Part shown: piece after piece, positions 1-64,000 of the stretch
Layout: each line of letters starts with the position of its first letter
How positions within the stretch are numbered: position 1 is the first letter of the stretch
From: Bacteroidota bacterium
GTDB taxonomy: Bacteria > Bacteroidota > Bacteroidia > B-17B0 > Aurantibacillaceae
Assembly (NCBI GenBank): GCA_023251755.1
Contig: JAHEYF010000011.1
Location: forward strand, 1-64,000
Reading direction: 5' to 3'
Length of the DNA stretch: 64,000 nt
Program-made: the position numbers and the translations under genes
The notes under the pieces: generated by a model
The model's input: only the letters and a program-made list of their open reading frames with translations
The model's database searches: none
Told to the model about the DNA's origin: nothing

Positions 1-1
1 G

Positions 2-484
2 CTTTATTTTACCTTTGGCTCCTTCAAATACGGGTTGCTCATTTTCAGCTCCATTCCCTTGTCGGCTATTGGTGGTGTGTGGGCCTTGTGGTTAAGGGGC
101 ATGCCCTTTAGTATTTCGGCGGGGGTTGGTTTTATTGCGCTGTTTGGTGTGGCCGTATTAAACGGAATAGTATTGGTGGCGCACTTTAACCAATTGCAAA
201 AAGAAGGAATGACAAATATGACGGATATTATAAAAACAGGGACGAAAAACAGGCTTCGCGCAGTAATTATGACGGCCATGGTGGCTTCGCTTGGCTTTTT
301 ACCGATGGCTATTTCCGGTTCGGCCGGGGCCGAAGTCCAAAAACCACTTGCCACAGTAGTTATTGGTGGTTTGGTTTCCGCCACCGCATTAACTTTGCTG
401 GTGTTGCCGGTATTGTATAGTTTTATAAAGTTAAAAGAACGATCACGGTTAAATAATATACAAGCCATAAGCAAAAAGGAATAA
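2..484 (+). CDS. CusA/CzcA-type heavy-metal RND efflux pump, C-terminal fragment (5' end outside window)
   Basis: The reading frame is open from the first bases of the window, so this is the last 160 residues of a longer gene. It contains the final membrane segments of a heavy-metal-efflux RND pump: a hydrophobic helix, the stretch GVGFIALFGVAVLNGIVLV typical of the TM11 region, then a cytoplasmic segment ending NRLRAVIMTAMVASLGFLPM and a last helix. The family exports Cu+/Ag+ or divalent metals from periplasm and cytoplasm through a TolC-like channel. The TolC-like protein and adaptor that follow complete a tripartite system. Metal specificity cannot be judged because the periplasmic domains lie outside the window. 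The last codons (IQAISKKE) are made of the same words as the repeat tract that follows. Confidence 0.93.
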   Translation, partial: LYFTFGSFKYGLLIFSSIPLSAIGGVWALWLRGMPFSISAGVGFIALFGVAVLNGIVLVAHFNQLQKEGMTNMTDIIKTGTKNRLRAVIMTAMVASLGFLPMAISGSAGAEVQKPLATVVIGGLVSATALTLLVLPVLYSFIKLKERSRLNNIQAISKKE

Positions 485-690
485 GCCATAAACAAGTTAA
501 AAATTAAAAGTTAAAAGCCATAAGCAAAAAGTAATAAGACATAAACGACCATGGATAAATAACAATGTTCATATAGCTCACCGTAATTCCAACTTTTAAA
601 CTTTTGAACTTTCAAACTTTTAAACTAATCAGTAATTCATATCGCTCACCTTCGCCATTTATGGCTTATTACTTATGGCTTACTAAATTT
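462..690. repeat. Word-repeat tract between pump and TolC genes
   Basis: The word agccataagcaaaaag occurs at 462-477, inside the last codons of the pump gene, and again at 516-531. AT-rich words of the gttaaaag type follow. On the right side the same words run in the opposite sense (aacttttaaacttttgaact near 592; ggcttattacttatggctta at 663-682), so the tract is roughly palindromic. A near direct repeat, catatagctcacc and catatcgctcacc, lies around 573 and 639. No gene is visible here. Confidence 0.6.
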
Positions 691-697
691 ATATAAG

Positions 698-1945
698 ATG
701 AAAAAAATAAAAACACTAACAGTCCTGCTTGTATTCGCACTTACAAAAACGAATGCCCAAACCTCGGTTGCAAAAAAATTCACTCTGAATGAATGTGTTG
801 AACAGGCTTTAAAAAACAACGAATTGTTAAAAACGGCGAGCCTTGAAATTGCGCACAACGTCCAGTTAAAAAAAACAAGTACCGAGCTTCCTAAAACATC
901 GGTAATGTACACCCAGGGGCAATTCAACAGCATTTACAAGTACGACAACAACATTACCGTTTCGCAGTCCATGCCTTTTCCAACGGTGTTTGCCGCCCAA
1001 AATTCTTTAGCCAGAGAGCGCATAAAAGGAAGTGAATATAAATTAGCGGCTACAAAATCGGATTTGTTGTACAGGGTAAAAGAAGCCTATTATTCCCTGC
1101 AATATTCATTGGCCATTCACCAGTTGCTCCATAAAGAAGACAGCCTTTATGAAAGTTTTGCCAAAGCCGGGGCCTTAAAATACAAAGTGGGCGAAGGAAG
1201 TCTGCTCGAAAAAACAACAGCAGAAACACAGGTAATGGAAATAAAAAACCAGTTGCTGGAAAGTGAAGAGGACATCAATAGTTTTCAGATTTTATTAATG
1301 ACCTTGATGCAAACCAGCGAAGAAGTGAATGTGACGGAGGAGGATTTAACACAGCATTTCCTTACGGTGGACACCAACACGCTTGCTTCATTAGAGCATC
1401 CTTTGTTAAAATACCTGAAACAGGAGGTGGAAGTCAGTAAACGGTCGAAACACTTAGAGGCCTCAAAAATATTGCCCGACTTAAGCTTTGGTTATTTTAA
1501 CCAGTCTCTGTATGGTCCCGGAAATGTTTTTGGCGACAATTATTTTTTAAGTACCCGAAACAGACTGAATGGTTTCCAGCTGGGTATGACCATTCCTTTG
1601 TGGATTTATCCGCAGGCAGCAAAAATTAAAGCCGCCGAAATCAACACCGAACTTGCCCAATCGAATTACAATTACAACCGGAATATGCTCGAAGGGCAAT
1701 ACAAACAAGCCGTTACCCTGTACCTGAAATACAGAAACAGTATCAGCTATTATAAAAACAATGCCTTAACCAATACGCAATTGATCATCAGCCAGGCTAT
1801 TAAGTCGTACGACACAGGTGAAATCAGTTATATTGATTATTTACAGGTGCTCAGCAGGGCCTTAAACATGGAACGCAATTACCTGAATGTAATCCATCAG
1901 AACAACCTGGCGGCTTTAAAGATTGAGTATTTGATCGAGAAGTGA
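698..1945 (+). CDS. TolC/CusC-like outer-membrane efflux channel
   Basis: A 415-residue protein with a Sec signal peptide (cleavage likely after TNAQ, residue 21) followed by FTLNECVEQALKNN, the usual start of the TolC family's first repeat. The remainder is the expected mix of long amphipathic helices (for example residues 110-220 and 300-415) and short beta segments. TolC-family trimers span the outer membrane and the upper periplasm and receive substrate from RND pumps. Its place between a CusA-type pump and a periplasmic adaptor makes it the channel of that tripartite metal pump. The length is close to the usual 400-480 residues. It starts at an ATG after a repeat-filled spacer. Confidence 0.9.
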   Translation: MKKIKTLTVLLVFALTKTNAQTSVAKKFTLNECVEQALKNNELLKTASLEIAHNVQLKKTSTELPKTSVMYTQGQFNSIYKYDNNITVSQSMPFPTVFAAQNSLARERIKGSEYKLAATKSDLLYRVKEAYYSLQYSLAIHQLLHKEDSLYESFAKAGALKYKVGEGSLLEKTTAETQVMEIKNQLLESEEDINSFQILLMTLMQTSEEVNVTEEDLTQHFLTVDTNTLASLEHPLLKYLKQEVEVSKRSKHLEASKILPDLSFGYFNQSLYGPGNVFGDNYFLSTRNRLNGFQLGMTIPLWIYPQAAKIKAAEINTELAQSNYNYNRNMLEGQYKQAVTLYLKYRNSISYYKNNALTNTQLIISQAIKSYDTGEISYIDYLQVLSRALNMERNYLNVIHQNNLAALKIEYLIEK

Positions 1946-2092
1946 GAAAGTTAGAAGGTGAGAAAGTGAGAACGTTAGAAGTTAGAAAGTTAAAAAGTTG
2001 GATTTCCTAATATGAATTTGCAGATACTAAGAATTGCGAACTAAGAACTAAGATCACTGAACTATGAACTTTAAACTAAGAACTAAAGCCCA
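1943..2092. repeat. Word-repeat tract, stop-proximal and start-proximal types
   Basis: The tract starts in the stop codon of the TolC-like gene with gagaaagttagaagg-type words, includes gttagaaagttaaaaagttgg near 1979, and changes near 2040 to aactaagaactaag-type words. Just beyond it, caacaaatatcaa occurs twice before the next start codon. It resembles the spacers at 35950-35990 and 62114-62162 (first word type) and 30037-30130 and 57420-57460 (second type). Confidence 0.55.
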
Positions 2093-2135
2093 CCCCAACA
2101 AATATCAATAAGTCTCAACAAATATCAAACAAACC

Positions 2136-3275
2136 ATGCGACTAAAAACAAGTTTTCTTCTGATTATAATATGTAGCTGCTTTTCTTTTTGTAGTCGTAC
2201 GCCGGAGGAAAAAACACCTGAAGAATCCACAGACCTCTCGGAAACGAAAGTGGAATTAAGTGCGGAACAGATTAAAAATGCGGGCATTAAAACCGCTAAG
2301 GCTGAATACAGACAACTGAGCAATACTATAAGTGTAAATGGAGTATTGGAAGCCCCTCCACAGAATTTAGTAAGCATTTCGGCCCCTATGGGTGGTTTTG
2401 TAAAACAAACTGAATTGTTGCAGGGTATGCAGGTTAAAAAAGGACAGGTGCTGGTGATTATGGAACACCAGGATTACATCCAGCTTCAGGAAAATTACAT
2501 TGTTGCTGCTTCCGACCTGTATTTTGTGAAAGCAGAATATGAGCGGCAAAAGGAACTCAACAAAGAAAATATTAATTCTACACGTGCTTTGCAGGAAAAC
2601 GAAATGAAATACCGCAGCCTGAAAGCCAAAGTAAACGCCCTGGAAGAAAGATTGCGCATGATCAATGTGAACCCCGAAAAATTAGCCGGTGGTAAAATAC
2701 AAAGCTCCATTTCCATCCTGTCGCCCATAGATGGATTTGTAAAAGAAGTGCATGTAAACATTGGCAAATATGTAAACCCAACGGATGAACTGTTTGAAAT
2801 CATCAATTCCGACCACCTGCACGCCGAGCTCACCGTGTTTGAAAAAGATATTTCGAAAATAAAGGAGGGCCAGAAAATTATATTCACCCTGCCCAACGAA
2901 GGAAATGTGAAACGATACGCCACTGTGCATTTGATAGGGCATACCATTGGTCCCGATAAAACAGCCAGGGTACACGGGCACCTTGAGAAAGAAGACCCGG
3001 AATTGCTTCCGGGAATGTATATAAAAGCCGATATCGAAACCCAAAACAACAAGGTGCTTGCGCTTCCCGAAAAAGCCATTGTATTGTTCAACAACCAGTA
3101 TTTTGTTTTTGTATACCAAAAAGAGGGGCTTTATGAAATGATCAACATTGAAATTGGAGCTACAGAGGCCGGTTACACCGAAATTATAGTAGGCGGAAAA
3201 GCAAAAGAAGAGGCTGTTTTTGTAATTGAAGGCGCCAGGTCTTTATTAGCGAAACTAAAGAATACCGAAAAATAG
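2136..3275 (+). CDS. Periplasmic adaptor (membrane fusion protein) of the left RND metal pump, CusB/CzcB type
   Basis: A 379-residue protein with an N-terminal lipoprotein-like signal (Cys19 in CSCFSFCS) and then an acidic linker. Residues 60-110 form the first half of a lipoyl/barrel-sandwich domain (ISAPMGGFVKQTELLQGMQV, then KKGQVLV). A helical hairpin spans about 110-170, the second half-barrel follows (ILSPIDGFVKEVHVNIGKYV), then a beta-barrel and a C-terminal membrane-proximal domain. Adaptors of this kind link the inner-membrane pump to the outer-membrane channel. Unlike the two adaptors at 20898-23412 it has no N-terminal heavy-metal-binding domain. It follows the TolC-like gene by 190 bases and probably works with the pump fragment at the window edge. 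Confidence 0.9.
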   Translation: MRLKTSFLLIIICSCFSFCSRTPEEKTPEESTDLSETKVELSAEQIKNAGIKTAKAEYRQLSNTISVNGVLEAPPQNLVSISAPMGGFVKQTELLQGMQVKKGQVLVIMEHQDYIQLQENYIVAASDLYFVKAEYERQKELNKENINSTRALQENEMKYRSLKAKVNALEERLRMINVNPEKLAGGKIQSSISILSPIDGFVKEVHVNIGKYVNPTDELFEIINSDHLHAELTVFEKDISKIKEGQKIIFTLPNEGNVKRYATVHLIGHTIGPDKTARVHGHLEKEDPELLPGMYIKADIETQNNKVLALPEKAIVLFNNQYFVFVYQKEGLYEMINIEIGATEAGYTEIIVGGKAKEEAVFVIEGARSLLAKLKNTEK

Positions 3276-3287
3276 TTGTTAAAATAA

Positions 3288-3318
3288 TTGACTTGTGTAT
3301 CTAAATAGTATATATTTG
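3288..3318 (+). promoter_or_regulatory. Bacteroidota-type promoter (TTG, 20 nt, TAnnTTTG)
   Basis: TTG at 3288-3290 is followed by a 20-base spacer and tatatttg at 3311-3318, a full match to the Bacteroidota primary sigma consensus. It lies ten bases before the ATG at 3328 and would drive the HYC-type gene and the HMA lipoprotein gene separately from the pump genes upstream. It also argues against the in-frame start at 3295, which would lie inside the promoter. Confidence 0.6.
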
Positions 3319-3327
3319 TCCGTAACC

Positions 3328-3720
3328 ATGAAAAAAACCGCCCTTATAGCATTGTTGTTTTTCTACCTGCTCAGTACAGCTGGCGTGGCTGTAAACATTC
3401 ATTATTGCGGTGGAAAAATAGCGGATATCAGTGTTGTTTTTGAATCGAAAAACAAATGCAAGTGTGGTTCAAAAAAAATGAACCGCAATTGCTGCAAAGA
3501 CCAAAAACATTTTTTTAAAGTAAAAGACTCCCATAAATATTCCTCCGATTTAAAATTAAGTTTCAAAAATTATTCTTCACAGGATCTTTTGCTCCTTCCG
3601 GTCTTTACTCAACTTTATTACACCTCATCGGACCTGACGACCTGCTCTTCTACAAAAGAAATTCCACCCGACCTTTTCAACAGACCGGTTTATATAAAAA
3701 ACTGCTCCTTCCTGATCTGA
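3328..3720 (+). CDS. Small exported Cys-rich protein, HYC_CC_PP-like (copy 1)
   Basis: A 130-residue protein beginning MKKTALIALLFFYLLSTAG, a signal peptide or membrane anchor. It is followed directly by the motif NIHYCGG, then a Cys-rich segment (KCKCGSKK, then NCCKDQ), a polar stretch FFKVKDSHKYSSDLKL, and IPPDLFNRPVYI near the C-terminus. The motif order (HYC, CC, PP) matches a small Bacteroidota family that, from memory, NCBI calls HYC_CC_PP; no function is established to my knowledge. Clustered Cys and His suggest metal binding, and the next gene is an HMA lipoprotein, so a periplasmic metal-handling role is inferred. Related copies are at 10615 and 15648. The start was chosen at the ATG downstream of the promoter. 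Confidence 0.75.
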   Translation: MKKTALIALLFFYLLSTAGVAVNIHYCGGKIADISVVFESKNKCKCGSKKMNRNCCKDQKHFFKVKDSHKYSSDLKLSFKNYSSQDLLLLPVFTQLYYTSSDLTTCSSTKEIPPDLFNRPVYIKNCSFLI

Positions 3721-3787
3721 TTTCAATTCTTTACCTTAAATTCAGGTATCTTATTTTCTTTTTTTGCTTACCTTAATTATTTTTTTC

Positions 3788-4120
3788 ATGAACCGGCTAA
3801 ACATTTTTATACTTTTACTTGTAGTCTGTTTTTTTGCAGCCTGTAAACCCGCAACAATTAAAGAAAACTCCTTTAAGGTATGGGGCAATTGTGAAATGTG
3901 TAAAGAAACCATTGAGTCGGCTCTTAAAACTGACGGTGTAAAAACCGCCGAATGGAATGTGGACAGCAAAATAATGAAGGTAAGTTATGATACCACCAAA
4001 ATCAGCCTTGATGCTATTCAGCAATTGGTGGCCGGTGTTGGTTATGACAATGATAAATACAAAGGAAAAGACAGTGCTTACGCTGCTTTGCCGGAGTGCT
4101 GCCAGTACCTTCGGAAGTAG
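3788..4120 (+). CDS. HMA-domain lipoprotein, probable periplasmic copper chaperone (copy 1)
   Basis: A 110-residue protein with a lipoprotein signal (LLLVVCFFAAC, lipidation at Cys18). One heavy-metal-associated domain follows: FKVWGNCEMCKETIESAL carries the metal-binding CxxC (CEMC), and VKTAEWNVDSKIMKVSYD and the final VGYDNDKY fit the babbab ferredoxin-like fold. After the domain, an extra Cys pair lies in ECCQYLRK at the C-terminus. The protein at 16155 has the same architecture including the terminal CCQY. The family passes Cu+ or similar soft metals between proteins; lipidation puts it at a membrane facing the periplasm. ATG 3788 is used because the upstream in-frame TTG has no supporting signal peptide. 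Confidence 0.85.
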   Translation: MNRLNIFILLLVVCFFAACKPATIKENSFKVWGNCEMCKETIESALKTDGVKTAEWNVDSKIMKVSYDTTKISLDAIQQLVAGVGYDNDKYKGKDSAYAALPECCQYLRK

Positions 4121-4177
4121 TTTAAAGTTCTTAGTTTACTGGCTCGTCAATTGCAATTCGTTCTTTGTTTATTTTGT

Positions 4178-4320
4178 CTACTAATACGGATTTGTACGAA
4201 TATACTAATGTAGCTGTATACAGCAGTACCACACAAAGATTGGTGTATCCGTACAAATCCGTATTCGTAGATTCATTATTCCAACATTCGTATATTCGTA
4301 TAAATTCGTATTCGTAGATT
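4178..4320. repeat. Dispersed palindromic intergenic element (copy 1)
   Basis: The left arm at 4178-4198 and the right arm at 4250-4270 are inverted repeats matching in 20 of 21 positions (core aatacggatttgtacg, perfect over 16 bases), with a 51-base loop. After the right arm, attcgtat words continue and end in aattcgtattcgtag. A second, diverged copy sits at 35805-35950 with the same start (ctactaat, then tttgtacgaatata), a shared cagcagta and the same end. No coding content is seen. Confidence 0.65.
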
Positions 4321-4353
4321 CATCAATAATAATTCCTAATTAAAATAAATACA

Positions 4354-4935
4354 ATGAAAAAAAGAATCACAATCCTCTCCGTTTTAGCCCTGCCGTTTTT
4401 TATAATGGCAACTATGCCCGAACGCTCAAGTTCAGGAGCCCCCGCATCACATACCGGTGCCCCGGGTGAAGCCACCTGCGGAGTTAGTGGCTGTCACGAT
4501 GACAAGGCACTTAATGCAGGAACAGCAAGTTTGTCTATTCAGGTGGGCAATGCTTTAACACAGTATACACCCGGCCAAACCTACCAGGTGAAAGTAAAAA
4601 TTACCGATGCCAATGTGGACCGTTTCGGTTTTCAGTTGCTGGCCATGTTTAGCGGCGACACCACCAATGCTGGTACTTTTCAGATAACTGATCCATCAAG
4701 GACACAAATTGTAAGTAATTACGCTACTTTACAAAGCAGGAAATACGTGACTTACAGCTTTAAAGGCACCGACGCTGTAAATACCGGCGTGGGTGAATGG
4801 ACCTTTAACTGGACTGCACCCGCTACCAATATGGGGCCTGTTACTTTTTATGCCGGAGCTGTTTCTGCCAACGACGATATGGGCGATAAAGGTGATTATG
4901 TTTATACCAGCAACCTAACATTAGCCGGTAATTAA
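4354..4935 (+). CDS. Secreted choice-of-anchor-V-like domain protein
   Basis: A 193-residue protein with an N-terminal signal (about residues 1-22), then SHTGAPGEATCGVSGCH, a motif with Cys42, Cys47 and His48 characteristic of the choice-of-anchor V group in Bacteroidota. A reeler-like beta-sandwich follows (YTPGQTYQVKVKITD, then RFGFQLLAM, then WTFNWTAPATNMGPVTFYAG). The protein ends soon after the domain and has no T9SS sorting domain, unlike the next gene. The C-x4-C-H spacing resembles a variant haem c attachment site, but this is only an inference. Function is unknown. It begins the plus-strand run of secreted proteins between two metal-efflux loci. Confidence 0.8.
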   Translation: MKKRITILSVLALPFFIMATMPERSSSGAPASHTGAPGEATCGVSGCHDDKALNAGTASLSIQVGNALTQYTPGQTYQVKVKITDANVDRFGFQLLAMFSGDTTNAGTFQITDPSRTQIVSNYATLQSRKYVTYSFKGTDAVNTGVGEWTFNWTAPATNMGPVTFYAGAVSANDDMGDKGDYVYTSNLTLAGN

Positions 4936-4980
4936 AAATTAAACCCATTTTCTGATCATAAAAAATTAAAACATTTACAC

Positions 4981-5877
4981 ATGAAACTTACAAATACATA
5001 TAGAAAAGCCTTGGTTGTTTTTTCAGTAATTGGTTTGCCCATACTGTTCAGCAATTTAAGCGGAACCAAATACATCATCAAATCCACCGGTTCCCATCCC
5101 GGAAGTACGGGCGCTCCCGGCGATGTAACCTGTAAACACAGTGGTTGCCATGCAGATGCAACGGTTGCCAACCCGGCCACCGGTGTTAATCAGTTTAACT
5201 ACCCCGTAGCCGATTCAACGTATACTCCCGGACAAACCTACAACATCTCCCTGAAAGTAACGAAATCAGGAATTTCAAGGTTTGGCTTTGAATTGTGTGC
5301 TTTGGAGAATGCCACCAATACCAGTGCCGGTACCCTTACCATCACAGATGCCAACCGCACCCAGTTGCTGAACCATACCGTAAGCGGCAATACCAGGTAT
5401 TCGATTACCCACATGCTGGCCGGAACCCCTGCTACACCAAGCACCGGGCAAACCACCTGGGCATTCAGCTGGAAAGCTCCTTTAACAAATATTGGGAATG
5501 TTACCTTTTATTATTGCACCAATTGCACCAACAACAATAGTGCAAATTCAGGCGATGCCCTGTACCTCAACTCGTTTACTGTAAAACCTGCCAATAACAT
5601 AGGTATTGCCGAATATATGGACGAACAGGGTGCTAACATTTATTTTGATCAGATCAGCCGTCAGGTCATCTTAAACTACACACTTAAACAGAACAACCAG
5701 GTGGCTGTTAAAATAACAGATGCCCTGGGCCGAGATATAACAAGGCAAACAGCCGAGTCTAAATCAGCGGGCAACAACATGGACCGGATTGCTTTAGACA
5801 ATATAGCCGATGGTGTTTACATTGTAAACCTTTGTGTGGGCGACAGGGTGATGTCTAAAAAAATAATGATACGGTAA
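4981..5877 (+). CDS. Choice-of-anchor-V-like protein with T9SS sorting domain
   Basis: A 298-residue paralogue of the preceding protein: N-terminal signal, GSTGAPGDVTCKHSGCH (Cys51, Cys56, His57), then the same beta-sandwich (YTPGQTYNISLKVTKSG, RFGFELCAL, WAFSWKAPLTNIGNVTFYY). A Cys-containing loop CTNCTNNNS follows the domain. Residues 205-298 form a type-A T9SS C-terminal sorting domain ending GVYIVNLCVGDRVMSKKIMI, so the protein should cross the outer membrane and be attached to the surface or released. It starts 45 bases after the stop of its paralogue and the two probably arose by duplication. Biochemical role is unknown. Confidence 0.82.
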   Translation: MKLTNTYRKALVVFSVIGLPILFSNLSGTKYIIKSTGSHPGSTGAPGDVTCKHSGCHADATVANPATGVNQFNYPVADSTYTPGQTYNISLKVTKSGISRFGFELCALENATNTSAGTLTITDANRTQLLNHTVSGNTRYSITHMLAGTPATPSTGQTTWAFSWKAPLTNIGNVTFYYCTNCTNNNSANSGDALYLNSFTVKPANNIGIAEYMDEQGANIYFDQISRQVILNYTLKQNNQVAVKITDALGRDITRQTAESKSAGNNMDRIALDNIADGVYIVNLCVGDRVMSKKIMIR

Positions 5878-5882
5878 TCGTT

Positions 5883-6022
5883 TAAACGTTCATTAGTTCA
5901 TTCGTTTATGTGTTCATTCGTTCATTTGTTCTTTAGAACAGTGAACGAATGAACTATCAGACGAACGAGTAAACGAAAGAACGAATAAACAAAAAAACGA
6001 ATAAACGAATAAACGAGTTAAA
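5883..6022. repeat. Inverted word-repeat tract (gttcattcg family)
   Basis: The left half consists of gttcattcgtt-type words and the right half of the same words in reverse complement (gaacgaatgaac, aacgaataaac). The best-paired part is 5912-5932 against 5935-5954, nearly perfect with one unpaired base. The tract fills almost the whole spacer. Related tracts are at 45416-45479, 58204-58296 and 59028-59080. Confidence 0.65.
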
Positions 6023-6030
6023 AAAAAATC

Positions 6031-6846
6031 ATGAAAAAGTACCTCTACCTTTTAGTGTTCGTTTTACTTGCAACGAAAAGCCTAAAATCGCAGGCGCCCA
6101 CAACGGCAATGGATTTTACAATGAACGACTGCAATGGAAACGTGCACAATTTATTTACCGAACTGGATTCAGGCTCAGTTGTTATTATGGAATTTTTTAT
6201 GCTTTCGTGCAGCCCATGCATTACTGCAGGAAATGCACTCGATCCGATGTACGCTAAACTGAAAAGCACCTGCTCCAATAAAATAAACTTTTACCATTTT
6301 GGATTTACCAACAGTTACACCTGTTCGCAAATTACCAATTGGGTAACTACACACAGTTACACTTCAGTTCCTATTGATTCAGGCGGATTGCAGGTGGCCT
6401 ATTACGATGGGATGGGGATGCCTACAATTGCTGTTGTAGCCGGATCAACACACAAAGTCCTCTATGTATGCAATGCAAATACGGCTTCATTTGTTGTTGG
6501 TGATACTTCTATCATCGCAGATTCCATCCGCGCTTTTTTCCATTGTAATAACAACACCATTGGAATAAAAAACACAGCTGTTGGCACAGCTTCAGTTTCC
6601 CTGTTGCCCAATCCCGCTGCCGGCAAACTAACAATTTCGCTCAGTGCTAAAAGCCAGGGTGCAATGCGGCTGGACCTTGTTAACATGAATGGACAAAGGC
6701 TTGCTGAACTTGTAAACGAACAACTTAGTACCGGATCGTGGAACAAAACAGTTGATATTCCCCCTGTTCCGCCTGGTTTTTACTTTATCCGCGGGGAAAT
6801 GAACGGCGAAAGTTTCGTCAGAAAAATTGCCATTCAGCAGGACTAA
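6031..6846 (+). CDS. Thioredoxin-fold protein with CSPC site and T9SS sorting domain
   Basis: A 271-residue protein with a signal peptide ending near LKSQ (residue 21), then FTMNDCNGNVHNLFTELDSG, which opens a redoxin/TlpA-like domain. The redox motif is C60-S-P-C63 after VVIMEFFMLS. The position of the cis-Pro loop is marked by GMGMPTIAVV. Residues from about 185 to the end are a T9SS type-A sorting domain (VSLLPNPAAGKLTISLS, then GFYFIRGEM). The protein is therefore likely a cell-surface or extracellular thiol-disulfide protein. It directly precedes the multicopper oxidase gene, with a 22-base gap, which suggests a shared transcript and a joint role in copper or thiol chemistry outside the cell. 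A relative with CGAC is encoded at 24095. Confidence 0.85.
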   Translation: MKKYLYLLVFVLLATKSLKSQAPTTAMDFTMNDCNGNVHNLFTELDSGSVVIMEFFMLSCSPCITAGNALDPMYAKLKSTCSNKINFYHFGFTNSYTCSQITNWVTTHSYTSVPIDSGGLQVAYYDGMGMPTIAVVAGSTHKVLYVCNANTASFVVGDTSIIADSIRAFFHCNNNTIGIKNTAVGTASVSLLPNPAAGKLTISLSAKSQGAMRLDLVNMNGQRLAELVNEQLSTGSWNKTVDIPPVPPGFYFIRGEMNGESFVRKIAIQQD

Positions 6847-6868
6847 CGCAATAACATATTAACTATTT

Positions 6869-8635
6869 ATGACCAGCATGAACAGAAATACTCCTCTGAT
6901 ATTAATCGCTTTGCTTTTAATTTCAGGACTTCCCGGAAAATTATTTTCCCAAAACCCCTTGTTTATACCCGATACCTTGTCAGGTACCACCTTTAATCTT
7001 AACATTCAAAAAGGAACCACTGTATTTTATCCGGGGCACAATACCAACACCCTGGGCTACAACGGAGCTTTCCTGGGCCCTACCCTTTTTATGAACAAAG
7101 GAGATAGTGTAACCCTGAATGTGAAGAACACCCTGCCTGTAGAAAACAGCACTGTTCACTGGCATGGTTTTCACCTGCCCGCCAAATGGGATGGAGGGCC
7201 GTATCAGCTGATTGCCCCCAACGTTACCTGGAGCCCAAAATTTAAAGTACTGAACAAGGCTGCCACCTACTGGTATCATGCTCATCAGCACATGAAAACC
7301 GAAATACAGGTTTCAAAAGGACTGGCCGGGATGATTATTATCCGCGACAGCGAAGAAGCAGGCTACAACTTACCACGGCATTATAAAGTAGATGATTTCC
7401 CGCTGATTGTTCAGACACGTATTTTCGATCCCTTTTACCAGATAGGCTCTGCCACTCACGAAGATACAGCCCTTATGGTAAATGGCACCCTCCGGCCTTA
7501 CCTCCAGGTTCCTAAGCAGGTAGTGCGTTTCCGGATGCTGAACGGATCTGCCGACCGCTCTTACGAATTTGGCCTTTCCGACAATTCAAGTTTCTTTATG
7601 ATTGCTTCAGATGGCGGATTGCTTGCCCAACCCTACTCCACCAATCGTCTTCGCTTATCTCCCGGTGAAAGAGCTGAAATTCTGATTAATTTCGGAAATT
7701 ATACCCTGGGGCAAAGTCTGTATTTAATGAGTTATGCTTCAGAATTGCCCAAAGGAATTATCGGCGCCGATTCAGTGGGTACCAGCACACTGCTTATTCA
7801 GGATGGGTATTACCAGAACCTGCTGAATGGAAACAATTTTAATGTGCTTCGTTTTGATGTGATCGCGCCAACTGCTAATCCGGTTACTACCATTCCCGCT
7901 TCGTTCGCGCCCATTCCTTACATCCCCAGCTCTCCTGTGGATGCCACACAAAAACTGAATTTTAGCCCTGATTTTGGCACAAGCGGCCAGCAGGCATTGG
8001 TGGATGGTCCTTTTTTTATCAACAACAGGACCTTTCACATGGATTCCATGAACATTAAAACTTACCTGGGAAATACGGAGATCTGGACACTGACCAACAA
8101 AACATTAGTAGCACACTCTTTTCATATACACGATATACAGTTTTTTATTCTTGATATCAACCACAACCCTCCTCCTCCTGAATTGAGCGGTTATAAAGAT
8201 GTGGTGCTGGTTGAGCCGGATGATACCATTCGTTTTATTACAAAGTTCGACGATTTTATGGATCCCACGGTGCCCTTTATGTACCATTGCCACCTGCTGC
8301 ATCACGAAGACGACGGCATGATGGGGACCTTTCTGGTGCTGGATTCTACCAATCATACCATCAATGTTCCTGAAAATTATGTTGGACAGGATGGAATGAA
8401 AATCTACCAGAATTTTTCTGAAAACGAATTGCTGATTAAAATCAATTCAGACAAAAGCACGGCCTCTGCTATTTATATTACCGACATATTAGGCAAGGTG
8501 CAGAAAACTGTTTTTAACGGTCTCATCTCAAAAGGTGAAAATGAATTTAAACTGAGTATTGCTGATTTGAGCAGTGGAATTTACTTAGTCGTTTACAATG
8601 GAACGCATCAACAACGGGTAAAAATAATACGTTAA
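6869..8635 (+). CDS. Multicopper oxidase with T9SS sorting domain
   Basis: A 588-residue secreted oxidase with signal peptide (residues 1-28, ending KLFSQ). All four copper-binding motifs are present: HWHG at 97-100, HAHQH at 137-141, HSFHIH at 416-421 and HCHLLHHEDDGMM at 473-485. Cys474 and Met484 serve the type 1 copper, and the His pairs serve the trinuclear centre. Cupredoxin domains lie at about 35-165, 170-310 and 385-495. Residues 505-588 are a type-A T9SS sorting domain ending GIYLVVYNG. Family members oxidise Cu+ (CueO type), other metals or phenols while reducing O2 to water. The setting between two RND metal pumps favours copper detoxification, here placed at the cell surface. Start is ATG 6869; ATG 6881 is also possible. 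Confidence 0.93.
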   Translation: MTSMNRNTPLILIALLLISGLPGKLFSQNPLFIPDTLSGTTFNLNIQKGTTVFYPGHNTNTLGYNGAFLGPTLFMNKGDSVTLNVKNTLPVENSTVHWHGFHLPAKWDGGPYQLIAPNVTWSPKFKVLNKAATYWYHAHQHMKTEIQVSKGLAGMIIIRDSEEAGYNLPRHYKVDDFPLIVQTRIFDPFYQIGSATHEDTALMVNGTLRPYLQVPKQVVRFRMLNGSADRSYEFGLSDNSSFFMIASDGGLLAQPYSTNRLRLSPGERAEILINFGNYTLGQSLYLMSYASELPKGIIGADSVGTSTLLIQDGYYQNLLNGNNFNVLRFDVIAPTANPVTTIPASFAPIPYIPSSPVDATQKLNFSPDFGTSGQQALVDGPFFINNRTFHMDSMNIKTYLGNTEIWTLTNKTLVAHSFHIHDIQFFILDINHNPPPPELSGYKDVVLVEPDDTIRFITKFDDFMDPTVPFMYHCHLLHHEDDGMMGTFLVLDSTNHTINVPENYVGQDGMKIYQNFSENELLIKINSDKSTASAIYITDILGKVQKTVFNGLISKGENEFKLSIADLSSGIYLVVYNGTHQQRVKIIR

Positions 8636-8658
8636 CACTAAATTAATAAACAGAAAAT

Positions 8659-9171
8659 ATGAAAAAAATAAATTTAATCCTTTTCAGCTTTGTTGCAGTT
8701 TGCGCTGCACAGGCGCAGAGCATTGCACCTTCTATTATTAATTCAACAGGGGGAACAGCAAAGGTTGACGGCTACATCGTCGACTGGTCTTTTTGCGAAG
8801 TCACCTTAGCCACCACCTATTCGGTTCCCGGCCTTATTGTTACCCAGGGTGTATTGCAAAACGATCCTTTTATCGACCACACAACAGCTGCCCAGGCACC
8901 ACTGGTACTCAGTCAAAGCCTGAAGGTTTATCCCAATCCTTCGAGCAGCTTAATTTATATTGAAGCAGCAACAACATTTGCATATGACCTGCTGGATATG
9001 TGTGGCAAAGTTATTTTAACTAAATCAGGTGGCGCTCCAACCGGCGAAAAAACTGAAAGCCTTGATCTTTCACAACTTCCTGCGGGAATGTACATCCTTA
9101 AAGTGACCGAAGTAAAAAACCAGCAGCCCTTTATACAATCTTATAAAATTCAAAAAACAAACAATTATTAA
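8659..9171 (+). CDS. Small secreted protein with T9SS sorting domain
   Basis: A 170-residue protein: signal peptide ending AAQAQ (residue 20), a short beta-rich segment with STGGTAKVDGYIVDWSFCEV and LIVTQGVLQ, seen in many small Bacteroidota T9SS cargo proteins, and then a type-A sorting domain (LKVYPNPSSSLIYIE, then GMYILKVTEV). No catalytic motif is visible. It follows the multicopper oxidase by 23 bases and is probably in the same transcript. Function is unknown. Confidence 0.75.
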   Translation: MKKINLILFSFVAVCAAQAQSIAPSIINSTGGTAKVDGYIVDWSFCEVTLATTYSVPGLIVTQGVLQNDPFIDHTTAAQAPLVLSQSLKVYPNPSSSLIYIEAATTFAYDLLDMCGKVILTKSGGAPTGEKTESLDLSQLPAGMYILKVTEVKNQQPFIQSYKIQKTNNY

Positions 9172-9195
9172 AAATTAACTAAAACTAAATAAGCC

Positions 9196-10320
9196 ATGAA
9201 TACTAAAAAATTAAGCCTCCTCTTAAGTCTACTGTTTTTATGTATCACAGTCGCCTTTGCCCATCCTCCTGCAAAATTTAATTACCAGGGTGTTGCCCGC
9301 GACAGTACCGGTAAGCCCTTGGCCAACCAACGCATAACATTAAGAATAAGTATTCTGGACGTAAGAACAGGTTTTCCCGATTCTTCAGTGTATGTTGAAA
9401 CACATGTGGACACCACCAATGCCTTTGGGCTTTTTGATGTGCAGGTAGGCGGTGGCGTGGTGGTAAGCGGTACTATGGCGGGTGTCAACTGGATTGGAGC
9501 ACACGGGGAAAAATATTTACAGGTGGAAATGGACCCTACCGGTGCTACCACTTATAAGCTATTGGGAAAAACCAGAATCTGGTCTGTGCCTTATGCCCGA
9601 CGGGCGGAAGATGCCGGTGCCATTACAATATATGCCGGAGGGCCCGGGTCACTGCCGATGTTTACCAATCCCAACAAAATGCTGATCCGTCACTCTGTTA
9701 CCGCACCTACCTGGGGGCTGCAATACGATGATGCGAATGCACAGTTCAACTTCTTAAGTGCCGGCAGCAGTGTGGTAGACGTAGACCTGGCCTTAAAACA
9801 ATTAACCGTCAACGGAGGTTTTCAACTGAACAGTGGAACGCCCGGAGCCGGGAAAGCATTAGTTTCGGATGCCGCAGGGCTTGGTACCTGGCAGGATCTG
9901 TCTACTAAAGTGTCTTCCCTTCAGCCTACAGGTTGCCAGTCCTTGGTGAGCGTTACGGCTGCATATCAAAAGATAGGCGATTTGGGTGCCTTCACAAAAA
10001 ATGCGGCGGGAACAGTTGTTAAACTTAACCTGCAAACCACCGTGTACACGACTACATTCACCGGCGCCACCGGAACTGTTTTTGAATTAAGAGTGGATGA
10101 TGTACCCACTGCGATTGGAAATGCAACAGCCCTGATCACCAGCGCCGGAAGTAATATTCCCGTATCAATTAGCGGGGCCTTTAACGGATTAACTGCGGGC
10201 GTTCATACCTTAAGCCTTTGGGTAAAAGCTGTTGGTGGTACTGCTACCGATGCAGGCTGGGATAAGGATTGTTTAAACAGCGCCGGTACCAACAATGTAC
10301 TGGTGGAAGAATACAGGTAA
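9196..10320 (+). CDS. Secreted hypothetical protein with carboxypeptidase-regulatory-like N-terminus
   Basis: A 374-residue protein with signal peptide (residues 1-22, ending AFA), then FNYQGVARDSTGKPLANQRI, an N-terminal beta-sandwich found in many large secreted Bacteroidota proteins, extending to about residue 140 (KTRIWSVPYARRAEDAG). The middle region is glycine- and alanine-rich and low in motifs. The C-terminal region from about 245 is a second beta domain with one Cys near each end. There is no T9SS sorting domain. It lies 24 bases after the previous gene and is probably the last gene of the unit that begins at 6031, since a strong hairpin follows. Function cannot be assigned. Confidence 0.65.
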   Translation: MNTKKLSLLLSLLFLCITVAFAHPPAKFNYQGVARDSTGKPLANQRITLRISILDVRTGFPDSSVYVETHVDTTNAFGLFDVQVGGGVVVSGTMAGVNWIGAHGEKYLQVEMDPTGATTYKLLGKTRIWSVPYARRAEDAGAITIYAGGPGSLPMFTNPNKMLIRHSVTAPTWGLQYDDANAQFNFLSAGSSVVDVDLALKQLTVNGGFQLNSGTPGAGKALVSDAAGLGTWQDLSTKVSSLQPTGCQSLVSVTAAYQKIGDLGAFTKNAAGTVVKLNLQTTVYTTTFTGATGTVFELRVDDVPTAIGNATALITSAGSNIPVSISGAFNGLTAGVHTLSLWVKAVGGTATDAGWDKDCLNSAGTNNVLVEEYR

Positions 10321-10387
10321 TATAAAACTGTCTGATTTTCATTAACAACCTGTACTATTTTTTTATTCTGAAAATGTAAGCTTATAT

Positions 10388-10440
10388 ATTCTGCACATAG
10401 CTTAAGACAAGCTATGTGCGGAATTCATAAAAGACTTTTT
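10388..10440 (+). terminator. Long stem-loop, probable terminator
   Basis: Positions 10388-10403 and 10409-10424 form a 16-bp stem with a single T-G wobble (core gcacatagctt with its complement) around a five-base loop. A run of five T lies at 10436-10440. It is placed 67 bases after the stop of the preceding gene and well before the next gene, so it could end the transcript of the secreted-protein genes. Confidence 0.6.
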
Positions 10441-10614
10441 GTTATTAAATAAATCCTTTATTGGATTATTTTTACTCAGCATATTTATGATGGAATTTGT
10501 TATAGAAAACATATACTGGAAATCAATTTACCTGCACAGAAATTAATGGTCAATACCAATTGACATTAATAAAAAGTATTGTGTTTTGTTTATTCATATT
10601 TCAATAGAAATAAA

Positions 10615-11004
10615 ATGAAAAAAATCATCATACTGCTTATTGCATTTTGTTACTTGTTGGCTGCAATGGGCGCAACAGTCAATTTTCATTACTGCGGGGG
10701 TCACTTAAAAAAAATTTCCCTGTTTAACACCTGTGATGAAAAAGCTTGCTGTGGAAATAAAATGAAAAGCAAAAATTGCTGTAAAAACAAATCTACCTTT
10801 GTTAAATTAAAAGATAAATACAAGAGTACAGAGGGTCTTCAGTTGCCAATTATTCATTTTAAAATTACTGCTTCTTTTTTAATTCCCAATCCTTTACATC
10901 TTCAACCTGCTCTTTCTTTCAGACTGATCACACCGGATTATCACGCCCCCCCTTATTCAATTCACACTCCAATTTACCTCAGGCACAGAATTCTATTGAT
11001 TTGA
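10615..11004 (+). CDS. Small exported Cys-rich protein, HYC_CC_PP-like (copy 2)
   Basis: A 129-residue protein with the same layout as the copy at 3328. The signal or anchor MKKIIILLIAFCYLLAAMG is followed by VNFHYCGGHLKK, then CDEKACCGNKMKSKNCCKNK, FVKLKDKYKS, and APPYSIHTPIYLRHRILLI at the end. The HYCGG, paired CC and PP elements are all kept. Nine Cys and several His suggest metal binding, which is inferred from composition and neighbours only. Unlike copies 1 and 3 it is not followed by an HMA gene. The ATG at 10615 is preferred because the longer in-frame reading adds only a non-signal leader. Confidence 0.72.
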   Translation: MKKIIILLIAFCYLLAAMGATVNFHYCGGHLKKISLFNTCDEKACCGNKMKSKNCCKNKSTFVKLKDKYKSTEGLQLPIIHFKITASFLIPNPLHLQPALSFRLITPDYHAPPYSIHTPIYLRHRILLI

Positions 11005-11071
11005 TCCCTGATTTATTTTATCCTGTCGCTGATAAATTGTGATCTGCTTTTCTGTGTATTCGCCCAGCGAA

Positions 11072-11079
11072 TAAATTTG
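11072..11079 (+). promoter_or_regulatory. TAnnTTTG -7 box upstream of T9SS protein gene
   Basis: taaatttg matches the Bacteroidota -7 consensus and lies 31 bases before the ATG at 11111. No TTG was found at the expected upstream distance, so only half of the promoter is supported. Confidence 0.35.
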
Positions 11080-11110
11080 ATTGTTTATACATCTTAAAAA
11101 AAATAGTAAA

Positions 11111-12001
11111 ATGAAAAACTCACTACAGACTTTCATCGTGGCATTTATTTTAAACACCACTTTATTTGCTCAAGTCCCTAACGGCGGATTTGAAACCTGG
11201 ACAAGTGCCGGGGCTTACTCCACACCCGATAGCTGGAGCACCCTGAACCCAACTACCAATGCTATGGGTGTATATACCTGCACCAAGGGAACACCAGGAA
11301 GCCCGGGCTCATCTTATTTAAAATTAACCTCAAAAACTGTTACTGGCATGGGTGTTGCCCCTGGTGTTGCTGTTTGCGGAACAATGGACCCTGCAACCTT
11401 CCAGCCCAAATCAGGCTTTGCGTTCAGTCAGCGTCCGCAAAATTTAACCGGTTCCTGGCAACACATGATCATGGGAAGCAGTCAGGGTTTTGTTGATGTA
11501 CAATTAACAAAATGGAATACATCCACCCATGTAAGAGATGTTGTAGCCACTGCGCACCAGGTGTTATCGGGCATGGCCATGAGCTGGACCACTTTCTCAA
11601 TTACCTTAACCTATGTCAGTGGAAATAATCCGGATAGTTGTATCATCACCCTTTCAGCAAGCGGTTCAACTCCCACCAATAACGATTATTTATGGGTGGA
11701 CAACCTCGCATTCACCGGTTCAGTTATGGGCATTGAAAACAAGCAGGTACTAAACAATTTTAAATTCTTTCCAAACCCTGCTACAGATAAATTAAACATT
11801 GAGTTTAACAACATCCGTTCGGCAGCGGTTAAAATACAATTAGTAGATATTTCAGGGAAATTAGTAAAAGAAATAAATGCAGGTGAATTTGAAGGGAATT
11901 ATAAAAATTCCATCAATACAGCCGAATTTGCCAAAGGGGTTTATTTTATTAAACTGATATCGGGTGCTGCTATTGAAGTAAAGAAATTTATTATTGATTA
12001 A
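11111..12001 (+). CDS. Secreted T9SS-tagged protein with lectin/CBM-like beta-sandwich
   Basis: A 296-residue protein with signal peptide ending LFAQ (residue 20). The next segment, VPNGGFETWTSAGAYSTPDS, is the usual opening of a Bacteroidota carbohydrate-binding or choice-of-anchor-like sandwich domain (an NGGFE.W motif), which extends to about residue 200 (NNDYLWVDNLAF). Residues 215-296 are a type-A T9SS sorting domain (FKFFPNPATDKLNIEF, then GVYFIKLISG). It is exported to the cell surface; ligand unknown. It stands alone between a promoter-like box and a terminator. ATG 11111 gives a proper signal peptide and is preferred over an in-frame ATG 30 bases upstream. Confidence 0.78.
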   Translation: MKNSLQTFIVAFILNTTLFAQVPNGGFETWTSAGAYSTPDSWSTLNPTTNAMGVYTCTKGTPGSPGSSYLKLTSKTVTGMGVAPGVAVCGTMDPATFQPKSGFAFSQRPQNLTGSWQHMIMGSSQGFVDVQLTKWNTSTHVRDVVATAHQVLSGMAMSWTTFSITLTYVSGNNPDSCIITLSASGSTPTNNDYLWVDNLAFTGSVMGIENKQVLNNFKFFPNPATDKLNIEFNNIRSAAVKIQLVDISGKLVKEINAGEFEGNYKNSINTAEFAKGVYFIKLISGAAIEVKKFIID

Positions 12002-12007
12002 CAACAT

Positions 12008-12040
12008 CAGCCCTGCACCAATTGTACAGGGCTGGTTTTA
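12008..12040 (+). terminator. Rho-independent terminator
   Basis: cagccctg at 12008-12015 pairs with cagggctg at 12027-12034, followed by a short T run. It begins six bases after the stop codon of the T9SS protein gene. Confidence 0.7.
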
Positions 12041-12110
12041 AATAAACTTCTTGCAAAAAGAGTACACGCAACCAATGCTATAGTTTAATGTTTAACTAAA
12101 ATCAAAAATC

Positions 12111-13304
12111 ATGAAAAGCAAATGTTTTTTACTTTGTATCTTGCTTGCCGCAGTTCAATTTTCTGCGCAGGTAAGCTGGCAGGTGAGAGCCAGTTTCCCC
12201 GGTGCGGGAAGAAACCATGCCATCGCATTCAGTCACGGAACTATGGGTTATGTAATGACCGGCGTAAGCACTTCCGATTACAAGGATTTCTGGCAATACA
12301 ACAGCCTTACCGATACCTGGACTCAATTACCGGATTATCCGGGGCCCAAGCGTTCCTACGGTGTGGGATATGTAATTAACGACAAAGCTTATATTGGTCT
12401 GGGACATACAAAGGGTGTTTCAGGCTATTGTCAGGACTGGTGGCAATATGATTTTAACACGTCTGTCTGGACACAAAAATCTAATTTCCCGGGACCTGGC
12501 CGGGACCATCCGAATTGTGAAGTAGCCAACGGAATGCTGTATATGGGATTTGGTGATAATAATTCGGGAAATTATAAAGATTGGTGGCAATACAATCCAA
12601 CAACAGATACCTGGACATCAAAAGCAACTTATCCGGGTGTTACCATGCACCACCCGGTAGCGGCTTCTTCCGGAGGAAAAATTTATGTAACACAAGGACA
12701 CCTTGAATCGGGTTCCACCAATCATGGAAGTACAAAAACATATTCGTATGACCCCGCATCAAATACCTGGGCTACATTGGCCAATATGCCGGGGCCGGGA
12801 GTGGTTGCAGGTGCCTCATTCGCAATTGGAAATAAAGTTTATTCCGGGGCAGGAATAGAAGAGCCTGTTGAAGTATTTCACAATGAATTTTATGAATACA
12901 ATATCGCAACTAACACCTGGGCGTCAATTGCAAATCATCCTGGTACAGGCTGGTTTGGCCCCGTTTCATTTATTATCGGAAACGATGGGTATGTTATTAC
13001 CGGGATGGATATAAATGGAAACAATACCAAAAACTGTTATCGTTTACATTCTACCAGTACAACCGGAATAGAAGAAAGTATTGAAACTTCAATGATGAGG
13101 GTTTTCCCTAACCCTGTTATTAATACTTTAACTCTTGAAAATGAGATGAAGAATGTTACGGTAGAATTGTATACTATCTCTGGTGTACTTATCCAGTCCT
13201 TTACAAAAAAGGAGCAAACCTTGAATATAGACATGAATAATTTACCCGATGGTTTGTATATTTTAAGATCAGCTGGCTTTGTTCAAAAGGTGATTAAACA
13301 ATAG
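12111..13304 (+). CDS. Kelch-repeat protein with T9SS sorting domain
   Basis: A 397-residue protein with signal peptide ending QFSAQ. At least five Kelch-type blades are visible through repeated pairs of the kind DFWQYNSLTDTWTQLPDYPG, with further copies DWWQYDFNTSVWTQKSNFPG, DWWQYNPTTDTWTSKATYPG, YSYDPASNTWATLANMPG and YEYNIATNTWASIANHPG. They predict a beta-propeller (about residues 25-315). Residues 320-397 are a type-A T9SS sorting domain (MRVFPNPVINTLTLE, then GLYILRSAGF). Kelch propellers mostly mediate binding, and no enzyme motif is seen. It is flanked by terminators on both sides, so it is probably transcribed alone. Confidence 0.85.
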   Translation: MKSKCFLLCILLAAVQFSAQVSWQVRASFPGAGRNHAIAFSHGTMGYVMTGVSTSDYKDFWQYNSLTDTWTQLPDYPGPKRSYGVGYVINDKAYIGLGHTKGVSGYCQDWWQYDFNTSVWTQKSNFPGPGRDHPNCEVANGMLYMGFGDNNSGNYKDWWQYNPTTDTWTSKATYPGVTMHHPVAASSGGKIYVTQGHLESGSTNHGSTKTYSYDPASNTWATLANMPGPGVVAGASFAIGNKVYSGAGIEEPVEVFHNEFYEYNIATNTWASIANHPGTGWFGPVSFIIGNDGYVITGMDINGNNTKNCYRLHSTSTTGIEESIETSMMRVFPNPVINTLTLENEMKNVTVELYTISGVLIQSFTKKEQTLNIDMNNLPDGLYILRSAGFVQKVIKQ

Positions 13305-13318
13305 CCGGAAGATAAAAT

Positions 13319-13347
13319 AAAGCCCGGTGAAGGGTGAACCGGGCTTT
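13319..13347 (+). terminator. Rho-independent terminator
   Basis: aaagcccggt at 13319-13328 and accgggcttt at 13338-13347 are perfect inverted repeats around a nine-base loop, 15 bases after the stop of the Kelch protein gene. The A and T ends would let it work in both directions. Confidence 0.75.
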
Positions 13348-13391
13348 AGTGCTGAAGTAACCAAAATGACTTAAAACAACCTGCAAAATTT

Positions 13392-14438
13392 ATGAAGGCC
13401 ATCTCACTTGTATTACTTATATGGGTACTACAGACATCGGCAGCAACAGCCCATTTACCGCCAATAGCTGAGTTTTCCGCTACTGGCTTGTGTTATGGCG
13501 ACACCTCCAGATTTATTAATCTGTCAACAGGGGGAGTGTATTCAACATGGATTATACAAAAGTGGGACAGTATTTTAAACGATACAATTACATTAGATTC
13601 AGCATCCACCACTAATTTATCTTATTTATTTCCCTCACCAGGAACATATTACATTACACTTCGCGAAGATAATGGTCATGTTGTTGCTATCACCAAACAA
13701 ATAACAATCGGGAATAGTACCCTGGCCCTGTTTTCCTTTCAGGCCTGTACCAATAATTTTATTAATATGTCCACCTGTACACATTCCTGCCTGTGGGATT
13801 TTGGTGACGGAAATACATCTGCAATACCAATTACTACACATCAGTACGCAGACACAGGTTCATACATGGTAACATTAATTGTTTACAATGGAATGCAGAG
13901 CGACACCCTTATCAAACAAATTAAAGTAACGGAATTAGGTTTTCCTAAGCCTCAATTTCAGGTTCGCTTGTCAAACGATACCGCTTATTGCAAAATAACA
14001 GGTGGTATATGGACACAGGCTAATTTAACCTGGTATTATGGAGACAATACTTCCGCAACTTCAGCCGATACATTTCATGTATTTCAGGACACGGGTTCAT
14101 ACTATGTAAAGTTAAGGGTTTGGAACAGTTGCGGGGCTTTTATGAAAGATACTATTCTAACAATTATCCACAGCACTTATGTTAGAGAGTCTTCCGTCGT
14201 TAAATCAAATCCTGGTCTTTTTCCTAACCCGGTTGATGGCATACTAACAATTACATTGGAAAAAACAGAATCAATAAAATCCATTTGTATATACAGTTTA
14301 ATGGGTCAAAAAAAAATGGAGGAATATAATTTAGACAATTCTGCAGGCATTAATTTAAATCAGTTACAAACCGGGGTGTATATTATTTATATTAAAACCG
14401 ATCAGAATTTTTATTGCCGAAAATTTATGAAGCAATAA
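13392..14438 (+). CDS. PKD-domain protein with T9SS sorting domain
   Basis: A 348-residue protein with signal peptide (about residues 1-20, ending ATA). Three PKD-like immunoglobulin folds can be read. The clearest is CLWDFGDGNTSAIPITTHQY followed by ADTGSYMVTLIVYNG; a third has LTWYYGDNTSATS and DTGSYYVKLRVWNSCG. The last 80 residues form a T9SS type-A sorting domain (PGLFPNPVDGILTITLE, then GVYIIYIKTD). PKD repeats are usually structural or adhesive modules of surface proteins. No catalytic domain is attached, and the protein is short for the group. Its link to metal handling is not shown by the sequence. Confidence 0.82.
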   Translation: MKAISLVLLIWVLQTSAATAHLPPIAEFSATGLCYGDTSRFINLSTGGVYSTWIIQKWDSILNDTITLDSASTTNLSYLFPSPGTYYITLREDNGHVVAITKQITIGNSTLALFSFQACTNNFINMSTCTHSCLWDFGDGNTSAIPITTHQYADTGSYMVTLIVYNGMQSDTLIKQIKVTELGFPKPQFQVRLSNDTAYCKITGGIWTQANLTWYYGDNTSATSADTFHVFQDTGSYYVKLRVWNSCGAFMKDTILTIIHSTYVRESSVVKSNPGLFPNPVDGILTITLEKTESIKSICIYSLMGQKKMEEYNLDNSAGINLNQLQTGVYIIYIKTDQNFYCRKFMKQ

Positions 14439-14479
14439 ATGTCCGAAGGATTTAACTCCATGAAAAGTTGTCAAAAGAA

Positions 14480-14776
14480 ATGAAGGTATTGGTTTTTTGT
14501 TGCTGCGTTGAACAAGTTGAGAACATAGCCAATTCACTTAAAACAAGGGGTGTACTGGTATTAGCCGACACTATTTCGGTGGTAAAAAAATTTTACAACA
14601 TGTATTTAAATGAAAAGATCGGGCATTCTTTTATTTTATCCTATATGAATCACGGCAGGGAAGGGTATTTCTATTTAGTCTATGATACAAATGTGTTTAG
14701 TTATACCGAAGTTCAGAATTTAATTCAAAGGGCTAAGTTCGACAAGAGCCCGTGCTGTCATTGTAGCGTAAAATAA
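14480..14776 (+). CDS. Cys-rich orphan protein of about 98 residues
   Basis: A short cytosolic-looking protein beginning MKVLVFCCCVEQVENIANSL and ending FDKSPCCHCSVK, so Cys clusters (CCC and CCHC) stand at both ends of an otherwise alpha/beta-like chain. No signal peptide or membrane helix is apparent. I do not recognise the family. The Cys clusters and position just before the YHS-domain gene in a metal island suggest soft-metal binding, but this is an inference. An in-frame TTG four codons upstream (14468) is an alternative start. Confidence 0.5.
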   Translation: MKVLVFCCCVEQVENIANSLKTRGVLVLADTISVVKKFYNMYLNEKIGHSFILSYMNHGREGYFYLVYDTNVFSYTEVQNLIQRAKFDKSPCCHCSVK

Positions 14777-14970
14777 TACAAGGTCTGGTTGCTGAATCTG
14801 ATTACACAATTAAAGAAAATATTGAAACCCGCTTGGTAAAACCTTATTAGAGTAGATACTGTTATTGAAAATAATGAATATAAGGCATTCTGATAGAAAT
14901 CATGCACGTTTGGTGATAACGATCATGGTAAGGCAAAATATATTCCCTGAACTTGGCTAAAAACAAAGAA

Positions 14971-15408
14971 ATGAAAAACAAAACATTAAATTTCGCTACA
15001 TATTGGGCTATTATAGGTGTGCTTGAAGCCTGCTCAATGCTTAAAAATAAATCTTCTTCATCAGAATTTTATACTGATCCTGTATGCAATATGAAAGTTG
15101 AAAAAAACAATTCATTTGATTATAAATATAAAGGAGAAGCGTACCATTTCGATAGCCATAATTGCAAAGAAACTTTTAAAATGGCTCCTGAAAAATTTAC
15201 CCGAAACACATCCAATTTAACAAATACAGATTCTACTTCAATAAAATTCTATATTGACCCGGTATGTAATATGAAAATAGAAAAAGGAAGCTCGTATGAT
15301 TATAAGTATAAGGGCGAAGCTTATCATTTTGATAATTACAATTGCAGAGAAACTTTTAAGATGAGCCCTGAAAAATTTATAAAAAACAAATGCGATTCTA
15401 TAAAATAA
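14971..15408 (+). CDS. Tandem YHS-domain protein, probable exported metal-binding lipoprotein
   Basis: A 145-residue protein with two nearly identical YHS domains, residues 36-76 and 96-136. Each has the order DPVCNMK, YKYKGEAYHF, NC(K/R)ETFKM(A/S)PEKF. The N-terminus has a short hydrophobic stretch with a possible lipobox (GVLEAC, Cys21). YHS domains occur in copper-transport ATPases and in small copper- or heavy-metal-associated proteins. Internal duplication is evident at both protein and DNA level. It lies upstream of the second efflux locus. The ATG at 14971 is chosen; a TTG six codons earlier is possible. Confidence 0.8.
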   Translation: MKNKTLNFATYWAIIGVLEACSMLKNKSSSSEFYTDPVCNMKVEKNNSFDYKYKGEAYHFDSHNCKETFKMAPEKFTRNTSNLTNTDSTSIKFYIDPVCNMKIEKGSSYDYKYKGEAYHFDNYNCRETFKMSPEKFIKNKCDSIK

Positions 15409-15587
15409 TTTTTTAAAAAACTGCTTAATGCTAAGCCCCTGGATTGAGGCCTCCCCTGTTGCTTTTATACAAAGGTTTGATGTCAATTACGGTATGAGTT
15501 GAACTATGTTTCAAATCAGGAAGCGGAGGTGTGCCTTTGGGGCAGTTTTAATTGCAGTGAGAATACAGTTAACAAAAATAAATTTCG

Positions 15588-15595
15588 TACATTTG
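15588..15595 (+). promoter_or_regulatory. TAnnTTTG -7 box upstream of the second efflux locus
   Basis: tacatttg fits the -7 consensus and lies 52 bases before the GTG start at 15648. No TTG is found 19-21 bases further upstream, so support is partial. Confidence 0.4.
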
Positions 15596-15647
15596 TTTTT
15601 GCTTTTTCATTTAAACTCACTAAGTTTACATAACAGAATTTAATTTC

Positions 15648-16025
15648 GTGAAGAAAATTTTCGCCATATCGCTAAGCCTTGTTTTGCTCATAAGCACATT
15701 GGGATTAAGTGTTGTGGTGAACTATTGCCCCATGAAAAAGGACTACTCCTTTACATTACAACAGCACAAGTCCTGTTGTTGTAATGATTCCAAAAAAAAT
15801 GATTGCTGTAAGTATTCGAAATTTTCTTTCAGCAAAATAAAAGACAAATATGTTGCTTCTGCCTTTCAGTTAAATGTACCCCATCTTGATTTTATTATTC
15901 AGACAATTACTTTATATGTAGCCTCTCATCATTCGGCTGTAAAAGAAATTAAATTGTACACTTACCTTAAGCCACCAAAGCTATCGGTTTCACTGAGCAT
16001 ACTTTACCGTTCCCTTTTAATTTGA
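15648..16025 (+). CDS. Small exported Cys-rich protein, HYC_CC_PP-like (copy 3)
   Basis: A 125-residue protein with GTG start, signal or anchor MKKIFAISLSLVLLISTLG, then SVVVNYCPMKKDY. Here the His before YC is replaced by Asn. CCCNDSKKNDCCKYSK, FSKIKDKYVAS and LKPPKLSVSLSILYRSLLI at the end follow. The Cys-rich block and the PP element are as in copies 1 and 2. It is followed by an HMA protein gene, repeating the pair at 3328-4120. A periplasmic metal-related role is inferred from this repeated pairing. Sequence divergence from copy 1 is large, so the duplication is old or the pair was acquired independently. Confidence 0.68.
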   Translation: MKKIFAISLSLVLLISTLGLSVVVNYCPMKKDYSFTLQQHKSCCCNDSKKNDCCKYSKFSFSKIKDKYVASAFQLNVPHLDFIIQTITLYVASHHSAVKEIKLYTYLKPPKLSVSLSILYRSLLI

Positions 16026-16154
16026 TTTTATTCCTGCTTAATTCTTATCGTTAAATTCTAACGAATTTTTTTTCTATTCCTTTATTTATTCACCGTAAAC
16101 GGTTGAACTGACATAAATGTTATTCATTAACCTGTTTACCTAAAAACTTAAACT

Positions 16155-16499
16155 ATGAAACAAATAATTGTACTCTTATGCTGCCTTATGTTAAGCGCAG
16201 CTGGCATGGCCCAGGCCGACAAAAAAACAGAAACCTTTAAAGTGTATGGCAATTGCGAAATGTGTAAATCCACCATTGAAGGAGCTTTAAAGAAAAAAGA
16301 AGGGGTGCTTTCAAAAAAGTGGGATGTTAAAGCCAAAACCCTCACCGTTACTTACGATCCCGCTAAAATAAACATTCAGCAAATCGGACAGAAAGTAGCC
16401 ACGGTGGGTTACGACAATGAATACGCAACAGCCCCCGATGAAAAGTATAAAAAACTTCACCAGTGCTGCCAGTATCAACGTCCCGATAAAAAACAATAA
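16155..16499 (+). CDS. HMA-domain periplasmic protein, probable copper chaperone (copy 2)
   Basis: A 114-residue protein with a Sec signal peptide (MKQIIVLLCCLMLSAAGMAQ), then an HMA domain. TFKVYGNCEMCKSTIEGAL holds the metal-binding CEMC; WDVKAKTLTVTYDPAKI and ATVGYDNEYAT follow. The tail HQCCQYQRPDKKQ keeps the same CCQY as the copy at 3788. In contrast to copy 1 it appears to be soluble after signal cleavage rather than lipidated. It ends one base before the TTG proposed as the start of the pump gene, so it is the leading gene of the pump operon and may deliver Cu+ to the RND pump. Confidence 0.87.
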   Translation: MKQIIVLLCCLMLSAAGMAQADKKTETFKVYGNCEMCKSTIEGALKKKEGVLSKKWDVKAKTLTVTYDPAKINIQQIGQKVATVGYDNEYATAPDEKYKKLHQCCQYQRPDKKQ

Positions 16500-16500
16500 A

Positions 16501-17760
16501 TTGGTTCAAAGCCTCATATCCCTTTCCTTACGCAACCGCTGGTTGGTATTGCTTTTCAGCATAGGCTTATTCCTTTGGGGTGCTTATGCCGTGAAGCAAA
16601 ACCCTATTGATGCCATTCCTGACCTGTCAGAAAACCAGGTGATCGTATTTACGGAATGGATGGGCAGAAGTCCGCAGGTAATCGAAGATCAGATCACCTA
16701 TCCGCTTGCTTCCAACTTACAGGGTATACCCAATATCCGGAACATACGCGCTACCTCCATGTTTGGAATGAGTTTTATTTATGTGGTTTTTGAAGACAAT
16801 GTAGACATTTACTGGGCAAGAACAAGGGTACTCGAACGGCTGAATTATGCCCAGCGGCTTTTACCCGAAGGCATTAGCCCTGCGCTTGGCCCCGATGGCA
16901 CAGGTGTAGGGCATGTGTTCTGGTACACACTTGAAGCCCCTGGTTATGATTTGGGAGAACTCCGTTCCTTACAGGACTGGTACATTAAATACGGATTGCA
17001 AACCGTAAAGGGCGTAAGTGAAGTGGCATCCTTTGGTGGTTTTCAGAAACAATACCAGATAACGATTGACCCTAATAAACTCAACTATTACAACATCTCC
17101 TTGATGGATGTTTTAAAAACAGTGAAAGCCAACAACAATGATGTTGGTGGAAGAAAATTTGAAATGAGCGGTATAGGCTATATCGTAAGGGGCATGGGCT
17201 ATATCAAAAACCTGAAAGATGTGGAAAACATACCCGTTGGCAGGGATGGTACCACTCCAATACTTATAAAAGACATAGCCACTGTACAAATGGGAGGCGA
17301 TTTACGCCTCGGTATTTTTGATGAAAATGGAGAAGGTGAAGCCGTTGGGGGAATAGTAGTCATGCGTTATGGAGCCAATGCAGACAAAGTGATTACCGAT
17401 GTAAAAAAGAAAATGGCCGAAGTGGAGAAAGGATTACCGGAAGGAGTGAAATTTAAAATAGCTTACGACCGCAGCGAATTAATTGAAGCCGCCATCTCCT
17501 CCGTTAAAAAAACCATTATCGAAGAAATACTCATGGTGTCCCTCATTGTAATCCTGTTTCTGTTTCATTTGCGCAGCGCCTTCATCATCATCATTCAGAT
17601 TCCTGTTTCCATAGCGGCAAGTTTTATTTTGTTGCAGGCCTTTGGTATTTCATCCAATATAATGTCCATAACAGGGATTGCCTTGGCTATAGGAGTTGTG
17701 GTGGACGATGGGATTGTGATGGTGGAAAACGCTTACAGGCATTTGTCGGAGAACAATTAA
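16501..17760 (+). CDS. cusA: CusA-type RND metal pump, N-terminal half (TM1-TM4), split by in-frame TAA
   Basis: This 419-residue product covers TM1 (LRNRWLVLLFSIGLFLWGAY), the first periplasmic porter domain (IPDLSENQVIVFTEWMGRSP and onward), TM2, TM3 and TM4 with the proton-relay motif VVVDDGIVMVENAY. It stops at TAA (17758-17760) in the cytoplasmic loop between TM4 and TM5. The next 17 bases and the following gene continue in the same frame, and the two halves plus the five codons between them equal a normal CusA length. The stop is therefore a single nonsense codon or a true gene split. TTG 16501 gives the usual family N-terminus. ATGs at 16417 and 16438 would overlap the HMA gene by more than 60 bases. 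Confidence 0.88.
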   Translation: MVQSLISLSLRNRWLVLLFSIGLFLWGAYAVKQNPIDAIPDLSENQVIVFTEWMGRSPQVIEDQITYPLASNLQGIPNIRNIRATSMFGMSFIYVVFEDNVDIYWARTRVLERLNYAQRLLPEGISPALGPDGTGVGHVFWYTLEAPGYDLGELRSLQDWYIKYGLQTVKGVSEVASFGGFQKQYQITIDPNKLNYYNISLMDVLKTVKANNNDVGGRKFEMSGIGYIVRGMGYIKNLKDVENIPVGRDGTTPILIKDIATVQMGGDLRLGIFDENGEGEAVGGIVVMRYGANADKVITDVKKKMAEVEKGLPEGVKFKIAYDRSELIEAAISSVKKTIIEEILMVSLIVILFLFHLRSAFIIIIQIPVSIAASFILLQAFGISSNIMSITGIALAIGVVVDDGIVMVENAYRHLSENN

Positions 17761-17775
17761 ACGGAACGATTTTAC

Positions 17776-19692
17776 ATGACTGAAGAAAACAACATAAAAG
17801 AAGAAAAACGCCTCAGTATTATAGAACAGGCTTGCCGGCAAATTGGTAAGGGGGCTTTTTATTCTACCATCATCATTGTAGCTTCTTTTCTGCCCGTCTT
17901 TTTATTAACCGGACAGGAAGGAAAATTATTTTCCCCGCTTGCCTGGACAAAAACATTTATCTTATTGATTGACGCATTTATTGCTGTTACCCTTGTTCCT
18001 GTCTTAATTTCATTTTTTCTGAAAGGGAAATTTAAACCCGAATCGCAAAACCCGGTCAACCGTTTCTTACAGAAAATCTATTCCCCCATTATTCGTTGTT
18101 GTTTAAACTGGAGAAAAACATGCATCGGAATCAACTTCCTCGCCTTGTGCATCAGCGTACCCATGATCATAAGTCTGGGGACAGAGTTTATGCCACCATT
18201 GGACGAAGGAAGCATTTTATTTATGCCCGTTACTATGCCCGATGCCTCTAACGCTGAAATCAAAAGAATACTTCAGGTACAGGATAAAATCATTAAACGG
18301 GTACCGGAAGTGTTGACTGTGCTGGGAAAAGCAGGCAGAGCCTCTACCGCAACTGACAACTCCCCGATCAGCATGATTGAAACCATCATCCTCTTAAAAC
18401 CAAAAGCGGAATGGCGCAAAGGAATAAAAAAGGAAGACCTTGTCAACGAATTAAATGCTAAACTTCAGATTCCAGGAACAGTGAACGGCTGGACACAGCC
18501 CATCATCAACCGCATCAATATGCTTTCCACCGGAATAAGAACAGATGTGGGCGTGAAAGTACTGGGCGAAAATTTAGACACCATAAATGTAATTGCCCAG
18601 CACGTAAAACAGGCTTTAACCGGCATGGACGGAGTAAAGGATTTATATGCTGAACCCATAACAGGTGGCAAGTACATAGACATCAAAATAAACAAAGAAG
18701 AAATTGGCCGCTATGGTTTAAACGTAGAAGACGTAAACATGGTCATTGAATCTCTTATCGGGGGGATGAAACTGACCACTACCATTGAAGGCAGAAAGCG
18801 CTACAGTGTAAATGCCCGCCTGGCACAGGACTACAGAAACTCCCTGGAAGAAATAAAACGCACCATTATCCAGACACCTAATTACGGGCCAATACCACTT
18901 TCAATGGTCGCAGACATATCCCTTTCCGAAGGACCGCCCATGATACAATCTGAAAATTCCTTATTGAGAGGGACTGTGTTGTTTAATGTCCGTGGCCGCG
19001 ACTTGGGCAGCACCGTACACGATGCCCAGGAAAAAATAAACATGAAATTAAAAAAATTACCCAAAGGGTATTTTATTGAATGGAGTGGTCAATATGAAAA
19101 TCAAATACGGGCCGCCAATACCTTAAAAATTATTATTCCCATCGCCCTGCTCATTATATTCTTAGTTCTTTACATGGTATACAAATCCGTAAGGGAAGCT
19201 TTTTTCAGTTTAATTACCGTGCCCTTTGCGCTCATTGGCGGTGTTTACATAATTTACTTTTACCAGGTGAATTTATCGGTTGCTGTAGCCGTGGGCTTTA
19301 TAGCCCTTTTCGGGATCGCTGTTCAAACCGGAATTTTTATGGTGATTTACCTCCACGAATCTATGCACGAATTGGTAAAACTAAAAGGTAATTCAAGGGA
19401 AACAATTACGGATGAAGATTTGAAAGAATTTGTTTACCGTGGTGCGGCACAACGTTTACGTCCTAAAATAATGACTGTTTGTGTGGCACTTTTTGGATTG
19501 GTGCCTGTACTTTGGTCGCAGGGTGTGGGCAGCGATGTAATGATTCCCATTGTATTGCCTATGATTGGCGGGGTGTTTACTTCCTCCATTCATGTATTGC
19601 TCACCACCCCGGTTGTTTTTGAAATGACCAAACGTTATGAACTAAATAAATTCGGAAAAATGGACATGGTTGAATCATCCATAAAACATTAA
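17776..19692 (+). CDS. cusA: CusA-type RND metal pump, C-terminal half (TM5-TM12)
   Basis: A 638-residue product in the same frame as the preceding half. It begins in the cytoplasmic loop (EEKRLSIIEQACRQIGKGAF) and continues through TM5 (STIIIVASFLPVFLLTGQEG), TM6, TM7, the second periplasmic porter domain, and TM8-TM12 (IALLIIFLVLYMVYKSV; VAVGFIALFGIAVQTG; PIVLPMIGGVFTSSIHVLLT). An ATG at 17776 offers a restart 15 bases after the stop. With both ends of each half in the cytoplasm, two separately made chains could insert correctly and assemble. Otherwise the gene is either a pseudogene or affected by a sequence error. No other damage is seen in this half. Confidence 0.88.
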   Translation: MTEENNIKEEKRLSIIEQACRQIGKGAFYSTIIIVASFLPVFLLTGQEGKLFSPLAWTKTFILLIDAFIAVTLVPVLISFFLKGKFKPESQNPVNRFLQKIYSPIIRCCLNWRKTCIGINFLALCISVPMIISLGTEFMPPLDEGSILFMPVTMPDASNAEIKRILQVQDKIIKRVPEVLTVLGKAGRASTATDNSPISMIETIILLKPKAEWRKGIKKEDLVNELNAKLQIPGTVNGWTQPIINRINMLSTGIRTDVGVKVLGENLDTINVIAQHVKQALTGMDGVKDLYAEPITGGKYIDIKINKEEIGRYGLNVEDVNMVIESLIGGMKLTTTIEGRKRYSVNARLAQDYRNSLEEIKRTIIQTPNYGPIPLSMVADISLSEGPPMIQSENSLLRGTVLFNVRGRDLGSTVHDAQEKINMKLKKLPKGYFIEWSGQYENQIRAANTLKIIIPIALLIIFLVLYMVYKSVREAFFSLITVPFALIGGVYIIYFYQVNLSVAVAVGFIALFGIAVQTGIFMVIYLHESMHELVKLKGNSRETITDEDLKEFVYRGAAQRLRPKIMTVCVALFGLVPVLWSQGVGSDVMIPIVLPMIGGVFTSSIHVLLTTPVVFEMTKRYELNKFGKMDMVESSIKH

Positions 19693-19696
19693 AAAG

Positions 19697-20923
19697 ATGA
19701 AGCAGATACTAAAAATAATCAGCTTATCTGTCTTCTGCTTTCATAGTAGCAGCATTGCTGCGCAGGTAATGCCTTTAGATACTGTTTTGCTGAACATCGA
19801 AAAAAACAATGCCGGACTTAAAATGTATACGGCTAAAATGAATGCTTTAAACGAATATGCAAACGGCGCCAAAAGCTGGGATGCCCCTCTTGCAGGGGGA
19901 GGCTTGTGGATGACCCCTTATGAAAACCCCGGTATGGGTTCCCTGATGATTTCCATTGAACAAATGATCCCTAATCCCGCAAGGTTAAATGCAAAAAAAG
20001 ACTACATGAATTCCATGAGTGCGGAGCAGGCGGAGAATAAAAATTATACCAAAAACCAGCTCTTTGCTATTGCCAAACGCAACTATTACCGGTGTATCAT
20101 CTTAAAAAAGAAATTAATACTCCTGAAAGAAAGTCAATCCGTAATAGAACTAATGATAAAATCGGCAGAGATTAACTACGCCAGTGCCGATGGAAAACTC
20201 AATACCATTTACAAAATAAAAGCCCGCCTGGCTGGCCTGCAAAGCCTTATTGCCGGAACAGAAAATGAAATGCAGCAAAAAATTATTGCATTAAATACCC
20301 TGATGAACCGGCATATTATATTTGAGGTAGACACTTTTATTCAAATTAAAAATTATGAGGCGGCTTCACCTGACAGCAGCCTGCTTCAAAAAAACAGAAG
20401 TGACCTTAAGGCAATAGACCGTTTAACTGATGTATTGAAATACAAACAAAAAATGGAATTGACAAAAAGCAAACCCGGTTTTGGTGTACGCTACAACAAT
20501 ATGACTCCCTTTAATCCCAACCGCCCCAGCCAGTACAACATCATGGGCATGATGACCATTCCCATTGCCCCCTGGTCGTCGAAAGAATACAAAGCCAATA
20601 TAAAAGGGCTGGGATTTGAAATGGAAGAACTGCAGTGGAAAAAACAAAACCTGCTCAATGAAACCTGTGGAAGAATAGAAGCTATTCTTCTGGCCATTAA
20701 AAACTCCAGACAACAGCTCAGTATTTATAAACAAAGTATTCTTCCGGCACTTAACAATAACCTGAGCACCTCCCAGCTTGCCTACGGACAAAACAAAGAG
20801 AATTTATTTATTGTACTGGATGCCTGGGAAGCCCTGAACAACGCGCGTATCGAATTATTAAACAAAACAGAGGAACTTTTATACCTGCAGGTAGAATATG
20901 AAAAAGAAACAGAGCAAAAATAA
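19697..20923 (+). CDS. TolC/CusC-like outer-membrane efflux channel of the second pump
   Basis: A 408-residue protein with signal peptide (cleavage after SIAAQ, residue 23) and the long helical repeats of the TolC family: LDTVLLNIEKNNAGLKMYTA near the N-terminus, QMIPNPARLNAKKDYMNSMS, and a second helical repeat from about 295 (LGFEMEELQWKKQNLLNETC). It begins four bases after the pump's stop codon and overlaps the next adaptor gene by 26 bases, a clear operon arrangement. It should form the outer-membrane exit for the split CusA pump. Confidence 0.88.
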   Translation: MKQILKIISLSVFCFHSSSIAAQVMPLDTVLLNIEKNNAGLKMYTAKMNALNEYANGAKSWDAPLAGGGLWMTPYENPGMGSLMISIEQMIPNPARLNAKKDYMNSMSAEQAENKNYTKNQLFAIAKRNYYRCIILKKKLILLKESQSVIELMIKSAEINYASADGKLNTIYKIKARLAGLQSLIAGTENEMQQKIIALNTLMNRHIIFEVDTFIQIKNYEAASPDSSLLQKNRSDLKAIDRLTDVLKYKQKMELTKSKPGFGVRYNNMTPFNPNRPSQYNIMGMMTIPIAPWSSKEYKANIKGLGFEMEELQWKKQNLLNETCGRIEAILLAIKNSRQQLSIYKQSILPALNNNLSTSQLAYGQNKENLFIVLDAWEALNNARIELLNKTEELLYLQVEYEKETEQK

Positions 20924-22175
20924 GCCTGGTAATAAACAGGTTTGTTTTCATCATCTTTGCAGGGTGGTGGTATTGCTCTGTGCATTTTTTATAAGCTGCA
21001 ACAACAGCGAAACAAAAAAAGAAACTCAAACAAGTCAAAAGGAAAAAATAACATATTACTGTCCCATGCATCCTGAAATCCATCAGGATCATCCCGGAAA
21101 ATGCCCGAAGCCAGAATGCAGCGGAATGGAACTTGCAGTAAAAGAATCGGAAGAATACCTTGATGCGGCTTTAAAACCTGTATCCTCCAATGTGCTTTCA
21201 AAAATCCGGCTGATTAATCCTGAATATAAAAACAGGCCGGTTGTGGTAGATGCATTGGGCTACATAGACTATGATAATTTTTCCAAATTCGATATCTCCT
21301 CCCGATACAGCGGAAGAATTGATAAATTGTACATCCGCTTTAATTACCAGCCCATCAAAAAAGGAGAAATAGTATTTGAAGTATACAATGCTGACCTGGT
21401 GAATGCCCAGGAAAATTTGTTATACCTGTTAAAAAATTCCCCAACAGAAAAAGAACTGATTGAAACAGCGCGACAAAAACTAAAATTGTTGCAATTAAGT
21501 CCTGAACAGATTTCAGAAATTGAAAGCAGCAAGAATGTAAAAAGCACGGTTCCCATATACAGCAAATACAACGGGCACATCCATGAGATGCTGGATGCAA
21601 AAATGGCTTCGGTGGATATGAGCGATAACAAAAAAAGTTCCCTGATCTCGGTAAGAGAAGGAATGTACGTAGAGCGTGGAAAAGTATTGTTTAATGTGGT
21701 TGATCCGCACAGGGTGGTACTTATGTTAAAAATAAAGGCGGCAGACATGGCTAAAATTCATGTGGGACAAAGGGTCGATTTTATTGTCAACAATGATTCA
21801 ACTATGAAAATGAAGGGTAATGTTGATTTTATAGAGCCTGTTCTTGCTGCAAATTCAAAAAGCATGATGATCAGGGTAAATGTAAACAATGAAGGTCACC
21901 GGCATAAAACAGGAAGCCTGGTGAACGCGAAAATTACCGCTGATAGTTTCGATGCCTTGTGGGTTCCGGCTTCAGCCATAGTTGATTTAGGCAAACATAA
22001 AATAGCATGGCTGTGGAAAGAAAATAATTTCATAGCCGTGAAAGTGGAAACCGGTATACAGCTAAATAACTGGGTAGAAATTGCAGATGGCTTAACGGAA
22101 GCAGACAAAATAGCTGCGGAGGCACATTACCTGTCGGATAGCGAAAGTTTTATTAAAATCAATGAAAATGAATAA
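20898..22175 (+). CDS. RND periplasmic adaptor with heavy-metal-binding domain (first of two)
   Basis: A 425-residue protein. It has a long basic N-terminus before a lipoprotein signal (lipidation at Cys34 in AFFISC), then a heavy-metal-binding domain YYCPMHPEIHQDHPGKCP followed by CSGM (Cys55, His58, Cys69, Cys74). CusB-like barrel-sandwich halves follow (ISSRYSGRIDKLYIRFNYQP; VPIYSKYNGHIHEMLD), with a helical hairpin at about 150-210, a beta-barrel and a membrane-proximal domain. It overlaps the channel gene upstream and the second adaptor gene downstream. An initiator downstream of 20898 is possible, since the first 20 residues are unusually basic. It likely joins the CusA-type pump to its channel and binds Cu+ or Ag+. 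Confidence 0.88.
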   Translation: MKKKQSKNKPGNKQVCFHHLCRVVVLLCAFFISCNNSETKKETQTSQKEKITYYCPMHPEIHQDHPGKCPKPECSGMELAVKESEEYLDAALKPVSSNVLSKIRLINPEYKNRPVVVDALGYIDYDNFSKFDISSRYSGRIDKLYIRFNYQPIKKGEIVFEVYNADLVNAQENLLYLLKNSPTEKELIETARQKLKLLQLSPEQISEIESSKNVKSTVPIYSKYNGHIHEMLDAKMASVDMSDNKKSSLISVREGMYVERGKVLFNVVDPHRVVLMLKIKAADMAKIHVGQRVDFIVNNDSTMKMKGNVDFIEPVLAANSKSMMIRVNVNNEGHRHKTGSLVNAKITADSFDALWVPASAIVDLGKHKIAWLWKENNFIAVKVETGIQLNNWVEIADGLTEADKIAAEAHYLSDSESFIKINENE

Positions 22176-23412
22176 ACGTTTAAGCATAACTGTTTTTTCA
22201 TTCAGGCTGGTTTTAGTGCTGCTTGTTTTGTTGTGTGCTTCATCCTGCAACAACAAAACCAAAGAAATAATCGCTGAAAATGAATTTTACACCTGCTCCA
22301 TGGATCCGCAGATTATGGAAAAACAGGCCGGTATGTGCCCGATATGCAAAATGCCCCTCGCCAAAGTTATGATTGATAAATCGCAAATAAGGTTGATTCA
22401 CCTGAGCGATGAACAAATGAAACTTGGCAACATTCAAACAGACACCCTGCGCATAGATAGCATCTGGAACGAAAAAACGCTCAGCGGTGTATTTACTATT
22501 AATCAAAATTGCCAGCAACAAATCTCTTCCCGTTTTAACGGGCGTATTGAAAAATTGTATTTTAAAATCCCCGGCCAGGAAATAAAAGAAGGGGATTTAA
22601 TTTATGAAGTCTACAGCCGTGATTTAATGCAGGCCGAGGAAGAATATTTGTTTGCACTCAACAACAATAAGGCACTTGGAGCAAACGGTTATTTAATTGA
22701 ACCTGCAAAAAATAAACTTTTATTGTGGGGCTTAACCGACAATCAAATCAGGGAACTGGAAGAACAAAAGCAGGCAAGGATCATTAACCCTATTTACAGC
22801 AAGGTGTCGGGCACTGCAACGGAAATTTCATTTAAAGAAGGTGATTATATCAGCGAAGGCAGCAGCCTGTTTAAATTGGCCGACTTTAGTTCCCTGTGGG
22901 TAGAAGCGCAGGTGTATACCAACGAACTGCAGCTGATTGAGAAGGGTGCGAAATTACAGGTAATCCCCGAAGCCTTTCCCGAAGAAGTGATGGAGGGGGA
23001 AATTGATTTTTCAAATCCTGAATTACAGGCAGAAACTAAAATAAACCTGATCCGGATTAAAATCGAAAATAAAAGAAAACAATTTCTGCCAGGCATGATG
23101 GTCTTTGTGCTGATCAAAACAAAGCCTGAACCGGCTGTTAGTCTTCCTATTGACGCGGTGATTCAAAGCGGGCAACAATCACATGTGTGGCTGCGCAACA
23201 AAGACGGTTCCTTTGAGGCAAGGAAGGTAAATACAGGCATACAAACAAATGCAAAAATTGAAATTTTAAACGGATTAAAAGAAGGTGAAATAGTGGTTAC
23301 TTCGGGAGCTTACCTCATTTACAGCGATTATGTTTTTAAAAAGGGAATATATCCTTTAAATAAGGATGGTACACATTCAACAATGAGTAAAAAAGGAACA
23401 GGTAATTTTTAA
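22162..23412 (+). CDS. RND periplasmic adaptor with heavy-metal-binding domain (second of two)
   Basis: A 416-residue lipoprotein (lipidation at Cys29 in CASSC) with its own heavy-metal-binding domain FYTCSMDPQIMEKQAGMCPI followed by CKMPLAK (Cys45, Met47, Cys59, Cys62, Met64). The CusB fold then follows (ISSRFNGRIEKLYFKIPGQE; YSKVSGTATEISFKEGDYIS; LWVEAQVYTNELQLIEKGAK). The start overlaps the previous adaptor by 14 bases. Two adaptors in tandem for one pump suggest either a hetero-oligomeric adaptor ring or alternative partners, such as the other pump whose adaptor lacks the metal domain. The two are diverged from each other. Confidence 0.9.
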   Translation: MKMNKRLSITVFSFRLVLVLLVLLCASSCNNKTKEIIAENEFYTCSMDPQIMEKQAGMCPICKMPLAKVMIDKSQIRLIHLSDEQMKLGNIQTDTLRIDSIWNEKTLSGVFTINQNCQQQISSRFNGRIEKLYFKIPGQEIKEGDLIYEVYSRDLMQAEEEYLFALNNNKALGANGYLIEPAKNKLLLWGLTDNQIRELEEQKQARIINPIYSKVSGTATEISFKEGDYISEGSSLFKLADFSSLWVEAQVYTNELQLIEKGAKLQVIPEAFPEEVMEGEIDFSNPELQAETKINLIRIKIENKRKQFLPGMMVFVLIKTKPEPAVSLPIDAVIQSGQQSHVWLRNKDGSFEARKVNTGIQTNAKIEILNGLKEGEIVVTSGAYLIYSDYVFKKGIYPLNKDGTHSTMSKKGTGNF

Positions 23413-23413
23413 T

Positions 23414-23986
23414 ATGGAGCTTAATACACTTAAAATAGGGAATATGTGTTGCAGTCGTTGTATCACTGCGGTTACACTGGTTTTAAATGAGCTTGGAATT
23501 AAGTACAAAAAAGTTGAGCTGGGTTGTGCTGTAATTTATACTTCAAAGAATATAAAAGAAACTGAATTGGAATCCGCTTTTAAAAAATCCGGCTTCAGGC
23601 TGATTAAGTCTAAAGAAGAAGAAATTTCAGAGAAAGTAAAAACCTCAATTCACCACTTGTTTGCAGATTTTGAAACGATAGATTTTGGGAATTTCAACCT
23701 TATTGAGTACCTTGAACTACAGGTTCAAATACCCTATAAAACTCTTTCTGATTTTTTTTCCAAGCAGAATAAAAAAACAATTGAACATTATTTCATCCGT
23801 TATAAAATAGAAAAAGTAAAATCCATGATTAGTGATTCCGGTTACTCGTTTTCCGAGATCGCATTTAAGTTAGGTTACCATTCTCTTTCACACCTATCTA
23901 AACAATTTAAGGCTTGTGAAGGTGTTTCAATGAGCAGCTATAAGCTGAAGCCTAATAATAGGAGGAATTTTATAGATAAAATATAG
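23414..23986 (+). CDS. AraC-family regulator with metal-binding HMA-like N-terminus
   Basis: A 190-residue protein. Residues 1-75 resemble an HMA ferredoxin-like domain: LKIGNMCCSRCITAVTLVL carries M-x-C-x-x-C (Cys13, Cys16, with Cys12 beside it), and VELGCAVIYTSKN and SGFRLI complete the fold. Residues 95-180 are an AraC-type double helix-turn-helix domain (LSDFFSKQNKKTIEHYFIRY; SFSEIAFKLGYHSLSHLSKQ). Bacteroidota have many short AraC proteins with this N-terminal fold, usually without the Cys pair as far as I recall. Here the retained CxxC, and a position two bases after the adaptor gene, suggest a one-component Cu+ sensor controlling the pump operon. The sensing role is inferred. Confidence 0.8.
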   Translation: MELNTLKIGNMCCSRCITAVTLVLNELGIKYKKVELGCAVIYTSKNIKETELESAFKKSGFRLIKSKEEEISEKVKTSIHHLFADFETIDFGNFNLIEYLELQVQIPYKTLSDFFSKQNKKTIEHYFIRYKIEKVKSMISDSGYSFSEIAFKLGYHSLSHLSKQFKACEGVSMSSYKLKPNNRRNFIDKI

Positions 23987-24039
23987 GCCTGGTAAAGTTT
24001 TAAAGGTTAAAGTATAAATACAATCATCTAAAAAAGATG

Positions 24040-24047
24040 TATGTTTG
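24040..24047 (+). promoter_or_regulatory. TAnnTTTG -7 box upstream of T9SS thioredoxin-fold gene
   Basis: tatgtttg fits the -7 consensus, 48 bases before the ATG at 24095. Just before it, atcatct and agatgtat form a short imperfect dyad. No clear -33 TTG is seen. Confidence 0.4.
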
Positions 24048-24094
24048 TTAAGCATCAAATGAAGAAATAATTAAACCAATTTAATAAATACACC

Positions 24095-24874
24095 ATGAAA
24101 AAAAATTTACTCCTCACATTGGCAAGTTTAATGGCCGTCTTTGGTTTTTCGCAAACAGCCGGTAATTTTACCTGCAACGATTGTTCGGGCAACAACCATG
24201 ATTTATTTACTGAGCTCAATTCAGGCAAGGTTATTGTTATTGCCTGGGTGATGCCCTGCGGTGCCTGTATTAGCGGCGCCCTGGCAGGCTATACACAGGT
24301 TCAGGGTTTTCAAAGTTCAAATCCGGGAACGGTTCTGTTTTATTTAGCCGATGATGTGGCCAATACAAGTTGCAGCAGCTTAACAAGCTGGGCCAATACA
24401 AATGGAATGAGCGGGGCCAACGCTGTTTTTTCAAATTCCACAGTGAACATGAGTCCCTATGGCACAGCCGGAATGCCCAAGGTTGTTGTATTAGGAGGCA
24501 GCAACCATGCTGTATTTTACAACCAGAATGGAAGCGCTATTACCCAATCGGGTATACAAAGCGCCATTGCCGCCGCTATTGCCGCAAACACTGCGGGTAT
24601 TAATGTGAAAAGTAATTTTTCATCAATTGAAATGTATCCCAATCCCTCCAATTCATCCTCGACCCTGGCTTTAAAATTAGTGAAAGCTACCCAGGTAAAA
24701 ATTGAAGTACAGAATCAATTGGGGCAAAAAGTAGCGGAAGTACTTAATAGCAACCTGCCTCAGGGGGATAACACTGTAAAAATTGACCTTACAGAATTAG
24801 CCAACGGAACTTATTTTATTTCATGTTCTGACGGGGAAGTATCTAAAAAATTAAAACTGATTGTACTGCGTTAA
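24095..24874 (+). CDS. Thioredoxin-fold protein with CGAC site and T9SS sorting domain
   Basis: A 259-residue protein with signal peptide ending FGFSQ (residue 20) and a thioredoxin-like domain. FTCNDCSGNNHDLFTELNSG has Cys27 and Cys30. VIVIAWVMPCGACISGAL holds the redox motif C55-G-A-C58, and GTAGMPKVVVLGG marks the cis-Pro loop. From about residue 175 there is a type-A T9SS sorting domain (IEMYPNPSNSSSTLAL, then GTYFISCSDG). It is clearly related to the protein at 6031 (same ...DC.GN.HDLFTEL.SG opening). A second CxxC in the N-terminal segment (CNDC) is not shared by the relative. It is likely an extracellular thiol or metal-handling protein. It has its own promoter-like box and a strong terminator. 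Confidence 0.85.
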   Translation: MKKNLLLTLASLMAVFGFSQTAGNFTCNDCSGNNHDLFTELNSGKVIVIAWVMPCGACISGALAGYTQVQGFQSSNPGTVLFYLADDVANTSCSSLTSWANTNGMSGANAVFSNSTVNMSPYGTAGMPKVVVLGGSNHAVFYNQNGSAITQSGIQSAIAAAIAANTAGINVKSNFSSIEMYPNPSNSSSTLALKLVKATQVKIEVQNQLGQKVAEVLNSNLPQGDNTVKIDLTELANGTYFISCSDGEVSKKLKLIVLR

Positions 24875-24889
24875 TTTATTTTTTATTCG

Positions 24890-24921
24890 AAAAAGCCAAC
24901 GAATATTTGTTGGCTTTTTTT
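24890..24921 (+). terminator. Rho-independent terminator
   Basis: aaaaagccaac at 24890-24900 pairs perfectly with gttggcttttt from 24909, with an eight-base loop and a continuing T run. It lies 16 bases after the stop of the thioredoxin-fold gene. Confidence 0.8.
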
Positions 24922-24945
24922 ATTTTAATGTTTAAACCCTCAGCT

Positions 24946-25956
24946 ATGCGTTCTGTTTTATTCACCGGTTTTATTTTTCTGTATGCCCTTAAAGCTTATA
25001 CCCAGGGTTGCTGTTCGGGTGGTAGCGCCAGCCCCATTGCAGGGGGTGCGTCACAGGGGGTGTTGCAGGAAAGACAAGTTGAATTTGCCATGAATTTTCA
25101 GCACCTGAACTCCAACCGTTTTTTAGTCGGTGACAGAGACACCGCTTCGTTATTTGATGATTTATCCAGCAATTATTTATACCTGCGAATGGCTTATGGA
25201 GTAACGCCAAAATTAACGATGTCAATAGAATCGGGTTACTTTTTAAACAGGACGCAGATCGGTTTGGACAAATCGGACACGATAAAATCATCCGGGATTG
25301 GTGATTTAATTTTGTTTCCGCGCTATAGTTTATACGTCCACAATACAGAAAGCACACGTACAGAAATTACCCTGGGGATGGGGCTTAAAATACCCCTGGG
25401 GAAATACAACGATTCAACAGTGGTATTTACAAATGCAGCAACCGGGCAAAAATATTACACCACCGATCCGCCTACCATACAGCCTACCAATGGCTCCCAT
25501 GATTTTATTTTTTATGGTTTTATCTTCAGGGGATATCCCGAAAAGTCGTTTCGGATTTTTTCGAATTTAATTTACATTAAAAAAGGATGGAACCCTTTGG
25601 GTGAAAAATTTGGAGATTATGCCAGTATAGGGCTTTTTGCAAGTAAAACATTTTTCACAAAATTAGGTGTTACTTTGCAGCTCAAGGGCGAACACGTTGC
25701 CAAAATGCAGCACGATAAAAACATAGATTTACTGGCTTTGTACAATGTTGATGTGACTTCTACAGGAAACAGAAAAGTGTTTTTCGTACCTCAGTTAAGT
25801 TTCACTCACAGGACATTTACCATCTATGCCCTGAGCGAAATACCCCTGTACCAGTACTTAAACGGAACACAGGTGGGTTCCAAATTTCAGTTGACGGGAG
25901 GTGTATCGTACCGCTTTTTTGTGAAGAAAAAAATGGTAGAGGAAGAAAGTAAATAA
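24946..25956 (+). CDS. Probable outer-membrane beta-barrel protein with N-terminal GCCSGG
   Basis: A 336-residue protein with signal peptide ending AYTQ. The mature N-terminus is GCCSGGSASPIAGGASQGVL, followed by alternating amphipathic beta strands: VEFAMNFQHLNSN, LYLRMAYGVTPKLTMSIESG, TRTEITLGMGLKIPLG, GVTLQLKGEHVAK, and QLTGGVSYRFFV near the end. This is the pattern of a Bacteroidota outer-membrane barrel. I do not recognise a named family. The Cys pair at the mature N-terminus and its place at the end of the metal island suggest metal contact, but nothing in the sequence proves it. ATG 24928 is an alternative start; upstream the frame enters the terminator. Confidence 0.65.
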   Translation: MRSVLFTGFIFLYALKAYTQGCCSGGSASPIAGGASQGVLQERQVEFAMNFQHLNSNRFLVGDRDTASLFDDLSSNYLYLRMAYGVTPKLTMSIESGYFLNRTQIGLDKSDTIKSSGIGDLILFPRYSLYVHNTESTRTEITLGMGLKIPLGKYNDSTVVFTNAATGQKYYTTDPPTIQPTNGSHDFIFYGFIFRGYPEKSFRIFSNLIYIKKGWNPLGEKFGDYASIGLFASKTFFTKLGVTLQLKGEHVAKMQHDKNIDLLALYNVDVTSTGNRKVFFVPQLSFTHRTFTIYALSEIPLYQYLNGTQVGSKFQLTGGVSYRFFVKKKMVEEESK

Positions 25957-26008
25957 CCCGTACAAAATGCTTTAACCTTAATGGATAATGCAATTATTAA
26001 TCCGTTAA

Positions 26009-27268
26009 TTATCTATGTAATTTATTTTGATTTGTTAACCAGGCTCTTAATTTTATTGAATTATCGTTTTTACATTTCATCCGGTATTGAATAACAATTG
26101 CAGAACCTACAGTCAAAGCTCCAATCAATATGATTGATGCATTAATTCCTAATGCATCAGCAATTATTCCGGTTAAAATGGCTCCAAATGCATACCCTAA
26201 GTCCCTCCACAAACGAAATATCCCCAGGCTCTTTGCTCTGTCAGCCGGGTTTGTATGTTCAGCTACAGTTGCCATAAATGTAGGGTATACCATGGCCGTT
26301 CCCCATCCTAAAATTATTGAAAGAATAATATAATGAGGCAAGGTTTCTGCCCAGGGCATACTCAACAAAGCAAGTCCCTGTAAAAACATTCCTGTAAATA
26401 GCATATCTTTTTTACAAAGGTGATCCGCCATTTTCCCTGTTATTAATTGCCCTAAGCCCCACACAGCAGGGTAAGTAGCCGTTATTATTCCAATTTGTTC
26501 AATTGAAAAACCTTTCTGGCTTAATACTACCGGGAAAATTCCCCAGACCATCCCGTCGTTCAGGTTATTAATTAATCCTGCCTGCGTTACTGAACCCAAA
26601 TTTTTATCCTTCCAGGCCGTGTCCCAAAATATATTTTTCAGCAAGGGAATATTGCTTGAGCTTGTTTCTTTTTCTACATGTAGTCGGGTGTCTTTTATAA
26701 ATATCCAGCTCCCAAAAAAACCAAGCAGGGACAATACAATACCAATGTAAAACGGATATGGCCTTAATCCATATTTTCCGGCGATCCAGGCTGTAAGGAA
26801 TGCCACAAGGGCAATAGAAAGGTATCCGGCAAACTCATTTAAGCCCATTGCAAAGCCCCGTTGTTTTTCACCCACCAAATCAATCTTCATTACCACTGTG
26901 CTGCTCCAGCTCAGGCCCTGATTAATTCCCAACAAAACATTTGCAATTATTATCCAATTCCAGTTTGTTGCATACATAAAAATAAAGGGAACAGGAATAG
27001 CAAACAACCAGCCAATAAGCAGGAGGTTTTTTCTGCCAATTTTATCTGCAAACGCACCGGTATAATAATTTGTGACTGCTTTTACGATTCCGAAAACTAC
27101 AATAAAAGAAAGGACAGCTGTTTTTGCAGCAATATGAAATTCCAGTTCCGCCATTTGAGGGAGTATAGACCGCTCAAGCCCAATCATTCCACCAACAAAG
27201 GCATTGATGATGACCAGAAGAGTAAATTGTTTCCGGTTTTCTTTCAGGCCGGTTTTTATATTATCCAT
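26009..27268 (-). CDS. MFS transporter
   Basis: A 419-residue protein with twelve hydrophobic segments. The MFS signature GAFADKIGRKNLLLIGW lies in the loop between TM2 and TM3, and a related GKMADHLCKKDMLFTG in the second half. NQGLSWSSTVVMKIDLVGEK and FRLWRDLGYAFGAILTG are typical helices. MFS proteins move small molecules by secondary transport across the inner membrane; the substrate cannot be read here. It faces the metal island tail to tail and is the last of several minus-strand genes with metal links (Crp/Fnr regulator, DUF4396-like protein, copper-storage protein), so metal or metallophore export is possible but unproven. Confidence 0.85.
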   Translation of the reverse strand: MDNIKTGLKENRKQFTLLVIINAFVGGMIGLERSILPQMAELEFHIAAKTAVLSFIVVFGIVKAVTNYYTGAFADKIGRKNLLLIGWLFAIPVPFIFMYATNWNWIIIANVLLGINQGLSWSSTVVMKIDLVGEKQRGFAMGLNEFAGYLSIALVAFLTAWIAGKYGLRPYPFYIGIVLSLLGFFGSWIFIKDTRLHVEKETSSSNIPLLKNIFWDTAWKDKNLGSVTQAGLINNLNDGMVWGIFPVVLSQKGFSIEQIGIITATYPAVWGLGQLITGKMADHLCKKDMLFTGMFLQGLALLSMPWAETLPHYIILSIILGWGTAMVYPTFMATVAEHTNPADRAKSLGIFRLWRDLGYAFGAILTGIIADALGINASIILIGALTVGSAIVIQYRMKCKNDNSIKLRAWLTNQNKLHR

Positions 27269-27287
27269 AACTTTGCCTTTATTAAAG

Positions 27288-27310
27288 CAAAGCTACTCTC
27301 CCTTTAAAGG
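27288..27310 (-). promoter_or_regulatory. -7 box and palindrome upstream of the MFS gene
   Basis: On the minus strand, tagctttg (27288-27295) fits TAnnTTTG, 20 bases before the start codon. Immediately upstream is the perfect ten-base palindrome cctttaaagg (27301-27310), placed where a repressor or activator could act. Confidence 0.4.
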
Positions 27311-27335
27311 AATATATTTAACATAAGATAAATAA

Positions 27336-27899
27336 TCACCTGATTCCCCTGATCCGGCTTAAACTAACCTGGGTGATCCCCAAATAAGAGGCTATGTATT
27401 TTAAGGGAACTCTTTTTAATACATCCGGGGCTTCATTGATAAGGGCCTTGTATCTTTCTTCTGCGCTGTGAAACTGTATGCCCTCAATTCTATTGATAGT
27501 ATCCACATAAGCCGATTCAACTATTAAACGAAACAAACGTTCTATTTCCGGAAACTTATCATACAATTTAAAAAGTAGCGTGGAGTTGATCGCAACAATT
27601 TCAGCGTCTTCTAATATTTGAATTGCTTTCCGGGATGGTTGGCCGGTAAATAAACTCTCAACCCTGGCGATAATATTGTTTTCAAAAGAAAAACTTTCCG
27701 TAATATCCGTACCATCCTTAAAATAATAAATACGCGCAATTCCTTTATTAATGAAGTATATTGTTTTGCAGGTATGCCCTATAGGTTGAAGTTCAGTGTG
27801 TTTTTTAATTAAAATTATCTTTGAAATTTCTGTAATAGCATTTTCAGCTTCCTTTGAAAGGGAAATATATCTTTTGGAAAACTGAAAAAAAGGAATCAT
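27336..27899 (-). CDS. Crp/Fnr-family transcriptional regulator
   Basis: A 187-residue protein. The N-terminal cyclic-nucleotide-binding-like beta-roll spans residues 20-120 (LQPIGHTCKTIYFINKGIAR; ESFSFENNIIARVESLFTGQ). A linking helix follows, then a short C-terminal winged helix ending LKYIASYLGITQVSLSRIRG. That is the usual truncated helix-turn-helix of Bacteroidota Crp/Fnr proteins. The N-terminal pocket lacks the arginine motif expected for cAMP, so the ligand is unknown. There are no Cys clusters as in Fnr. The MFS gene next downstream on the same strand is a plausible target. Confidence 0.85.
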   Translation of the reverse strand: MIPFFQFSKRYISLSKEAENAITEISKIILIKKHTELQPIGHTCKTIYFINKGIARIYYFKDGTDITESFSFENNIIARVESLFTGQPSRKAIQILEDAEIVAINSTLLFKLYDKFPEIERLFRLIVESAYVDTINRIEGIQFHSAEERYKALINEAPDVLKRVPLKYIASYLGITQVSLSRIRGIR

Positions 27900-28024
27900 T
27901 GTACAGGGGAATATGCGTTCATTTAAATTGATTTAAAATTAATGTTTAATATTCAGGAATTGTTTTGAAGTTTTATTCTTTTTAACAAATACTTTTAAGC
28001 TTGTTTAAAATTTATACAGTTTTT

Positions 28025-28465
28025 TTAATGGTGGCTTGTTCCTGATTTTTGCAATTGATAATAATTGTATGGGAGTGAAAGCAGAAACCCGCAGCTCATT
28101 GCAAAAAACATCATTTTAAAATTGTGTGAAGCATGCATTTCCATTTGATGGGATAAAAACCGGGGAGCTATAAAAAGCAATATACTGTTTTCACTTATAA
28201 TCATAATCAATATTGTAACGATACTCATTTTATAACTGTGTTGAACAGCTTCCTGAAAACTCATTTTATGAAATACAATTTCCCAGGCAAGCATAAATAG
28301 CATACACGAAATGAAGCCGGCAACAAGTGAAACCGGCAAAACAAAAAACCAATGGTAATTAATAAGATAAAGCGACACAGCCATTGTGCCAATAGAACAA
28401 CCTAACAGGCAAATGAAAGTTGAGACAAGGGATTTTTTCCAGGTTTGGATATCTCTCCAGTTCAT
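28025..28465 (-). CDS. DUF4396-like membrane protein
   Basis: A 146-residue protein with four hydrophobic segments (about residues 13-33, 38-60, 78-100 and 112-132). The order VSTFICLLGCSIGTMAVSLY, then MSIVTILIMIISENSILLFI, then FFAMSCGFLLSLPYNYYQLQ resembles DUF4396 proteins, which are often linked to copper or redox genes. Several His and Met (SHQMEMHASHNFKMM) lie in the loop between the third and fourth helix and could bind metal. The gene is 83 bases downstream of the copper-storage gene on the same strand. Family placement is from memory of motifs and is moderately sure. Confidence 0.6.
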   Translation of the reverse strand: MNWRDIQTWKKSLVSTFICLLGCSIGTMAVSLYLINYHWFFVLPVSLVAGFISCMLFMLAWEIVFHKMSFQEAVQHSYKMSIVTILIMIISENSILLFIAPRFLSHQMEMHASHNFKMMFFAMSCGFLLSLPYNYYQLQKSGTSHH

Positions 28466-28548
28466 AAACTTTGGGTATTAAAAAATGCAATCAGAATTGA
28501 ATAAATAAGGGGGACAAAGTTCCCCCTATACTTAAGACCCGTCTATGC

Positions 28549-28875
28549 TTAAACTTTAGCGGCAGCAAGTTCTTCGCAAATAGCCGCACATTTTTTACAG
28601 GCTTCAGCGCATTCTTTGCAACTTGCATGATGCGATGCATGTTTTAAACATTCTTCTGAACATGCTTTACAGATTTCAGCACACAGCGCATGTAAACCCT
28701 GTGCAAACCGGGAGCTTCTTGCTTCAAAGCGTGCACATAAAGCGCAAATATCAGCACAATCGCGGCACAATAAAATACATTCCTGGTTACCAACTTTGAC
28801 ACAATCAGTAATACAATTTTCGCAGGTAGTAAGGCAAGCTAAACAGGCGTCGATGCAATTTTTTGAATTTTTCAT
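28549..28875 (-). CDS. Four-helix-bundle copper-storage protein, Csp type
   Basis: A 108-residue protein with 20 Cys spaced three or four residues apart along predicted helices: C7, 11, 14, 18, 21, 25; then 33, 37, 40, 44, 47; then 65, 69, 72, 76; then 86, 89, 93, 96, 100. This is the pattern of the Csp family (DUF326), in which Cys line the inside of a four-helix bundle and hold many Cu+ ions. No signal peptide is present, so it is probably cytosolic like Csp3. His residues at 79, 82 and 83 may lie at the open end. It supports copper as the metal of the island. Confidence 0.92.
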   Translation of the reverse strand: MKNSKNCIDACLACLTTCENCITDCVKVGNQECILLCRDCADICALCARFEARSSRFAQGLHALCAEICKACSEECLKHASHHASCKECAEACKKCAAICEELAAAKV

Positions 28876-28994
28876 TTTTTTAAGTTTTAATTACTAAATA
28901 ATTTAACTCTACAAAAATGAATTTCTTTTTATCTTATAGCTATGATTTCAGTCAAATGCAGCCATGATCTTCATCACATTACACAGACAAAACT

Positions 28995-29010
28995 TCATGC
29001 AGCTGCATGA
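28995..29010. promoter_or_regulatory. 16-bp perfect palindrome upstream of the copper-storage gene
   Basis: tcatgcagctgcatga is fully self-complementary. It lies 120 bases upstream of the copper-storage start codon (minus strand) and 55 bases past the end of the MoxR gene. A regulator dimer could bind here. It has no T run that would suit a terminator. Confidence 0.4.
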
Positions 29011-29064
29011 GAAAGAAGTATTAAAGATGAAATTGGGAATATGTGCTTTGGTATAATCGGCGGT

Positions 29065-30030
29065 TTACTTCAGCAATTCTTCAATAATTTTTTCTACACC
29101 GATACCTTCCGCTTCCGCCTTGTAATTGCGTACAATACGGTGGCGAAGAATAGGAACGGCAACGGCTTTTACATCTTCAATATCGGGCGAGTATTTACCA
29201 CGAATAGCAGCGTGGCATTTTGCCCCCACCACTAAGTATTGCGAAGCACGCGGCCCCGCACCCCAGGCCAGGTATTTTTTGGTCATTTCGTGGGTAAACT
29301 CCGAGTTCTGTCTTGTTTTTACCACTAATTTAACAGCGTATTCCAATACATTATCTGGGACAGGAATTTTACGTACCAGGCTTTGAAAAAAGACAATTTC
29401 TTCGGCAGAAAGTATTTTATTTAATTGTACTTTGGTATCGGTGGTGGTGCTTTTTACCACGTTGATTTCTTCAGCAAAAGAAGGGTAATCCAACCATACA
29501 TTAAACATAAAGCGGTCCAACTGGGCTTCGGGCAATGGGTAGGTTCCCTCCTGTTCTATGGGGTTTTGGGTGGCCAGTACAAAGAAAGGGTTCCCCAGTT
29601 CATATTTTTTTCCGGCGGTGGTGATGTGCCTTTCCTGCATGGCTTCAAGCAGGGCCGATTGTGTTTTAGGCGGCGTACGGTTGATCTCATCGGCCAGTAC
29701 AATGTTGGCAAACAAAGGCCCTTTAATAAATTTGAAATTGCGGCTTTCGTCTAATATCTCAGCCCCTACTATATCACTTGGCATCAGGTCGGGTGTAAAT
29801 TGTATACGGCTGAAAGACAATCCAAGTGCATCAGCAATCGTATTGACCAACAAGGTTTTGGCCAGGCCGGGTACGCCTACCAACAAACAGTGCCCGCGGC
29901 TGAAAATAGAAATAAGTACATTTTTAATCGTGTCCTGCTGTCCGACAATTACTTTTCCAATTTCCTTGTTGAGCTCGTTGTATTTAGCAACAAAAGCATC
30001 TATTGCTTCAACATCGTTTTTATAGTTCAT
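29065..30030 (-). CDS. MoxR-family AAA+ ATPase
   Basis: A 321-residue protein with Walker A GVPGLAKT (residues 52-59), Walker B VLADEINR (111-118) and the MoxR stretch FTPDLMPSDIVGAEI. The sensor region LATQNPIEQEGTYPLPEAQL and RFMFNVWLDYP are also present, and the C-terminal lid domain ends HRIVRNYKAEAEGIGVEKII. MoxR proteins act as chaperone-like ATPases that help assemble or insert metal cofactors, typically with DUF58 and VWA-domain partners; these are not in the window. It is downstream of three periplasmic folding-factor genes on the same strand, an arrangement common in Bacteroidota. Confidence 0.93.
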   Translation of the reverse strand: MNYKNDVEAIDAFVAKYNELNKEIGKVIVGQQDTIKNVLISIFSRGHCLLVGVPGLAKTLLVNTIADALGLSFSRIQFTPDLMPSDIVGAEILDESRNFKFIKGPLFANIVLADEINRTPPKTQSALLEAMQERHITTAGKKYELGNPFFVLATQNPIEQEGTYPLPEAQLDRFMFNVWLDYPSFAEEINVVKSTTTDTKVQLNKILSAEEIVFFQSLVRKIPVPDNVLEYAVKLVVKTRQNSEFTHEMTKKYLAWGAGPRASQYLVVGAKCHAAIRGKYSPDIEDVKAVAVPILRHRIVRNYKAEAEGIGVEKIIEELLK

Positions 30031-30036
30031 ATTTAG

Positions 30037-30130
30037 TATTGAGTATAGTTTTTAGTTCAAAGTTCTTAGTTCTTAGTAGATCATCTATACCTACTACCTG
30101 ATACTTTCTACTTCTTTTTATTCTTTAGTA
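30037..30130. repeat. Word-repeat tract between SurA-like and MoxR genes
   Basis: Read on the minus strand it runs from just after the SurA-like stop to the MoxR start, with agtatcaggtagtaggta and then actaagaactaagaacttt, gaactaaaaactata. The first phrase resembles 57025-57050 and the second 2040-2080 and 57425-57460, both just upstream of start codons. Confidence 0.55.
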
Positions 30131-30139
30131 TTTAAAGTT

Positions 30140-31495
30140 TCACTTCAACCTAAGGTTCCAGTTGTTTGAAAAAGTACAATCCTGAAACTCCGTATCAATT
30201 TTAATATAGGTACTTTTTGATCTTTTACCGACCCAGTCTTTTACCTTTTTTTTCTGCACACCCATCATGGCATAACTTTGAATACGCTGGTAATCATCTT
30301 TTAAATTCGCCCGGTGCGGCTCGGTGCGGTTTTTAAGGTAAATGATGCGGTAAGCCTGTTTACTGTCCTGGCTTTGATAAATGGTTGGTTTGGTATAATC
30401 GCCCACCTGCATTTTATCAAGCAGAAAAACCAAATTCTGTTCGATCTGCCCGAGCTCGTCCACTTCAAAACGGACGTTGCCTGTTGCACCATTTACTATA
30501 GTTCCGCAGTTGTTTTTGGTATCCCTGTCGTCACTATACTTAGCGGCAGCATCACAGAACTTTATTTTTTTCTCTTCTAATAAAGTGTAAATACTGTCTA
30601 ATTTAAGTTTGGCATTTAAAATATCCTGGTTCGACATTTTCGGGGTCATTAATATATGCCTCACATCCACCATCTCACCTTTACGGGCAATCAGTTGCAT
30701 AAAGTGGTAACCAAAGGGGGTTTCAAACACTTCCGATACTTCATCGGGTTTCAGGCGGAAAGCGATGGCATCAAATTCGGGTACCATCTGGCCCCGCATT
30801 ACCCCGTCGTATCTTCCTCCGGTTTTCGCCGATCCGGGGTCCTCGGTATACAGGGCGGCCAAAGCGCTCATACTTTCGCCTTTTAATACACGTTGCCTGA
30901 TATTTTCGAGGCGGGTGCGCGCATCCAATTTTGCATCGTCACTTACATTCGGTTTTTTAGTTAGTTGTGCAATCTCAACTTCCGAGTTGATTAAGGGCAG
31001 ACTATCTTCCGGGATGCTGTTGTAATAAGCCCTTATTTCGGCTGGTGATACTTTCGCATCGCCCACCACCTTGCTTTGCATTTGCTGGGCTAATAATTGT
31101 TGTTTTACATCGTCGTGCAGTTCTTCTTTAAACTGGTCCATTGTTTTGCCGTAAAAGGCTTCAAATCGTTCCTGTGAACCAAACTGATGAAGGTACACCC
31201 CCATCCTTCTGTTGATTTCAGCATCCACTTGCTCGTCTTTCACCACCACACTGTCTTTTTCGGCCTGCACCACCAATAATTTCTGGTACAACAATTCTTC
31301 AAAAACCTTACAGCGCAATGTGACATCGTCTTTTGCACCGTCTGCAATATACTGTAGCCTTTGTGTTTCATAATCGGATTTAAGTACAATGTATTTGCCG
31401 ACCACCGCAATTACTTTATCAACATTTTGGGGCTGTGCAAAATTTGTTAAAGTACAAATCATTAACAGGGCAGTTAAACTTCTTTTTATGTCCAT
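30140..31495 (-). CDS. SurA-like peptidylprolyl isomerase/chaperone
   Basis: A 451-residue exported protein with signal peptide ending TNFAQ. The SurA N-domain follows (NVDKVIAVVGKYIVLKSDYE; ELLYQKLLVVQAEKDSVVV). A first parvulin-like domain, diverged, starts near EVEIAQLTKKPNVSDDAK, and a second begins VDVRHILMTPKMSNQDILN. FGYHFMQLIARKGE, a typical parvulin end, lies between them. SurA assists outer-membrane protein folding in the periplasm, so this gene supports biogenesis of barrels such as the TonB receptor. ATG 31495 is used because it gives a signal peptide and lies just past the stop of the upstream gene; an in-frame ATG at 31537 would overlap it. Confidence 0.88.
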   Translation of the reverse strand: MDIKRSLTALLMICTLTNFAQPQNVDKVIAVVGKYIVLKSDYETQRLQYIADGAKDDVTLRCKVFEELLYQKLLVVQAEKDSVVVKDEQVDAEINRRMGVYLHQFGSQERFEAFYGKTMDQFKEELHDDVKQQLLAQQMQSKVVGDAKVSPAEIRAYYNSIPEDSLPLINSEVEIAQLTKKPNVSDDAKLDARTRLENIRQRVLKGESMSALAALYTEDPGSAKTGGRYDGVMRGQMVPEFDAIAFRLKPDEVSEVFETPFGYHFMQLIARKGEMVDVRHILMTPKMSNQDILNAKLKLDSIYTLLEEKKIKFCDAAAKYSDDRDTKNNCGTIVNGATGNVRFEVDELGQIEQNLVFLLDKMQVGDYTKPTIYQSQDSKQAYRIIYLKNRTEPHRANLKDDYQRIQSYAMMGVQKKKVKDWVGKRSKSTYIKIDTEFQDCTFSNNWNLRLK

Positions 31496-31499
31496 TTTG

Positions 31500-32378
31500 T
31501 TATTTGAATGTTTCAAAATTTTTGTTTTCAAGCGCATCCTGGTACACTTGTTTTTTCATATCGTCTACTAATTTCAACTTGCGCTTATTAATTATAATAT
31601 TACGAATATTTTCCTTTTCAAAACTTAAGGGCGAGGAACTGTTTTTAATTTTATATCCCCTGATGTTAATAAAGTAAATACTTGCGGTATCAGCAAGCTC
31701 TATGGCCTGGTTTGTTTTTAAAAACAGTTCGGGGTTGTAATCCTGTATGGGCACTTCTTTCAGCAAATCGTCAAACAGCAACCAGGTGTTGTCGTCGATA
31801 AAAAAATTTTCGGCAAACTGTATGCAATAACTTCTTAACGATTCTATATCCTTTGGATTCACCGAGGCATACCACTTTCTCACTTTATCAATGTTCGGTG
31901 CTTTTTTGCTGACTTTAACGTAATACACTTTAACAATATTGTCTTTTAGCTGAAAGCTGGCTAAATGACTGTTGTAGTACTGCTCAATTTCCTCAGCCTT
32001 CACGACGGTATCCATTTTTTGCCGCACCAGTTCGGTTTGATAGGTATAGATAATCAGGTTCTTCCGGTATTCTTCAATTTGTTTTTCAATGTTTTTTTGT
32101 TCTTCGTTCAGGTTTTTTTCGGCATAACGCATTACCAGTTCTTCCTGCACCCATTTATCAATGTAATTGTTGATTAAAGCAGCGCTGTCTTTTTTCGAAA
32201 TATCTGCCGGCACAATGTTTTTTAGTTCAGAGGGGTACAACATTTTATCGTACACCCGTGCAACAGGTTTTTCTGTTGTTTCTTCTTCTTTTTTTTGCGA
32301 ACAGGACAGGGCAAGGAAAATGAACAGCACATAAGACAGGGCCTTCAGCTTAGGAGCTATTTTTTTCTGAATCAACAT
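31500..32378 (-). CDS. SurA/PpiC-like periplasmic lipoprotein without rotamase domain
   Basis: A 292-residue protein with lipoprotein signal (LFIFLALSC, Cys26). It has the N-terminal helical region of SurA-type chaperones (VARVYDKMLYPSELKNIVPA; DSAALINNYIDKWVQEELVM) and a second region with TVVKAEEIEQYYNSHLASFQ, the usual lead-in to a rotamase domain, but no recognisable parvulin motif afterwards. It is followed four bases later by the SurA-like gene, and the trio of large PpiC protein, small lipoprotein and SurA is a common Bacteroidota arrangement. A chaperone role without isomerase activity is likely. Confidence 0.75.
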   Translation of the reverse strand: MLIQKKIAPKLKALSYVLFIFLALSCSQKKEEETTEKPVARVYDKMLYPSELKNIVPADISKKDSAALINNYIDKWVQEELVMRYAEKNLNEEQKNIEKQIEEYRKNLIIYTYQTELVRQKMDTVVKAEEIEQYYNSHLASFQLKDNIVKVYYVKVSKKAPNIDKVRKWYASVNPKDIESLRSYCIQFAENFFIDDNTWLLFDDLLKEVPIQDYNPELFLKTNQAIELADTASIYFINIRGYKIKNSSSPLSFEKENIRNIIINKRKLKLVDDMKKQVYQDALENKNFETFK

Positions 32379-32390
32379 CCTTTTTAATCA

Positions 32391-32422
32391 AAAAAGTTCT
32401 ACCGTAAAGGGTAGAACTTTTT
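32391..32422. terminator. Bidirectional-looking stem-loop between PpiC and lipoprotein genes
   Basis: aaaaagttctacc (32391-32403) and ggtagaacttttt (32410-32422) are perfect inverted repeats with a six-base loop. On the minus strand it follows the stop of the large PpiC gene by 20 bases and ends in a T run, so it could attenuate transcription into the genes downstream. Confidence 0.75.
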
Positions 32423-32442
32423 CTCATTTCTATAAAATAAAC

Positions 32443-34428
32443 TTATTTAATTGTATTTAACACTTCGTCTTTCACCACCACTTTGTGATTGTTTTTCAGG
32501 GCAATCAACCATTCTTTTTCAAGGTAATTCTGATAATCGGCGGTAACTATGCCTTTTGCTTCGTTTAAAGTTTTAGGCGATTTGGGCAATAATTTATTTA
32601 CAAGTAGTATGTAAATTTTACCATCCTGTTTAACATCGTTGCTGATTCCTTCTTTCCAGTTTTCGTCAATCATTTTGTTTTCTCCCTTTAGGTACATAAC
32701 TGTTTCAACCGAAAGGTTCAACTGTGAATTTTTGTTGATGGCATCCAGAATATCTTTTTCTGATTTTTTCTTCACCAACATTTTACGCACTTCTTTGGCT
32801 ATTTTTTCGTCGGCACATTTGTAAGTGGTTACATCGGCGCGTTCATCCCAGAGGTAATTGTTTTTGTATTTTTCATAGAACTCTTTCAGGCCTGTCGTGT
32901 CTTTTACGGCTTTGCTCCATACTTTGCGGTCGGTTAAGTCGAACAACAAAATACCATCGCGGTATTCCTGCAACAGGTTTTTAAATTCGGGGTATTTGCC
33001 TTCTAATGTGCTTTCTTCGTAAGCAACACAGGTTTCATCCACAAAATTCTGGTATTGCTGGTCCACAATGTATTTGGCATCGTAAACCGAGCGACGGGTC
33101 TGATGAGATTCTAAATACTTCGTGAAATCAGCCTGTGTGTATTTTTTACCGGCCAGCACAAACAATTCTTTGTTTAATTTGGAGGCTCTTTCAGCCGTCC
33201 ATTTTCCTTTAAAGTAAGAGCTGTCGATAAGGGGGTAAAATTCCTCAAGAGAAGGGAAAGAGCTTATTTTCTTTTTAACAACACGTGTTTCTGTGTAATT
33301 GTTTTCTTTTTTAATACGTGATATTAAAGCTGTTTTTCCGGCCTGTGAACGGCTGTCTTTAGATACCTTTTGTTTCAGCTCTGCTTTCATTCCATCAAAA
33401 GGGGCCAGGTCTTTTTTATCTAAACGTTTTACAATGTGCCATCCGTATTTTGTAGTAAAAGGTTCTGAATAATCGTCATTTTTTTTGAGCCCGTAAGCGG
33501 CTTTTTCAAATTCAATCACCGGCATTTTACCCGCACCAAACCAGTTTAATTTACCACCCTGTGCAGCCGATTGCTTGTCTTCTGAATACTGTGAAGCCAG
33601 CTCTTCAAATTTTTCTCCCTTTTTCAGTTTTTCATAAATTTCGGTGATTTTCTTTTGAGCATTTACGGAATCCTGTAGTTTAAACTCTTTATTAAAACGT
33701 ACCATGATGTGGGCTACCAGTAACTCTCCCTGGTTGGAACGTTTGTCCTGTACCTTAATAATATGGTAACCAAAACGGGTGCGTACCGGCATGCTTACCT
33801 CGCCCACTTTGGTAGAATAAGCTGCATTTTCGAAGGGGTACACCATTTGGAGTGCAGTAAAATAACCTAAGTCACCGGCGTTGTCTTTTGCCGAAGGGTC
33901 GCCATCGTTGGCGCTTTCGCGGGCAAGTTTGGCAAAGTCTTCACCTTTTAATACTCTTTTTCTGTATTCCAGTACTTTGTTGTAGGCCAATAATGTGTCT
34001 TTGGGCAAGGCGTCTTCTGCGCATTTTACTAAAATATGACTGGCCCTTATTTCTGTTTTCATCCGCTCGTAAGCTTCTGTAAGCAGGCCTTCGTTTACAT
34101 TTTTATCGGTTAAATAAGGAGCGGCCAATTGTTTCCTGTAACCGGCCAATTCATCTTTAAATGATTTTAAGGTGTCGAGGCCCTGTTCTTCCGCTTCTTT
34201 TACTTTTAGTTTAAAATTGATAAAAAGATCAAGGTAATCCTTAACCGATTTTTTATCGGCGGTCATGTCCTTTCCGTTGTTCTTTTTATAAACACTCTCA
34301 AACTCTGATTTAGTAACGGCTTTACCGTCAACGGTCATAATTACAGGATCAGCTGTCTGAGCTATTGATAAGGCTGAAAAAGCCATTGACGCGCTAAATA
34401 AACTGATGGTCTTAATTAATTTGTTCAT
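32443..34428 (-). CDS. Periplasmic peptidylprolyl isomerase with two parvulin domains
   Basis: A 661-residue protein with signal peptide ending SIAQ (residue 24). It has an N-terminal helical chaperone part (VDGKAVTKSEFESVYKKNNG) and two complete parvulin domains. The first begins IRASHILVKCAEDALPKDTL and ends FGYHIIKVQDKRSN. The second begins ELLVAHIMVRFNKEF and ends YGWHIVKRLDKKDL. A long C-terminal chaperone part of about 320 residues follows. It catalyses cis-trans proline isomerisation and assists folding of exported proteins. First gene of the minus-strand folding-factor cluster. Confidence 0.9.
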   Translation of the reverse strand: MNKLIKTISLFSASMAFSALSIAQTADPVIMTVDGKAVTKSEFESVYKKNNGKDMTADKKSVKDYLDLFINFKLKVKEAEEQGLDTLKSFKDELAGYRKQLAAPYLTDKNVNEGLLTEAYERMKTEIRASHILVKCAEDALPKDTLLAYNKVLEYRKRVLKGEDFAKLARESANDGDPSAKDNAGDLGYFTALQMVYPFENAAYSTKVGEVSMPVRTRFGYHIIKVQDKRSNQGELLVAHIMVRFNKEFKLQDSVNAQKKITEIYEKLKKGEKFEELASQYSEDKQSAAQGGKLNWFGAGKMPVIEFEKAAYGLKKNDDYSEPFTTKYGWHIVKRLDKKDLAPFDGMKAELKQKVSKDSRSQAGKTALISRIKKENNYTETRVVKKKISSFPSLEEFYPLIDSSYFKGKWTAERASKLNKELFVLAGKKYTQADFTKYLESHQTRRSVYDAKYIVDQQYQNFVDETCVAYEESTLEGKYPEFKNLLQEYRDGILLFDLTDRKVWSKAVKDTTGLKEFYEKYKNNYLWDERADVTTYKCADEKIAKEVRKMLVKKKSEKDILDAINKNSQLNLSVETVMYLKGENKMIDENWKEGISNDVKQDGKIYILLVNKLLPKSPKTLNEAKGIVTADYQNYLEKEWLIALKNNHKVVVKDEVLNTIK

Positions 34429-34450
34429 AGAAATACTTATTTTGAGGTGA

Positions 34451-34458
34451 CAAATTTA
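34451..34458 (-). promoter_or_regulatory. -7 box upstream of the PpiC gene
   Basis: On the minus strand, taaatttg fits TAnnTTTG and lies 23 bases before the ATG at 34428. An appropriately spaced TTG is not evident. Confidence 0.45.
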
Positions 34459-34611
34459 ACAAAAAATGAACCCAAAGTGTATAAAAATAGCTTTGTTATG
34501 AGCTTTCGTTTTTTTTTTAACAAAAATTAACCGGCGAATGCCGGATTCAAAGTTCAAAATTTAAAATTCAAAATTGGAAGAATCCAGGTATAAATCGTAA
34601 CAAATACAGGT

Positions 34612-35634
34612 TTAACAAGACTTCCTGATTTTTAATTCGGTAGCCAGCACTATTTCTTTGTTTTCGGGGGGGGAATTTTTACTGTTCATGAGCGATAATA
34701 AAAGTTCGAAAGCCTTTTCCCCGATTTCTTCAACAGGCTGGGCAACAGCCGTTATCGGAGGATCGGAAAATTTAAACATATCCAGGTCGTCAAAACAGGT
34801 TAAAGCGATGTCCTTCGGGATTTTTAAGCCTAATTTATTAATGGTTTCAAAACAATAAACGGCTAAATTGTTATTGACTACAAAAAGCGCATCAATGGGG
34901 GTTTTGCCAGAAACCAGGTCTTTTAATTCCTGTTCAACAAGTGCTGGAATATTATTAAAGGGGATTTCACGCAGGTTTTTTTTATTGAACCCTATACCGT
35001 GTTTTTTAAGTGCGTCTTTATAACCATTCACCCGGTCGTGTACAGAGCTGATAAAATGTGGGGAAATTGTCAACATGGCAATGTTCTTATAACCAGAACT
35101 GATCAGGTGTTCGGTTAATTCAAAGGCCCCTTTGTAATTATCAACGGTTACGTAATTGCATTTTAGTTTGGGGATGTACCTGTCTATCAGTACAAAAGGC
35201 TTGTTCTCGGCCTGTAATTCATTAAATAATTTAGCCGTATTCTGCGTAGAAGAAACAATGACCCCGTCGGCATTTTGCCCTTTTATTAATATTTCAATCA
35301 GTTCCTGTTCCTTTTTATCGTTCTCTTCCGAACTACAGATGATGAGGTTGTACCCTTTTCTGCTGGCACTGTATTCAATACTCCTGGAAATTTTGGCGTA
35401 AAAAGGATTGGAAATATCAGCAACAATTAAGCCTATGATATTTGATTTGCCTGTTCTCAATCCCCTGGCTATCAGGTTGGGCTTATAGTTCAGCTCTTTT
35501 GCCTTTTCAAATACTTCTTTTTGTGTTTTAGCACTAATTCCGTATTTGTCGCCTTTGTTGTTAAGTACAAGGGACACCAGCGTTTTAGACACGCCCAAAT
35601 CCTTTGCCACCTTTTCCAGGTCAATTTTTTTCAT
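34612..35634 (-). CDS. LacI-family transcriptional regulator
   Basis: A 340-residue protein. Residues 1-50 hold the LacI helix-turn-helix and hinge (IDLEKVAKDLGVSKTLVSLV, then ELNYKPNLIARGLRTGKSN). A periplasmic-binding-protein-like effector domain follows, with VADISNPFYAKISRSIEYSA, ADGVIVSSTQNTAK and DIALTCFDDLDMFKFSDPPI, ending KEIVLATELKIRKSC. LacI-type proteins repress sugar or nucleoside genes when not bound by ligand; no sugar operon lies beside it, so the target is unknown. It has its own -7 box and is flanked by long spacers on both sides. Confidence 0.93.
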   Translation of the reverse strand: MKKIDLEKVAKDLGVSKTLVSLVLNNKGDKYGISAKTQKEVFEKAKELNYKPNLIARGLRTGKSNIIGLIVADISNPFYAKISRSIEYSASRKGYNLIICSSEENDKKEQELIEILIKGQNADGVIVSSTQNTAKLFNELQAENKPFVLIDRYIPKLKCNYVTVDNYKGAFELTEHLISSGYKNIAMLTISPHFISSVHDRVNGYKDALKKHGIGFNKKNLREIPFNNIPALVEQELKDLVSGKTPIDALFVVNNNLAVYCFETINKLGLKIPKDIALTCFDDLDMFKFSDPPITAVAQPVEEIGEKAFELLLSLMNSKNSPPENKEIVLATELKIRKSC

Positions 35635-35650
35635 TGATGCAAAAGTAATA

Positions 35651-35658
35651 CAAATTTA
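35651..35658 (-). promoter_or_regulatory. -7 box upstream of the LacI-type gene
   Basis: On the minus strand, taaatttg fits TAnnTTTG, 17 bases before the ATG at 35634. No -33 TTG was found at the expected distance. Confidence 0.45.
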
Positions 35659-35659
35659 G

Positions 35660-35987
35660 TTCTCTGCTGAAAGTTCTTCGTTCTTAGTTTAAAGTTCGAA
35701 GTAGATTAGTCTGTTATGAAGCGCTTAAGGAGCGTGGAATTGACTATTAGTGAGGTTATTTTTTGTTCTTTGTTTTGAGTTCTTAGTTCTTGGTTCTTGG
35801 TAATCTACTAATTACGAATTTGTACGAATATACCCATCTGTGTGTGGCGCAGCAGTATATAGCTTTATTGTATATTCGTACTTCGTCAATCGTCAATCCT
35901 CCTTCGTTACTCCAATATTCGTAATATTCGTATTAATTCGTATTCGTAGATCCAAAATCTAACTTTTTAACTTTCCAACTTTCTAAC
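35660..35987. repeat. Repeat-filled spacer with dispersed palindromic element (copy 2)
   Basis: No gene is visible in this stretch of more than 300 bases. From 35665 to 35800 it holds gttcttagtttaaagttc-type words in two groups. At 35805-35950 lies a diverged copy of the element at 4178-4320: ctactaat, tttgtacgaatata, cagcagta and the end aattcgtattcgtag are shared, and the outer arms are again inverted repeats. From about 35955 the minus-strand words gttagaaagttggaaag reach back to the stop codon of the SpoIIE gene. Confidence 0.6.
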
Positions 35988-37691
35988 TTAAATACGTATT
36001 CCTACCACCAGCACATCGTCCACCTGGTCGTTCGGGCCTTTCCAGGTATTGAACTCTTTTGTTATTTCCTTTTTTTGAGCCGGGAGAGGGTTGTTAGAAA
36101 GGGAAACGAGGAATTTTTTTAATTTTTTACGCATGTATTTTTCATCCCCGTATTCGCCCCCAAACTGGTCCACATACCCATCCGTAAACAAATAGATCAT
36201 ATCGTTTTTCTGAAGCTTGAGCCTGTGTTCGTTAAAAGGTTTTATCTCATCCCCGATAAACATCCCGATGGGCTGTTTATTCCCTTTGGTTTCATTCATC
36301 TCGTTGTCCCTCACAATGTGTAAATTGTGATTGGCACCCGAAAAACTGATGGTTTTATTGTCTATATCTAATATACACAGGGAAATATCCATGCCATCCC
36401 TCACCGTTGACTCTTCGTATTTCTGACGGATGGTGCTGTTAAACAATTCATTTACCCTGTCGAGCATGATTGCTGCATTCGTGTGGTCTTTTTCATTAAA
36501 CACCTGGTTCAGGCAATTGCTGCTAACAATGGAAATAAAGGCACCCGGTACCCCGTGTCCGGTACAATCAACCGCTGCTATATAAACAAGGTTGTTTTTT
36601 TTATTCACCCAGTAAAAGTCCCCACTAACAATTTCGCGGGGCTGGTAATAAATAAAAAAGTTTTTAATGTATTCCGAAATCAGCTGATCGGGCGGTAAAA
36701 GCGCGCCCTGAATGTGTTTGGCGTATTTTAAACTATCGGTAATGTCTTTGTTTTTTTCTTTAATCAGTTTATAAGCGTATTCTAATTCTTTGTTTTTCCC
36801 TTCCAATAAAAGCTTTTCCGATTTTTCCAGTTCAATCTCCCCCTGTAGGGATTCCAGTAAACTTCGGTTATCATGAGCCGATAATTTCCCTCTCATTTCA
36901 TCGTATTGTTCAAAACAGGCCATCGCTTTTTCCAGGTTACCCTGTGATTTATACACCTCGGCCAAAGTGCGGTAAGTTTCGCTGGCAATTCTTCTTTCGT
37001 TCAATTCTATAGCAGTAGCAAGGCCTTCGTGCATGTAGGCCAGAGCTTTATCTGTTTCTTTTTTCTTAAAATATAAATTTCCAAGCACGGTGTAAGTCTG
37101 GGCCACTCCTTTTAAATAACTTATTTTTTCGGATGTTTCTAAGGCTTTTAATAAATATTGTTCGCCCTGTACCCAGTCGTTGGCCTGTACAAAATTGTTT
37201 CCGATGTTAAAATACGTTTCGCTGATAGCCAGCTTATCTTCAAATTTTTCGAGTACTTCGAGGTTTTTTATTAAAATAGTGATGGCCTCAATATAATTGC
37301 CTTTTAATTGCTCTATCAAACCCAGGTTAACATTTACATAAGCTATAGCCTTTGCATCGTTTGTTTTTTCGGCATATTCAATGGCCCGTTCATAGTTTAA
37401 ACGTGCTTTATCTAATACTCCAATCTGGGTGTAAATGTTTCCGATATTGCGGTAACAGGAACTGGTGGCTTTGTGATTGCCCAATTCCATAAAAATGGCC
37501 CTTGCTTTTTGTAAATCAGGAAGGGCCTTTTGAAATTGCATTTGAAAAAAGGAAGTGACACCAATTGTCCGGTAGCAATAAGCCATCCCTTCCTTATAGT
37601 TTAAACTGATACTGGCATCAAGGGCCTCACGGGCCAGGTCAATTGATTTTAATAAATCGAGCCTTCGCATGAGCCATGCCTCTTTGCTCAA
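35988..37691 (-). CDS. TPR-containing SpoIIE-type serine/threonine phosphatase
   Basis: A 567-residue cytosolic protein from TTG 37691 (ATG 37670 is an alternative). Residues 1-260 are TPR repeats (ATSSCYRNIGNIYTQIGVLD; AETYFNIGNNFVQ-like units). Residues 270-325 are a coiled coil (EIELEKSEKLLLEGKNKELE). Residues 330-567 are a PP2C/SpoIIE phosphatase with VSGDFYWV, AAVDCTGHGVPGAFISIVSS, SFSGANHNL and YLFTDGYVDQFGG carrying metal-binding Asp residues. Such proteins control anti-sigma or anti-anti-sigma partners. The frame stays open upstream to a TAG at 37785 and TPR-like helical sequence (KDEVIERINLLSKEAWLM) continues beyond the chosen start, so the true N-terminus may be longer. Confidence 0.85.
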   Translation of the reverse strand: MSKEAWLMRRLDLLKSIDLAREALDASISLNYKEGMAYCYRTIGVTSFFQMQFQKALPDLQKARAIFMELGNHKATSSCYRNIGNIYTQIGVLDKARLNYERAIEYAEKTNDAKAIAYVNVNLGLIEQLKGNYIEAITILIKNLEVLEKFEDKLAISETYFNIGNNFVQANDWVQGEQYLLKALETSEKISYLKGVAQTYTVLGNLYFKKKETDKALAYMHEGLATAIELNERRIASETYRTLAEVYKSQGNLEKAMACFEQYDEMRGKLSAHDNRSLLESLQGEIELEKSEKLLLEGKNKELEYAYKLIKEKNKDITDSLKYAKHIQGALLPPDQLISEYIKNFFIYYQPREIVSGDFYWVNKKNNLVYIAAVDCTGHGVPGAFISIVSSNCLNQVFNEKDHTNAAIMLDRVNELFNSTIRQKYEESTVRDGMDISLCILDIDNKTISFSGANHNLHIVRDNEMNETKGNKQPIGMFIGDEIKPFNEHRLKLQKNDMIYLFTDGYVDQFGGEYGDEKYMRKKLKKFLVSLSNNPLPAQKKEITKEFNTWKGPNDQVDDVLVVGIRI

Positions 37692-37844
37692 TAAATTAAT
37701 ACGTTCAATTACTTCGTCTTTGGTTATATTTTCGTATAGAAGTGCGATAAGCTTATTTTTGGTAAGCCTTTTACGGGCGTACCCCTACAAAGGTTCCGGT
37801 AATTGGTCTATGTAATTGCCCTGTTGGTCTAATAAAAGCCGCAT
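37692..37844 (-). other. Upstream in-frame extension of the SpoIIE gene with TAG stop
   Basis: Reading on the minus strand from ATG at 37844 gives MRLLLDQQGNYIDQLPEPL, then TAG (37785-37787), then GYARKRLTKNKLIALLYENI and an uninterrupted frame into the phosphatase gene. No ATG, GTG or TTG occurs between the TAG and 37691. This looks like an original N-terminus broken by one nonsense codon, though a chance open frame is possible. Confidence 0.4.
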
Positions 37845-38023
37845 TATGTTGTCAGTATTGAGATGTGAGACTTTCGTATTGAGATGTGAGATGTTAGATT
37901 TGAGATATTAATAGTGAGATGTGAGACAGTTCCTTTCATTATTTCAACAAAATATTGACAAGTCCCTCTTTTCTATTTAAAACCCTTACTTTTACGGAGT
38001 TTTACAGATTCGTAATATAAAAT
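37845..38023. repeat. Word-repeat tract and carB upstream region
   Basis: Between the divergent SpoIIE and carB genes, 37855-37927 consists of tattgagatgtgagac-type words in several diverged copies, like those at 45925 and 56973. From 37930 to the carB start the sequence is AT-rich; I see no convincing TAnnTTTG box. Confidence 0.5.
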
Positions 38024-40840
38024 ATGCCAAAAGATAATTCTATTAAATCGGTACTGATTATTGGAAGTGGTCCAATTGTTATCGGACAAGCTTGTGAATT
38101 CGATTATTCAGGCTCTCAATCGGCCAGAAGCCTTAAAGAAGAAGGGATTGAAGTAACCCTCATCAATTCAAACCCGGCCACTATTATGACGGACAAGGTG
38201 ACGGCCGACCATATTTACCTGCTTCCACTGGAAGTAAAATCCATCATTAAAATTCTGGAAGAACGGAAAATTGACGCGGTATTGCCCACCATGGGCGGAC
38301 AAACAGCCCTTAACCTGGCCCTTAAATGCGAGGACATGGGGATCTGGAAAAAATACGGGGTAAGAATGATCGGGGTGGATGTTGAGGCCATTAAAGTGAC
38401 CGAAGACCGCGATTTATTCCGTATCCGGATGAATGAGATCGGTATTGGAATGGCTCCGAGCAAAATTGCCAAATCCTTTTTAGAAGGGAAATCGGTTGCC
38501 CAGGAATTTGGTTTTCCGGTGGTGATACGCCCTTCGTTTACCCTCGGCGGAAGCGGCGGCAGTGTTGTTTACCACAAAGAAGATTTTGATTCACTTCTGA
38601 ACAGGGGTTTGCAAACTTCGCCCATACATGAAGTACTGATTGACAAAGCCGTTTTGGGCTGGAAAGAATACGAACTTGAGCTGTTGCGGGACCAGAACGA
38701 CAACGTAGCCATTATTTGTTCCATCGAAAATTTTGACCCCATGGGTGTACACACCGGCGATAGCATTACCGTTGCACCTGCCATGACCCTGAGCGACAGC
38801 ACTTATCAGAAGATGCGTACCATGGCCATTAAAATGATGCGCAGTATCGGTAATTTTTCGGGGGGCTGCAATGTGCAATTTGCGGTGAACCCGGATGAAA
38901 GCGAAGACATCATTGCCATCGAAATCAACCCGCGTGTGTCCCGTTCTTCGGCATTGGCCTCTAAAGCAACAGGTTACCCCATTGCTAAAATAGCTTCCAA
39001 ACTTGCCATCGGATATACTTTAGACGAATTAATCAACCAGATCACCAAATCCACTTCGGCTTATTTTGAGCCTACCCTGGATTATGTAATTGTGAAGATC
39101 CCCCGCTGGAACTTTGATAAATTTAAAGGTTGCAACCGGGAGTTGGGCTTCCAGATGAAATCGGTTGGTGAGGTGATGGCCATTGGCCGCAGCTTTCAGG
39201 AAGCCCTGCAAAAAGCCTGTCAAAGCCTTGAAATAAAAAGAAACGGACTCGGTGCCGACGGAAAAGAAATTACCAATCAGCAGGAATTGTTAAGGGCATT
39301 GGAACGCCCGAGCTGGAACCGTTTGTTTATGATATACGATGCCCTTAAGCTGGGGATCTCCATCAAAACCATACAAAAACTGACCCGCATCGATATGTGG
39401 TTCCTGGAGCAAATTGAAAACCTGATTGCTGTTGAACGGGAAATTGAAAAATACACCTTAGCCACCATACCCCGTGATTTGTTTTACGAAGCCAAACAAA
39501 AAGGTTATGCCGACCGGCAAATAGCCCATTTATTGGAATGCTTAGAAAGTGAAGTCTATAAAAAACGTATAGAACTCAACATAAAACGGGTGTACAAATT
39601 AGTGGACACCTGCGCGGCAGAATTTGAAGCGAAGACACCTTACTATTACTCTACTTTTGAAGACGAGAACGAAAGCATTCGCAGCGATAAGAAAAAAGTA
39701 GTGATACTCGGCAGTGGCCCTAACCGTATAGGACAGGGGATTGAGTTCGACTACAGTTGTGTACACGGTGTACTGGCTGCAAAAGAATGCGGTTACGAAA
39801 CCATTATGATCAACTGCAACCCCGAAACAGTAAGTACTGATTTTAGCACTGCGGATAAACTTTACTTTGAACCGGTTTTCTGGGAACACATCTACGATAT
39901 TATTCTAAACGAACAACCTGTTGGGGTCATTGTACAGCTGGGCGGGCAAACAGCTTTAAAGTTGGCCGAAAAATTAGAGAAATACGGAATAAAAATTATT
40001 GGTACCGATTTTAAATCCCTTGATTTGGCCGAAGACCGGGGAAGTTTTTCGAACCTGTTGAAAGAATACAACATTCCTTATCCTAAATTCGGGGTGATTG
40101 AAGACGCTGAAGAAGCCATCGACTTGTCCAAAGAATTGGGCTTTCCCCTGCTCGTTCGCCCCTCTTATGTATTGGGTGGACAAAGCATGAAAATTGTGAT
40201 CAATGAACAGGAACTGGAAGAACATGTAGTAAAACTCCTCCATGATATTCCCGGTAATAAAGTTTTATTGGATCATTTTCTTTCAGGAGCCATTGAAGCC
40301 GAAGCCGATGCAATATGCGATGGTAAAGACGTGCACATCATTGGAATAATGGAACACATTGAGCCTGCAGGTATTCATAGTGGTGATAGTTACGCGGTAT
40401 TGCCCTCCTTTGATTTAAGTGCAGATGTACTCCGCCAGATAGAAGAACACACCCGCACCATTGCCGTAGCTTTAAAAACGGTGGGGCTCCTCAACATACA
40501 ATTTGCGGTGAAAGACGGTGTTGTTTACATCATCGAAGCCAATCCAAGGGCTTCACGCACCGTACCTTTTATTGCCAAAGCTTACGACGAACCTTATGTC
40601 AACTACGCTACCAAAGTAATGCTGGGCGAAAAGAAAGTAAAAGATTTTAAATTTGAACCCAAGCGCAAAGGCTACGCCATTAAAATACCGGTGTTCAGTT
40701 ATGAAAAATTCCCTGAAATACAAAAGGAATTAGGCCCCGAAATGAAATCAACGGGTGAAGCCATTTATTTTATTGACGACCTTCACGATGAGTATTTTCA
40801 ACAGATTTACAGCGAACGCAATCTTTACTTAAGCAAATAA
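38024..40840 (+). CDS. carB: Carbamoyl-phosphate synthase large subunit without MGS domain
   Basis: A 938-residue protein with two homologous halves. The first begins VLIIGSGPIVIGQACEFDYS and contains ATP-grasp motifs (PVVIRPSFTLGGSGGS; EINPRVSRSSALASKATGYP). The second begins VVILGSGPNRIGQGIEFDYS, with PLLVRPSYVLGGQSM and EANPRASRTVPFIAKAYDEP. It makes carbamoyl phosphate from bicarbonate, ammonia and two ATP for pyrimidine and arginine synthesis, together with CarA, which is not in the window. The E. coli protein has about 1073 residues. This one ends where the C-terminal MGS-like allosteric domain would begin, so control by UMP or ornithine is probably absent. Shortened CarB proteins are known in Bacteroidota. 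Confidence 0.96.
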   Translation: MPKDNSIKSVLIIGSGPIVIGQACEFDYSGSQSARSLKEEGIEVTLINSNPATIMTDKVTADHIYLLPLEVKSIIKILEERKIDAVLPTMGGQTALNLALKCEDMGIWKKYGVRMIGVDVEAIKVTEDRDLFRIRMNEIGIGMAPSKIAKSFLEGKSVAQEFGFPVVIRPSFTLGGSGGSVVYHKEDFDSLLNRGLQTSPIHEVLIDKAVLGWKEYELELLRDQNDNVAIICSIENFDPMGVHTGDSITVAPAMTLSDSTYQKMRTMAIKMMRSIGNFSGGCNVQFAVNPDESEDIIAIEINPRVSRSSALASKATGYPIAKIASKLAIGYTLDELINQITKSTSAYFEPTLDYVIVKIPRWNFDKFKGCNRELGFQMKSVGEVMAIGRSFQEALQKACQSLEIKRNGLGADGKEITNQQELLRALERPSWNRLFMIYDALKLGISIKTIQKLTRIDMWFLEQIENLIAVEREIEKYTLATIPRDLFYEAKQKGYADRQIAHLLECLESEVYKKRIELNIKRVYKLVDTCAAEFEAKTPYYYSTFEDENESIRSDKKKVVILGSGPNRIGQGIEFDYSCVHGVLAAKECGYETIMINCNPETVSTDFSTADKLYFEPVFWEHIYDIILNEQPVGVIVQLGGQTALKLAEKLEKYGIKIIGTDFKSLDLAEDRGSFSNLLKEYNIPYPKFGVIEDAEEAIDLSKELGFPLLVRPSYVLGGQSMKIVINEQELEEHVVKLLHDIPGNKVLLDHFLSGAIEAEADAICDGKDVHIIGIMEHIEPAGIHSGDSYAVLPSFDLSADVLRQIEEHTRTIAVALKTVGLLNIQFAVKDGVVYIIEANPRASRTVPFIAKAYDEPYVNYATKVMLGEKKVKDFKFEPKRKGYAIKIPVFSYEKFPEIQKELGPEMKSTGEAIYFIDDLHDEYFQQIYSERNLYLSK

Positions 40841-40850
40841 TTTCAAGGCC

Positions 40851-41063
40851 ATGAGAGATGTTTTTTTTACCATAATGGTGGTTTGGTTGGTTTACAAAAT
40901 TTACAATTCTTTAAAAAGCGCCAAAACGGTTGTTTTTCAAAAACACGAACATCATCATTACAAAAACGAAGAAGGAAAAGTAAGCGTTCAGCAAAACGGC
41001 CCTGCAAAGAACAAGACTACTGCAAATGAAGGCGAGTATGTAGACTACGAAGAAATAAAATAA
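40851..41063 (+). CDS. Small DUF4834-like membrane protein
   Basis: A 70-residue protein with one N-terminal membrane helix (RDVFFTIMVVWLVYKIYNSL), a basic and His-rich segment HEHHHYK, and an acidic end GEYVDYEEIK. This arrangement matches a small Bacteroidota family (DUF4834). It is ten bases after carB and twelve bases before the next gene, so it is co-transcribed. Function is unknown. Confidence 0.7.
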   Translation: MRDVFFTIMVVWLVYKIYNSLKSAKTVVFQKHEHHHYKNEEGKVSVQQNGPAKNKTTANEGEYVDYEEIK

Positions 41064-41074
41064 GCAATTCCAGC

Positions 41075-41794
41075 ATGGCCAATATTTCCTTTATCAGAAA
41101 GTTCAAAGCTAATTTTTTACGTTTTAATGCCCATGTTTTTGTTGAACCTTTTAGTCATGCTTTGCTGAACCTGATCTATATTTCAAAAATATCGAAATGG
41201 AAAAATCAGCAGCCCAAAATAAAATTCAACGACTTTTATTCTTCCAACTGGGATTATGCCAAAAGGTACAAATTATATGAGTACTTATTTGCAGAAGAGA
41301 AATTAGACGGGCCGCTTGATTACATGGAGTTTGGGGTAGCTGCAGGCCAATCCTTTAAATGGTGGGTAAATGCCAATAAAAACGACAGCTCCACCTTTAA
41401 TGGTTTTGATACATTTACCGGCTTGCCCGAAGACTGGGGAAATTTTAAAGCCGGTGATATGAGCACCAACAATGCTGTTCCGGATATCAAAGACAAGAGG
41501 GTTGCTTTTCACCAGGGTTTATTTCAACAAACATTACCAGCCTTTATTCAATCCTTTAAAGGCAACAACCGGAAGCTGATTCACCTCGATGCCGATTTGT
41601 ATTCTTCTACCCTTTATGTTTTATGCAGCCTGGCGCCTTTGATGAAAAAAGGGGATATTTTGATTTTTGATGAGTTTGCCGTTCCACAACATGAGTTTTT
41701 AGCCTTCAACGATTTCAAACGGTCTTATTACATCGATTTTGAATTAATTGGAGCGGCCAATAATTATTTCTTTGTTGCGTTTAAAATGAAATAA
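41075..41794 (+). CDS. Class I methyltransferase of TylF/MycF type
   Basis: A 239-residue protein. MEFGVAAGQSFKWWV is the SAM-binding glycine loop, and NGFDTFTGLPEDWGNFKAG, RVAFHQGLFQQTLPAFI and KLIHLDADLYSSTLYVLCSL with GDILIFDEFA match TylF/MycF-type sugar O-methyltransferases. The two Asp of LDADLYSST would bind a divalent metal. Twelve bases after the DUF4834-like gene and 24 before a YfhO-type gene, it opens the glycan region. A role in methylating a surface sugar is likely. Confidence 0.85.
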   Translation: MANISFIRKFKANFLRFNAHVFVEPFSHALLNLIYISKISKWKNQQPKIKFNDFYSSNWDYAKRYKLYEYLFAEEKLDGPLDYMEFGVAAGQSFKWWVNANKNDSSTFNGFDTFTGLPEDWGNFKAGDMSTNNAVPDIKDKRVAFHQGLFQQTLPAFIQSFKGNNRKLIHLDADLYSSTLYVLCSLAPLMKKGDILIFDEFAVPQHEFLAFNDFKRSYYIDFELIGAANNYFFVAFKMK

Positions 41795-41817
41795 AAACTT
41801 AACGTAATACATATATT

Positions 41818-44391
41818 ATGAAATTTTCTATTAAAACCTTAGCTCCCTACATTATTGCAATTGCTGCATTTTTATCCGTTACCCTTGTTTATTTCCAACC
41901 TGTGATTGATGGTAAAAAAGAACTAAGGCAGGGTGATATTATTAATTACAAAGGGGCCAGCCAGGAAATACAGGATTATCGCAAAACCACCGGTAAAGAA
42001 GCCTTGTGGACCAATTCGATGTTCAGTGGGATGCCGGCTTATCAGATATCCGTACAATACAAAGCCAACCTTGTGCAATTCATTGATAAAGTCTTTATGC
42101 TCAACCTTCCACACCCTGCTGGTTTAGTCTTTCTTTATTTTATTGGTTTTTACATTCTGTTGCTTTGCCTGCGGGTTGATCCCTGGCTGGCCATCGCAGG
42201 CGCCCTGGCCTATGGTTTTTCCTCTTACTTCTTTATTATTATTGAAGCAGGGCACAATTCAAAAGCACACGCCATTGGTTACATGGCACCTTTGTTAGGG
42301 GCCATTATTTTAACCCTTAAAGGAAATAAATATTCAGGGGGCGCGCTCACCGCTTTGTTTATGTCCCTTGAGCTGTACGCCAACCACGTTCAGATCACCT
42401 ATTACCTGTTTTTATTGGTACTTATATTTATGGTGGTAGAATTTATTTCAGCTCTTAAACATAAAAACATCAAAAACTTTGTTGTTTCCTGCGCTATACT
42501 TGTATTGGCCTCAGTTGTTGGTGTACTGCCCAACATTAGTAATTTATGGGCAACTTATGAATACGGGAAATATTCTTCCAGGGGTAAATCAGACCTCACC
42601 ATAAAAGCCAATAATCAAAAAAACGACGATATTAAAACATCGGGCTTAGACAGGGATTACGCTACTCAGTGGAGTTATGGGAAAAGTGAAACCTTTACTT
42701 TATTAATTCCAAATTTTAAAGGCGGTGCTTCTGAGCAAATCAGCAAAGCCGACAAGGATGCGTTAAAAGGAATTGACCCGCAGATGAAACAAACAGTGGC
42801 AAGTATGCAATCCTATTTTGGCGAACAGCCTTTTACATCAGGGCCTGTATACATTGGTGCTATCATGGTGTTTTTAGCGGTGCTGGGTTTATTTATTATC
42901 GACAGCAATTTAAAATGGGTGCTGTTTATTGGAACAGTACTCAGCATTCTATTGTCCTGGGGAAAAAACATGATGTGGTTCAGCAATCTCTTTTTCGATT
43001 ATTTTCCGGCTTATAACAAATTCAGGGCGGTGTCTATGATACTTGTACTGGCCGAATTGACCATCCCCTTATTAGCCGTACTGGCCCTCGAAAGAATTTA
43101 CACTAAAATAAAATCAGGAGATGATTTAATAGACCTTCCATTATTAAAGAAAAAAATATCCGTACAAAAAACCCTGTTTATCAGCCTGGGGATTGTAGGT
43201 GGGTTTTCTTTGCTCTGTTATCTGGCTCCGGGAATTTTTAATACGTTTCAGGCTGAAAATGAATTAAGCAGTATCGTAAAACAGGAATTGCAACGCAGTC
43301 CTGAAACAACAAAACAACAATTGGAAAACGCCCTTGTTCCTATTCTTGATCAGACCGAAATAGCCCGGAAAAATATTTTTCAGGCCGATGCCGGGCGTAG
43401 TTTTGTTTTCATTTTATTATCGGCCCTTTTAATATGGTTGCTGCTGAAACAAAAATTGAATAAAAAATTATTTGTGCTGAGTTTAAGCCTCCTTGTGCTT
43501 GTTGATATGTGGCAGGTTGCAGCAAGGTACCTGAACAAAGAAAACTTTGTACCCAAATCACAAAACCAGGTTCCTTACGTGCAAAGCCGTGCCGATGAAT
43601 TCATTTTAGGGGATACATCACCCGACTACCGTGTACTTAAATTAGGCAATCCCTTTAACGATGCCTCCACCTCTTACTTCCACAAATCAATTGGCGGCTA
43701 CCACGGTGCTAAATTAAAACGTTACCAGGAATTGTTCGATTTTCACATCGAGAAAGAATACAACAACATTATCTCTTCCCTGAATACTGTAAAAAGCGAT
43801 TCGATGTTACAGGCCCTATTGTCTCAAAACAAGGTGCTGAATATGCTGAACACCAAATACATTATTTACAATCCGGAAGCTCCTCCATTGTTAAATGAAT
43901 CGGCCAATGGCAATGCCTGGTTTGTGAGTGACTATAAGCTTGTTGAAAATGCAGATGCGGAAATTCTGGGATTAAAGGACATAGACCCTAAAAAAACAGC
44001 GGTTGTTAATCAGTCTTTTAAAGAAGAGCTGAATGGTTTTGCTGCTAAAGCAGATCCATCAGCAGATATTAAGCTCCTCAGCTACCAGCCCAATGATTTG
44101 ATGTACGAGAGTAAATCAACAAGTGAACAATTAGCAGTGTTTTCAGAAATTTATTACCCCAAAGGCTGGAATGCATACATTGATGGAAAACTGACCAATC
44201 ATTTTTGCGCTGATTATGTATTGCGTGCCCTGCGTATACCTGCAGGAACTCATAAAGTGGAATTCAAATTTGAACCCAAAGTCTACACAAGTGGTGAACG
44301 CATTTCTATGATAGGTTCATTCCTGTTGCTCTTAGTTGTTGCAGGAGGTTTGTTTTTTGAATGGAAAAATAAAAAAACAAGTGCTGCCTAA
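41818..44391 (+). CDS. YfhO-family membrane protein
   Basis: An 857-residue protein with an N-terminal helix, an extracytoplasmic segment (RQGDIINYKGASQEIQDYRK, then LWTNSMFSGMPAYQISVQY) and about a dozen membrane helices (for example AGLVFLYFIGFYILLLCLRV; FILLSALLIWLLL). It ends with a large periplasmic beta domain (LAVFSEIYYPKGWNAYIDGK) and a final helix. YfhO proteins are GT-C-like and in Gram-positives are tied to glycosylation of teichoic acids. Here a role in transferring sugars to a surface glycan is likely. It ends five bases before the neuB-like start. Confidence 0.85.
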   Translation: MKFSIKTLAPYIIAIAAFLSVTLVYFQPVIDGKKELRQGDIINYKGASQEIQDYRKTTGKEALWTNSMFSGMPAYQISVQYKANLVQFIDKVFMLNLPHPAGLVFLYFIGFYILLLCLRVDPWLAIAGALAYGFSSYFFIIIEAGHNSKAHAIGYMAPLLGAIILTLKGNKYSGGALTALFMSLELYANHVQITYYLFLLVLIFMVVEFISALKHKNIKNFVVSCAILVLASVVGVLPNISNLWATYEYGKYSSRGKSDLTIKANNQKNDDIKTSGLDRDYATQWSYGKSETFTLLIPNFKGGASEQISKADKDALKGIDPQMKQTVASMQSYFGEQPFTSGPVYIGAIMVFLAVLGLFIIDSNLKWVLFIGTVLSILLSWGKNMMWFSNLFFDYFPAYNKFRAVSMILVLAELTIPLLAVLALERIYTKIKSGDDLIDLPLLKKKISVQKTLFISLGIVGGFSLLCYLAPGIFNTFQAENELSSIVKQELQRSPETTKQQLENALVPILDQTEIARKNIFQADAGRSFVFILLSALLIWLLLKQKLNKKLFVLSLSLLVLVDMWQVAARYLNKENFVPKSQNQVPYVQSRADEFILGDTSPDYRVLKLGNPFNDASTSYFHKSIGGYHGAKLKRYQELFDFHIEKEYNNIISSLNTVKSDSMLQALLSQNKVLNMLNTKYIIYNPEAPPLLNESANGNAWFVSDYKLVENADAEILGLKDIDPKKTAVVNQSFKEELNGFAAKADPSADIKLLSYQPNDLMYESKSTSEQLAVFSEIYYPKGWNAYIDGKLTNHFCADYVLRALRIPAGTHKVEFKFEPKVYTSGERISMIGSFLLLLVVAGGLFFEWKNKKTSAA

Positions 44392-44395
44392 ACTC

Positions 44396-45409
44396 ATGAG
44401 CAAAGTATTTATAATAGCAGAAGCCGGTGTAAACCACAATGGTAGCCTGGATTTGGCTTATCAGTTAATTGACAAAGCCAGAGAAATTGGGGCAGACTGT
44501 GTAAAATTTCAAACCTTTAAAGCCGAACAAATAGTAACCGCAGCTTCGCCTAAGGCCAATTACCAATTGCTGGTGACCGATAAAAATGAAAGCCAGTTTG
44601 ATATGCTCAAAAAATTAGAGCTTCAAAAAGAGGATTTCAAAAAGCTGAAAGACCATTGCGAAAAAAAAGGTATACAATTTCTTTCTACTCCGTACAACCT
44701 CGAAGATGCTGATTTATTAAACGACCTGGGTGTTACGGCCTTTAAAATAGCTTCGGGACAATTGGTGGAGCTTCCGTTTTTAAAATACGTAGCGAAGTTC
44801 GGTAAACAACTCATTATTTCCACCGGCATGGCTAACATTGCCGAAGTATACGAAGCTGTAGAAGCCATCAGGTCTGTGGGCAATAATGATATTGTAGTCT
44901 TGCAATGCAACACCGATTACCCGAGCAAAATAGAGGACAGTAATATTTTAGCCATGAACACCATGCGCGATGTATTGGGTGTAAAGGTGGGTTACAGCGA
45001 CCATGTACCCAATAATTACGCCTGTTACGCTGCGGTTGCATTGGGCGCCACTGTTATTGAAAAACATTTTACCCTGGATAAAACACTCCCTGGTCCCGAT
45101 CATTCCTGTTCTTTAGAACCGCATGAATTTGCAGAACTGATTTCGGGAGTACGCAACATTGAAAAATGCCTGGGAACCGGAATAAAAAAACCGGGTGCAT
45201 CGGAAATAAAAAACACATTCGGTATGCGTCGCAGCTTAGTTGCCCGGACAGACTTACCGAAAGGAACCATTTTAAAAGCAGAGCATTTAGGTTTTAAAAG
45301 GCCTGCAAATGGCCTGTCGCCTAATTTTATGGAAACGATTATTGGAAAAGAAATTGTGAAAGATGTAAAAAAAGACGAGGCCTTTACTTTGAGTACGATT
45401 AAATTTTAA
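44396..45409 (+). CDS. neuB: N-acetylneuraminate/nonulosonate synthase
   Basis: A 337-residue protein with FIIAEAGVNHNGSLDLAYQL at the start of a TIM barrel, then VKFQTFKAEQIVT, LSTPYNLEDADLL, FKIASGQL, ISTGMA, LQCNTDYPS, VGYSDHVPN and VIEKHFTLDKTLPGPDHSCS. A C-terminal antifreeze-like SAF domain follows (RTDLPKGTILKAEHLGFKRP). It condenses phosphoenolpyruvate with an acetamido-hexose to make sialic, legionaminic or pseudaminic acid; which one cannot be told. ATG 44396 is used because it opens the conserved core and follows the YfhO stop by four bases. CMP-sugar synthetase and UDP-GlcNAc epimerase genes are not present nearby. Confidence 0.93.
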   Translation: MSKVFIIAEAGVNHNGSLDLAYQLIDKAREIGADCVKFQTFKAEQIVTAASPKANYQLLVTDKNESQFDMLKKLELQKEDFKKLKDHCEKKGIQFLSTPYNLEDADLLNDLGVTAFKIASGQLVELPFLKYVAKFGKQLIISTGMANIAEVYEAVEAIRSVGNNDIVVLQCNTDYPSKIEDSNILAMNTMRDVLGVKVGYSDHVPNNYACYAAVALGATVIEKHFTLDKTLPGPDHSCSLEPHEFAELISGVRNIEKCLGTGIKKPGASEIKNTFGMRRSLVARTDLPKGTILKAEHLGFKRPANGLSPNFMETIIGKEIVKDVKKDEAFTLSTIKF

Positions 45410-45415
45410 TTTTTT

Positions 45416-45479
45416 GTTCATCCGTTTATTCGTTCGGATTGTTTTTCAGTTGCCGTCACGAACGAATAAACAGATAAAC
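45416..45479. repeat. Inverted repeat of the gttcattcg family
   Basis: The 21-base arm at 45416-45436 (gttcatccgtttattcgttc and g) pairs with 45459-45479 apart from two positions, with a 22-base loop. It starts just after the neuB stop and belongs to the same family as 5883-6022. No T run follows, so a terminator role is doubtful. Confidence 0.6.
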
Positions 45480-45507
45480 TATTAAACAAGTAATCTATAC
45501 ATATAAA

Positions 45508-45924
45508 TTGAAATTTATACGCGTAACCTATCCCGAAACAAAAGTACTGGAAGAATTTATCCGGACAGCGGGCACTGCTTTAAAATCATTCAGGTATTTT
45601 GCTACCCGTCCTGTTGATACAATACGTTTTCACCTGTGTACGTATTTATTGCTTGAAAACAATGTGCCTGTAGCTTACGGACATTTGGATGAAGAAGCCG
45701 GGATCACCTGGCTGGGAATAGCTGTAATTGAAGGGCAACAGGGCAAAGGCTTTGGACGCGCCATGATGCAACAATTAATTAAAGAAGGACAAAAAGCCGA
45801 AGTAGGGAAAATAAAACTCTCGGTGGACAATGACAACACCGCTGCAATAACTTTATACAAAAGCCTTGGTTTTAAAGAAGTCGCTAAAAAAGAAACATTT
45901 AGTTTTTATGAGTACGAGATTTGA
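45508..45924 (+). CDS. GNAT-family N-acetyltransferase
   Basis: A 138-residue protein with TTG start and the acetyl-CoA motif IEGQQGKGFGRAMMQQLI (Q-x-x-G-x-G), preceded by strand TWLGIAV. NDNTAAITLYKSLGFKEVAK is the usual C-terminal half. Length is normal for a single GNAT domain. The place between neuB and a sugar-isomerase-like gene suggests acetylation of an amino sugar such as a legionaminic- or pseudaminic-acid precursor. The substrate is not shown by sequence. Its stop codon lies inside the word tract that follows. Confidence 0.88.
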   Translation: MKFIRVTYPETKVLEEFIRTAGTALKSFRYFATRPVDTIRFHLCTYLLLENNVPVAYGHLDEEAGITWLGIAVIEGQQGKGFGRAMMQQLIKEGQKAEVGKIKLSVDNDNTAAITLYKSLGFKEVAKKETFSFYEYEI

Positions 45925-46036
45925 GTAGTGAGATGTGAGTATTGAGACATCTGATTAGTTCAACGTTATTAGTTTAGGTTCTGTTCATTATCAAATAAAT
46001 CATCAGCTAATTATCACATCAGCTAATCAGCTAATC
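45925..46036. repeat. Word-repeat tract
   Basis: The tract starts at the GNAT stop with gtagtgagatgtgagtattg words and changes to cagctaat words (atcagctaatcagctaatc near 46018) that run antiparallel to ctgattag near 45951. It fills the spacer to the next ATG. Confidence 0.5.
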
Positions 46037-46044
46037 TAAAAAAC

Positions 46045-46899
46045 ATGGATATAGCAATAAGCACACTGGCTTTTATAGGTAAAACAGCCGAACACATTAT
46101 TGCCTTGGCAGAGGAAAACAACTTAGCCATTGAATTTAGTTCGGGTATGCCCTACCGTGCCGATATGGAAACCATTTTTCTGAATGCTTCCATAAAACGT
46201 TATGCTCATAATTATTTCCCGGCACCACAAACACCTTTTGTTCTCAACCTGGCCAGTAGCAATGAAACCATACGCAACACCTCCATTCAACATTGCATAA
46301 AAGGAATGGAACTTTCAGCCAAAGCCGGGGTACCATTTTTCTCGGCACATGCGGGGTTTTGTGTGGACCCAAAACCAGCTGAGTTAGGACAGGAACTAAG
46401 CCGCATTGCCAACATCGACCGTGAACTTCACTGGAACCTGTTTATTGATGCTGTGAAAATCATTTTAAAAGAAACAGAGCATTTAAAGATCGGTTTTTTA
46501 ATAGAAAATAACGTACTGGCTAAAATGAATGTGTATGAAGACGGAACAAATCCTCTATTGTGTGTGGAGCCGGATGAAATACATGAACTCATTATCGATA
46601 TAAATAACAAGAGGTTGGGCATTCTTTTAGACACAGCGCATTTAAAGGTATCGGCAACTACCCTTGGATTTGATAAAGATGAAGCTGTTGAAAGTCTGCA
46701 GCCCCTTATCAAATGCATTCACCACAGCGATAACGAAGGAGAATTTGACAACAACGAAGAAATTAAAAGTGATTATTGGTTTATAAAACACCTTCCGCAG
46801 TTTCAACATATTTTACATGTGCTGGAGGTGAAGAAAATTGGTATTGATGAGGTATTAAAACAATTTAAGTTGATACAACCTCCTCAAACAAGTCATTAA
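46045..46899 (+). CDS. TIM-barrel sugar isomerase/epimerase-like protein
   Basis: A 284-residue protein of the xylose-isomerase-like (AP endonuclease family 2) fold. MDIAISTLAF is the first strand, VPFFSAHAGFCVDP contributes a His, KIGFLIENN the conserved Glu, GILLDTAHLK the Asp-His pair, and IKCIHHSDNEGEFDNNEE the final His motif, together forming a divalent metal site. Members isomerise or epimerise sugars and related compounds. Placed between GNAT and SDR genes in a glycan cluster, it may act on a nonulosonate precursor. Confidence 0.8.
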   Translation: MDIAISTLAFIGKTAEHIIALAEENNLAIEFSSGMPYRADMETIFLNASIKRYAHNYFPAPQTPFVLNLASSNETIRNTSIQHCIKGMELSAKAGVPFFSAHAGFCVDPKPAELGQELSRIANIDRELHWNLFIDAVKIILKETEHLKIGFLIENNVLAKMNVYEDGTNPLLCVEPDEIHELIIDINNKRLGILLDTAHLKVSATTLGFDKDEAVESLQPLIKCIHHSDNEGEFDNNEEIKSDYWFIKHLPQFQHILHVLEVKKIGIDEVLKQFKLIQPPQTSH

Positions 46900-46934
46900 A
46901 TATCGTATTGTAAATTATAGATCAATTACTAAAC

Positions 46935-47711
46935 ATGGATTTACAAAAAAAAGTAATAATTGTTACCGGTGGCTGCGGCTTATTGGGCAGTGCTTTTATC
47001 AGATCAATTATAGAAAATAATGGGGTAGCCATTGCTGCTGATATAAATAAAGAATCAGGTGAAAAGCTTCGTGCTGAACTTATATCTCAGGGCTATAATA
47101 GGGGGCATTTTGATTTTATCGAACTTTCAATAACTTCGAAAGAATCTATCCTGAATCTCATTCACACTATAAATACCAAATATGGAAAAATAGATGCCCT
47201 GGTTAATAATGCACATCCCAGAAATGACAATTACCTTAAAAAATTAGAAGAGGCCACTTATGAAGGTTTTTGTGAAAATTTAAATAATCATGTGGGTGGT
47301 TTTTTTCTTTGTATGCAACAGTTTTCTGCTTACTTTCAAAAGCAGGGGCATGGAAATATTATTAGCTTAGGTTCAATTTACGGAGTGATGGCTCCACGGT
47401 TTGAGATATACTATGAAGCCGATTTTTCAATGCCAGTAGAATATGCGGCTATAAAATCAGGGATTATTCATTTAACCAAATACTTTGCCAAGTATTATAA
47501 AGGGAAAAACATCCGGTTTAACTGTATTAGTCCCGGAGGGGTATTTAACAACCAGCACTCCTCCTTTGTAAGCAAATACAATCAACATGGGATGAGCAAG
47601 GGATTATTGAATCAGGAAGATTTGTGCGGGACATTAATATTTCTTCTTTCAGACCAATCAAAAATGATTAATGGTCAGAACATAATAGTTGATGACGGCT
47701 GGAGTTTATGA
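46935..47711 (+). CDS. Short-chain dehydrogenase/reductase, PtmA-like
   Basis: A 258-residue SDR. IIVTGGCGLLGSAFI is the NAD(P)-binding TGGxGxxG, DALVNNAHPR the NNA motif, NIISLGSIYGV holds the catalytic Ser, and VEYAAIKSGIIHLTKYFAKY the YxxxK. The family end NGQNIIVDDGW is normal. The segment YYEADFSMPVEYAAIKSGII resembles SDRs found in flagellin- and nonulosonate-modification loci (PtmA type), which fits the neuB-like gene upstream. The exact sugar substrate is unknown. Confidence 0.88.
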   Translation: MDLQKKVIIVTGGCGLLGSAFIRSIIENNGVAIAADINKESGEKLRAELISQGYNRGHFDFIELSITSKESILNLIHTINTKYGKIDALVNNAHPRNDNYLKKLEEATYEGFCENLNNHVGGFFLCMQQFSAYFQKQGHGNIISLGSIYGVMAPRFEIYYEADFSMPVEYAAIKSGIIHLTKYFAKYYKGKNIRFNCISPGGVFNNQHSSFVSKYNQHGMSKGLLNQEDLCGTLIFLLSDQSKMINGQNIIVDDGWSL

Positions 47712-47735
47712 GGGCATAACAGAAATAAATTATTT

Positions 47736-48470
47736 ATGGAAAAAGACAACTATTTAAAGTCTCTTCAATCTAATAAGAATTATTTTGAAGAATACTATTT
47801 AAGATCTTTCGCTAAATCCGAGCAACAAAAATTTCTTGAACAATTATTGACGAAAGAGAATTCAGCTTCAATTCAAAACATTGCTGACATCGCATCCGGG
47901 GCTGGGAGTTTATCGTATCACCTGAATAAAATGTACCCCAATGCGTCCTTTTATTTAGCAGACTATAATAAAGATGCTATTGAACTCGCTAAACAAAAAC
48001 TTGACTTTCCCAACTTTAATTTTTTCATTGAAGATATTTATGAATTAAATAGCATTCCTCAAAATTATTTTGACCTTGTGTTCTGCTGGCAAACCCTTTC
48101 ATGGCTGGAAGAACCTGAAAAAGTATTAAACAAACTTCTTTCAATAACCAAACCCGGAGGAAAAATATACATCAGTTCGTTATTCAATATTCAACACGAT
48201 GTTGATATTTACTCCAGGGTTTCAGACTATAGCAATGCTTCTGACGGAAAAATTATTCAGGCCAATTACAATACCTATTCAAAATACTCTGTCGCTAAAT
48301 GGATTCAGGGCAAGGCCAAAACTTTTGAACTACTTCCGTTTCATACCCCAATAGATTTTTTATATTCGGGCAGAGGAATTGGAACTTATACTATAAATAC
48401 GGAAAAAGAGAGGCTACAGGTATCGGCAGGATTATTGCTTAATTGGGCTGTTTTGGTGATTGAAAAATAA
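47736..48470 (+). CDS. Class I SAM-dependent methyltransferase
   Basis: A 244-residue protein with the SAM-binding loop NIADIASGAGSLSYHL, acidic strand end FYLADYNKDAI, FFIEDIYELN, and post-motif YFDLVFCWQTLSWLEEPEKV with LLSITKPGGKIYIS. It lacks an obvious substrate-defining domain. It is 24 bases after the SDR gene and probably co-transcribed. Methylation of a glycan sugar is the likely role. The spacer after it (48471-48693) is AT-rich without repeats or clear signals. Confidence 0.87.
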   Translation: MEKDNYLKSLQSNKNYFEEYYLRSFAKSEQQKFLEQLLTKENSASIQNIADIASGAGSLSYHLNKMYPNASFYLADYNKDAIELAKQKLDFPNFNFFIEDIYELNSIPQNYFDLVFCWQTLSWLEEPEKVLNKLLSITKPGGKIYISSLFNIQHDVDIYSRVSDYSNASDGKIIQANYNTYSKYSVAKWIQGKAKTFELLPFHTPIDFLYSGRGIGTYTINTEKERLQVSAGLLLNWAVLVIEK

Positions 48471-48693
48471 TTATTAATTTTTTTATGTTTTCTGACACCA
48501 TTATAAAGCAATCAGCCGATCAAACAATAAAAACAAAAGCATTGAGCTAAACGAAGAATGAAGATCATCGCAAACTACTGTATTCCCTATTACAAAAACA
48601 TAATCTAAACATGAAATAATCATCATTCCAAAAAGAACAAATTAAAAATGATGAGTAAACCATGTGACAAAAACATAAAAATATAATCAACAC

Positions 48694-49467
48694 ATGAAAG
48701 AGCTTATAAAATCAAATAAAACCCTTTATAAACTTTACCTTTTTTTGCAAAAATTCAGGCACATCAAATTAATTATTGACATGCCCATTGGAAATTTCGA
48801 CAAGAGCATTGATGGAAAACCTATTATAAAATACCCTTACAAAATTGATAAAGATCAGTTGTCGCGGGATGTTTTATTTTCCCTTTCAGAAAACAAACTC
48901 AATTTTCTGGATTTCGGAGGTGGAGACGGGAAGCTTACTTATTTATTGGGTTATGAAAAAAGCAATTTCTATTTACCCAAGTACAACAGCAACAAAGAGG
49001 TTTTTGAAAAAAAATTTAATTACTACGGTGTTGATTTAACTCAAAAAGCGGCCAACATAATTACCGGTGATATTTGCCGGAGTGATTACATGAAAGAACA
49101 CCAGGAGTTTAAGGAATTTTTTGACGTGGTATACAGCAACAATGTATTTGAACACCTGGATAAACCCTGGATAGCGGTAGAAAATATTTACCAGATGCTT
49201 AAAAAAGGAGGGGTCTGCGTCATCATTGCCCCCTTCTCGTGGAGGTACCACGAAGTGCCGGGTGATTATTTCAGGTATACACATGCGGCCTTTCCAAGCC
49301 TGTTCAGCAATTCAGGAGAAATTGAGGTGATTGAAAGCGGTTACGATTTACACCAGAGGCGTATAAACAACCAGGGGGACGGCAGCTGCAACGACAGGGC
49401 CCCTACCGATAAATTCGGGGGCTGGAGAGAAAGCTGGCACGTGATAAGTATTATCAGAAAAAAATAA
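48694..49467 (+). CDS. Class I SAM-dependent methyltransferase
   Basis: A 257-residue protein. LNFLDFGGGDGKLTYLLG is the SAM loop, NYYGVDLTQKAANIITGDI the acidic site, and FFDVVYSNNVFEHLDKPWIA with MLKKGGVCVIIAPFSWRYHE a well-conserved methyltransferase-11 end. FRYTHAAFPSLF resembles methyltransferases of LPS or capsule loci. It differs from the gene upstream and is followed by an MBOAT gene. A glycan methylation role is inferred. Confidence 0.87.
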   Translation: MKELIKSNKTLYKLYLFLQKFRHIKLIIDMPIGNFDKSIDGKPIIKYPYKIDKDQLSRDVLFSLSENKLNFLDFGGGDGKLTYLLGYEKSNFYLPKYNSNKEVFEKKFNYYGVDLTQKAANIITGDICRSDYMKEHQEFKEFFDVVYSNNVFEHLDKPWIAVENIYQMLKKGGVCVIIAPFSWRYHEVPGDYFRYTHAAFPSLFSNSGEIEVIESGYDLHQRRINNQGDGSCNDRAPTDKFGGWRESWHVISIIRKK

Positions 49468-49529
49468 ATTTATTTTTTATGATTAAAAATAAAATAATTG
49501 CAAAGGATCGAGTTTATAATATATAAGCT

Positions 49530-50966
49530 ATGCTATTCAACTCTATTGATTTTGCTATATTTTTACCAATAGTATTTATATTGTATTGGTTTTTCTTTAA
49601 AAAAAACCTTAGCGGACAAAATACACTGTTACTTGTATCGAGTTATGTTTTTTATGCATGGTGGGATTACCGCTTCCTGTTTTTATTAATCTTTTCAACC
49701 TTCTTAGACTACTTCACAGGGCTACGCATTTTTAATTCAAAAACACCTTCTTTAAAAAAAACATGGCTGGTCATAAGCGTATGTATTAACCTGGGCTTTT
49801 TAGTTTATTTTAAATATTATAATTTTTTCATCGACTCATTCGCAGCTCTTTTAAACACCGCAGGCTTTAAACCTCATATTGCCACCTTAAACCTGATTCT
49901 TCCTATAGGTATTTCTTTTTATACATTTCACGGGCTTTCTTATGTTTTAGACATATACAACAACAAGTTTAAACCAACACAAAACATTGTTGATTATTCT
50001 CTTTTTGTCAGCTTCTTTCCATTGTTGGTTGCCGGACCAATAGAACGGGCTACACACTTATTGCCACAGGTTCAAAATAACAGAACCTTTAATTATACCC
50101 AGGTTTTAAATGGGTTAAAACAAATTTTATGGGGGCTGGTTAAAAAAATTGTGATTGCAGATAAATGTGCAGAGTATGCCGATTTAATATTTAACAATTC
50201 AGAACATTACAACGGTAGCACCTTGTTGGTGGGGGCTATTTTATTTACCGTTCAAATTTACGGTGACTTTTCAGGTTATTCAGATATTGCCTTGGGAACA
50301 GCAAAACTTTTCGGTTTTGAACTGCTTAAAAATTTCGAATACCCTTATTTTTCCCGCGATATTGCAGAGTTCTGGAGGAGGTGGCACATTTCTCTTTCCT
50401 CCTGGTTCAGGGATTATTTATACATCCCTTTAGGCGGAAGTAAAGTAAATGTTTGGAAAAAAATAAGAAATACATTTATAATTTTTATTGTTAGTGGATT
50501 CTGGCACGGCGCCAACTGGACCTTTATTGTTTGGGGGGCCTTAAACGCAATTTATTTTGTTCCCCTTCTGCTTTCCAATAAAAACAGAAACAACCTCACA
50601 ATTGTTGCAGCTGGAAAATTAATCCCAACACTTAAAGAAACAATAAGTATAGCAGCCACCTTTTTATTAACTGTATTTGCCTGGATATTTTTCAGGGCCG
50701 CTGATATAGGCCATGCACTTAGGTATATCCGTTCATTGTTCAGCCCTGCCCTTTTCTCTGTTCCTGAAGTATTCCCAAAAGATCTGTTTATTTTTGTAGC
50801 CTTATTCTTTTGTATTGAATGGTATGGGAAGGATGAATACAATCCATTAAATAAAATTTCAAATTCACTTCCCAAATTTTTCAGGTGGTCCTTTTATTAT
50901 TTACTGATCATCCTGATTATTAATTCTTCAGGTGAAGGCCAAAAGTTTATCTATTTTCAATTTTAA
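49530..50966 (+). CDS. MBOAT-family O-acyltransferase, AlgI-like
   Basis: A 478-residue protein with ten or more membrane helices. ILPIGISFYTFHGLSYVLDI, FPLLVAGPIERATHLLPQ, DIAEFWRRWHISLSSWFRDY and FIVSGFWHGANWTFIVWG give the MBOAT signature, with the catalytic His in GFWHGANW. AlgI/DltB-type proteins move an acyl group from a donor through the membrane for O-acylation of a surface polysaccharide. The next gene encodes an SGNH-like periplasmic partner, the usual pairing. Confidence 0.93.
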   Translation: MLFNSIDFAIFLPIVFILYWFFFKKNLSGQNTLLLVSSYVFYAWWDYRFLFLLIFSTFLDYFTGLRIFNSKTPSLKKTWLVISVCINLGFLVYFKYYNFFIDSFAALLNTAGFKPHIATLNLILPIGISFYTFHGLSYVLDIYNNKFKPTQNIVDYSLFVSFFPLLVAGPIERATHLLPQVQNNRTFNYTQVLNGLKQILWGLVKKIVIADKCAEYADLIFNNSEHYNGSTLLVGAILFTVQIYGDFSGYSDIALGTAKLFGFELLKNFEYPYFSRDIAEFWRRWHISLSSWFRDYLYIPLGGSKVNVWKKIRNTFIIFIVSGFWHGANWTFIVWGALNAIYFVPLLLSNKNRNNLTIVAAGKLIPTLKETISIAATFLLTVFAWIFFRAADIGHALRYIRSLFSPALFSVPEVFPKDLFIFVALFFCIEWYGKDEYNPLNKISNSLPKFFRWSFYYLLIILIINSSGEGQKFIYFQF

Positions 50967-50972
50967 ATTAAG

Positions 50973-51923
50973 ATGAAGCGACTTTGTTTAAACCTTCTTT
51001 TTTTCTTTTTATTGTTTACCCTTCTGCTATTTTTTGTTGGGAAATTCGACAATATAGATAAGCTCAGCAGCGATAATCACAACATTCAAAAAATACAACT
51101 GGAATCAAAATTTGACAGCCTGGATATTTTATTTATCGGCAATTCCTATTGTTACAGCGGCATAAACCCTGCTTATTTTGACAGCGTTGGCATCAAATCA
51201 TACAACCTTGGTATTGCTACAGCCGGCCCTAAATTTTACCCCCTTCTTGTAGCTGATTATTTAACAACGGTTAAACAGGCGCCCAAATCAATTTTTATAC
51301 TCATCAGCCCCATGATATTTTCCAGCAAAGCTGATGATATAATTAATTACCCCATTCACCGCTACCTCAATCAACCGGTATCAAATGAAGAATACATTTT
51401 TTTTAACGATTTAAACTCAGTAAAAAATTACCCTAAAATTCTCATCAAAAGCTTTACAAAATCCTTAGTCAATTTATTTTCTGTTTTGAAAAAAGCAAAA
51501 CCAGAAGGAAATACAGCCATGGCTGCTTCGAAAGGGTTTGTGGCATCAGCGGATAAATACTCTTTAAAAAATGAATTAAAAAACAAACATTTGTACGCCT
51601 CACTTCCAAATGACCGGCTTGATTCTGAAAAAACAAAGGAGCTGTTGGATTTAGCATCAGGTTTAGAGCAAAAAAAAATAAAGGTGGTTTTTTATGAATT
51701 GCCTTCAAATAAGTTGTACGCTTATTTTAGCCTCAATTATATTACAGACTACAACAACTTTAAAAATCAGCTTAAAGGAAAGTACCTTGTTATTTCGGAC
51801 AATGAAAAATTAGACGAAACCTATTTCAGGGATATGGACCACTTAAACACTGCCGGTGCGGCTGTTTCCAGTAAATATATTATTGAGCAGATTAAGTTAA
51901 ACCCCGGCTTATTGAAACAATAA
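50973..51923 (+). CDS. Membrane-anchored SGNH-like protein, probable O-acylation partner
   Basis: A 316-residue protein with an N-terminal membrane anchor (LFFFLLFTLLLFFVGKF), then LDILFIGNSYCYSGINPAYF, where GNSY is the block I (GDS-like) with Ser, and YFRDMDHLNTAGA near the end, the block V Asp-x-x-His. This places it with SGNH-fold proteins such as AlgX/AlgJ/DltD that finish acyl transfer in the periplasm. Six bases after the MBOAT gene, it is probably translated with it. The middle of the protein is poorly conserved. Confidence 0.78.
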   Translation: MKRLCLNLLFFFLLFTLLLFFVGKFDNIDKLSSDNHNIQKIQLESKFDSLDILFIGNSYCYSGINPAYFDSVGIKSYNLGIATAGPKFYPLLVADYLTTVKQAPKSIFILISPMIFSSKADDIINYPIHRYLNQPVSNEEYIFFNDLNSVKNYPKILIKSFTKSLVNLFSVLKKAKPEGNTAMAASKGFVASADKYSLKNELKNKHLYASLPNDRLDSEKTKELLDLASGLEQKKIKVVFYELPSNKLYAYFSLNYITDYNNFKNQLKGKYLVISDNEKLDETYFRDMDHLNTAGAAVSSKYIIEQIKLNPGLLKQ

Positions 51924-51930
51924 TCCGTTT

Positions 51931-52893
51931 CTATGCACCCAGTATCTTTTCGTAAATATTCACAACATTGTTGTAGTGTTCCTGAAGCGTAATCATATTC
52001 TCATTGTTATGATTCAGAAAAGCTTCCACCTGTTTATACAAACCAGGTTTATACACCAGGTCCACATCACTTTCTAATTTTATTTCTTCAACATTCAGCT
52101 GGCCTTTCTTTTGAAAAAACAATTTTTCCAAAGGCCTGAGTATTAACTTGCCTTCCGGGGTATTAAACTCCACTCCCCATCTTCCGGCAGACTCCCAGTT
52201 GGCCTGGTAACTAAACAATACGTCTTTTGTTGTTATTCCTGCTCCACTGAATTGCGCGGCTCTTGGATGCCAGGACAAACTACCGGATACATAGTTGCTC
52301 ATTTTGGCCGGGGGGCCTGTAATAGAAAAAGTAGCATCTATTACGTGAGAAGAATTGCCCAGAAGCCAATTTTCAAGGGCTTCTTTCGTTTTATCATATT
52401 TCGCAATATCATGCGCCCATTCGGTAAATTCAAAATGACAGGACAATAGTTTGCCTTGTTCTTTTATGATTTCTTTCGCTTTCTGAAAAGACTGGTAAAA
52501 CCTTCTGTTGTACGCCACATAAGGTTGAATCCCTGTTCCCTCCAGTAGGTTCCTGGTTTTTTCAAGATCCTGAAGGTCAACTCCCGCGGGCTTTTCAACA
52601 AGAATGTGCGGGGCCTTGTGATTTATTAATTGCCGCAAAACAGTCCCCAGGTTTTCTGTATTAACAGTAATAATAAAATATACATCCTGAACATCGTTCT
52701 TTGATAAAAAATCTTCTATACCAATCGCCTCACAACGAAGGCCCGTTTCTTTTTCAAATATAGCGCACTTCTCACTGCTTCTTCCAACCGCGCGTGCATC
52801 TACATCCATCGACTTTAAAACCTTTGCATAATCCCTTGCTATACCGCCAGGGCCAATCAATACAACTTTTTGTTTTTTCAGGTTATTTTCCAT
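51931..52893 (-). CDS. Gfo/Idh/MocA-family oxidoreductase
   Basis: A 320-residue protein with a nucleotide-binding motif KVVLIGPGGIARDYAKVLK and the EKP motif APHILVEKPAGVDLQDLEK. A C-terminal alpha/beta domain contains FTEWAHDIAKYDK and GNSSHVIDATFSITGPP. It should oxidise or reduce a sugar, often a UDP-sugar, using NAD(P). It overlaps the preceding Gfo/Idh gene by 16 bases on the minus strand and is last in a three-gene unit headed by the glycosyltransferase at 54999. Confidence 0.88.
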   Translation of the reverse strand: MENNLKKQKVVLIGPGGIARDYAKVLKSMDVDARAVGRSSEKCAIFEKETGLRCEAIGIEDFLSKNDVQDVYFIITVNTENLGTVLRQLINHKAPHILVEKPAGVDLQDLEKTRNLLEGTGIQPYVAYNRRFYQSFQKAKEIIKEQGKLLSCHFEFTEWAHDIAKYDKTKEALENWLLGNSSHVIDATFSITGPPAKMSNYVSGSLSWHPRAAQFSGAGITTKDVLFSYQANWESAGRWGVEFNTPEGKLILRPLEKLFFQKKGQLNVEEIKLESDVDLVYKPGLYKQVEAFLNHNNENMITLQEHYNNVVNIYEKILGA

Positions 52894-53852
52894 GTTTTAT
52901 CATATTTTTTTTGTTTCACAAATTCTTCCATTGCCTTTAAAAAGGCCTGGTGCTGAACCGATGATTCCATAAAACCGGGCAGTGGTATTTTTCCGGTGTG
53001 TATTAATTCATTAAAATAAGTGATGGTCAACTGAGATTGAAAGGGGTAATTAAAAATTACTTTTTCGTTCTGATACTCTATCTCTATTTTATCACCGGTT
53101 TCTATAACAGTCAGGTGCAAATCGTTCTTTTTAAATGAAATTTGCACAGGGCTATCTTCCCCTTCAGAGGATGTCATTTCTAAACGATCGTTTCCATCAG
53201 TAAGTACTGTACATTTTCCAATAACTTCAATGTAATCCAGTCTTTTACTTTCAATAATTTTCGAATCCGGGCTGTTTGCTATTTCACAATGACGAATATT
53301 TTTTCCTGTACCCAGGCCAAACAGATCCATGTAATGCACACTGTTTCCGGCCAGTCCCCAGTTTTTTCCACTCACCACCATGTTAAGTTCTCCTTCAGCA
53401 GCATTTAATTTTTTCAAAACCCATTGATAGGCTTCAAATACCCTTTTCATACAATTTACATACACCAATGTATTTTTCTGTTGTTCAATCAATGCAGATG
53501 CCAGCTCATATTCGTGCAGAGAAGAAAACAAAAACTTTTCCAAAATTAAACACCTGCATTCACAACGGGCAAAAAGGGATTGCATTAAATTTAACCTCGA
53601 AGATGAACCAGTTGCTATAATTGCCAGGTCAACTTTAGCCGGCAATGCTTCTATACTTGTAAAGTAAGAAACGGATACTTTGTTCCAGTCCATAGCAAGC
53701 CCTTCAAGCCTGCTTTTACACACATCAAGCGACTGCTGATTTGCATCAATAACAACCAGGTTGGTGGGTACTGTTAAAAGGGCTAAAGATTGAGCATGCC
53801 TGCTTCCAATATTACCTCCGCCTATTATTACTATGGTATATATGTTATTCAT
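52878..53852 (-). CDS. Gfo/Idh/MocA-family oxidoreductase
   Basis: A 324-residue protein with TIVIIGGGNIGSRHAQSLAL as nucleotide-binding motif and CLILEKFLFSSLHEYEL in place of the usual EKP (the Pro is missing). The C-terminal domain has GKNWGLAGNSVHYMDLFGLG, as in sugar oxidoreductases of polysaccharide loci. It starts one base after the stop of the glycosyltransferase gene and overlaps the next oxidoreductase. Substrate unknown. The two oxidoreductases share little beyond the fold motifs. Confidence 0.82.
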   Translation of the reverse strand: MNNIYTIVIIGGGNIGSRHAQSLALLTVPTNLVVIDANQQSLDVCKSRLEGLAMDWNKVSVSYFTSIEALPAKVDLAIIATGSSSRLNLMQSLFARCECRCLILEKFLFSSLHEYELASALIEQQKNTLVYVNCMKRVFEAYQWVLKKLNAAEGELNMVVSGKNWGLAGNSVHYMDLFGLGTGKNIRHCEIANSPDSKIIESKRLDYIEVIGKCTVLTDGNDRLEMTSSEGEDSPVQISFKKNDLHLTVIETGDKIEIEYQNEKVIFNYPFQSQLTITYFNELIHTGKIPLPGFMESSVQHQAFLKAMEEFVKQKKYDKTWKIT

Positions 53853-53853
53853 G

Positions 53854-54999
53854 CTAATTTAAAAATATACAGTTTTCAGTTAAAAATACATTTTTCATAT
53901 AGGGTTCTAATTCAGTATAGGCCACTACATATTGCCGGGGGCCATTCCTGTAATAGTCTCCCACAAAATCATAAAGAAAATAAAACACCCTTTTTTCAGG
54001 AAATAATTTTGCCAGGTAGAACGATGCGGCAGAATAGGTAGAAAAAACATAGTTAATATTTTCCATATAGGAAATATACATACTCTCTACCGAAATAGAA
54101 ATGAGAGAAGGATCCTCTATTAGCAAGACCTTGCTTTTCTGTTTGCAATAATCCTTTATAAGTTGTAAGACCTCGTTCGACTGGTTGGGGTGGGGCTTAA
54201 TAATTATCAGGTAATCGGCTGGCTTGTCTATTTCCTGCAGACACCTTTCAAGGTAATCAGTCCAAAAACGAGGCTGGACGCTAAATATTTCTGACGAGTC
54301 TAATAATATCAATGCCAGTTTATTGAAAGCGTGTTTTTTTAAAAAGTCCGGTTCAAATTTAAACGCCGGAAAATTCTTCAGGCCTTCTTCCCGCGAGAAA
54401 TATGTTTGAATGGAAAAAATTACCCCCGCGCCCTTCTTCCTTAAAAAATGTTGAAACGAATCTCCAAAAACCGCATAAAAATTATTCACCCTGTTTTTTT
54501 CCAATATGTACAGGTAATCCACCAATCCATGCTCATAATAATTTACGACAGCAGTATTGAAATAAGCAGTTAAAAAATTATTTAAACTGGTTTGAGTGAG
54601 TAAAAAAAGTTCCACGGGCGTATCGGGACTGATACCTACAACTTCATTGATTTTTTGATGAATGACTTCAAGCTCTTTTGTGTTTTTTTTCTTAACAACT
54701 ATTTTCAACAAAAAGTTGTAGATCGTTTCTATCACCGGTAAAAATTTAATTCTCCGCAGAATCCTTTTTCTTAAATTCGGTTTAAGGTTAAAATCATCAG
54801 GAATTTCTGTCGATAAATTCAACACATGTTGCCAGGTGTGTATAGCCGATGAATGGTAAATTAGTTTTACCAGACTTTGTTTTTTTATAAAATTATCGAT
54901 AAGTAAAACATCTACATCGCCCTGCTTATGAGTGTTTTTAGCTATTGTAGAACAAAAAACTGTACTAATCTGATTGCTTGTTACAAAAAGTCTTAACAT
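53854..54999 (-). CDS. Glycosyltransferase resembling bacterial polysialyltransferase
   Basis: A 381-residue soluble or peripheral protein. NYYEHGLVDYLYILE (Glu156, Gly158) resembles the D/E-x-G motif. DYLIIIKPHPNQS has the HP motif (His270, Pro271), and NYVFSTYSAASFYLAKLF the Ser/Thr-rich motif (320-324). These occur in bacterial sialyl- and polysialyltransferases (GT38/GT52 group). With neuB in the same region, transfer of a nonulosonic acid onto a surface glycan is a good guess. Overall similarity to a named family could not be measured here. Confidence 0.65.
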   Translation of the reverse strand: MLRLFVTSNQISTVFCSTIAKNTHKQGDVDVLLIDNFIKKQSLVKLIYHSSAIHTWQHVLNLSTEIPDDFNLKPNLRKRILRRIKFLPVIETIYNFLLKIVVKKKNTKELEVIHQKINEVVGISPDTPVELFLLTQTSLNNFLTAYFNTAVVNYYEHGLVDYLYILEKNRVNNFYAVFGDSFQHFLRKKGAGVIFSIQTYFSREEGLKNFPAFKFEPDFLKKHAFNKLALILLDSSEIFSVQPRFWTDYLERCLQEIDKPADYLIIIKPHPNQSNEVLQLIKDYCKQKSKVLLIEDPSLISISVESMYISYMENINYVFSTYSAASFYLAKLFPEKRVFYFLYDFVGDYYRNGPRQYVVAYTELEPYMKNVFLTENCIFLN

Positions 55000-55044
55000 T
55001 TAAAGTTTTGTTAACCTGGTACCCCTGTTGCTTTAAAAACAAGC

Positions 55045-55077
55045 AAACCCTCAGGGTTTTAAATGCCCTGAAGGTTT
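55045..55077 (-). terminator. Stem-loop downstream of the MBL-fold gene
   Basis: aaaccctcaggg (55045-55056) and ccctgaaggttt (55066-55077) form a 12-bp stem with one mismatch and a nine-base loop. On the minus strand it lies 87 bases after the stop of the MBL-fold gene and before the glycosyltransferase gene. Confidence 0.55.
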
Positions 55078-55163
55078 GGAAAACCAATCATCAAAAATAG
55101 GTATAAAGCAGGAATAATACAATAAGGAGAACCAAAGTACAAAGCCCCTTATTCCTTACTAAT

Positions 55164-56039
55164 TTAGGCCTGAAGGCTTGATTCAAATGTTACTTTGTTC
55201 ACTAATCTTTCACCGGCTTTAACATCATGAGAAGGTAAAAATACAAGCGGCCGCTTCTGGCTATGCTGAAGAATTTTCTCGTACGTTTCTATGTTTCCTT
55301 CATCGTCCTGAATAGAACCAGAAAATTCCCCGTTTATCAATTGCTCTTCAAGGTAAGTAATATCACCGGCAAAAAGAATGTCGTGATCATCACCACTCAA
55401 TAAAACAGAACAATGCCCAACGGTATGGCCCGGTGTGAATAGCAGGTGCATATCATTGGCTTTTGTAAGAGAACAGGACTTGTCAAAAACGCTGAACGAT
55501 TGAGTTAAATCCACCAGGTTGGGCCTTAACCAGTCGGGGTATAAACTCGGTAAAGATTCTTTGTTATTCGTCCACTCAAATTTATTTATAACTATTTCGC
55601 TGTTTTTAAAAAACTTCAGCCCGTCAAAATGATCGATGTGCATGTGCGTTAAAATTACCTTTTTCACATCTTTTGTTGAAATACCAATAGTTTTTAACTG
55701 GCTTTCAATTTCTTCTTCCGGTTCTATCTTAAATTTAAACAGGCTGGTGTTGACCCAATTGTTAATTATCCCTGTTGATTTAAAATAGTCCTCATTGTTG
55801 ATATTGGCATTTATGCCTGTATCAACAATAATTATCCCTTCGGGGTGTTCAATGACCCATACCCAGATAGGAACCCATTCGGTAAACTCTTTATCAAAAA
55901 CAAAATCAAGTTTTGCAAACAGGCCCTTTTTAGTGGCTGCCCTGAATTTTGTTTTTACCTTCACCGAACCGGTAGATATGGCATGCACCTTAACAGGTTT
56001 GCCTTTAACTTTAATTGTTGTTGATTGTATTGGAAACAT
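55164..56039 (-). CDS. MBL-fold metallohydrolase, AHL-lactonase-like
   Basis: A 291-residue cytosolic protein with the zinc motif HMHIDHFDG (His132, His134, Asp136, His137). GIIIVDTGINANI precedes it, then FTPGHTVGHCSVLL, ILFAGDITYLEEQL and VFLPSHDVKAG supply the remaining metal ligands. This order fits the N-acyl-homoserine-lactonase-like branch of the metallo-beta-lactamase fold, but related enzymes hydrolyse many esters and lactones. It stands alone between two minus-strand hairpins. Quorum-quenching activity is possible and not shown. Confidence 0.85.
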   Translation of the reverse strand: MFPIQSTTIKVKGKPVKVHAISTGSVKVKTKFRAATKKGLFAKLDFVFDKEFTEWVPIWVWVIEHPEGIIIVDTGINANINNEDYFKSTGIINNWVNTSLFKFKIEPEEEIESQLKTIGISTKDVKKVILTHMHIDHFDGLKFFKNSEIVINKFEWTNNKESLPSLYPDWLRPNLVDLTQSFSVFDKSCSLTKANDMHLLFTPGHTVGHCSVLLSGDDHDILFAGDITYLEEQLINGEFSGSIQDDEGNIETYEKILQHSQKRPLVFLPSHDVKAGERLVNKVTFESSLQA

Positions 56040-56176
56040 AATTTAAGTTTAAATGAATTGTTGATTTTCTTATTACAAGACTAATAAATTCTAAATATAC
56101 ATATATTGAATTATTCCTTTCAATTGTTCTGTGTTTTTTTAATAAAGCCCTTCTTTAGTGCAATTATATGTCATTA

Positions 56177-56215
56177 AAGGCACCTCAACGAATCCTCTTC
56201 ATTCTTGAGTGCCTT
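56177..56215. other. Stem-loop in the divergent spacer
   Basis: aaggcacctcaa (56177-56188) and ttgagtgcctt (56205-56215) form an 11-bp stem with one bulged base and a 16-base loop. It sits between the MBL-fold gene (minus) and a membrane protein gene (plus), where no transcript needs to end. It may be a regulatory hairpin or the remains of a terminator. Confidence 0.4.
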
Positions 56216-56264
56216 CATTATTATTGCAGAAGCGTTGCTACAAAATTTTTTTTTTCTTAAAACA

Positions 56265-56293
56265 TTGTGAATTAAAATAAATCATTAACTTTG
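56265..56293 (+). promoter_or_regulatory. Bacteroidota-type promoter
   Basis: TTG at 56265-56267 and taactttg at 56286-56293 fit the consensus with an 18-base spacer. An in-frame ATG at 56296 would lie before or at the transcription start, so the next ATG at 56323 is the more likely initiator. Confidence 0.55.
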
Positions 56294-56322
56294 TAATGCA
56301 AAGTACTTTAAAAACACCTTCC

Positions 56323-56973
56323 ATGAATCAGACACAGGAACATTTAGAAGCCTTACAGGACATCCGAAGCATGATGAAAAAATCAACCCGCTTTTTATCC
56401 CTTAGCGGGCTTTCGGGGGTGTTTGCCGGTATTTATGCCATAGCCGGGGCAATTGTTGCCAATTACATTGCTCATTCCTTTTCTGACGATTTAAATTATT
56501 ATGATGGAACGCTTGTCTTTGAAAAATACATGGACTCCATTCATAAAATATATACTTATATGTTTATAGATGCCTTGTTGGTCTTGTTTTTATCCATTGG
56601 CACAGGTTTCATCTTTTCGTACCGCAAGGCAAAAAAGACAGGACAAAAATTATTCGACCACACTGCACTGCGTTTATTTATTAATTTAATTATACCGATC
56701 GGGGCGGGAGGTGTACTTTGCCTCATTTTATTAAACCACGGTTATATTGGTTTAATAGCGCCGGTTATGCTGCTGTTTTACGGGATGGCTTTGTTAAATG
56801 CCAGCAAATATACCCTTGATGATATTCGTTACCTGGGTATTTGTGAAATAGTGCTGGGGCTTTTAAACGCCTGGTTAATGGGTTACGGCTTGTGGTTCTG
56901 GGTAATAGGTTTTGGTGTGCTCCATATAGTATACGGATTGGTGATGTGGATAAAGTACGAGAAAGGGAAGTAG
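56323..56973 (+). CDS. Five-helix membrane protein, partner of a winged-helix regulator
   Basis: A 216-residue protein with a short cytosolic N-terminus (MNQTQEHLEALQDIRSMMKK) and about six membrane segments: FLSLSGLSGVFAGIYAIAGA, YMFIDALLVLFLSIGTGFIF, LFINLIIPIGAGGVLCLILL, LIAPVMLLFYGMALLNASKY and two near the C-terminus. I do not know a named function. Proteins of this shape are often found beside the small winged-helix regulator encoded next, so they may act together. The start is set by the promoter; ATG 56296 would add nine residues. Confidence 0.68.
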   Translation: MNQTQEHLEALQDIRSMMKKSTRFLSLSGLSGVFAGIYAIAGAIVANYIAHSFSDDLNYYDGTLVFEKYMDSIHKIYTYMFIDALLVLFLSIGTGFIFSYRKAKKTGQKLFDHTALRLFINLIIPIGAGGVLCLILLNHGYIGLIAPVMLLFYGMALLNASKYTLDDIRYLGICEIVLGLLNAWLMGYGLWFWVIGFGVLHIVYGLVMWIKYEKGK

Positions 56974-57079
56974 ATGTGAGTATTGAGATATGAGATATGA
57001 GATGTGAGACTTGGTAGGAGGTAGTTGGTAGTAAGTATCAGGTTGCAGGTTTAGAATTTAGACATTAGAATTTAGAATT
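56973..57079. repeat. Word-repeat tract
   Basis: The tract begins within the stop codon of the membrane protein gene with gatgtgagtattgagatatg words, passes through ggtaggaggtagttggtagt and agtatcaggttgcagg, and ends in tagaatttagacattagaat just before the TTG start at 57082. Confidence 0.55.
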
Positions 57080-57081
57080 TT

Positions 57082-57381
57082 TTGAAAAACTATATCCATA
57101 AACTTAACAAGGCTTTTGAAAACAGGGTGAGGCTGGGAATTATGAGTATACTCATGGTGAACGACAACATGGACTTTAATACCATGAAGGAAACACTTGA
57201 GCTTACAGACGGCAACCTTGCATCGCACATTGCTGCTTTGGAAAAAGAAGGTTTTGTGCACGTTAAAAAAGAGTTTGTGGGCAAAAAAACATTGACCACT
57301 TATTCGGTTACAAAAGTTGGAATGAAAGCGTTTAACGAACACTTAGATGCGTTGGAGGCCTTGCTTAAACAAAGAGAATGA
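57082..57381 (+). CDS. Winged-helix transcriptional regulator
   Basis: A 99-residue protein with TTG start and a single winged helix: FENRVRLGIMSILMVNDNMD, FNTMKETLELTDGNLASHIA (recognition helix) and LEKEGFVHVKKEFVGKKTLT with TTYSVTKVGMKAF as the wing. This is the short PF13601-like (HTH_34) type common in Bacteroidota. There is no ligand-binding domain. It lies between membrane protein genes, which may be its targets. Confidence 0.87.
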   Translation: MKNYIHKLNKAFENRVRLGIMSILMVNDNMDFNTMKETLELTDGNLASHIAALEKEGFVHVKKEFVGKKTLTTYSVTKVGMKAFNEHLDALEALLKQRE

Positions 57382-57462
57382 CGAATTACGAATTACGAGG
57401 TACGATTGACGAATTACGAGCAGCCACTATGAACTAAGAACTATAAACTAAAAACTATAAAA
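57382..57462. repeat. Word-repeat tract
   Basis: Starting in the regulator's stop codon (tga of gacgaattacgaattacg), several cgaattacg words are followed by ctatgaactaagaactata and aactaaaaactata, directly before the ATG at 57464. Stop-proximal and start-proximal word types are joined here in 80 bases. Confidence 0.6.
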
Positions 57463-57463
57463 A

Positions 57464-57688
57464 ATGGAAATAAAATGGTTTAAAAAAATCGGATGGTTTT
57501 ACCTCCCCTGCTCTATTATCGGAGCTGTAATATTTGTAATTTTCACCGGCAACGCCCTGCTGTTTTTAAAGGTTATCGACCACCACTCCCATTCGGTAAG
57601 CGACACCCTCATTAACTTTTTCCCTTATGCCGCCGCCTTTTTTGTTTTCTACGAATGGATCGCAAAAAATACCAGCTCTAAGGAATAA
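57464..57688 (+). CDS. Small membrane protein
   Basis: A 74-residue protein with two hydrophobic segments (WFYLPCSIIGAVIFVIFTGN, then FFPYAAAFFVFYEWIAK) separated by a polar loop with DHHSHSVSD. Its last residues are charged. I do not recognise the family. Located between the winged-helix regulator and another small membrane protein, probably in the same transcript. Confidence 0.65.
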   Translation: MEIKWFKKIGWFYLPCSIIGAVIFVIFTGNALLFLKVIDHHSHSVSDTLINFFPYAAAFFVFYEWIAKNTSSKE

Positions 57689-57743
57689 TATTTTTTTACC
57701 TAATTACTTTGAAATTCAAAGTGCTTTTATAAAACTTAACAAA

Positions 57744-58217
57744 ATGAAAACAAAACAGCAAGACTTAAAAACGATACGGATTTACTTAACTGTATTTATT
57801 GTATTGCTTCTGCTTAGTGGAATCACCGCCTTTCCAATCAGGCAGGAAATAGCTTTCCTTGTTACTATAAAATCATACTTCCCGCTATTTATGCAGGACT
57901 GGGTTGAGCAATTGGACACTGTTCTTCACCAAACACCCGATGTTGTTTTGTACGGTACCGACTGGCTGGCCTTTGCCCACATTGTAATTGCCATTGCTTT
58001 TATCGGCCCTTTAAAAGACCCTGTCAGGAATAGCTGGGTGCTTCAGTTCGGGATGATCGCTTGTGTATTGATTCTTCCGCTCGCTCTTATATGTGGCCCA
58101 ATACGGGGCATTCCACTCTTTCACCAGGTCATCGATTGCAGTTTCGGATTGACAGGATTAATTCCATTGGGGATTTGTTATGGAAAAACAAAGGCCCTTG
58201 AACGTTCATTCGTTTAA
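57744..58217 (+). CDS. Membrane protein of unknown function
   Basis: A 157-residue protein with four hydrophobic segments: IYLTVFIVLLLLSGITAFPI, WLAFAHIVIAIAFIGPL, WVLQFGMIACVLILPLALIC and CSFGLTGLIPLGICYG. It has a periplasmic-type loop of about 45 residues between the first two. The ATG at 57744 is used; the longer frame upstream runs into the preceding gene and adds no sensible N-terminus. The last codons (RSFV) are written in the word family gttcattcgtt of the following tract. No family assigned. Confidence 0.65.
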   Translation: MKTKQQDLKTIRIYLTVFIVLLLLSGITAFPIRQEIAFLVTIKSYFPLFMQDWVEQLDTVLHQTPDVVLYGTDWLAFAHIVIAIAFIGPLKDPVRNSWVLQFGMIACVLILPLALICGPIRGIPLFHQVIDCSFGLTGLIPLGICYGKTKALERSFV

Positions 58218-58296
58218 ACGTTAAATCGTTCTGCACCAACTATTGAACTAATAAACAAAAAAACGAGTGAACAAAAAAACAATTGAACCATTAAAC
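58204..58296. repeat. Inverted word-repeat tract of the gttcattcg family
   Basis: gttcattcgttt at 58204-58215, which includes the last codons of the preceding gene, is matched by aaacgagtgaac at 58261-58272 in inverted sense with one mismatch. Degenerate aacaaaaaaacga words lie between them and beyond. Confidence 0.55.
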
Positions 58297-58298
58297 GT

Positions 58299-59003
58299 AT
58301 GAACAAAAAAATCTTTTTCTGGGTCACGCTTTTCGCCATTGCGATGGGCTTTTTAGAAAGTGCCGTAGTTGTTTATTTACGACAGCTTTATTACCCGGCT
58401 GGTTTTCAATTTCCTTTAGCACCTATTGAGCCCCTTATTGCCCACACCGAATTCTGGCGCGAAGCAGCCACTATTGTTATGTTAGCCGCCGTAGGTTTTT
58501 TTTGCGGCACCAACAAAGCAAGCCGCTTAGCCTGGTTTATGTATGCCTTCGCCATATGGGACCTCTTTTATTATATTTTCCTGAAACTTATTTTAAACTG
58601 GCCGGATTCCCTTTACACCTGGGACATCCTGTTTCTTATACCTGTCCCCTGGGTAGGGCCTGTTATAGCCCCCTGTATTGTTTCACTGAGTATGATTGCA
58701 CTGGCCCTGCTGATTGTTTTTTACAATGAAAAAAGACAAGGCATCCGTTTAAACAAAACAGACCTTTTCTTCTTTATTTCAGGTTCTTGTATCTGCATTC
58801 TTTCCTTTTGCTATGATTATTTGCAACAAGCCAATTCTCAACACTGGTGGACAATACAATCGGAAACGGAATTGTTTGAGGAAATAAAAACCTATGTCCC
58901 GCAGCAATTTAACTGGGCCTTGTTCTGGACAGGTGAATCATTAATTATTATTGGAATTATTGTCTTTTGGACAAGGTCGCATTTATCAGTTTTTAATAAA
59001 TAG
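58299..59003 (+). CDS. Membrane protein of unknown function, six helices
   Basis: A 234-residue protein with hydrophobic segments at about 5-28 (FFWVTLFAIAMGFLESAVVV), 57-74, 78-96, 120-142 (GPVIAPCIVSLSMIALALLI), 154-172 (LFFFISGSCICILSFCYDYL) and 207-226. FAIWDLFYYIFLKLILNWPD and LFLIPVPWVGPVIAPC are distinctive but I cannot name the family. It lies in a run of membrane protein genes with repeat-filled spacers on both sides. Confidence 0.65.
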   Translation: MNKKIFFWVTLFAIAMGFLESAVVVYLRQLYYPAGFQFPLAPIEPLIAHTEFWREAATIVMLAAVGFFCGTNKASRLAWFMYAFAIWDLFYYIFLKLILNWPDSLYTWDILFLIPVPWVGPVIAPCIVSLSMIALALLIVFYNEKRQGIRLNKTDLFFFISGSCICILSFCYDYLQQANSQHWWTIQSETELFEEIKTYVPQQFNWALFWTGESLIIIGIIVFWTRSHLSVFNK

Positions 59004-59027
59004 ATCCCCGAAACAAATTTAAAAGAC

Positions 59028-59080
59028 CGATAGTTTAATACGAATAAACTATCGAACAAATGAACAAATAAACTATAAAA
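59028..59080. repeat. Inverted repeat of the aataaac word family
   Basis: cgatagttta (59028-59037) and taaactatcg (59045-59054) are perfect inverted repeats with a seven-base loop, followed by gaacaaatgaacaaataaac words up to the next start codon. Confidence 0.55.
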
Positions 59081-59087
59081 ATCACTT

Positions 59088-61085
59088 ATGAAAAAAACAG
59101 ACTGGAGTATACTGATTGCCACAGCGGCTTACAGTATTTTATTTTACAAACAACTGGCGGGACTCAATTTTTTAATCTTTACACTTTTACTTCTCGTTTT
59201 GTTTTATTTACAAAACAAAACGCTGCTTAAAAACAGGCAATGGAAAATTACTGCGCTGCTCAGCCTCCTGTCAGGTGCAATGGTATTTGTACACTCTTCC
59301 ACTCTTGCCTTATGGGGCAATTGTATTTCCCTTTTGTTGTTGTCTGCCTGTAGTATTAATCAAAACTCTTCTGTTATCTTCAATTTATTCTACAGTGTTT
59401 ATTCGGTGCTGGGCTCCTTCATCTTCCTCATTATAAGTTTGGCCATTCCAAAAAAAGAAACAGAAGATACTACGAAAACTAAGGGCTTTAAAAATGCATT
59501 TACCTTTATTGTCCCTGTTCTATTCATCCTTGTTTTCTTTTTAATATACCGCAGCGCCAATCCCCTGTTTGAAAAATACACCGAGAGCATCAACCTTGAT
59601 TTTATCAGTATTGAATGGCTTTCATTTACCCTGATTGGTTTTTTACTGGTTTGGGGCATTGTCAAACACCAGCGGATTAAATACATCGACGCCTGGGAAA
59701 ACAAGCTGCCACTTGGCATTGACGCAAACAAAAAATACAGCATAAGTAAATGGGATGAAAAAACCGCTGCTCTTATTTTATTTGCCGCACTCAATGTTAT
59801 GTTGCTTTTTATTAACCTGCTGGATGCCAATTTTCTTTACCTGAACAGTGGTATGCCCGAAGGGATCAATCACTCAACCTTTGTCCACAACGGGGTTGGT
59901 ATGCTGATATTATCTATTGTTCTGGCAATAAGTACGATCATGTATTTTTTCAGGGGAGGCCTGAATTTTTCTGAAAACATAAAAGGCTTAAAAATATTGG
60001 TTTACTTATGGATTGTACAAAATATTGTTATGATCATTTCAACCATGGTACGTAATAATTTATACATACAGGAATTCAACCTGACCTATAAACGGATTGG
60101 CGTATATATATGGTTGTTGATGGCAATTATCGGGCTTATTACCACTTTCATTAAAATAATGAAAACCCGCAGCAACTGGTATTTATTTAAAAGCAATTCG
60201 TTTTTAGCTTATGCCTTATTGGTGCTTTGTTCCTGCATCGACTGGGACGGAATTATTAGTACCTACAATATTCATCATGCTAAAAGCATGGCCTCGCTGG
60301 ATAAAACGTACTTAATCAGCCTGTCTGAAACCAATATTCCTGAATTGCTGCTATTAAAACAGCACAAGGATGTAAATACCGATTCAGCCTGGCATTATGC
60401 AAGGTACAACGATGTGGTAAGCAATGAATCCTATCATTCGAACAACCTGAACAACATCGATACTAAATTATACAAGTACCTGTCCCTGACAGCTGACAAG
60501 GGCTGGAGGTCCTGGAGTATAAGGCAAAACAGAATACACAAGGAGCTGATCCGGATGAACAATGAACATAAAATACTTCAGCTGGATTTAGGAAACAATG
60601 AACTTTCTTCTTTAAAACCATTGTGCCTCCTCACCAATCTTGAAGCATTAAAATTTTCCGATTGTTTGTTTGATTCGCTTCAGGAGTTGGAATTATTTCC
60701 CCGCCTGAAAAAGTTAGATTTAAATGGCAATACATTCACTACTGATTTCAGCGGGTTAAAATACCTGCCCCGGCTCAATTATCTTAACCTGGAGAATACA
60801 AAACTTAACAATACAATTTTTATATTTGATAAAGTATTTTTAACGGACTTGTATTTAAAAAATTGTTATTTGAACAGCCTGAAGGGTATTGAAAAGCTTG
60901 GCAGATTAGAACAATTGTCATTGTCGCAAATAAAAGAAACCGATGTTTTTTACCTGAAAAATTTAAAAAGCTTAAAAACTTTTTATGTTTCTCAAACCAA
61001 TGACACTGTAATTGATCATTTAAAGCTGGCCCTTCCTGCCTGTAACATTATTACCGACAATGAAAACAATACACCCACCCGTTAA
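59088..61085 (+). CDS. DUF4173-like membrane protein fused to leucine-rich repeats
   Basis: A 665-residue protein. Residues 1-385 contain about eleven membrane helices with FKNAFTFIVPVLFILVFFLI, YRSANPLFEKY and NHSTFVHNGVGMLILSIVLA, followed by LTYKRIGVYIWLLMAIIGLI, which fits the DUF4173/DUF4153 group. Residues 385-480 are a polar linker. From about 500 to 650 there are five or six leucine-rich repeats (ILQLDLGNNELSSLKPLCLL; RLKKLDLNGNTFTTDFSGLK; RLNYLNLENTKLN). The repeats should lie outside the membrane and bind a partner. I do not know this fusion from characterised proteins. Paired downstream with a DUF1361 gene twelve bases away. Confidence 0.78.
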   Translation: MKKTDWSILIATAAYSILFYKQLAGLNFLIFTLLLLVLFYLQNKTLLKNRQWKITALLSLLSGAMVFVHSSTLALWGNCISLLLLSACSINQNSSVIFNLFYSVYSVLGSFIFLIISLAIPKKETEDTTKTKGFKNAFTFIVPVLFILVFFLIYRSANPLFEKYTESINLDFISIEWLSFTLIGFLLVWGIVKHQRIKYIDAWENKLPLGIDANKKYSISKWDEKTAALILFAALNVMLLFINLLDANFLYLNSGMPEGINHSTFVHNGVGMLILSIVLAISTIMYFFRGGLNFSENIKGLKILVYLWIVQNIVMIISTMVRNNLYIQEFNLTYKRIGVYIWLLMAIIGLITTFIKIMKTRSNWYLFKSNSFLAYALLVLCSCIDWDGIISTYNIHHAKSMASLDKTYLISLSETNIPELLLLKQHKDVNTDSAWHYARYNDVVSNESYHSNNLNNIDTKLYKYLSLTADKGWRSWSIRQNRIHKELIRMNNEHKILQLDLGNNELSSLKPLCLLTNLEALKFSDCLFDSLQELELFPRLKKLDLNGNTFTTDFSGLKYLPRLNYLNLENTKLNNTIFIFDKVFLTDLYLKNCYLNSLKGIEKLGRLEQLSLSQIKETDVFYLKNLKSLKTFYVSQTNDTVIDHLKLALPACNIITDNENNTPTR

Positions 61086-61096
61086 AAATTAAAACC

Positions 61097-61774
61097 ATGC
61101 ATACAGATAAAAAAATAACAAAACTTTTATTGCAATTCAGTGCAATCTGTTCGGCCCTTTTATTCTATAGAATATTCAAAACGGGTTATCTTACTTATTT
61201 ATTTATGCTCTGGAATTTATTCTTAGCCTGGATTCCTTACCTTATATCTGCTTACAGTATTACAAAAAAAAACGAGAGGAAAATTTTAGAAAAGGAAACA
61301 CCTTTATTGTTGACCTGGCTCCTCTTTTTACCGAACTCCCCCTATATTATTACCGACCTGGTGCATATGGGTACACGCGGAGATGAAGGTTTCTGGTTCA
61401 ATTTATTGCTCATCCTTTCATTCGCCTTTACCGGTTTGTTGTTGTTTATGTTCAGCATCAACCACATTACTGATAAAGTGTTGCACAACCAAAAGCTGTT
61501 CATTAAGAAAACAATTTTGTACGCTGTTTTTTTTCTATGCGGGTATGGTCTGTACCTTGGCCGCTTGTTGCGTTTCAACAGTTGGGACATTGTAACCGAT
61601 CCTATGCAATTGGCCGGAGCCATTTACGAATCCTTGTTCAATCCGCTTTGGATGAAAGAAACCCTTGGCGTAAGTTGTTTGTTTGCTTTGTTTTTATATT
61701 TCGGATACAAAGCTTTTATTGGTATTGCCTCACTTAAAACACTTCGGAAAAATGAACCTGAAATTTTTAACTAA
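61097..61774 (+). CDS. DUF1361 membrane protein
   Basis: A 225-residue protein with six to seven membrane helices. LLTWLLFLPNSPYIITDLVH, FNLLLILSFAFTGLLLFM and GLYLGRLLRFNSWDIVTDPM match the DUF1361 family by eye. Function of the family is unknown. It starts twelve bases after the DUF4173-like gene and its end overlaps the start of the diacylglycerol kinase gene by 23 bases, so the three are likely one transcript. Confidence 0.8.
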   Translation: MHTDKKITKLLLQFSAICSALLFYRIFKTGYLTYLFMLWNLFLAWIPYLISAYSITKKNERKILEKETPLLLTWLLFLPNSPYIITDLVHMGTRGDEGFWFNLLLILSFAFTGLLLFMFSINHITDKVLHNQKLFIKKTILYAVFFLCGYGLYLGRLLRFNSWDIVTDPMQLAGAIYESLFNPLWMKETLGVSCLFALFLYFGYKAFIGIASLKTLRKNEPEIFN

Positions 61775-62120
61775 GTGTCTTAAGTCCTTTGCTTATGCCC
61801 TTGCGGGAATAAAAGTGGCTTTGTATACACAAGTCAATATGGCTGTGCATTTTACAGCGGCATTGCTGGCTTTGACGATGGCCTTTTACTTTAACGTTTC
61901 TAAAACTGAACTCGGTCTTATTGTGTTGTGTATTGCAATGGTAATTGCTACAGAACTTATCAATACGGCCATTGAGCTGCTCTGCGATTTTATTCACCCG
62001 GATCGGCACGAAAAAATTAAACAAATAAAAGACATCAGTGCGGGAGCTGTTTTAATTACGGCTACTGCAGCCCTTGTGATTGGCCTTGTCATTTTTGTTC
62101 CTAAGCTTTTTTTAAGTTAG
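61752..62120 (+). CDS. dgkA: Diacylglycerol kinase / undecaprenol kinase family membrane protein
   Basis: A 122-residue protein with three membrane helices. CLKSFAYALAGIKVALYTQV is the amphipathic N-terminus, MVIATELINTAIELLCDFI carries the catalytic ELINTAIE motif, and KDISAGAVLITATAALVIGL holds the KDxxAGAVL motif. Such enzymes phosphorylate diacylglycerol or undecaprenol in the inner membrane; Bacteroidota members could be of either type. ATG 61752 was chosen, as earlier starts lie well inside the DUF1361 gene. The stop codon TAG is part of the word tract that follows. Confidence 0.88.
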   Translation: MNLKFLTKCLKSFAYALAGIKVALYTQVNMAVHFTAALLALTMAFYFNVSKTELGLIVLCIAMVIATELINTAIELLCDFIHPDRHEKIKQIKDISAGAVLITATAALVIGLVIFVPKLFLS

Positions 62121-62162
62121 AAAGTTGGAAAGTTTAAAAGTTGGAAAGTTGGAAAGTTGGGG
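62114..62162. repeat. Word-repeat tract
   Basis: aagttagaaagttggaaag starts in the last codons of the diacylglycerol kinase gene and is followed by several gttggaaa words. The first 20 bases equal those that follow the SpoIIE stop codon on the minus strand near 35988. Confidence 0.6.
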
Positions 62163-62212
62163 TATCGGAGAGCTATATCACCGTATACTTAATAGAGTTG
62201 ATAAGTTAATTT

Positions 62213-62752
62213 ATGGACATACAGGAAGAACTGTTATACGAACATTCAAAAACTCAACGGGACAAAATACTCCGTTATATTGCTGCGGATAAAGAAAAGT
62301 TTGCGAAACTAATGAATTTATTCTTTGGAAAAGACCGCATCATCAGCCAGCGGGCAGCCTGGGTGATGAGTTATTGTGCCGAAGAACATCCTGAACTGAT
62401 AAAGCCCTACCTCAGCAAATTAGTAAACAACCTCAGCAACGAAGGTTTGCACGATGCCATTAAACGCAATACACTAAGGGTATTGCAAAACATAGATGCA
62501 CCCGAAAAAGTACAGGGAAAGTTAATAGCTATTTGTTATACCTATATTCTTTCGAAAGATGAACCGGCAGCTGTAAAAGCTTTTGCCTTAAGTGTAGTTT
62601 ACCGGATATGTATACAACAACCTGATTTATTGAACGAGCTAAAAGTCATTGTGGATGATTTATTACAACACTCCGGTTCACCTGCAATTTTAGCAAGGTG
62701 CAAACATATCAAACGGGATTTTACGAAGCGTGTGATTAATTTTAAAAAATAA
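62213..62752 (+). CDS. HEAT-like helical repeat protein
   Basis: A 179-residue cytosolic protein made almost wholly of helices in pairs: DKILRYIAADKEKFAKLMNL, ISQRAAWVMSYCAEEHPELI, DAIKRNTLRVLQNIDAPEKV, PAAVKAFALSVVYRICIQQP and SPAILARCKHIKRDFTKRVI. This is the pattern of HEAT or armadillo repeats. No catalytic residues are evident. Relatives are, as I recall, sometimes mislabelled adenylosuccinate lyase, for which there is no support here. A protein-binding role is likely. Confidence 0.7.
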   Translation: MDIQEELLYEHSKTQRDKILRYIAADKEKFAKLMNLFFGKDRIISQRAAWVMSYCAEEHPELIKPYLSKLVNNLSNEGLHDAIKRNTLRVLQNIDAPEKVQGKLIAICYTYILSKDEPAAVKAFALSVVYRICIQQPDLLNELKVIVDDLLQHSGSPAILARCKHIKRDFTKRVINFKK

Positions 62753-62782
62753 ATAGATATATTATTGTACCTACTGAAGCAT

Positions 62783-62883
62783 GGCTACAGAGTAGCCGAA
62801 CAGATGAATATGTTTTGCTCCTCTGGAGCAAGCTTTAATCTCGGACATCATCTGCTAAGAATGTTTTGTTCCTAACGGAACAA
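62783..62883. repeat. REP-like element of three short hairpins
   Basis: Three perfect short palindromes follow one another: ggctac/gtagcc (62783-62797, loop aga), tgctcc/ggagca (62816-62830, loop tct) and ttgttcc/ggaacaa (62866-62883, loop taac). cagatga near 62801 and tcatctg near 62848 are also inverted. The sequence gaatatgttttg or gaatgttttg precedes the second and third hairpins, so they are related units. Such elements are scattered in many Bacteroidota genomes. Confidence 0.65.
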
Positions 62884-62938
62884 CAACAAGCTAAACAAAA
62901 AATAATACTGATTTATTTAATTTTGTAACGACTCATTT

Positions 62939-64000
62939 TTAAAATTTCAGGCTGATTTTTGAATAATAGAAAGCACCTGAAAAGCCCATTTGCACCGCAT
63001 CCCAGGCACCGCCGGTTTCAGTATTGTAAGCCCACCACTTGGCCGATTTAACTGCTCCAAAATCAGGATGCACATTCATAAAATTATCGGCCCCAATTGT
63101 TAAAGTAGCAAATTTACTCAGCTTGTAGGATACAAATAAATCGTTCACCAATTTACCATTGTAGATGTATTTATCCGGAACCATTACATTCGGATCTTTA
63201 TCTGTTGGCACCATAGGGTTAATTCCAAGTCCGCTATCGCCATAACCCAGCAGGGTAACTTTACCATAATGAGTGGCCCTTGTCCCCACACTCAGTTTGC
63301 CTCTTTCATATTGCAGTTTTAAAATAAGTTTTGAACCCGGAGCTGAAGCAAGTATAAAGGCCTGTTCGCGGTCGCTTAAAAAAGTTTTTTGATGATCAGG
63401 GCTATCGTTCAATTTTGTTGGAACATTAATTTTATCAATCGTCATTTTTTGAACATTGGCTGCAACAGAAGCACGGAAAATATGTTTCTCGCTTACAAAT
63501 TTATAATCCAGGATAGCGTCAATCCCTTTATTGGTGGTATTTACAGCGTTCACAAAAAACTGGGCCAGGCCAACATGCAGGGCATTCATTTCGTTGGTTA
63601 AGTCTTTGTTCAGTGTTGTATCAGCCGCGTCAAACTGCCCGGATAACACGACCCTGTCTTTTACCTGTACCTGGTAAGCATCAATCGTAAGGGTTAAATT
63701 CCTGATGGGTTGAAATGTAAAACCAAAACCAAGGTTGATTGATTTTTCCTGTTTTAAATTCGGAACACCGGCTGCTTTAGCAATGCTGCTGTAATTAGGG
63801 GCTATTTTAACTTCTGAAATCAATGCGCCCTGAACGGTGGTGAAGGTGGAACTGAAATTCATCTGTTGCAGGGAAGGTGCGCGGAAACCTGTACTGGCCG
63901 AACCACGAAGGCTGAACTTGTCCAACAATTTCCAGCGTGAAGCCACTTTGTAATTGTTGGTAAAACCAAAATCACTGTAATTCTCAGCCCTTACTGCGGC
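62939..64000 (-). CDS. TonB-dependent receptor, C-terminal part (5' end outside window)
   Basis: The minus-strand frame is open to the window edge, giving the last 353 residues of a larger outer-membrane protein. It shows barrel strands of a TonB-dependent receptor: NYKVASRWKLLDKFSLRGSA, STGFRAPSLQQMNFSSTF (the typical FRAPS..Q motif), INLGFGFTFQPIRNLTLTID, ILDYKFVSEKHIFRASVAAN, LVNDLFVSYKLSKFATLTIG, and the terminal Phe of YYSKISLKF, required for barrel assembly. These receptors import siderophores, vitamins or other ligands; the plug domain that could hint at the ligand lies outside. The frame has no start codon inside the window that should be taken as real. Confidence 0.92.
   Translation of the reverse strand, partial: AAVRAENYSDFGFTNNYKVASRWKLLDKFSLRGSASTGFRAPSLQQMNFSSTFTTVQGALISEVKIAPNYSSIAKAAGVPNLKQEKSINLGFGFTFQPIRNLTLTIDAYQVQVKDRVVLSGQFDAADTTLNKDLTNEMNALHVGLAQFFVNAVNTTNKGIDAILDYKFVSEKHIFRASVAANVQKMTIDKINVPTKLNDSPDHQKTFLSDREQAFILASAPGSKLILKLQYERGKLSVGTRATHYGKVTLLGYGDSGLGINPMVPTDKDPNVMVPDKYIYNGKLVNDLFVSYKLSKFATLTIGADNFMNVHPDFGAVKSAKWWAYNTETGGAWDAVQMGFSGAFYYSKISLKF

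Follow-up and report, generated by a model that had tools for sequence, protein, structure and literature searches.

The HME-RND permease CusA of Escherichia coli is a single chain of 1,047 amino acids (aa). Three methionines and E625 bind Cu(I), and D405, E939, and K984 form the proton relay; a point mutation of E939 stops the pump, and M410 is sited at the cytosolic entry (PMC8092243). RND-type proteins made by two genes have been described elsewhere. SecD/SecF is a 12-helix unit of two polypeptides that are fused in some organisms, and MdtB and MdtC, which form an HAE-1 heterotrimer, are complete permeases that arose by duplication (PMC8277102). For CusA-type permeases, no description of a split form was found in the open-access literature, with subscription papers and preprints lying outside this scope. 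Here, we analyzed a locus in Bacteroidota where such a permease appears to be encoded in two parts.

Organization of the locus

The window, i.e., the whole stretch of 64,000 nucleotides analyzed here, is on contig C35 of a 4.64-Mb draft genome (217 contigs, 93% complete). On its forward strand, the N-half gene of a CusA-type permease (16501 to 17760; 419 aa, TTG start, TAA stop) is followed by a 15-nt spacer (17761 to 17775; the five codons ACG GAA CGA TTT TAC) and then by the C-half gene (17776 to 19692; 638 aa, ATG start). An earlier note on this DNA had described a permease cut by an in-frame TAA (17758 to 17760) and no other lesion, and translation confirmed this. A single frame runs from TTG 16501 through ATG 17776 to TAA 19690 to 19692 and is interrupted only by the TAA at 17758.

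The N-half contains TM1, the periplasmic domains, TM2 to TM4, and the proton-relay Asp (CusA D405), while the C-half contains TM5 to TM12, the three-Met copper site, and the Lys of the relay. Both matched E. coli CusA (E = 1e-129 and 3e-164, respectively). Against the CusA/CzcA profile TIGR00914 (1,051 positions), the N-half covered positions 2 to 424 with 470.8 bits and the C-half positions 428 to 1038 with 610.1 bits; either half alone scores under the curated cutoff of 701 bits. The standard TIGR00914 permease is one chain of ~1,050 aa with 12 TM helices, whereas the window has two open reading frames, for TM1 to TM4 and TM5 to TM12. As these two frames of 419 and 638 aa are conserved in relatives, the locus is regarded as a two-chain variant and a nonstandard HME member.

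Aligned to CusA of E. coli, the two halves part at about residues 421 to 432, after TM4 and in the TM4-TM5 loop on the cytosolic side, where the earlier note had placed the cut. The accompanying view that this is the one place permitting two chains was imprecise, since other cytoplasmic loops are topologically possible, as in the 6+6 cut of SecD/SecF.

The TTG at 16501 lies just past the stop of an HMA-domain gene, and the in-frame ATGs at 16417 and 16438 overlap that gene. In the nearest relatives, L035, L036, and L037, an ATG start aligned with TTG 16501, which is therefore the likely start of the N-half. The start of the C-half in the window, MTEENNIKEEKRL, aligned with the C-half starts of relatives (MNQENKIKEEKRL in L035). 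ATG 17776 coincided with the start codons of L035, L037, and L038, which use other frames. Thus, the ATG that had been proposed as ready for reinitiation is an inherited start and no accident.

The upstream HMA-domain gene (16155 to 16499; PF00403) encodes a MerP/CopZ-like periplasmic protein and directly precedes the N-half. Downstream, on the same strand, are the genes for a TolC/CusC-type outer-membrane factor (19697 to 20923; PF02321), two CusB-type periplasmic adaptors with a heavy-metal binding domain (20898 to 22175, with PF16576 and PF19335, and 22162 to 23412), and a regulator with an AraC-type HTH and a weak HMA-like N terminus (23414 to 23986), the last being a neighbor that is not conserved. 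The permease genes stand in an operon with adaptors and an outer-membrane factor, as in a tripartite CusCBA-type system. A scan of the operon for sigma-70 and terminator patterns gave promoter-like hits close to the shuffled number, and no Rfam match was obtained in window positions 14000 to 25000. Upstream of the operon, positions 14953 to 15408 encode a protein with two YHS domains. The closest other CusA-like permease in the same genome is no more than 31% identical. At positions 2 to 463, the contig edge truncates a further RND permease (31% identical) to its C-terminal part.

The same split in related genomes

The earlier note had proposed a search for the same split in related genomes. 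A scan of genome contigs yielded 79 loci and searches in related genomes added more, so that 98 distinct split junctions were analyzed. The same TM4-TM5 cut was present at all 98, across Bacteroidota and including cultured strains and complete plasmids. The stop codons homologous to the TAA of the window were TGA at 54 junctions, TAA at 39, and TAG at 5. The C-half was in a different frame from the N-half at 86 of 98 junctions, and the commonest junction was a 4-nt ATGA overlap (-4; 45/98). The two halves shared a frame in the window and in 11 other relatives.

Uninterrupted genes in all close relatives had been named in advance as a result that would speak against the split. The nearest relatives of the window (C-halves 87, 86, 83, and 81% identical) were all split, with unrelated junction sequences, for example, TGA at +35 in L035, -1 in L037, and the ATGA overlap at -4 in L038. 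In L014 and L036, the halves flank a gene for a lipoprotein-like protein of 78 aa that carries a heavy-metal binding domain (HMBD; L036, 4759 to 4992), and in L104 they flank a member of the 23S-rRNA-intervening-sequence-protein family (23S-IVP-like). In genome G334, from another class of Bacteroidota, the order is reversed (L192, 704 to 7795): C-half, TolC, two CusB-type adaptors, and N-half. On this sequence evidence, the N-half and C-half are separate genes. Given the intervening genes and the reversed order in G334, neither readthrough nor frameshifting nor assembly error can account for the split in general. Farther past the N-half of G334, an 835-aa protein with an HMA-like start is encoded. 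In two other loci, the C-half was seemingly disrupted further through decay, error, or a further split: on a Hymenobacter radiodurans plasmid (L187), only 1.1 kb of it is annotated, and in L193 (genome G048), it is in two overlapping frames.

The order N-half, C-half, TolC, and two CusB-type adaptors was nearly invariant. Counting only relatives with enough flanking sequence, the outer-membrane factor adjoined the C-half in 72 of 74, the first adaptor was kept in 70 of 72, and the second in 67 of 68. Complete plasmids of Runella slithyformis, Haliscomenobacter hydrossis, and Adhaeribacter swui shared this order, and the halves are annotated there as two "efflux RND transporter permease subunit" genes. 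On pSLIN01 of Spirosoma linguale, the protein table lacks the locus tag at the permease, Slin_6821; annotation as a broken gene is the probable reason.

Evolutionary history of the split

In a phylum-wide sample, the 21 listed genomes of the same class with a close match were all split (junctions were read for most), and the listed matches in other classes of Bacteroidota were fused, except for G334. In the tree, all split members fell into one clade with a support of 100, with eight fused members nested inside and the fused homologues of other classes outside. The nested fused frames were intact (1,055 to 1,257 aa). In genome G047, the gene is fused and its single TAA is the terminal stop. 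The two-gene arrangement is ancient, and most members of one Bacteroidota clade retain it.

Since eight fused members are nested in the split clade, one ancient split followed by about seven refusions would be the cheapest history, the direction being a parsimony inference set by the fused outgroups. The parsimony minimum was 8 changes. The first tree contained very long branches, and when it was rebuilt without them, the same count was obtained. A split clade without the nested fused members was rejected by the AU test (p = 8e-32). Many independent breaks at the same loop, with the same present function, would be an alternative history. The TM4-TM5 loop is permissive for breaks, and junction sequences vary widely among subclades, but with refusion forbidden, 17 independent splits are needed instead of 8 changes in total, and every fused outgroup falls outside the clade, whose support is 100. 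We therefore regard repeated breakage as rather unlikely. Under the preferred history of one split and later refusions, each refusion brings back a single chain, which is what cooperating halves would lead one to expect.

Selection, key residues, and predicted structure

Both halves are under strong purifying selection, with dN/dS values of 0.015 to 0.033 (Nei-Gojobori; pairs with measurable dS). As dS was saturated between the window and its nearest relatives, these values rest on other pairs.

The equivalents of D405 in the N-half and of M573, M623, M672, E625, and T987 in the C-half were invariant in 59 of 59 dereplicated split members, and K984 was kept in 56 of 59. The Met triad and E625, which mark the Cu(I)/Ag(I) subgroup of CusA, were identical in the window, as were D405 and K984. 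With D405 in the N-half and K984 in the C-half, the relay is divided between two chains. The position of E939 is Glu in 54 of the 59 members and Gln in the subclade of the window (five rows: the window, L014, L035, L037, and L038); in the window, this Gln is residue 517 of the C-half, at about 19324 to 19326. Since mutation of this residue stops CusA, energy coupling in the subclade is uncertain. Among the transmembrane Met pairs of the split clade, M391-M1009 was kept, but M403-M486 and M410-M501 had each mostly lost one Met or both, and on this basis the metal is more likely taken up from the periplasm. AlphaFold models of the single halves had four and eight membrane-spanning helices and CusA as the best match, with moderate confidence (pLDDT of 68 and 75); each half was modeled separately, and pairing lies beyond the reach of these models.

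A proposed two-chain pump and its alternatives

Very probably, the two adjacent genes encode one HME permease in two polypeptides, an N-chain with TM1 to TM4 and a C-chain with TM5 to TM12. Among the four options raised earlier, namely, a functional two-chain pump, stop readthrough, a recent nonsense mutation, and a base-calling error, it is the first that gains support, its function being inferred from conservation.

A full-length pump made from one frame by readthrough or other recoding of the stop would suit the shared frame of the window and 11 other relatives. However, programmed readthrough requires that the stop be conserved and that the parts before and after it share a frame, and three stops are used here, the frames differ at 86 of 98 junctions, overlaps or an intervening gene separate some halves, and the order is reversed in G334. 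In addition, no structured RNA was found around the stop of the window (fold z = +1.0), and neighbors that use other frames keep the ATG at which the C-half starts. Readthrough is thus excluded for the family and is barely conceivable for the window. Nor is there much room for a recent nonsense mutation or sequencing error in a single gene, i.e., a pseudogene. One in-frame stop is indeed the sole interruption, and the assembly is a draft, but the nearest relatives are all split at unrelated junction sequences, both halves are under purifying selection, and the same split occurs in isolates and complete plasmids. For the family, mutation and base-calling error are excluded, and for the window, they are highly improbable; chance or a draft artifact was rejected on the same recurrence in related genomes and complete plasmids. 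A loss of pump function, with the halves now in separate roles, might be suggested by their being separable or reorderable and by the loss of E939 in the subclade of the window. Conservation of the substrate and relay residues in both halves, the operon shared with TolC and adaptors, and the repeated refusions all count against it and make it very unlikely.

We favor an obligate RND pump for Cu(I)/Ag(I) that would be built from two chains, with 4+8 helices and a proton relay shared between them. Both chains would insert into the inner membrane, leaving their new ends on the cytoplasmic side, and would associate as one protomer of 12 helices; the usual RND trimer would consist of three such protomers. 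D405, the Asp that accepts protons, would come from the N-chain; the C-chain would contribute K984 (Lys) and the metal site with its three methionines. With relay and metal site distributed in this way, neither half could be expected to pump alone. Together with TolC and the two adaptors, the trimer would export Cu(I)/Ag(I), which is the probable substrate because of the Met triad and the metal-binding neighbors. The ATGA overlap in about half of the relatives suggests translational coupling, and the 15-nt gap in the window points to initiation at ATG 17776 that is either coupled or independent.

It is possible, if doubtful, that the split is used rather than merely tolerated. Separate synthesis and assembly of the chains might set the number of active pumps, or halves from several split operons in one genome might form hybrids, and the broken loop might dock the metal-binding proteins sometimes encoded between the halves. 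If so, the repeated refusions would mark lineages that abandoned such control.

Significance and comparison with known systems

In a published survey of HME pumps, hits were retained only if they exceeded 80% coverage and 852 aa (PMC10872679); both halves would therefore be dropped, and the split form would be invisible. In databases, the halves carry generic permease-subunit labels or are probably listed as a broken gene, and copper and silver resistance in Bacteroidota is therefore likely undercounted. A natural two-chain permease for tripartite metal efflux would also be a ready system for studying RND protomer folding, assembly, and the coupling of protons to export, as the chains can be paired, omitted, or fused and then compared with naturally re-fused relatives.

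The closest described system is CusA, which the halves resemble over the whole length, in the three-Met Cu(I)/Ag(I) site with E625, D405, and K984, and in an operon with an adaptor and an outer-membrane factor. In contrast to the single chain of CusA, the window has two genes, and two different adaptors; the M403-M486 and M410-M501 pairs are mostly lost in the split clade, and E939 is Gln in the subclade of the window. RND-TolC fusion permeases of Bacteroidota (about 1,460 aa) share the phylum, the CusA/CzcA-like character, and an unusual gene architecture, but they are joined to an outer-membrane factor rather than split and are 35 to 38% identical. CusA/CzcA-like frames of 1,450 to 1,500 aa were also seen at L022 (1498 to 5877) and in many other matches, and the one tested has a C-terminal OEP/TolC domain. 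MdtB/MdtC likewise has two adjacent RND permease genes per pump, but each of these is complete, whereas each gene of the window covers only part of the profile and encodes part of one permease. SecD/SecF is alike as an RND-type unit of two polypeptides but serves protein translocation without a tripartite system and is cut between the pseudorepeats into two chains of six TM helices each, whereas the permease of the window is divided 4+8, inside the first repeat.
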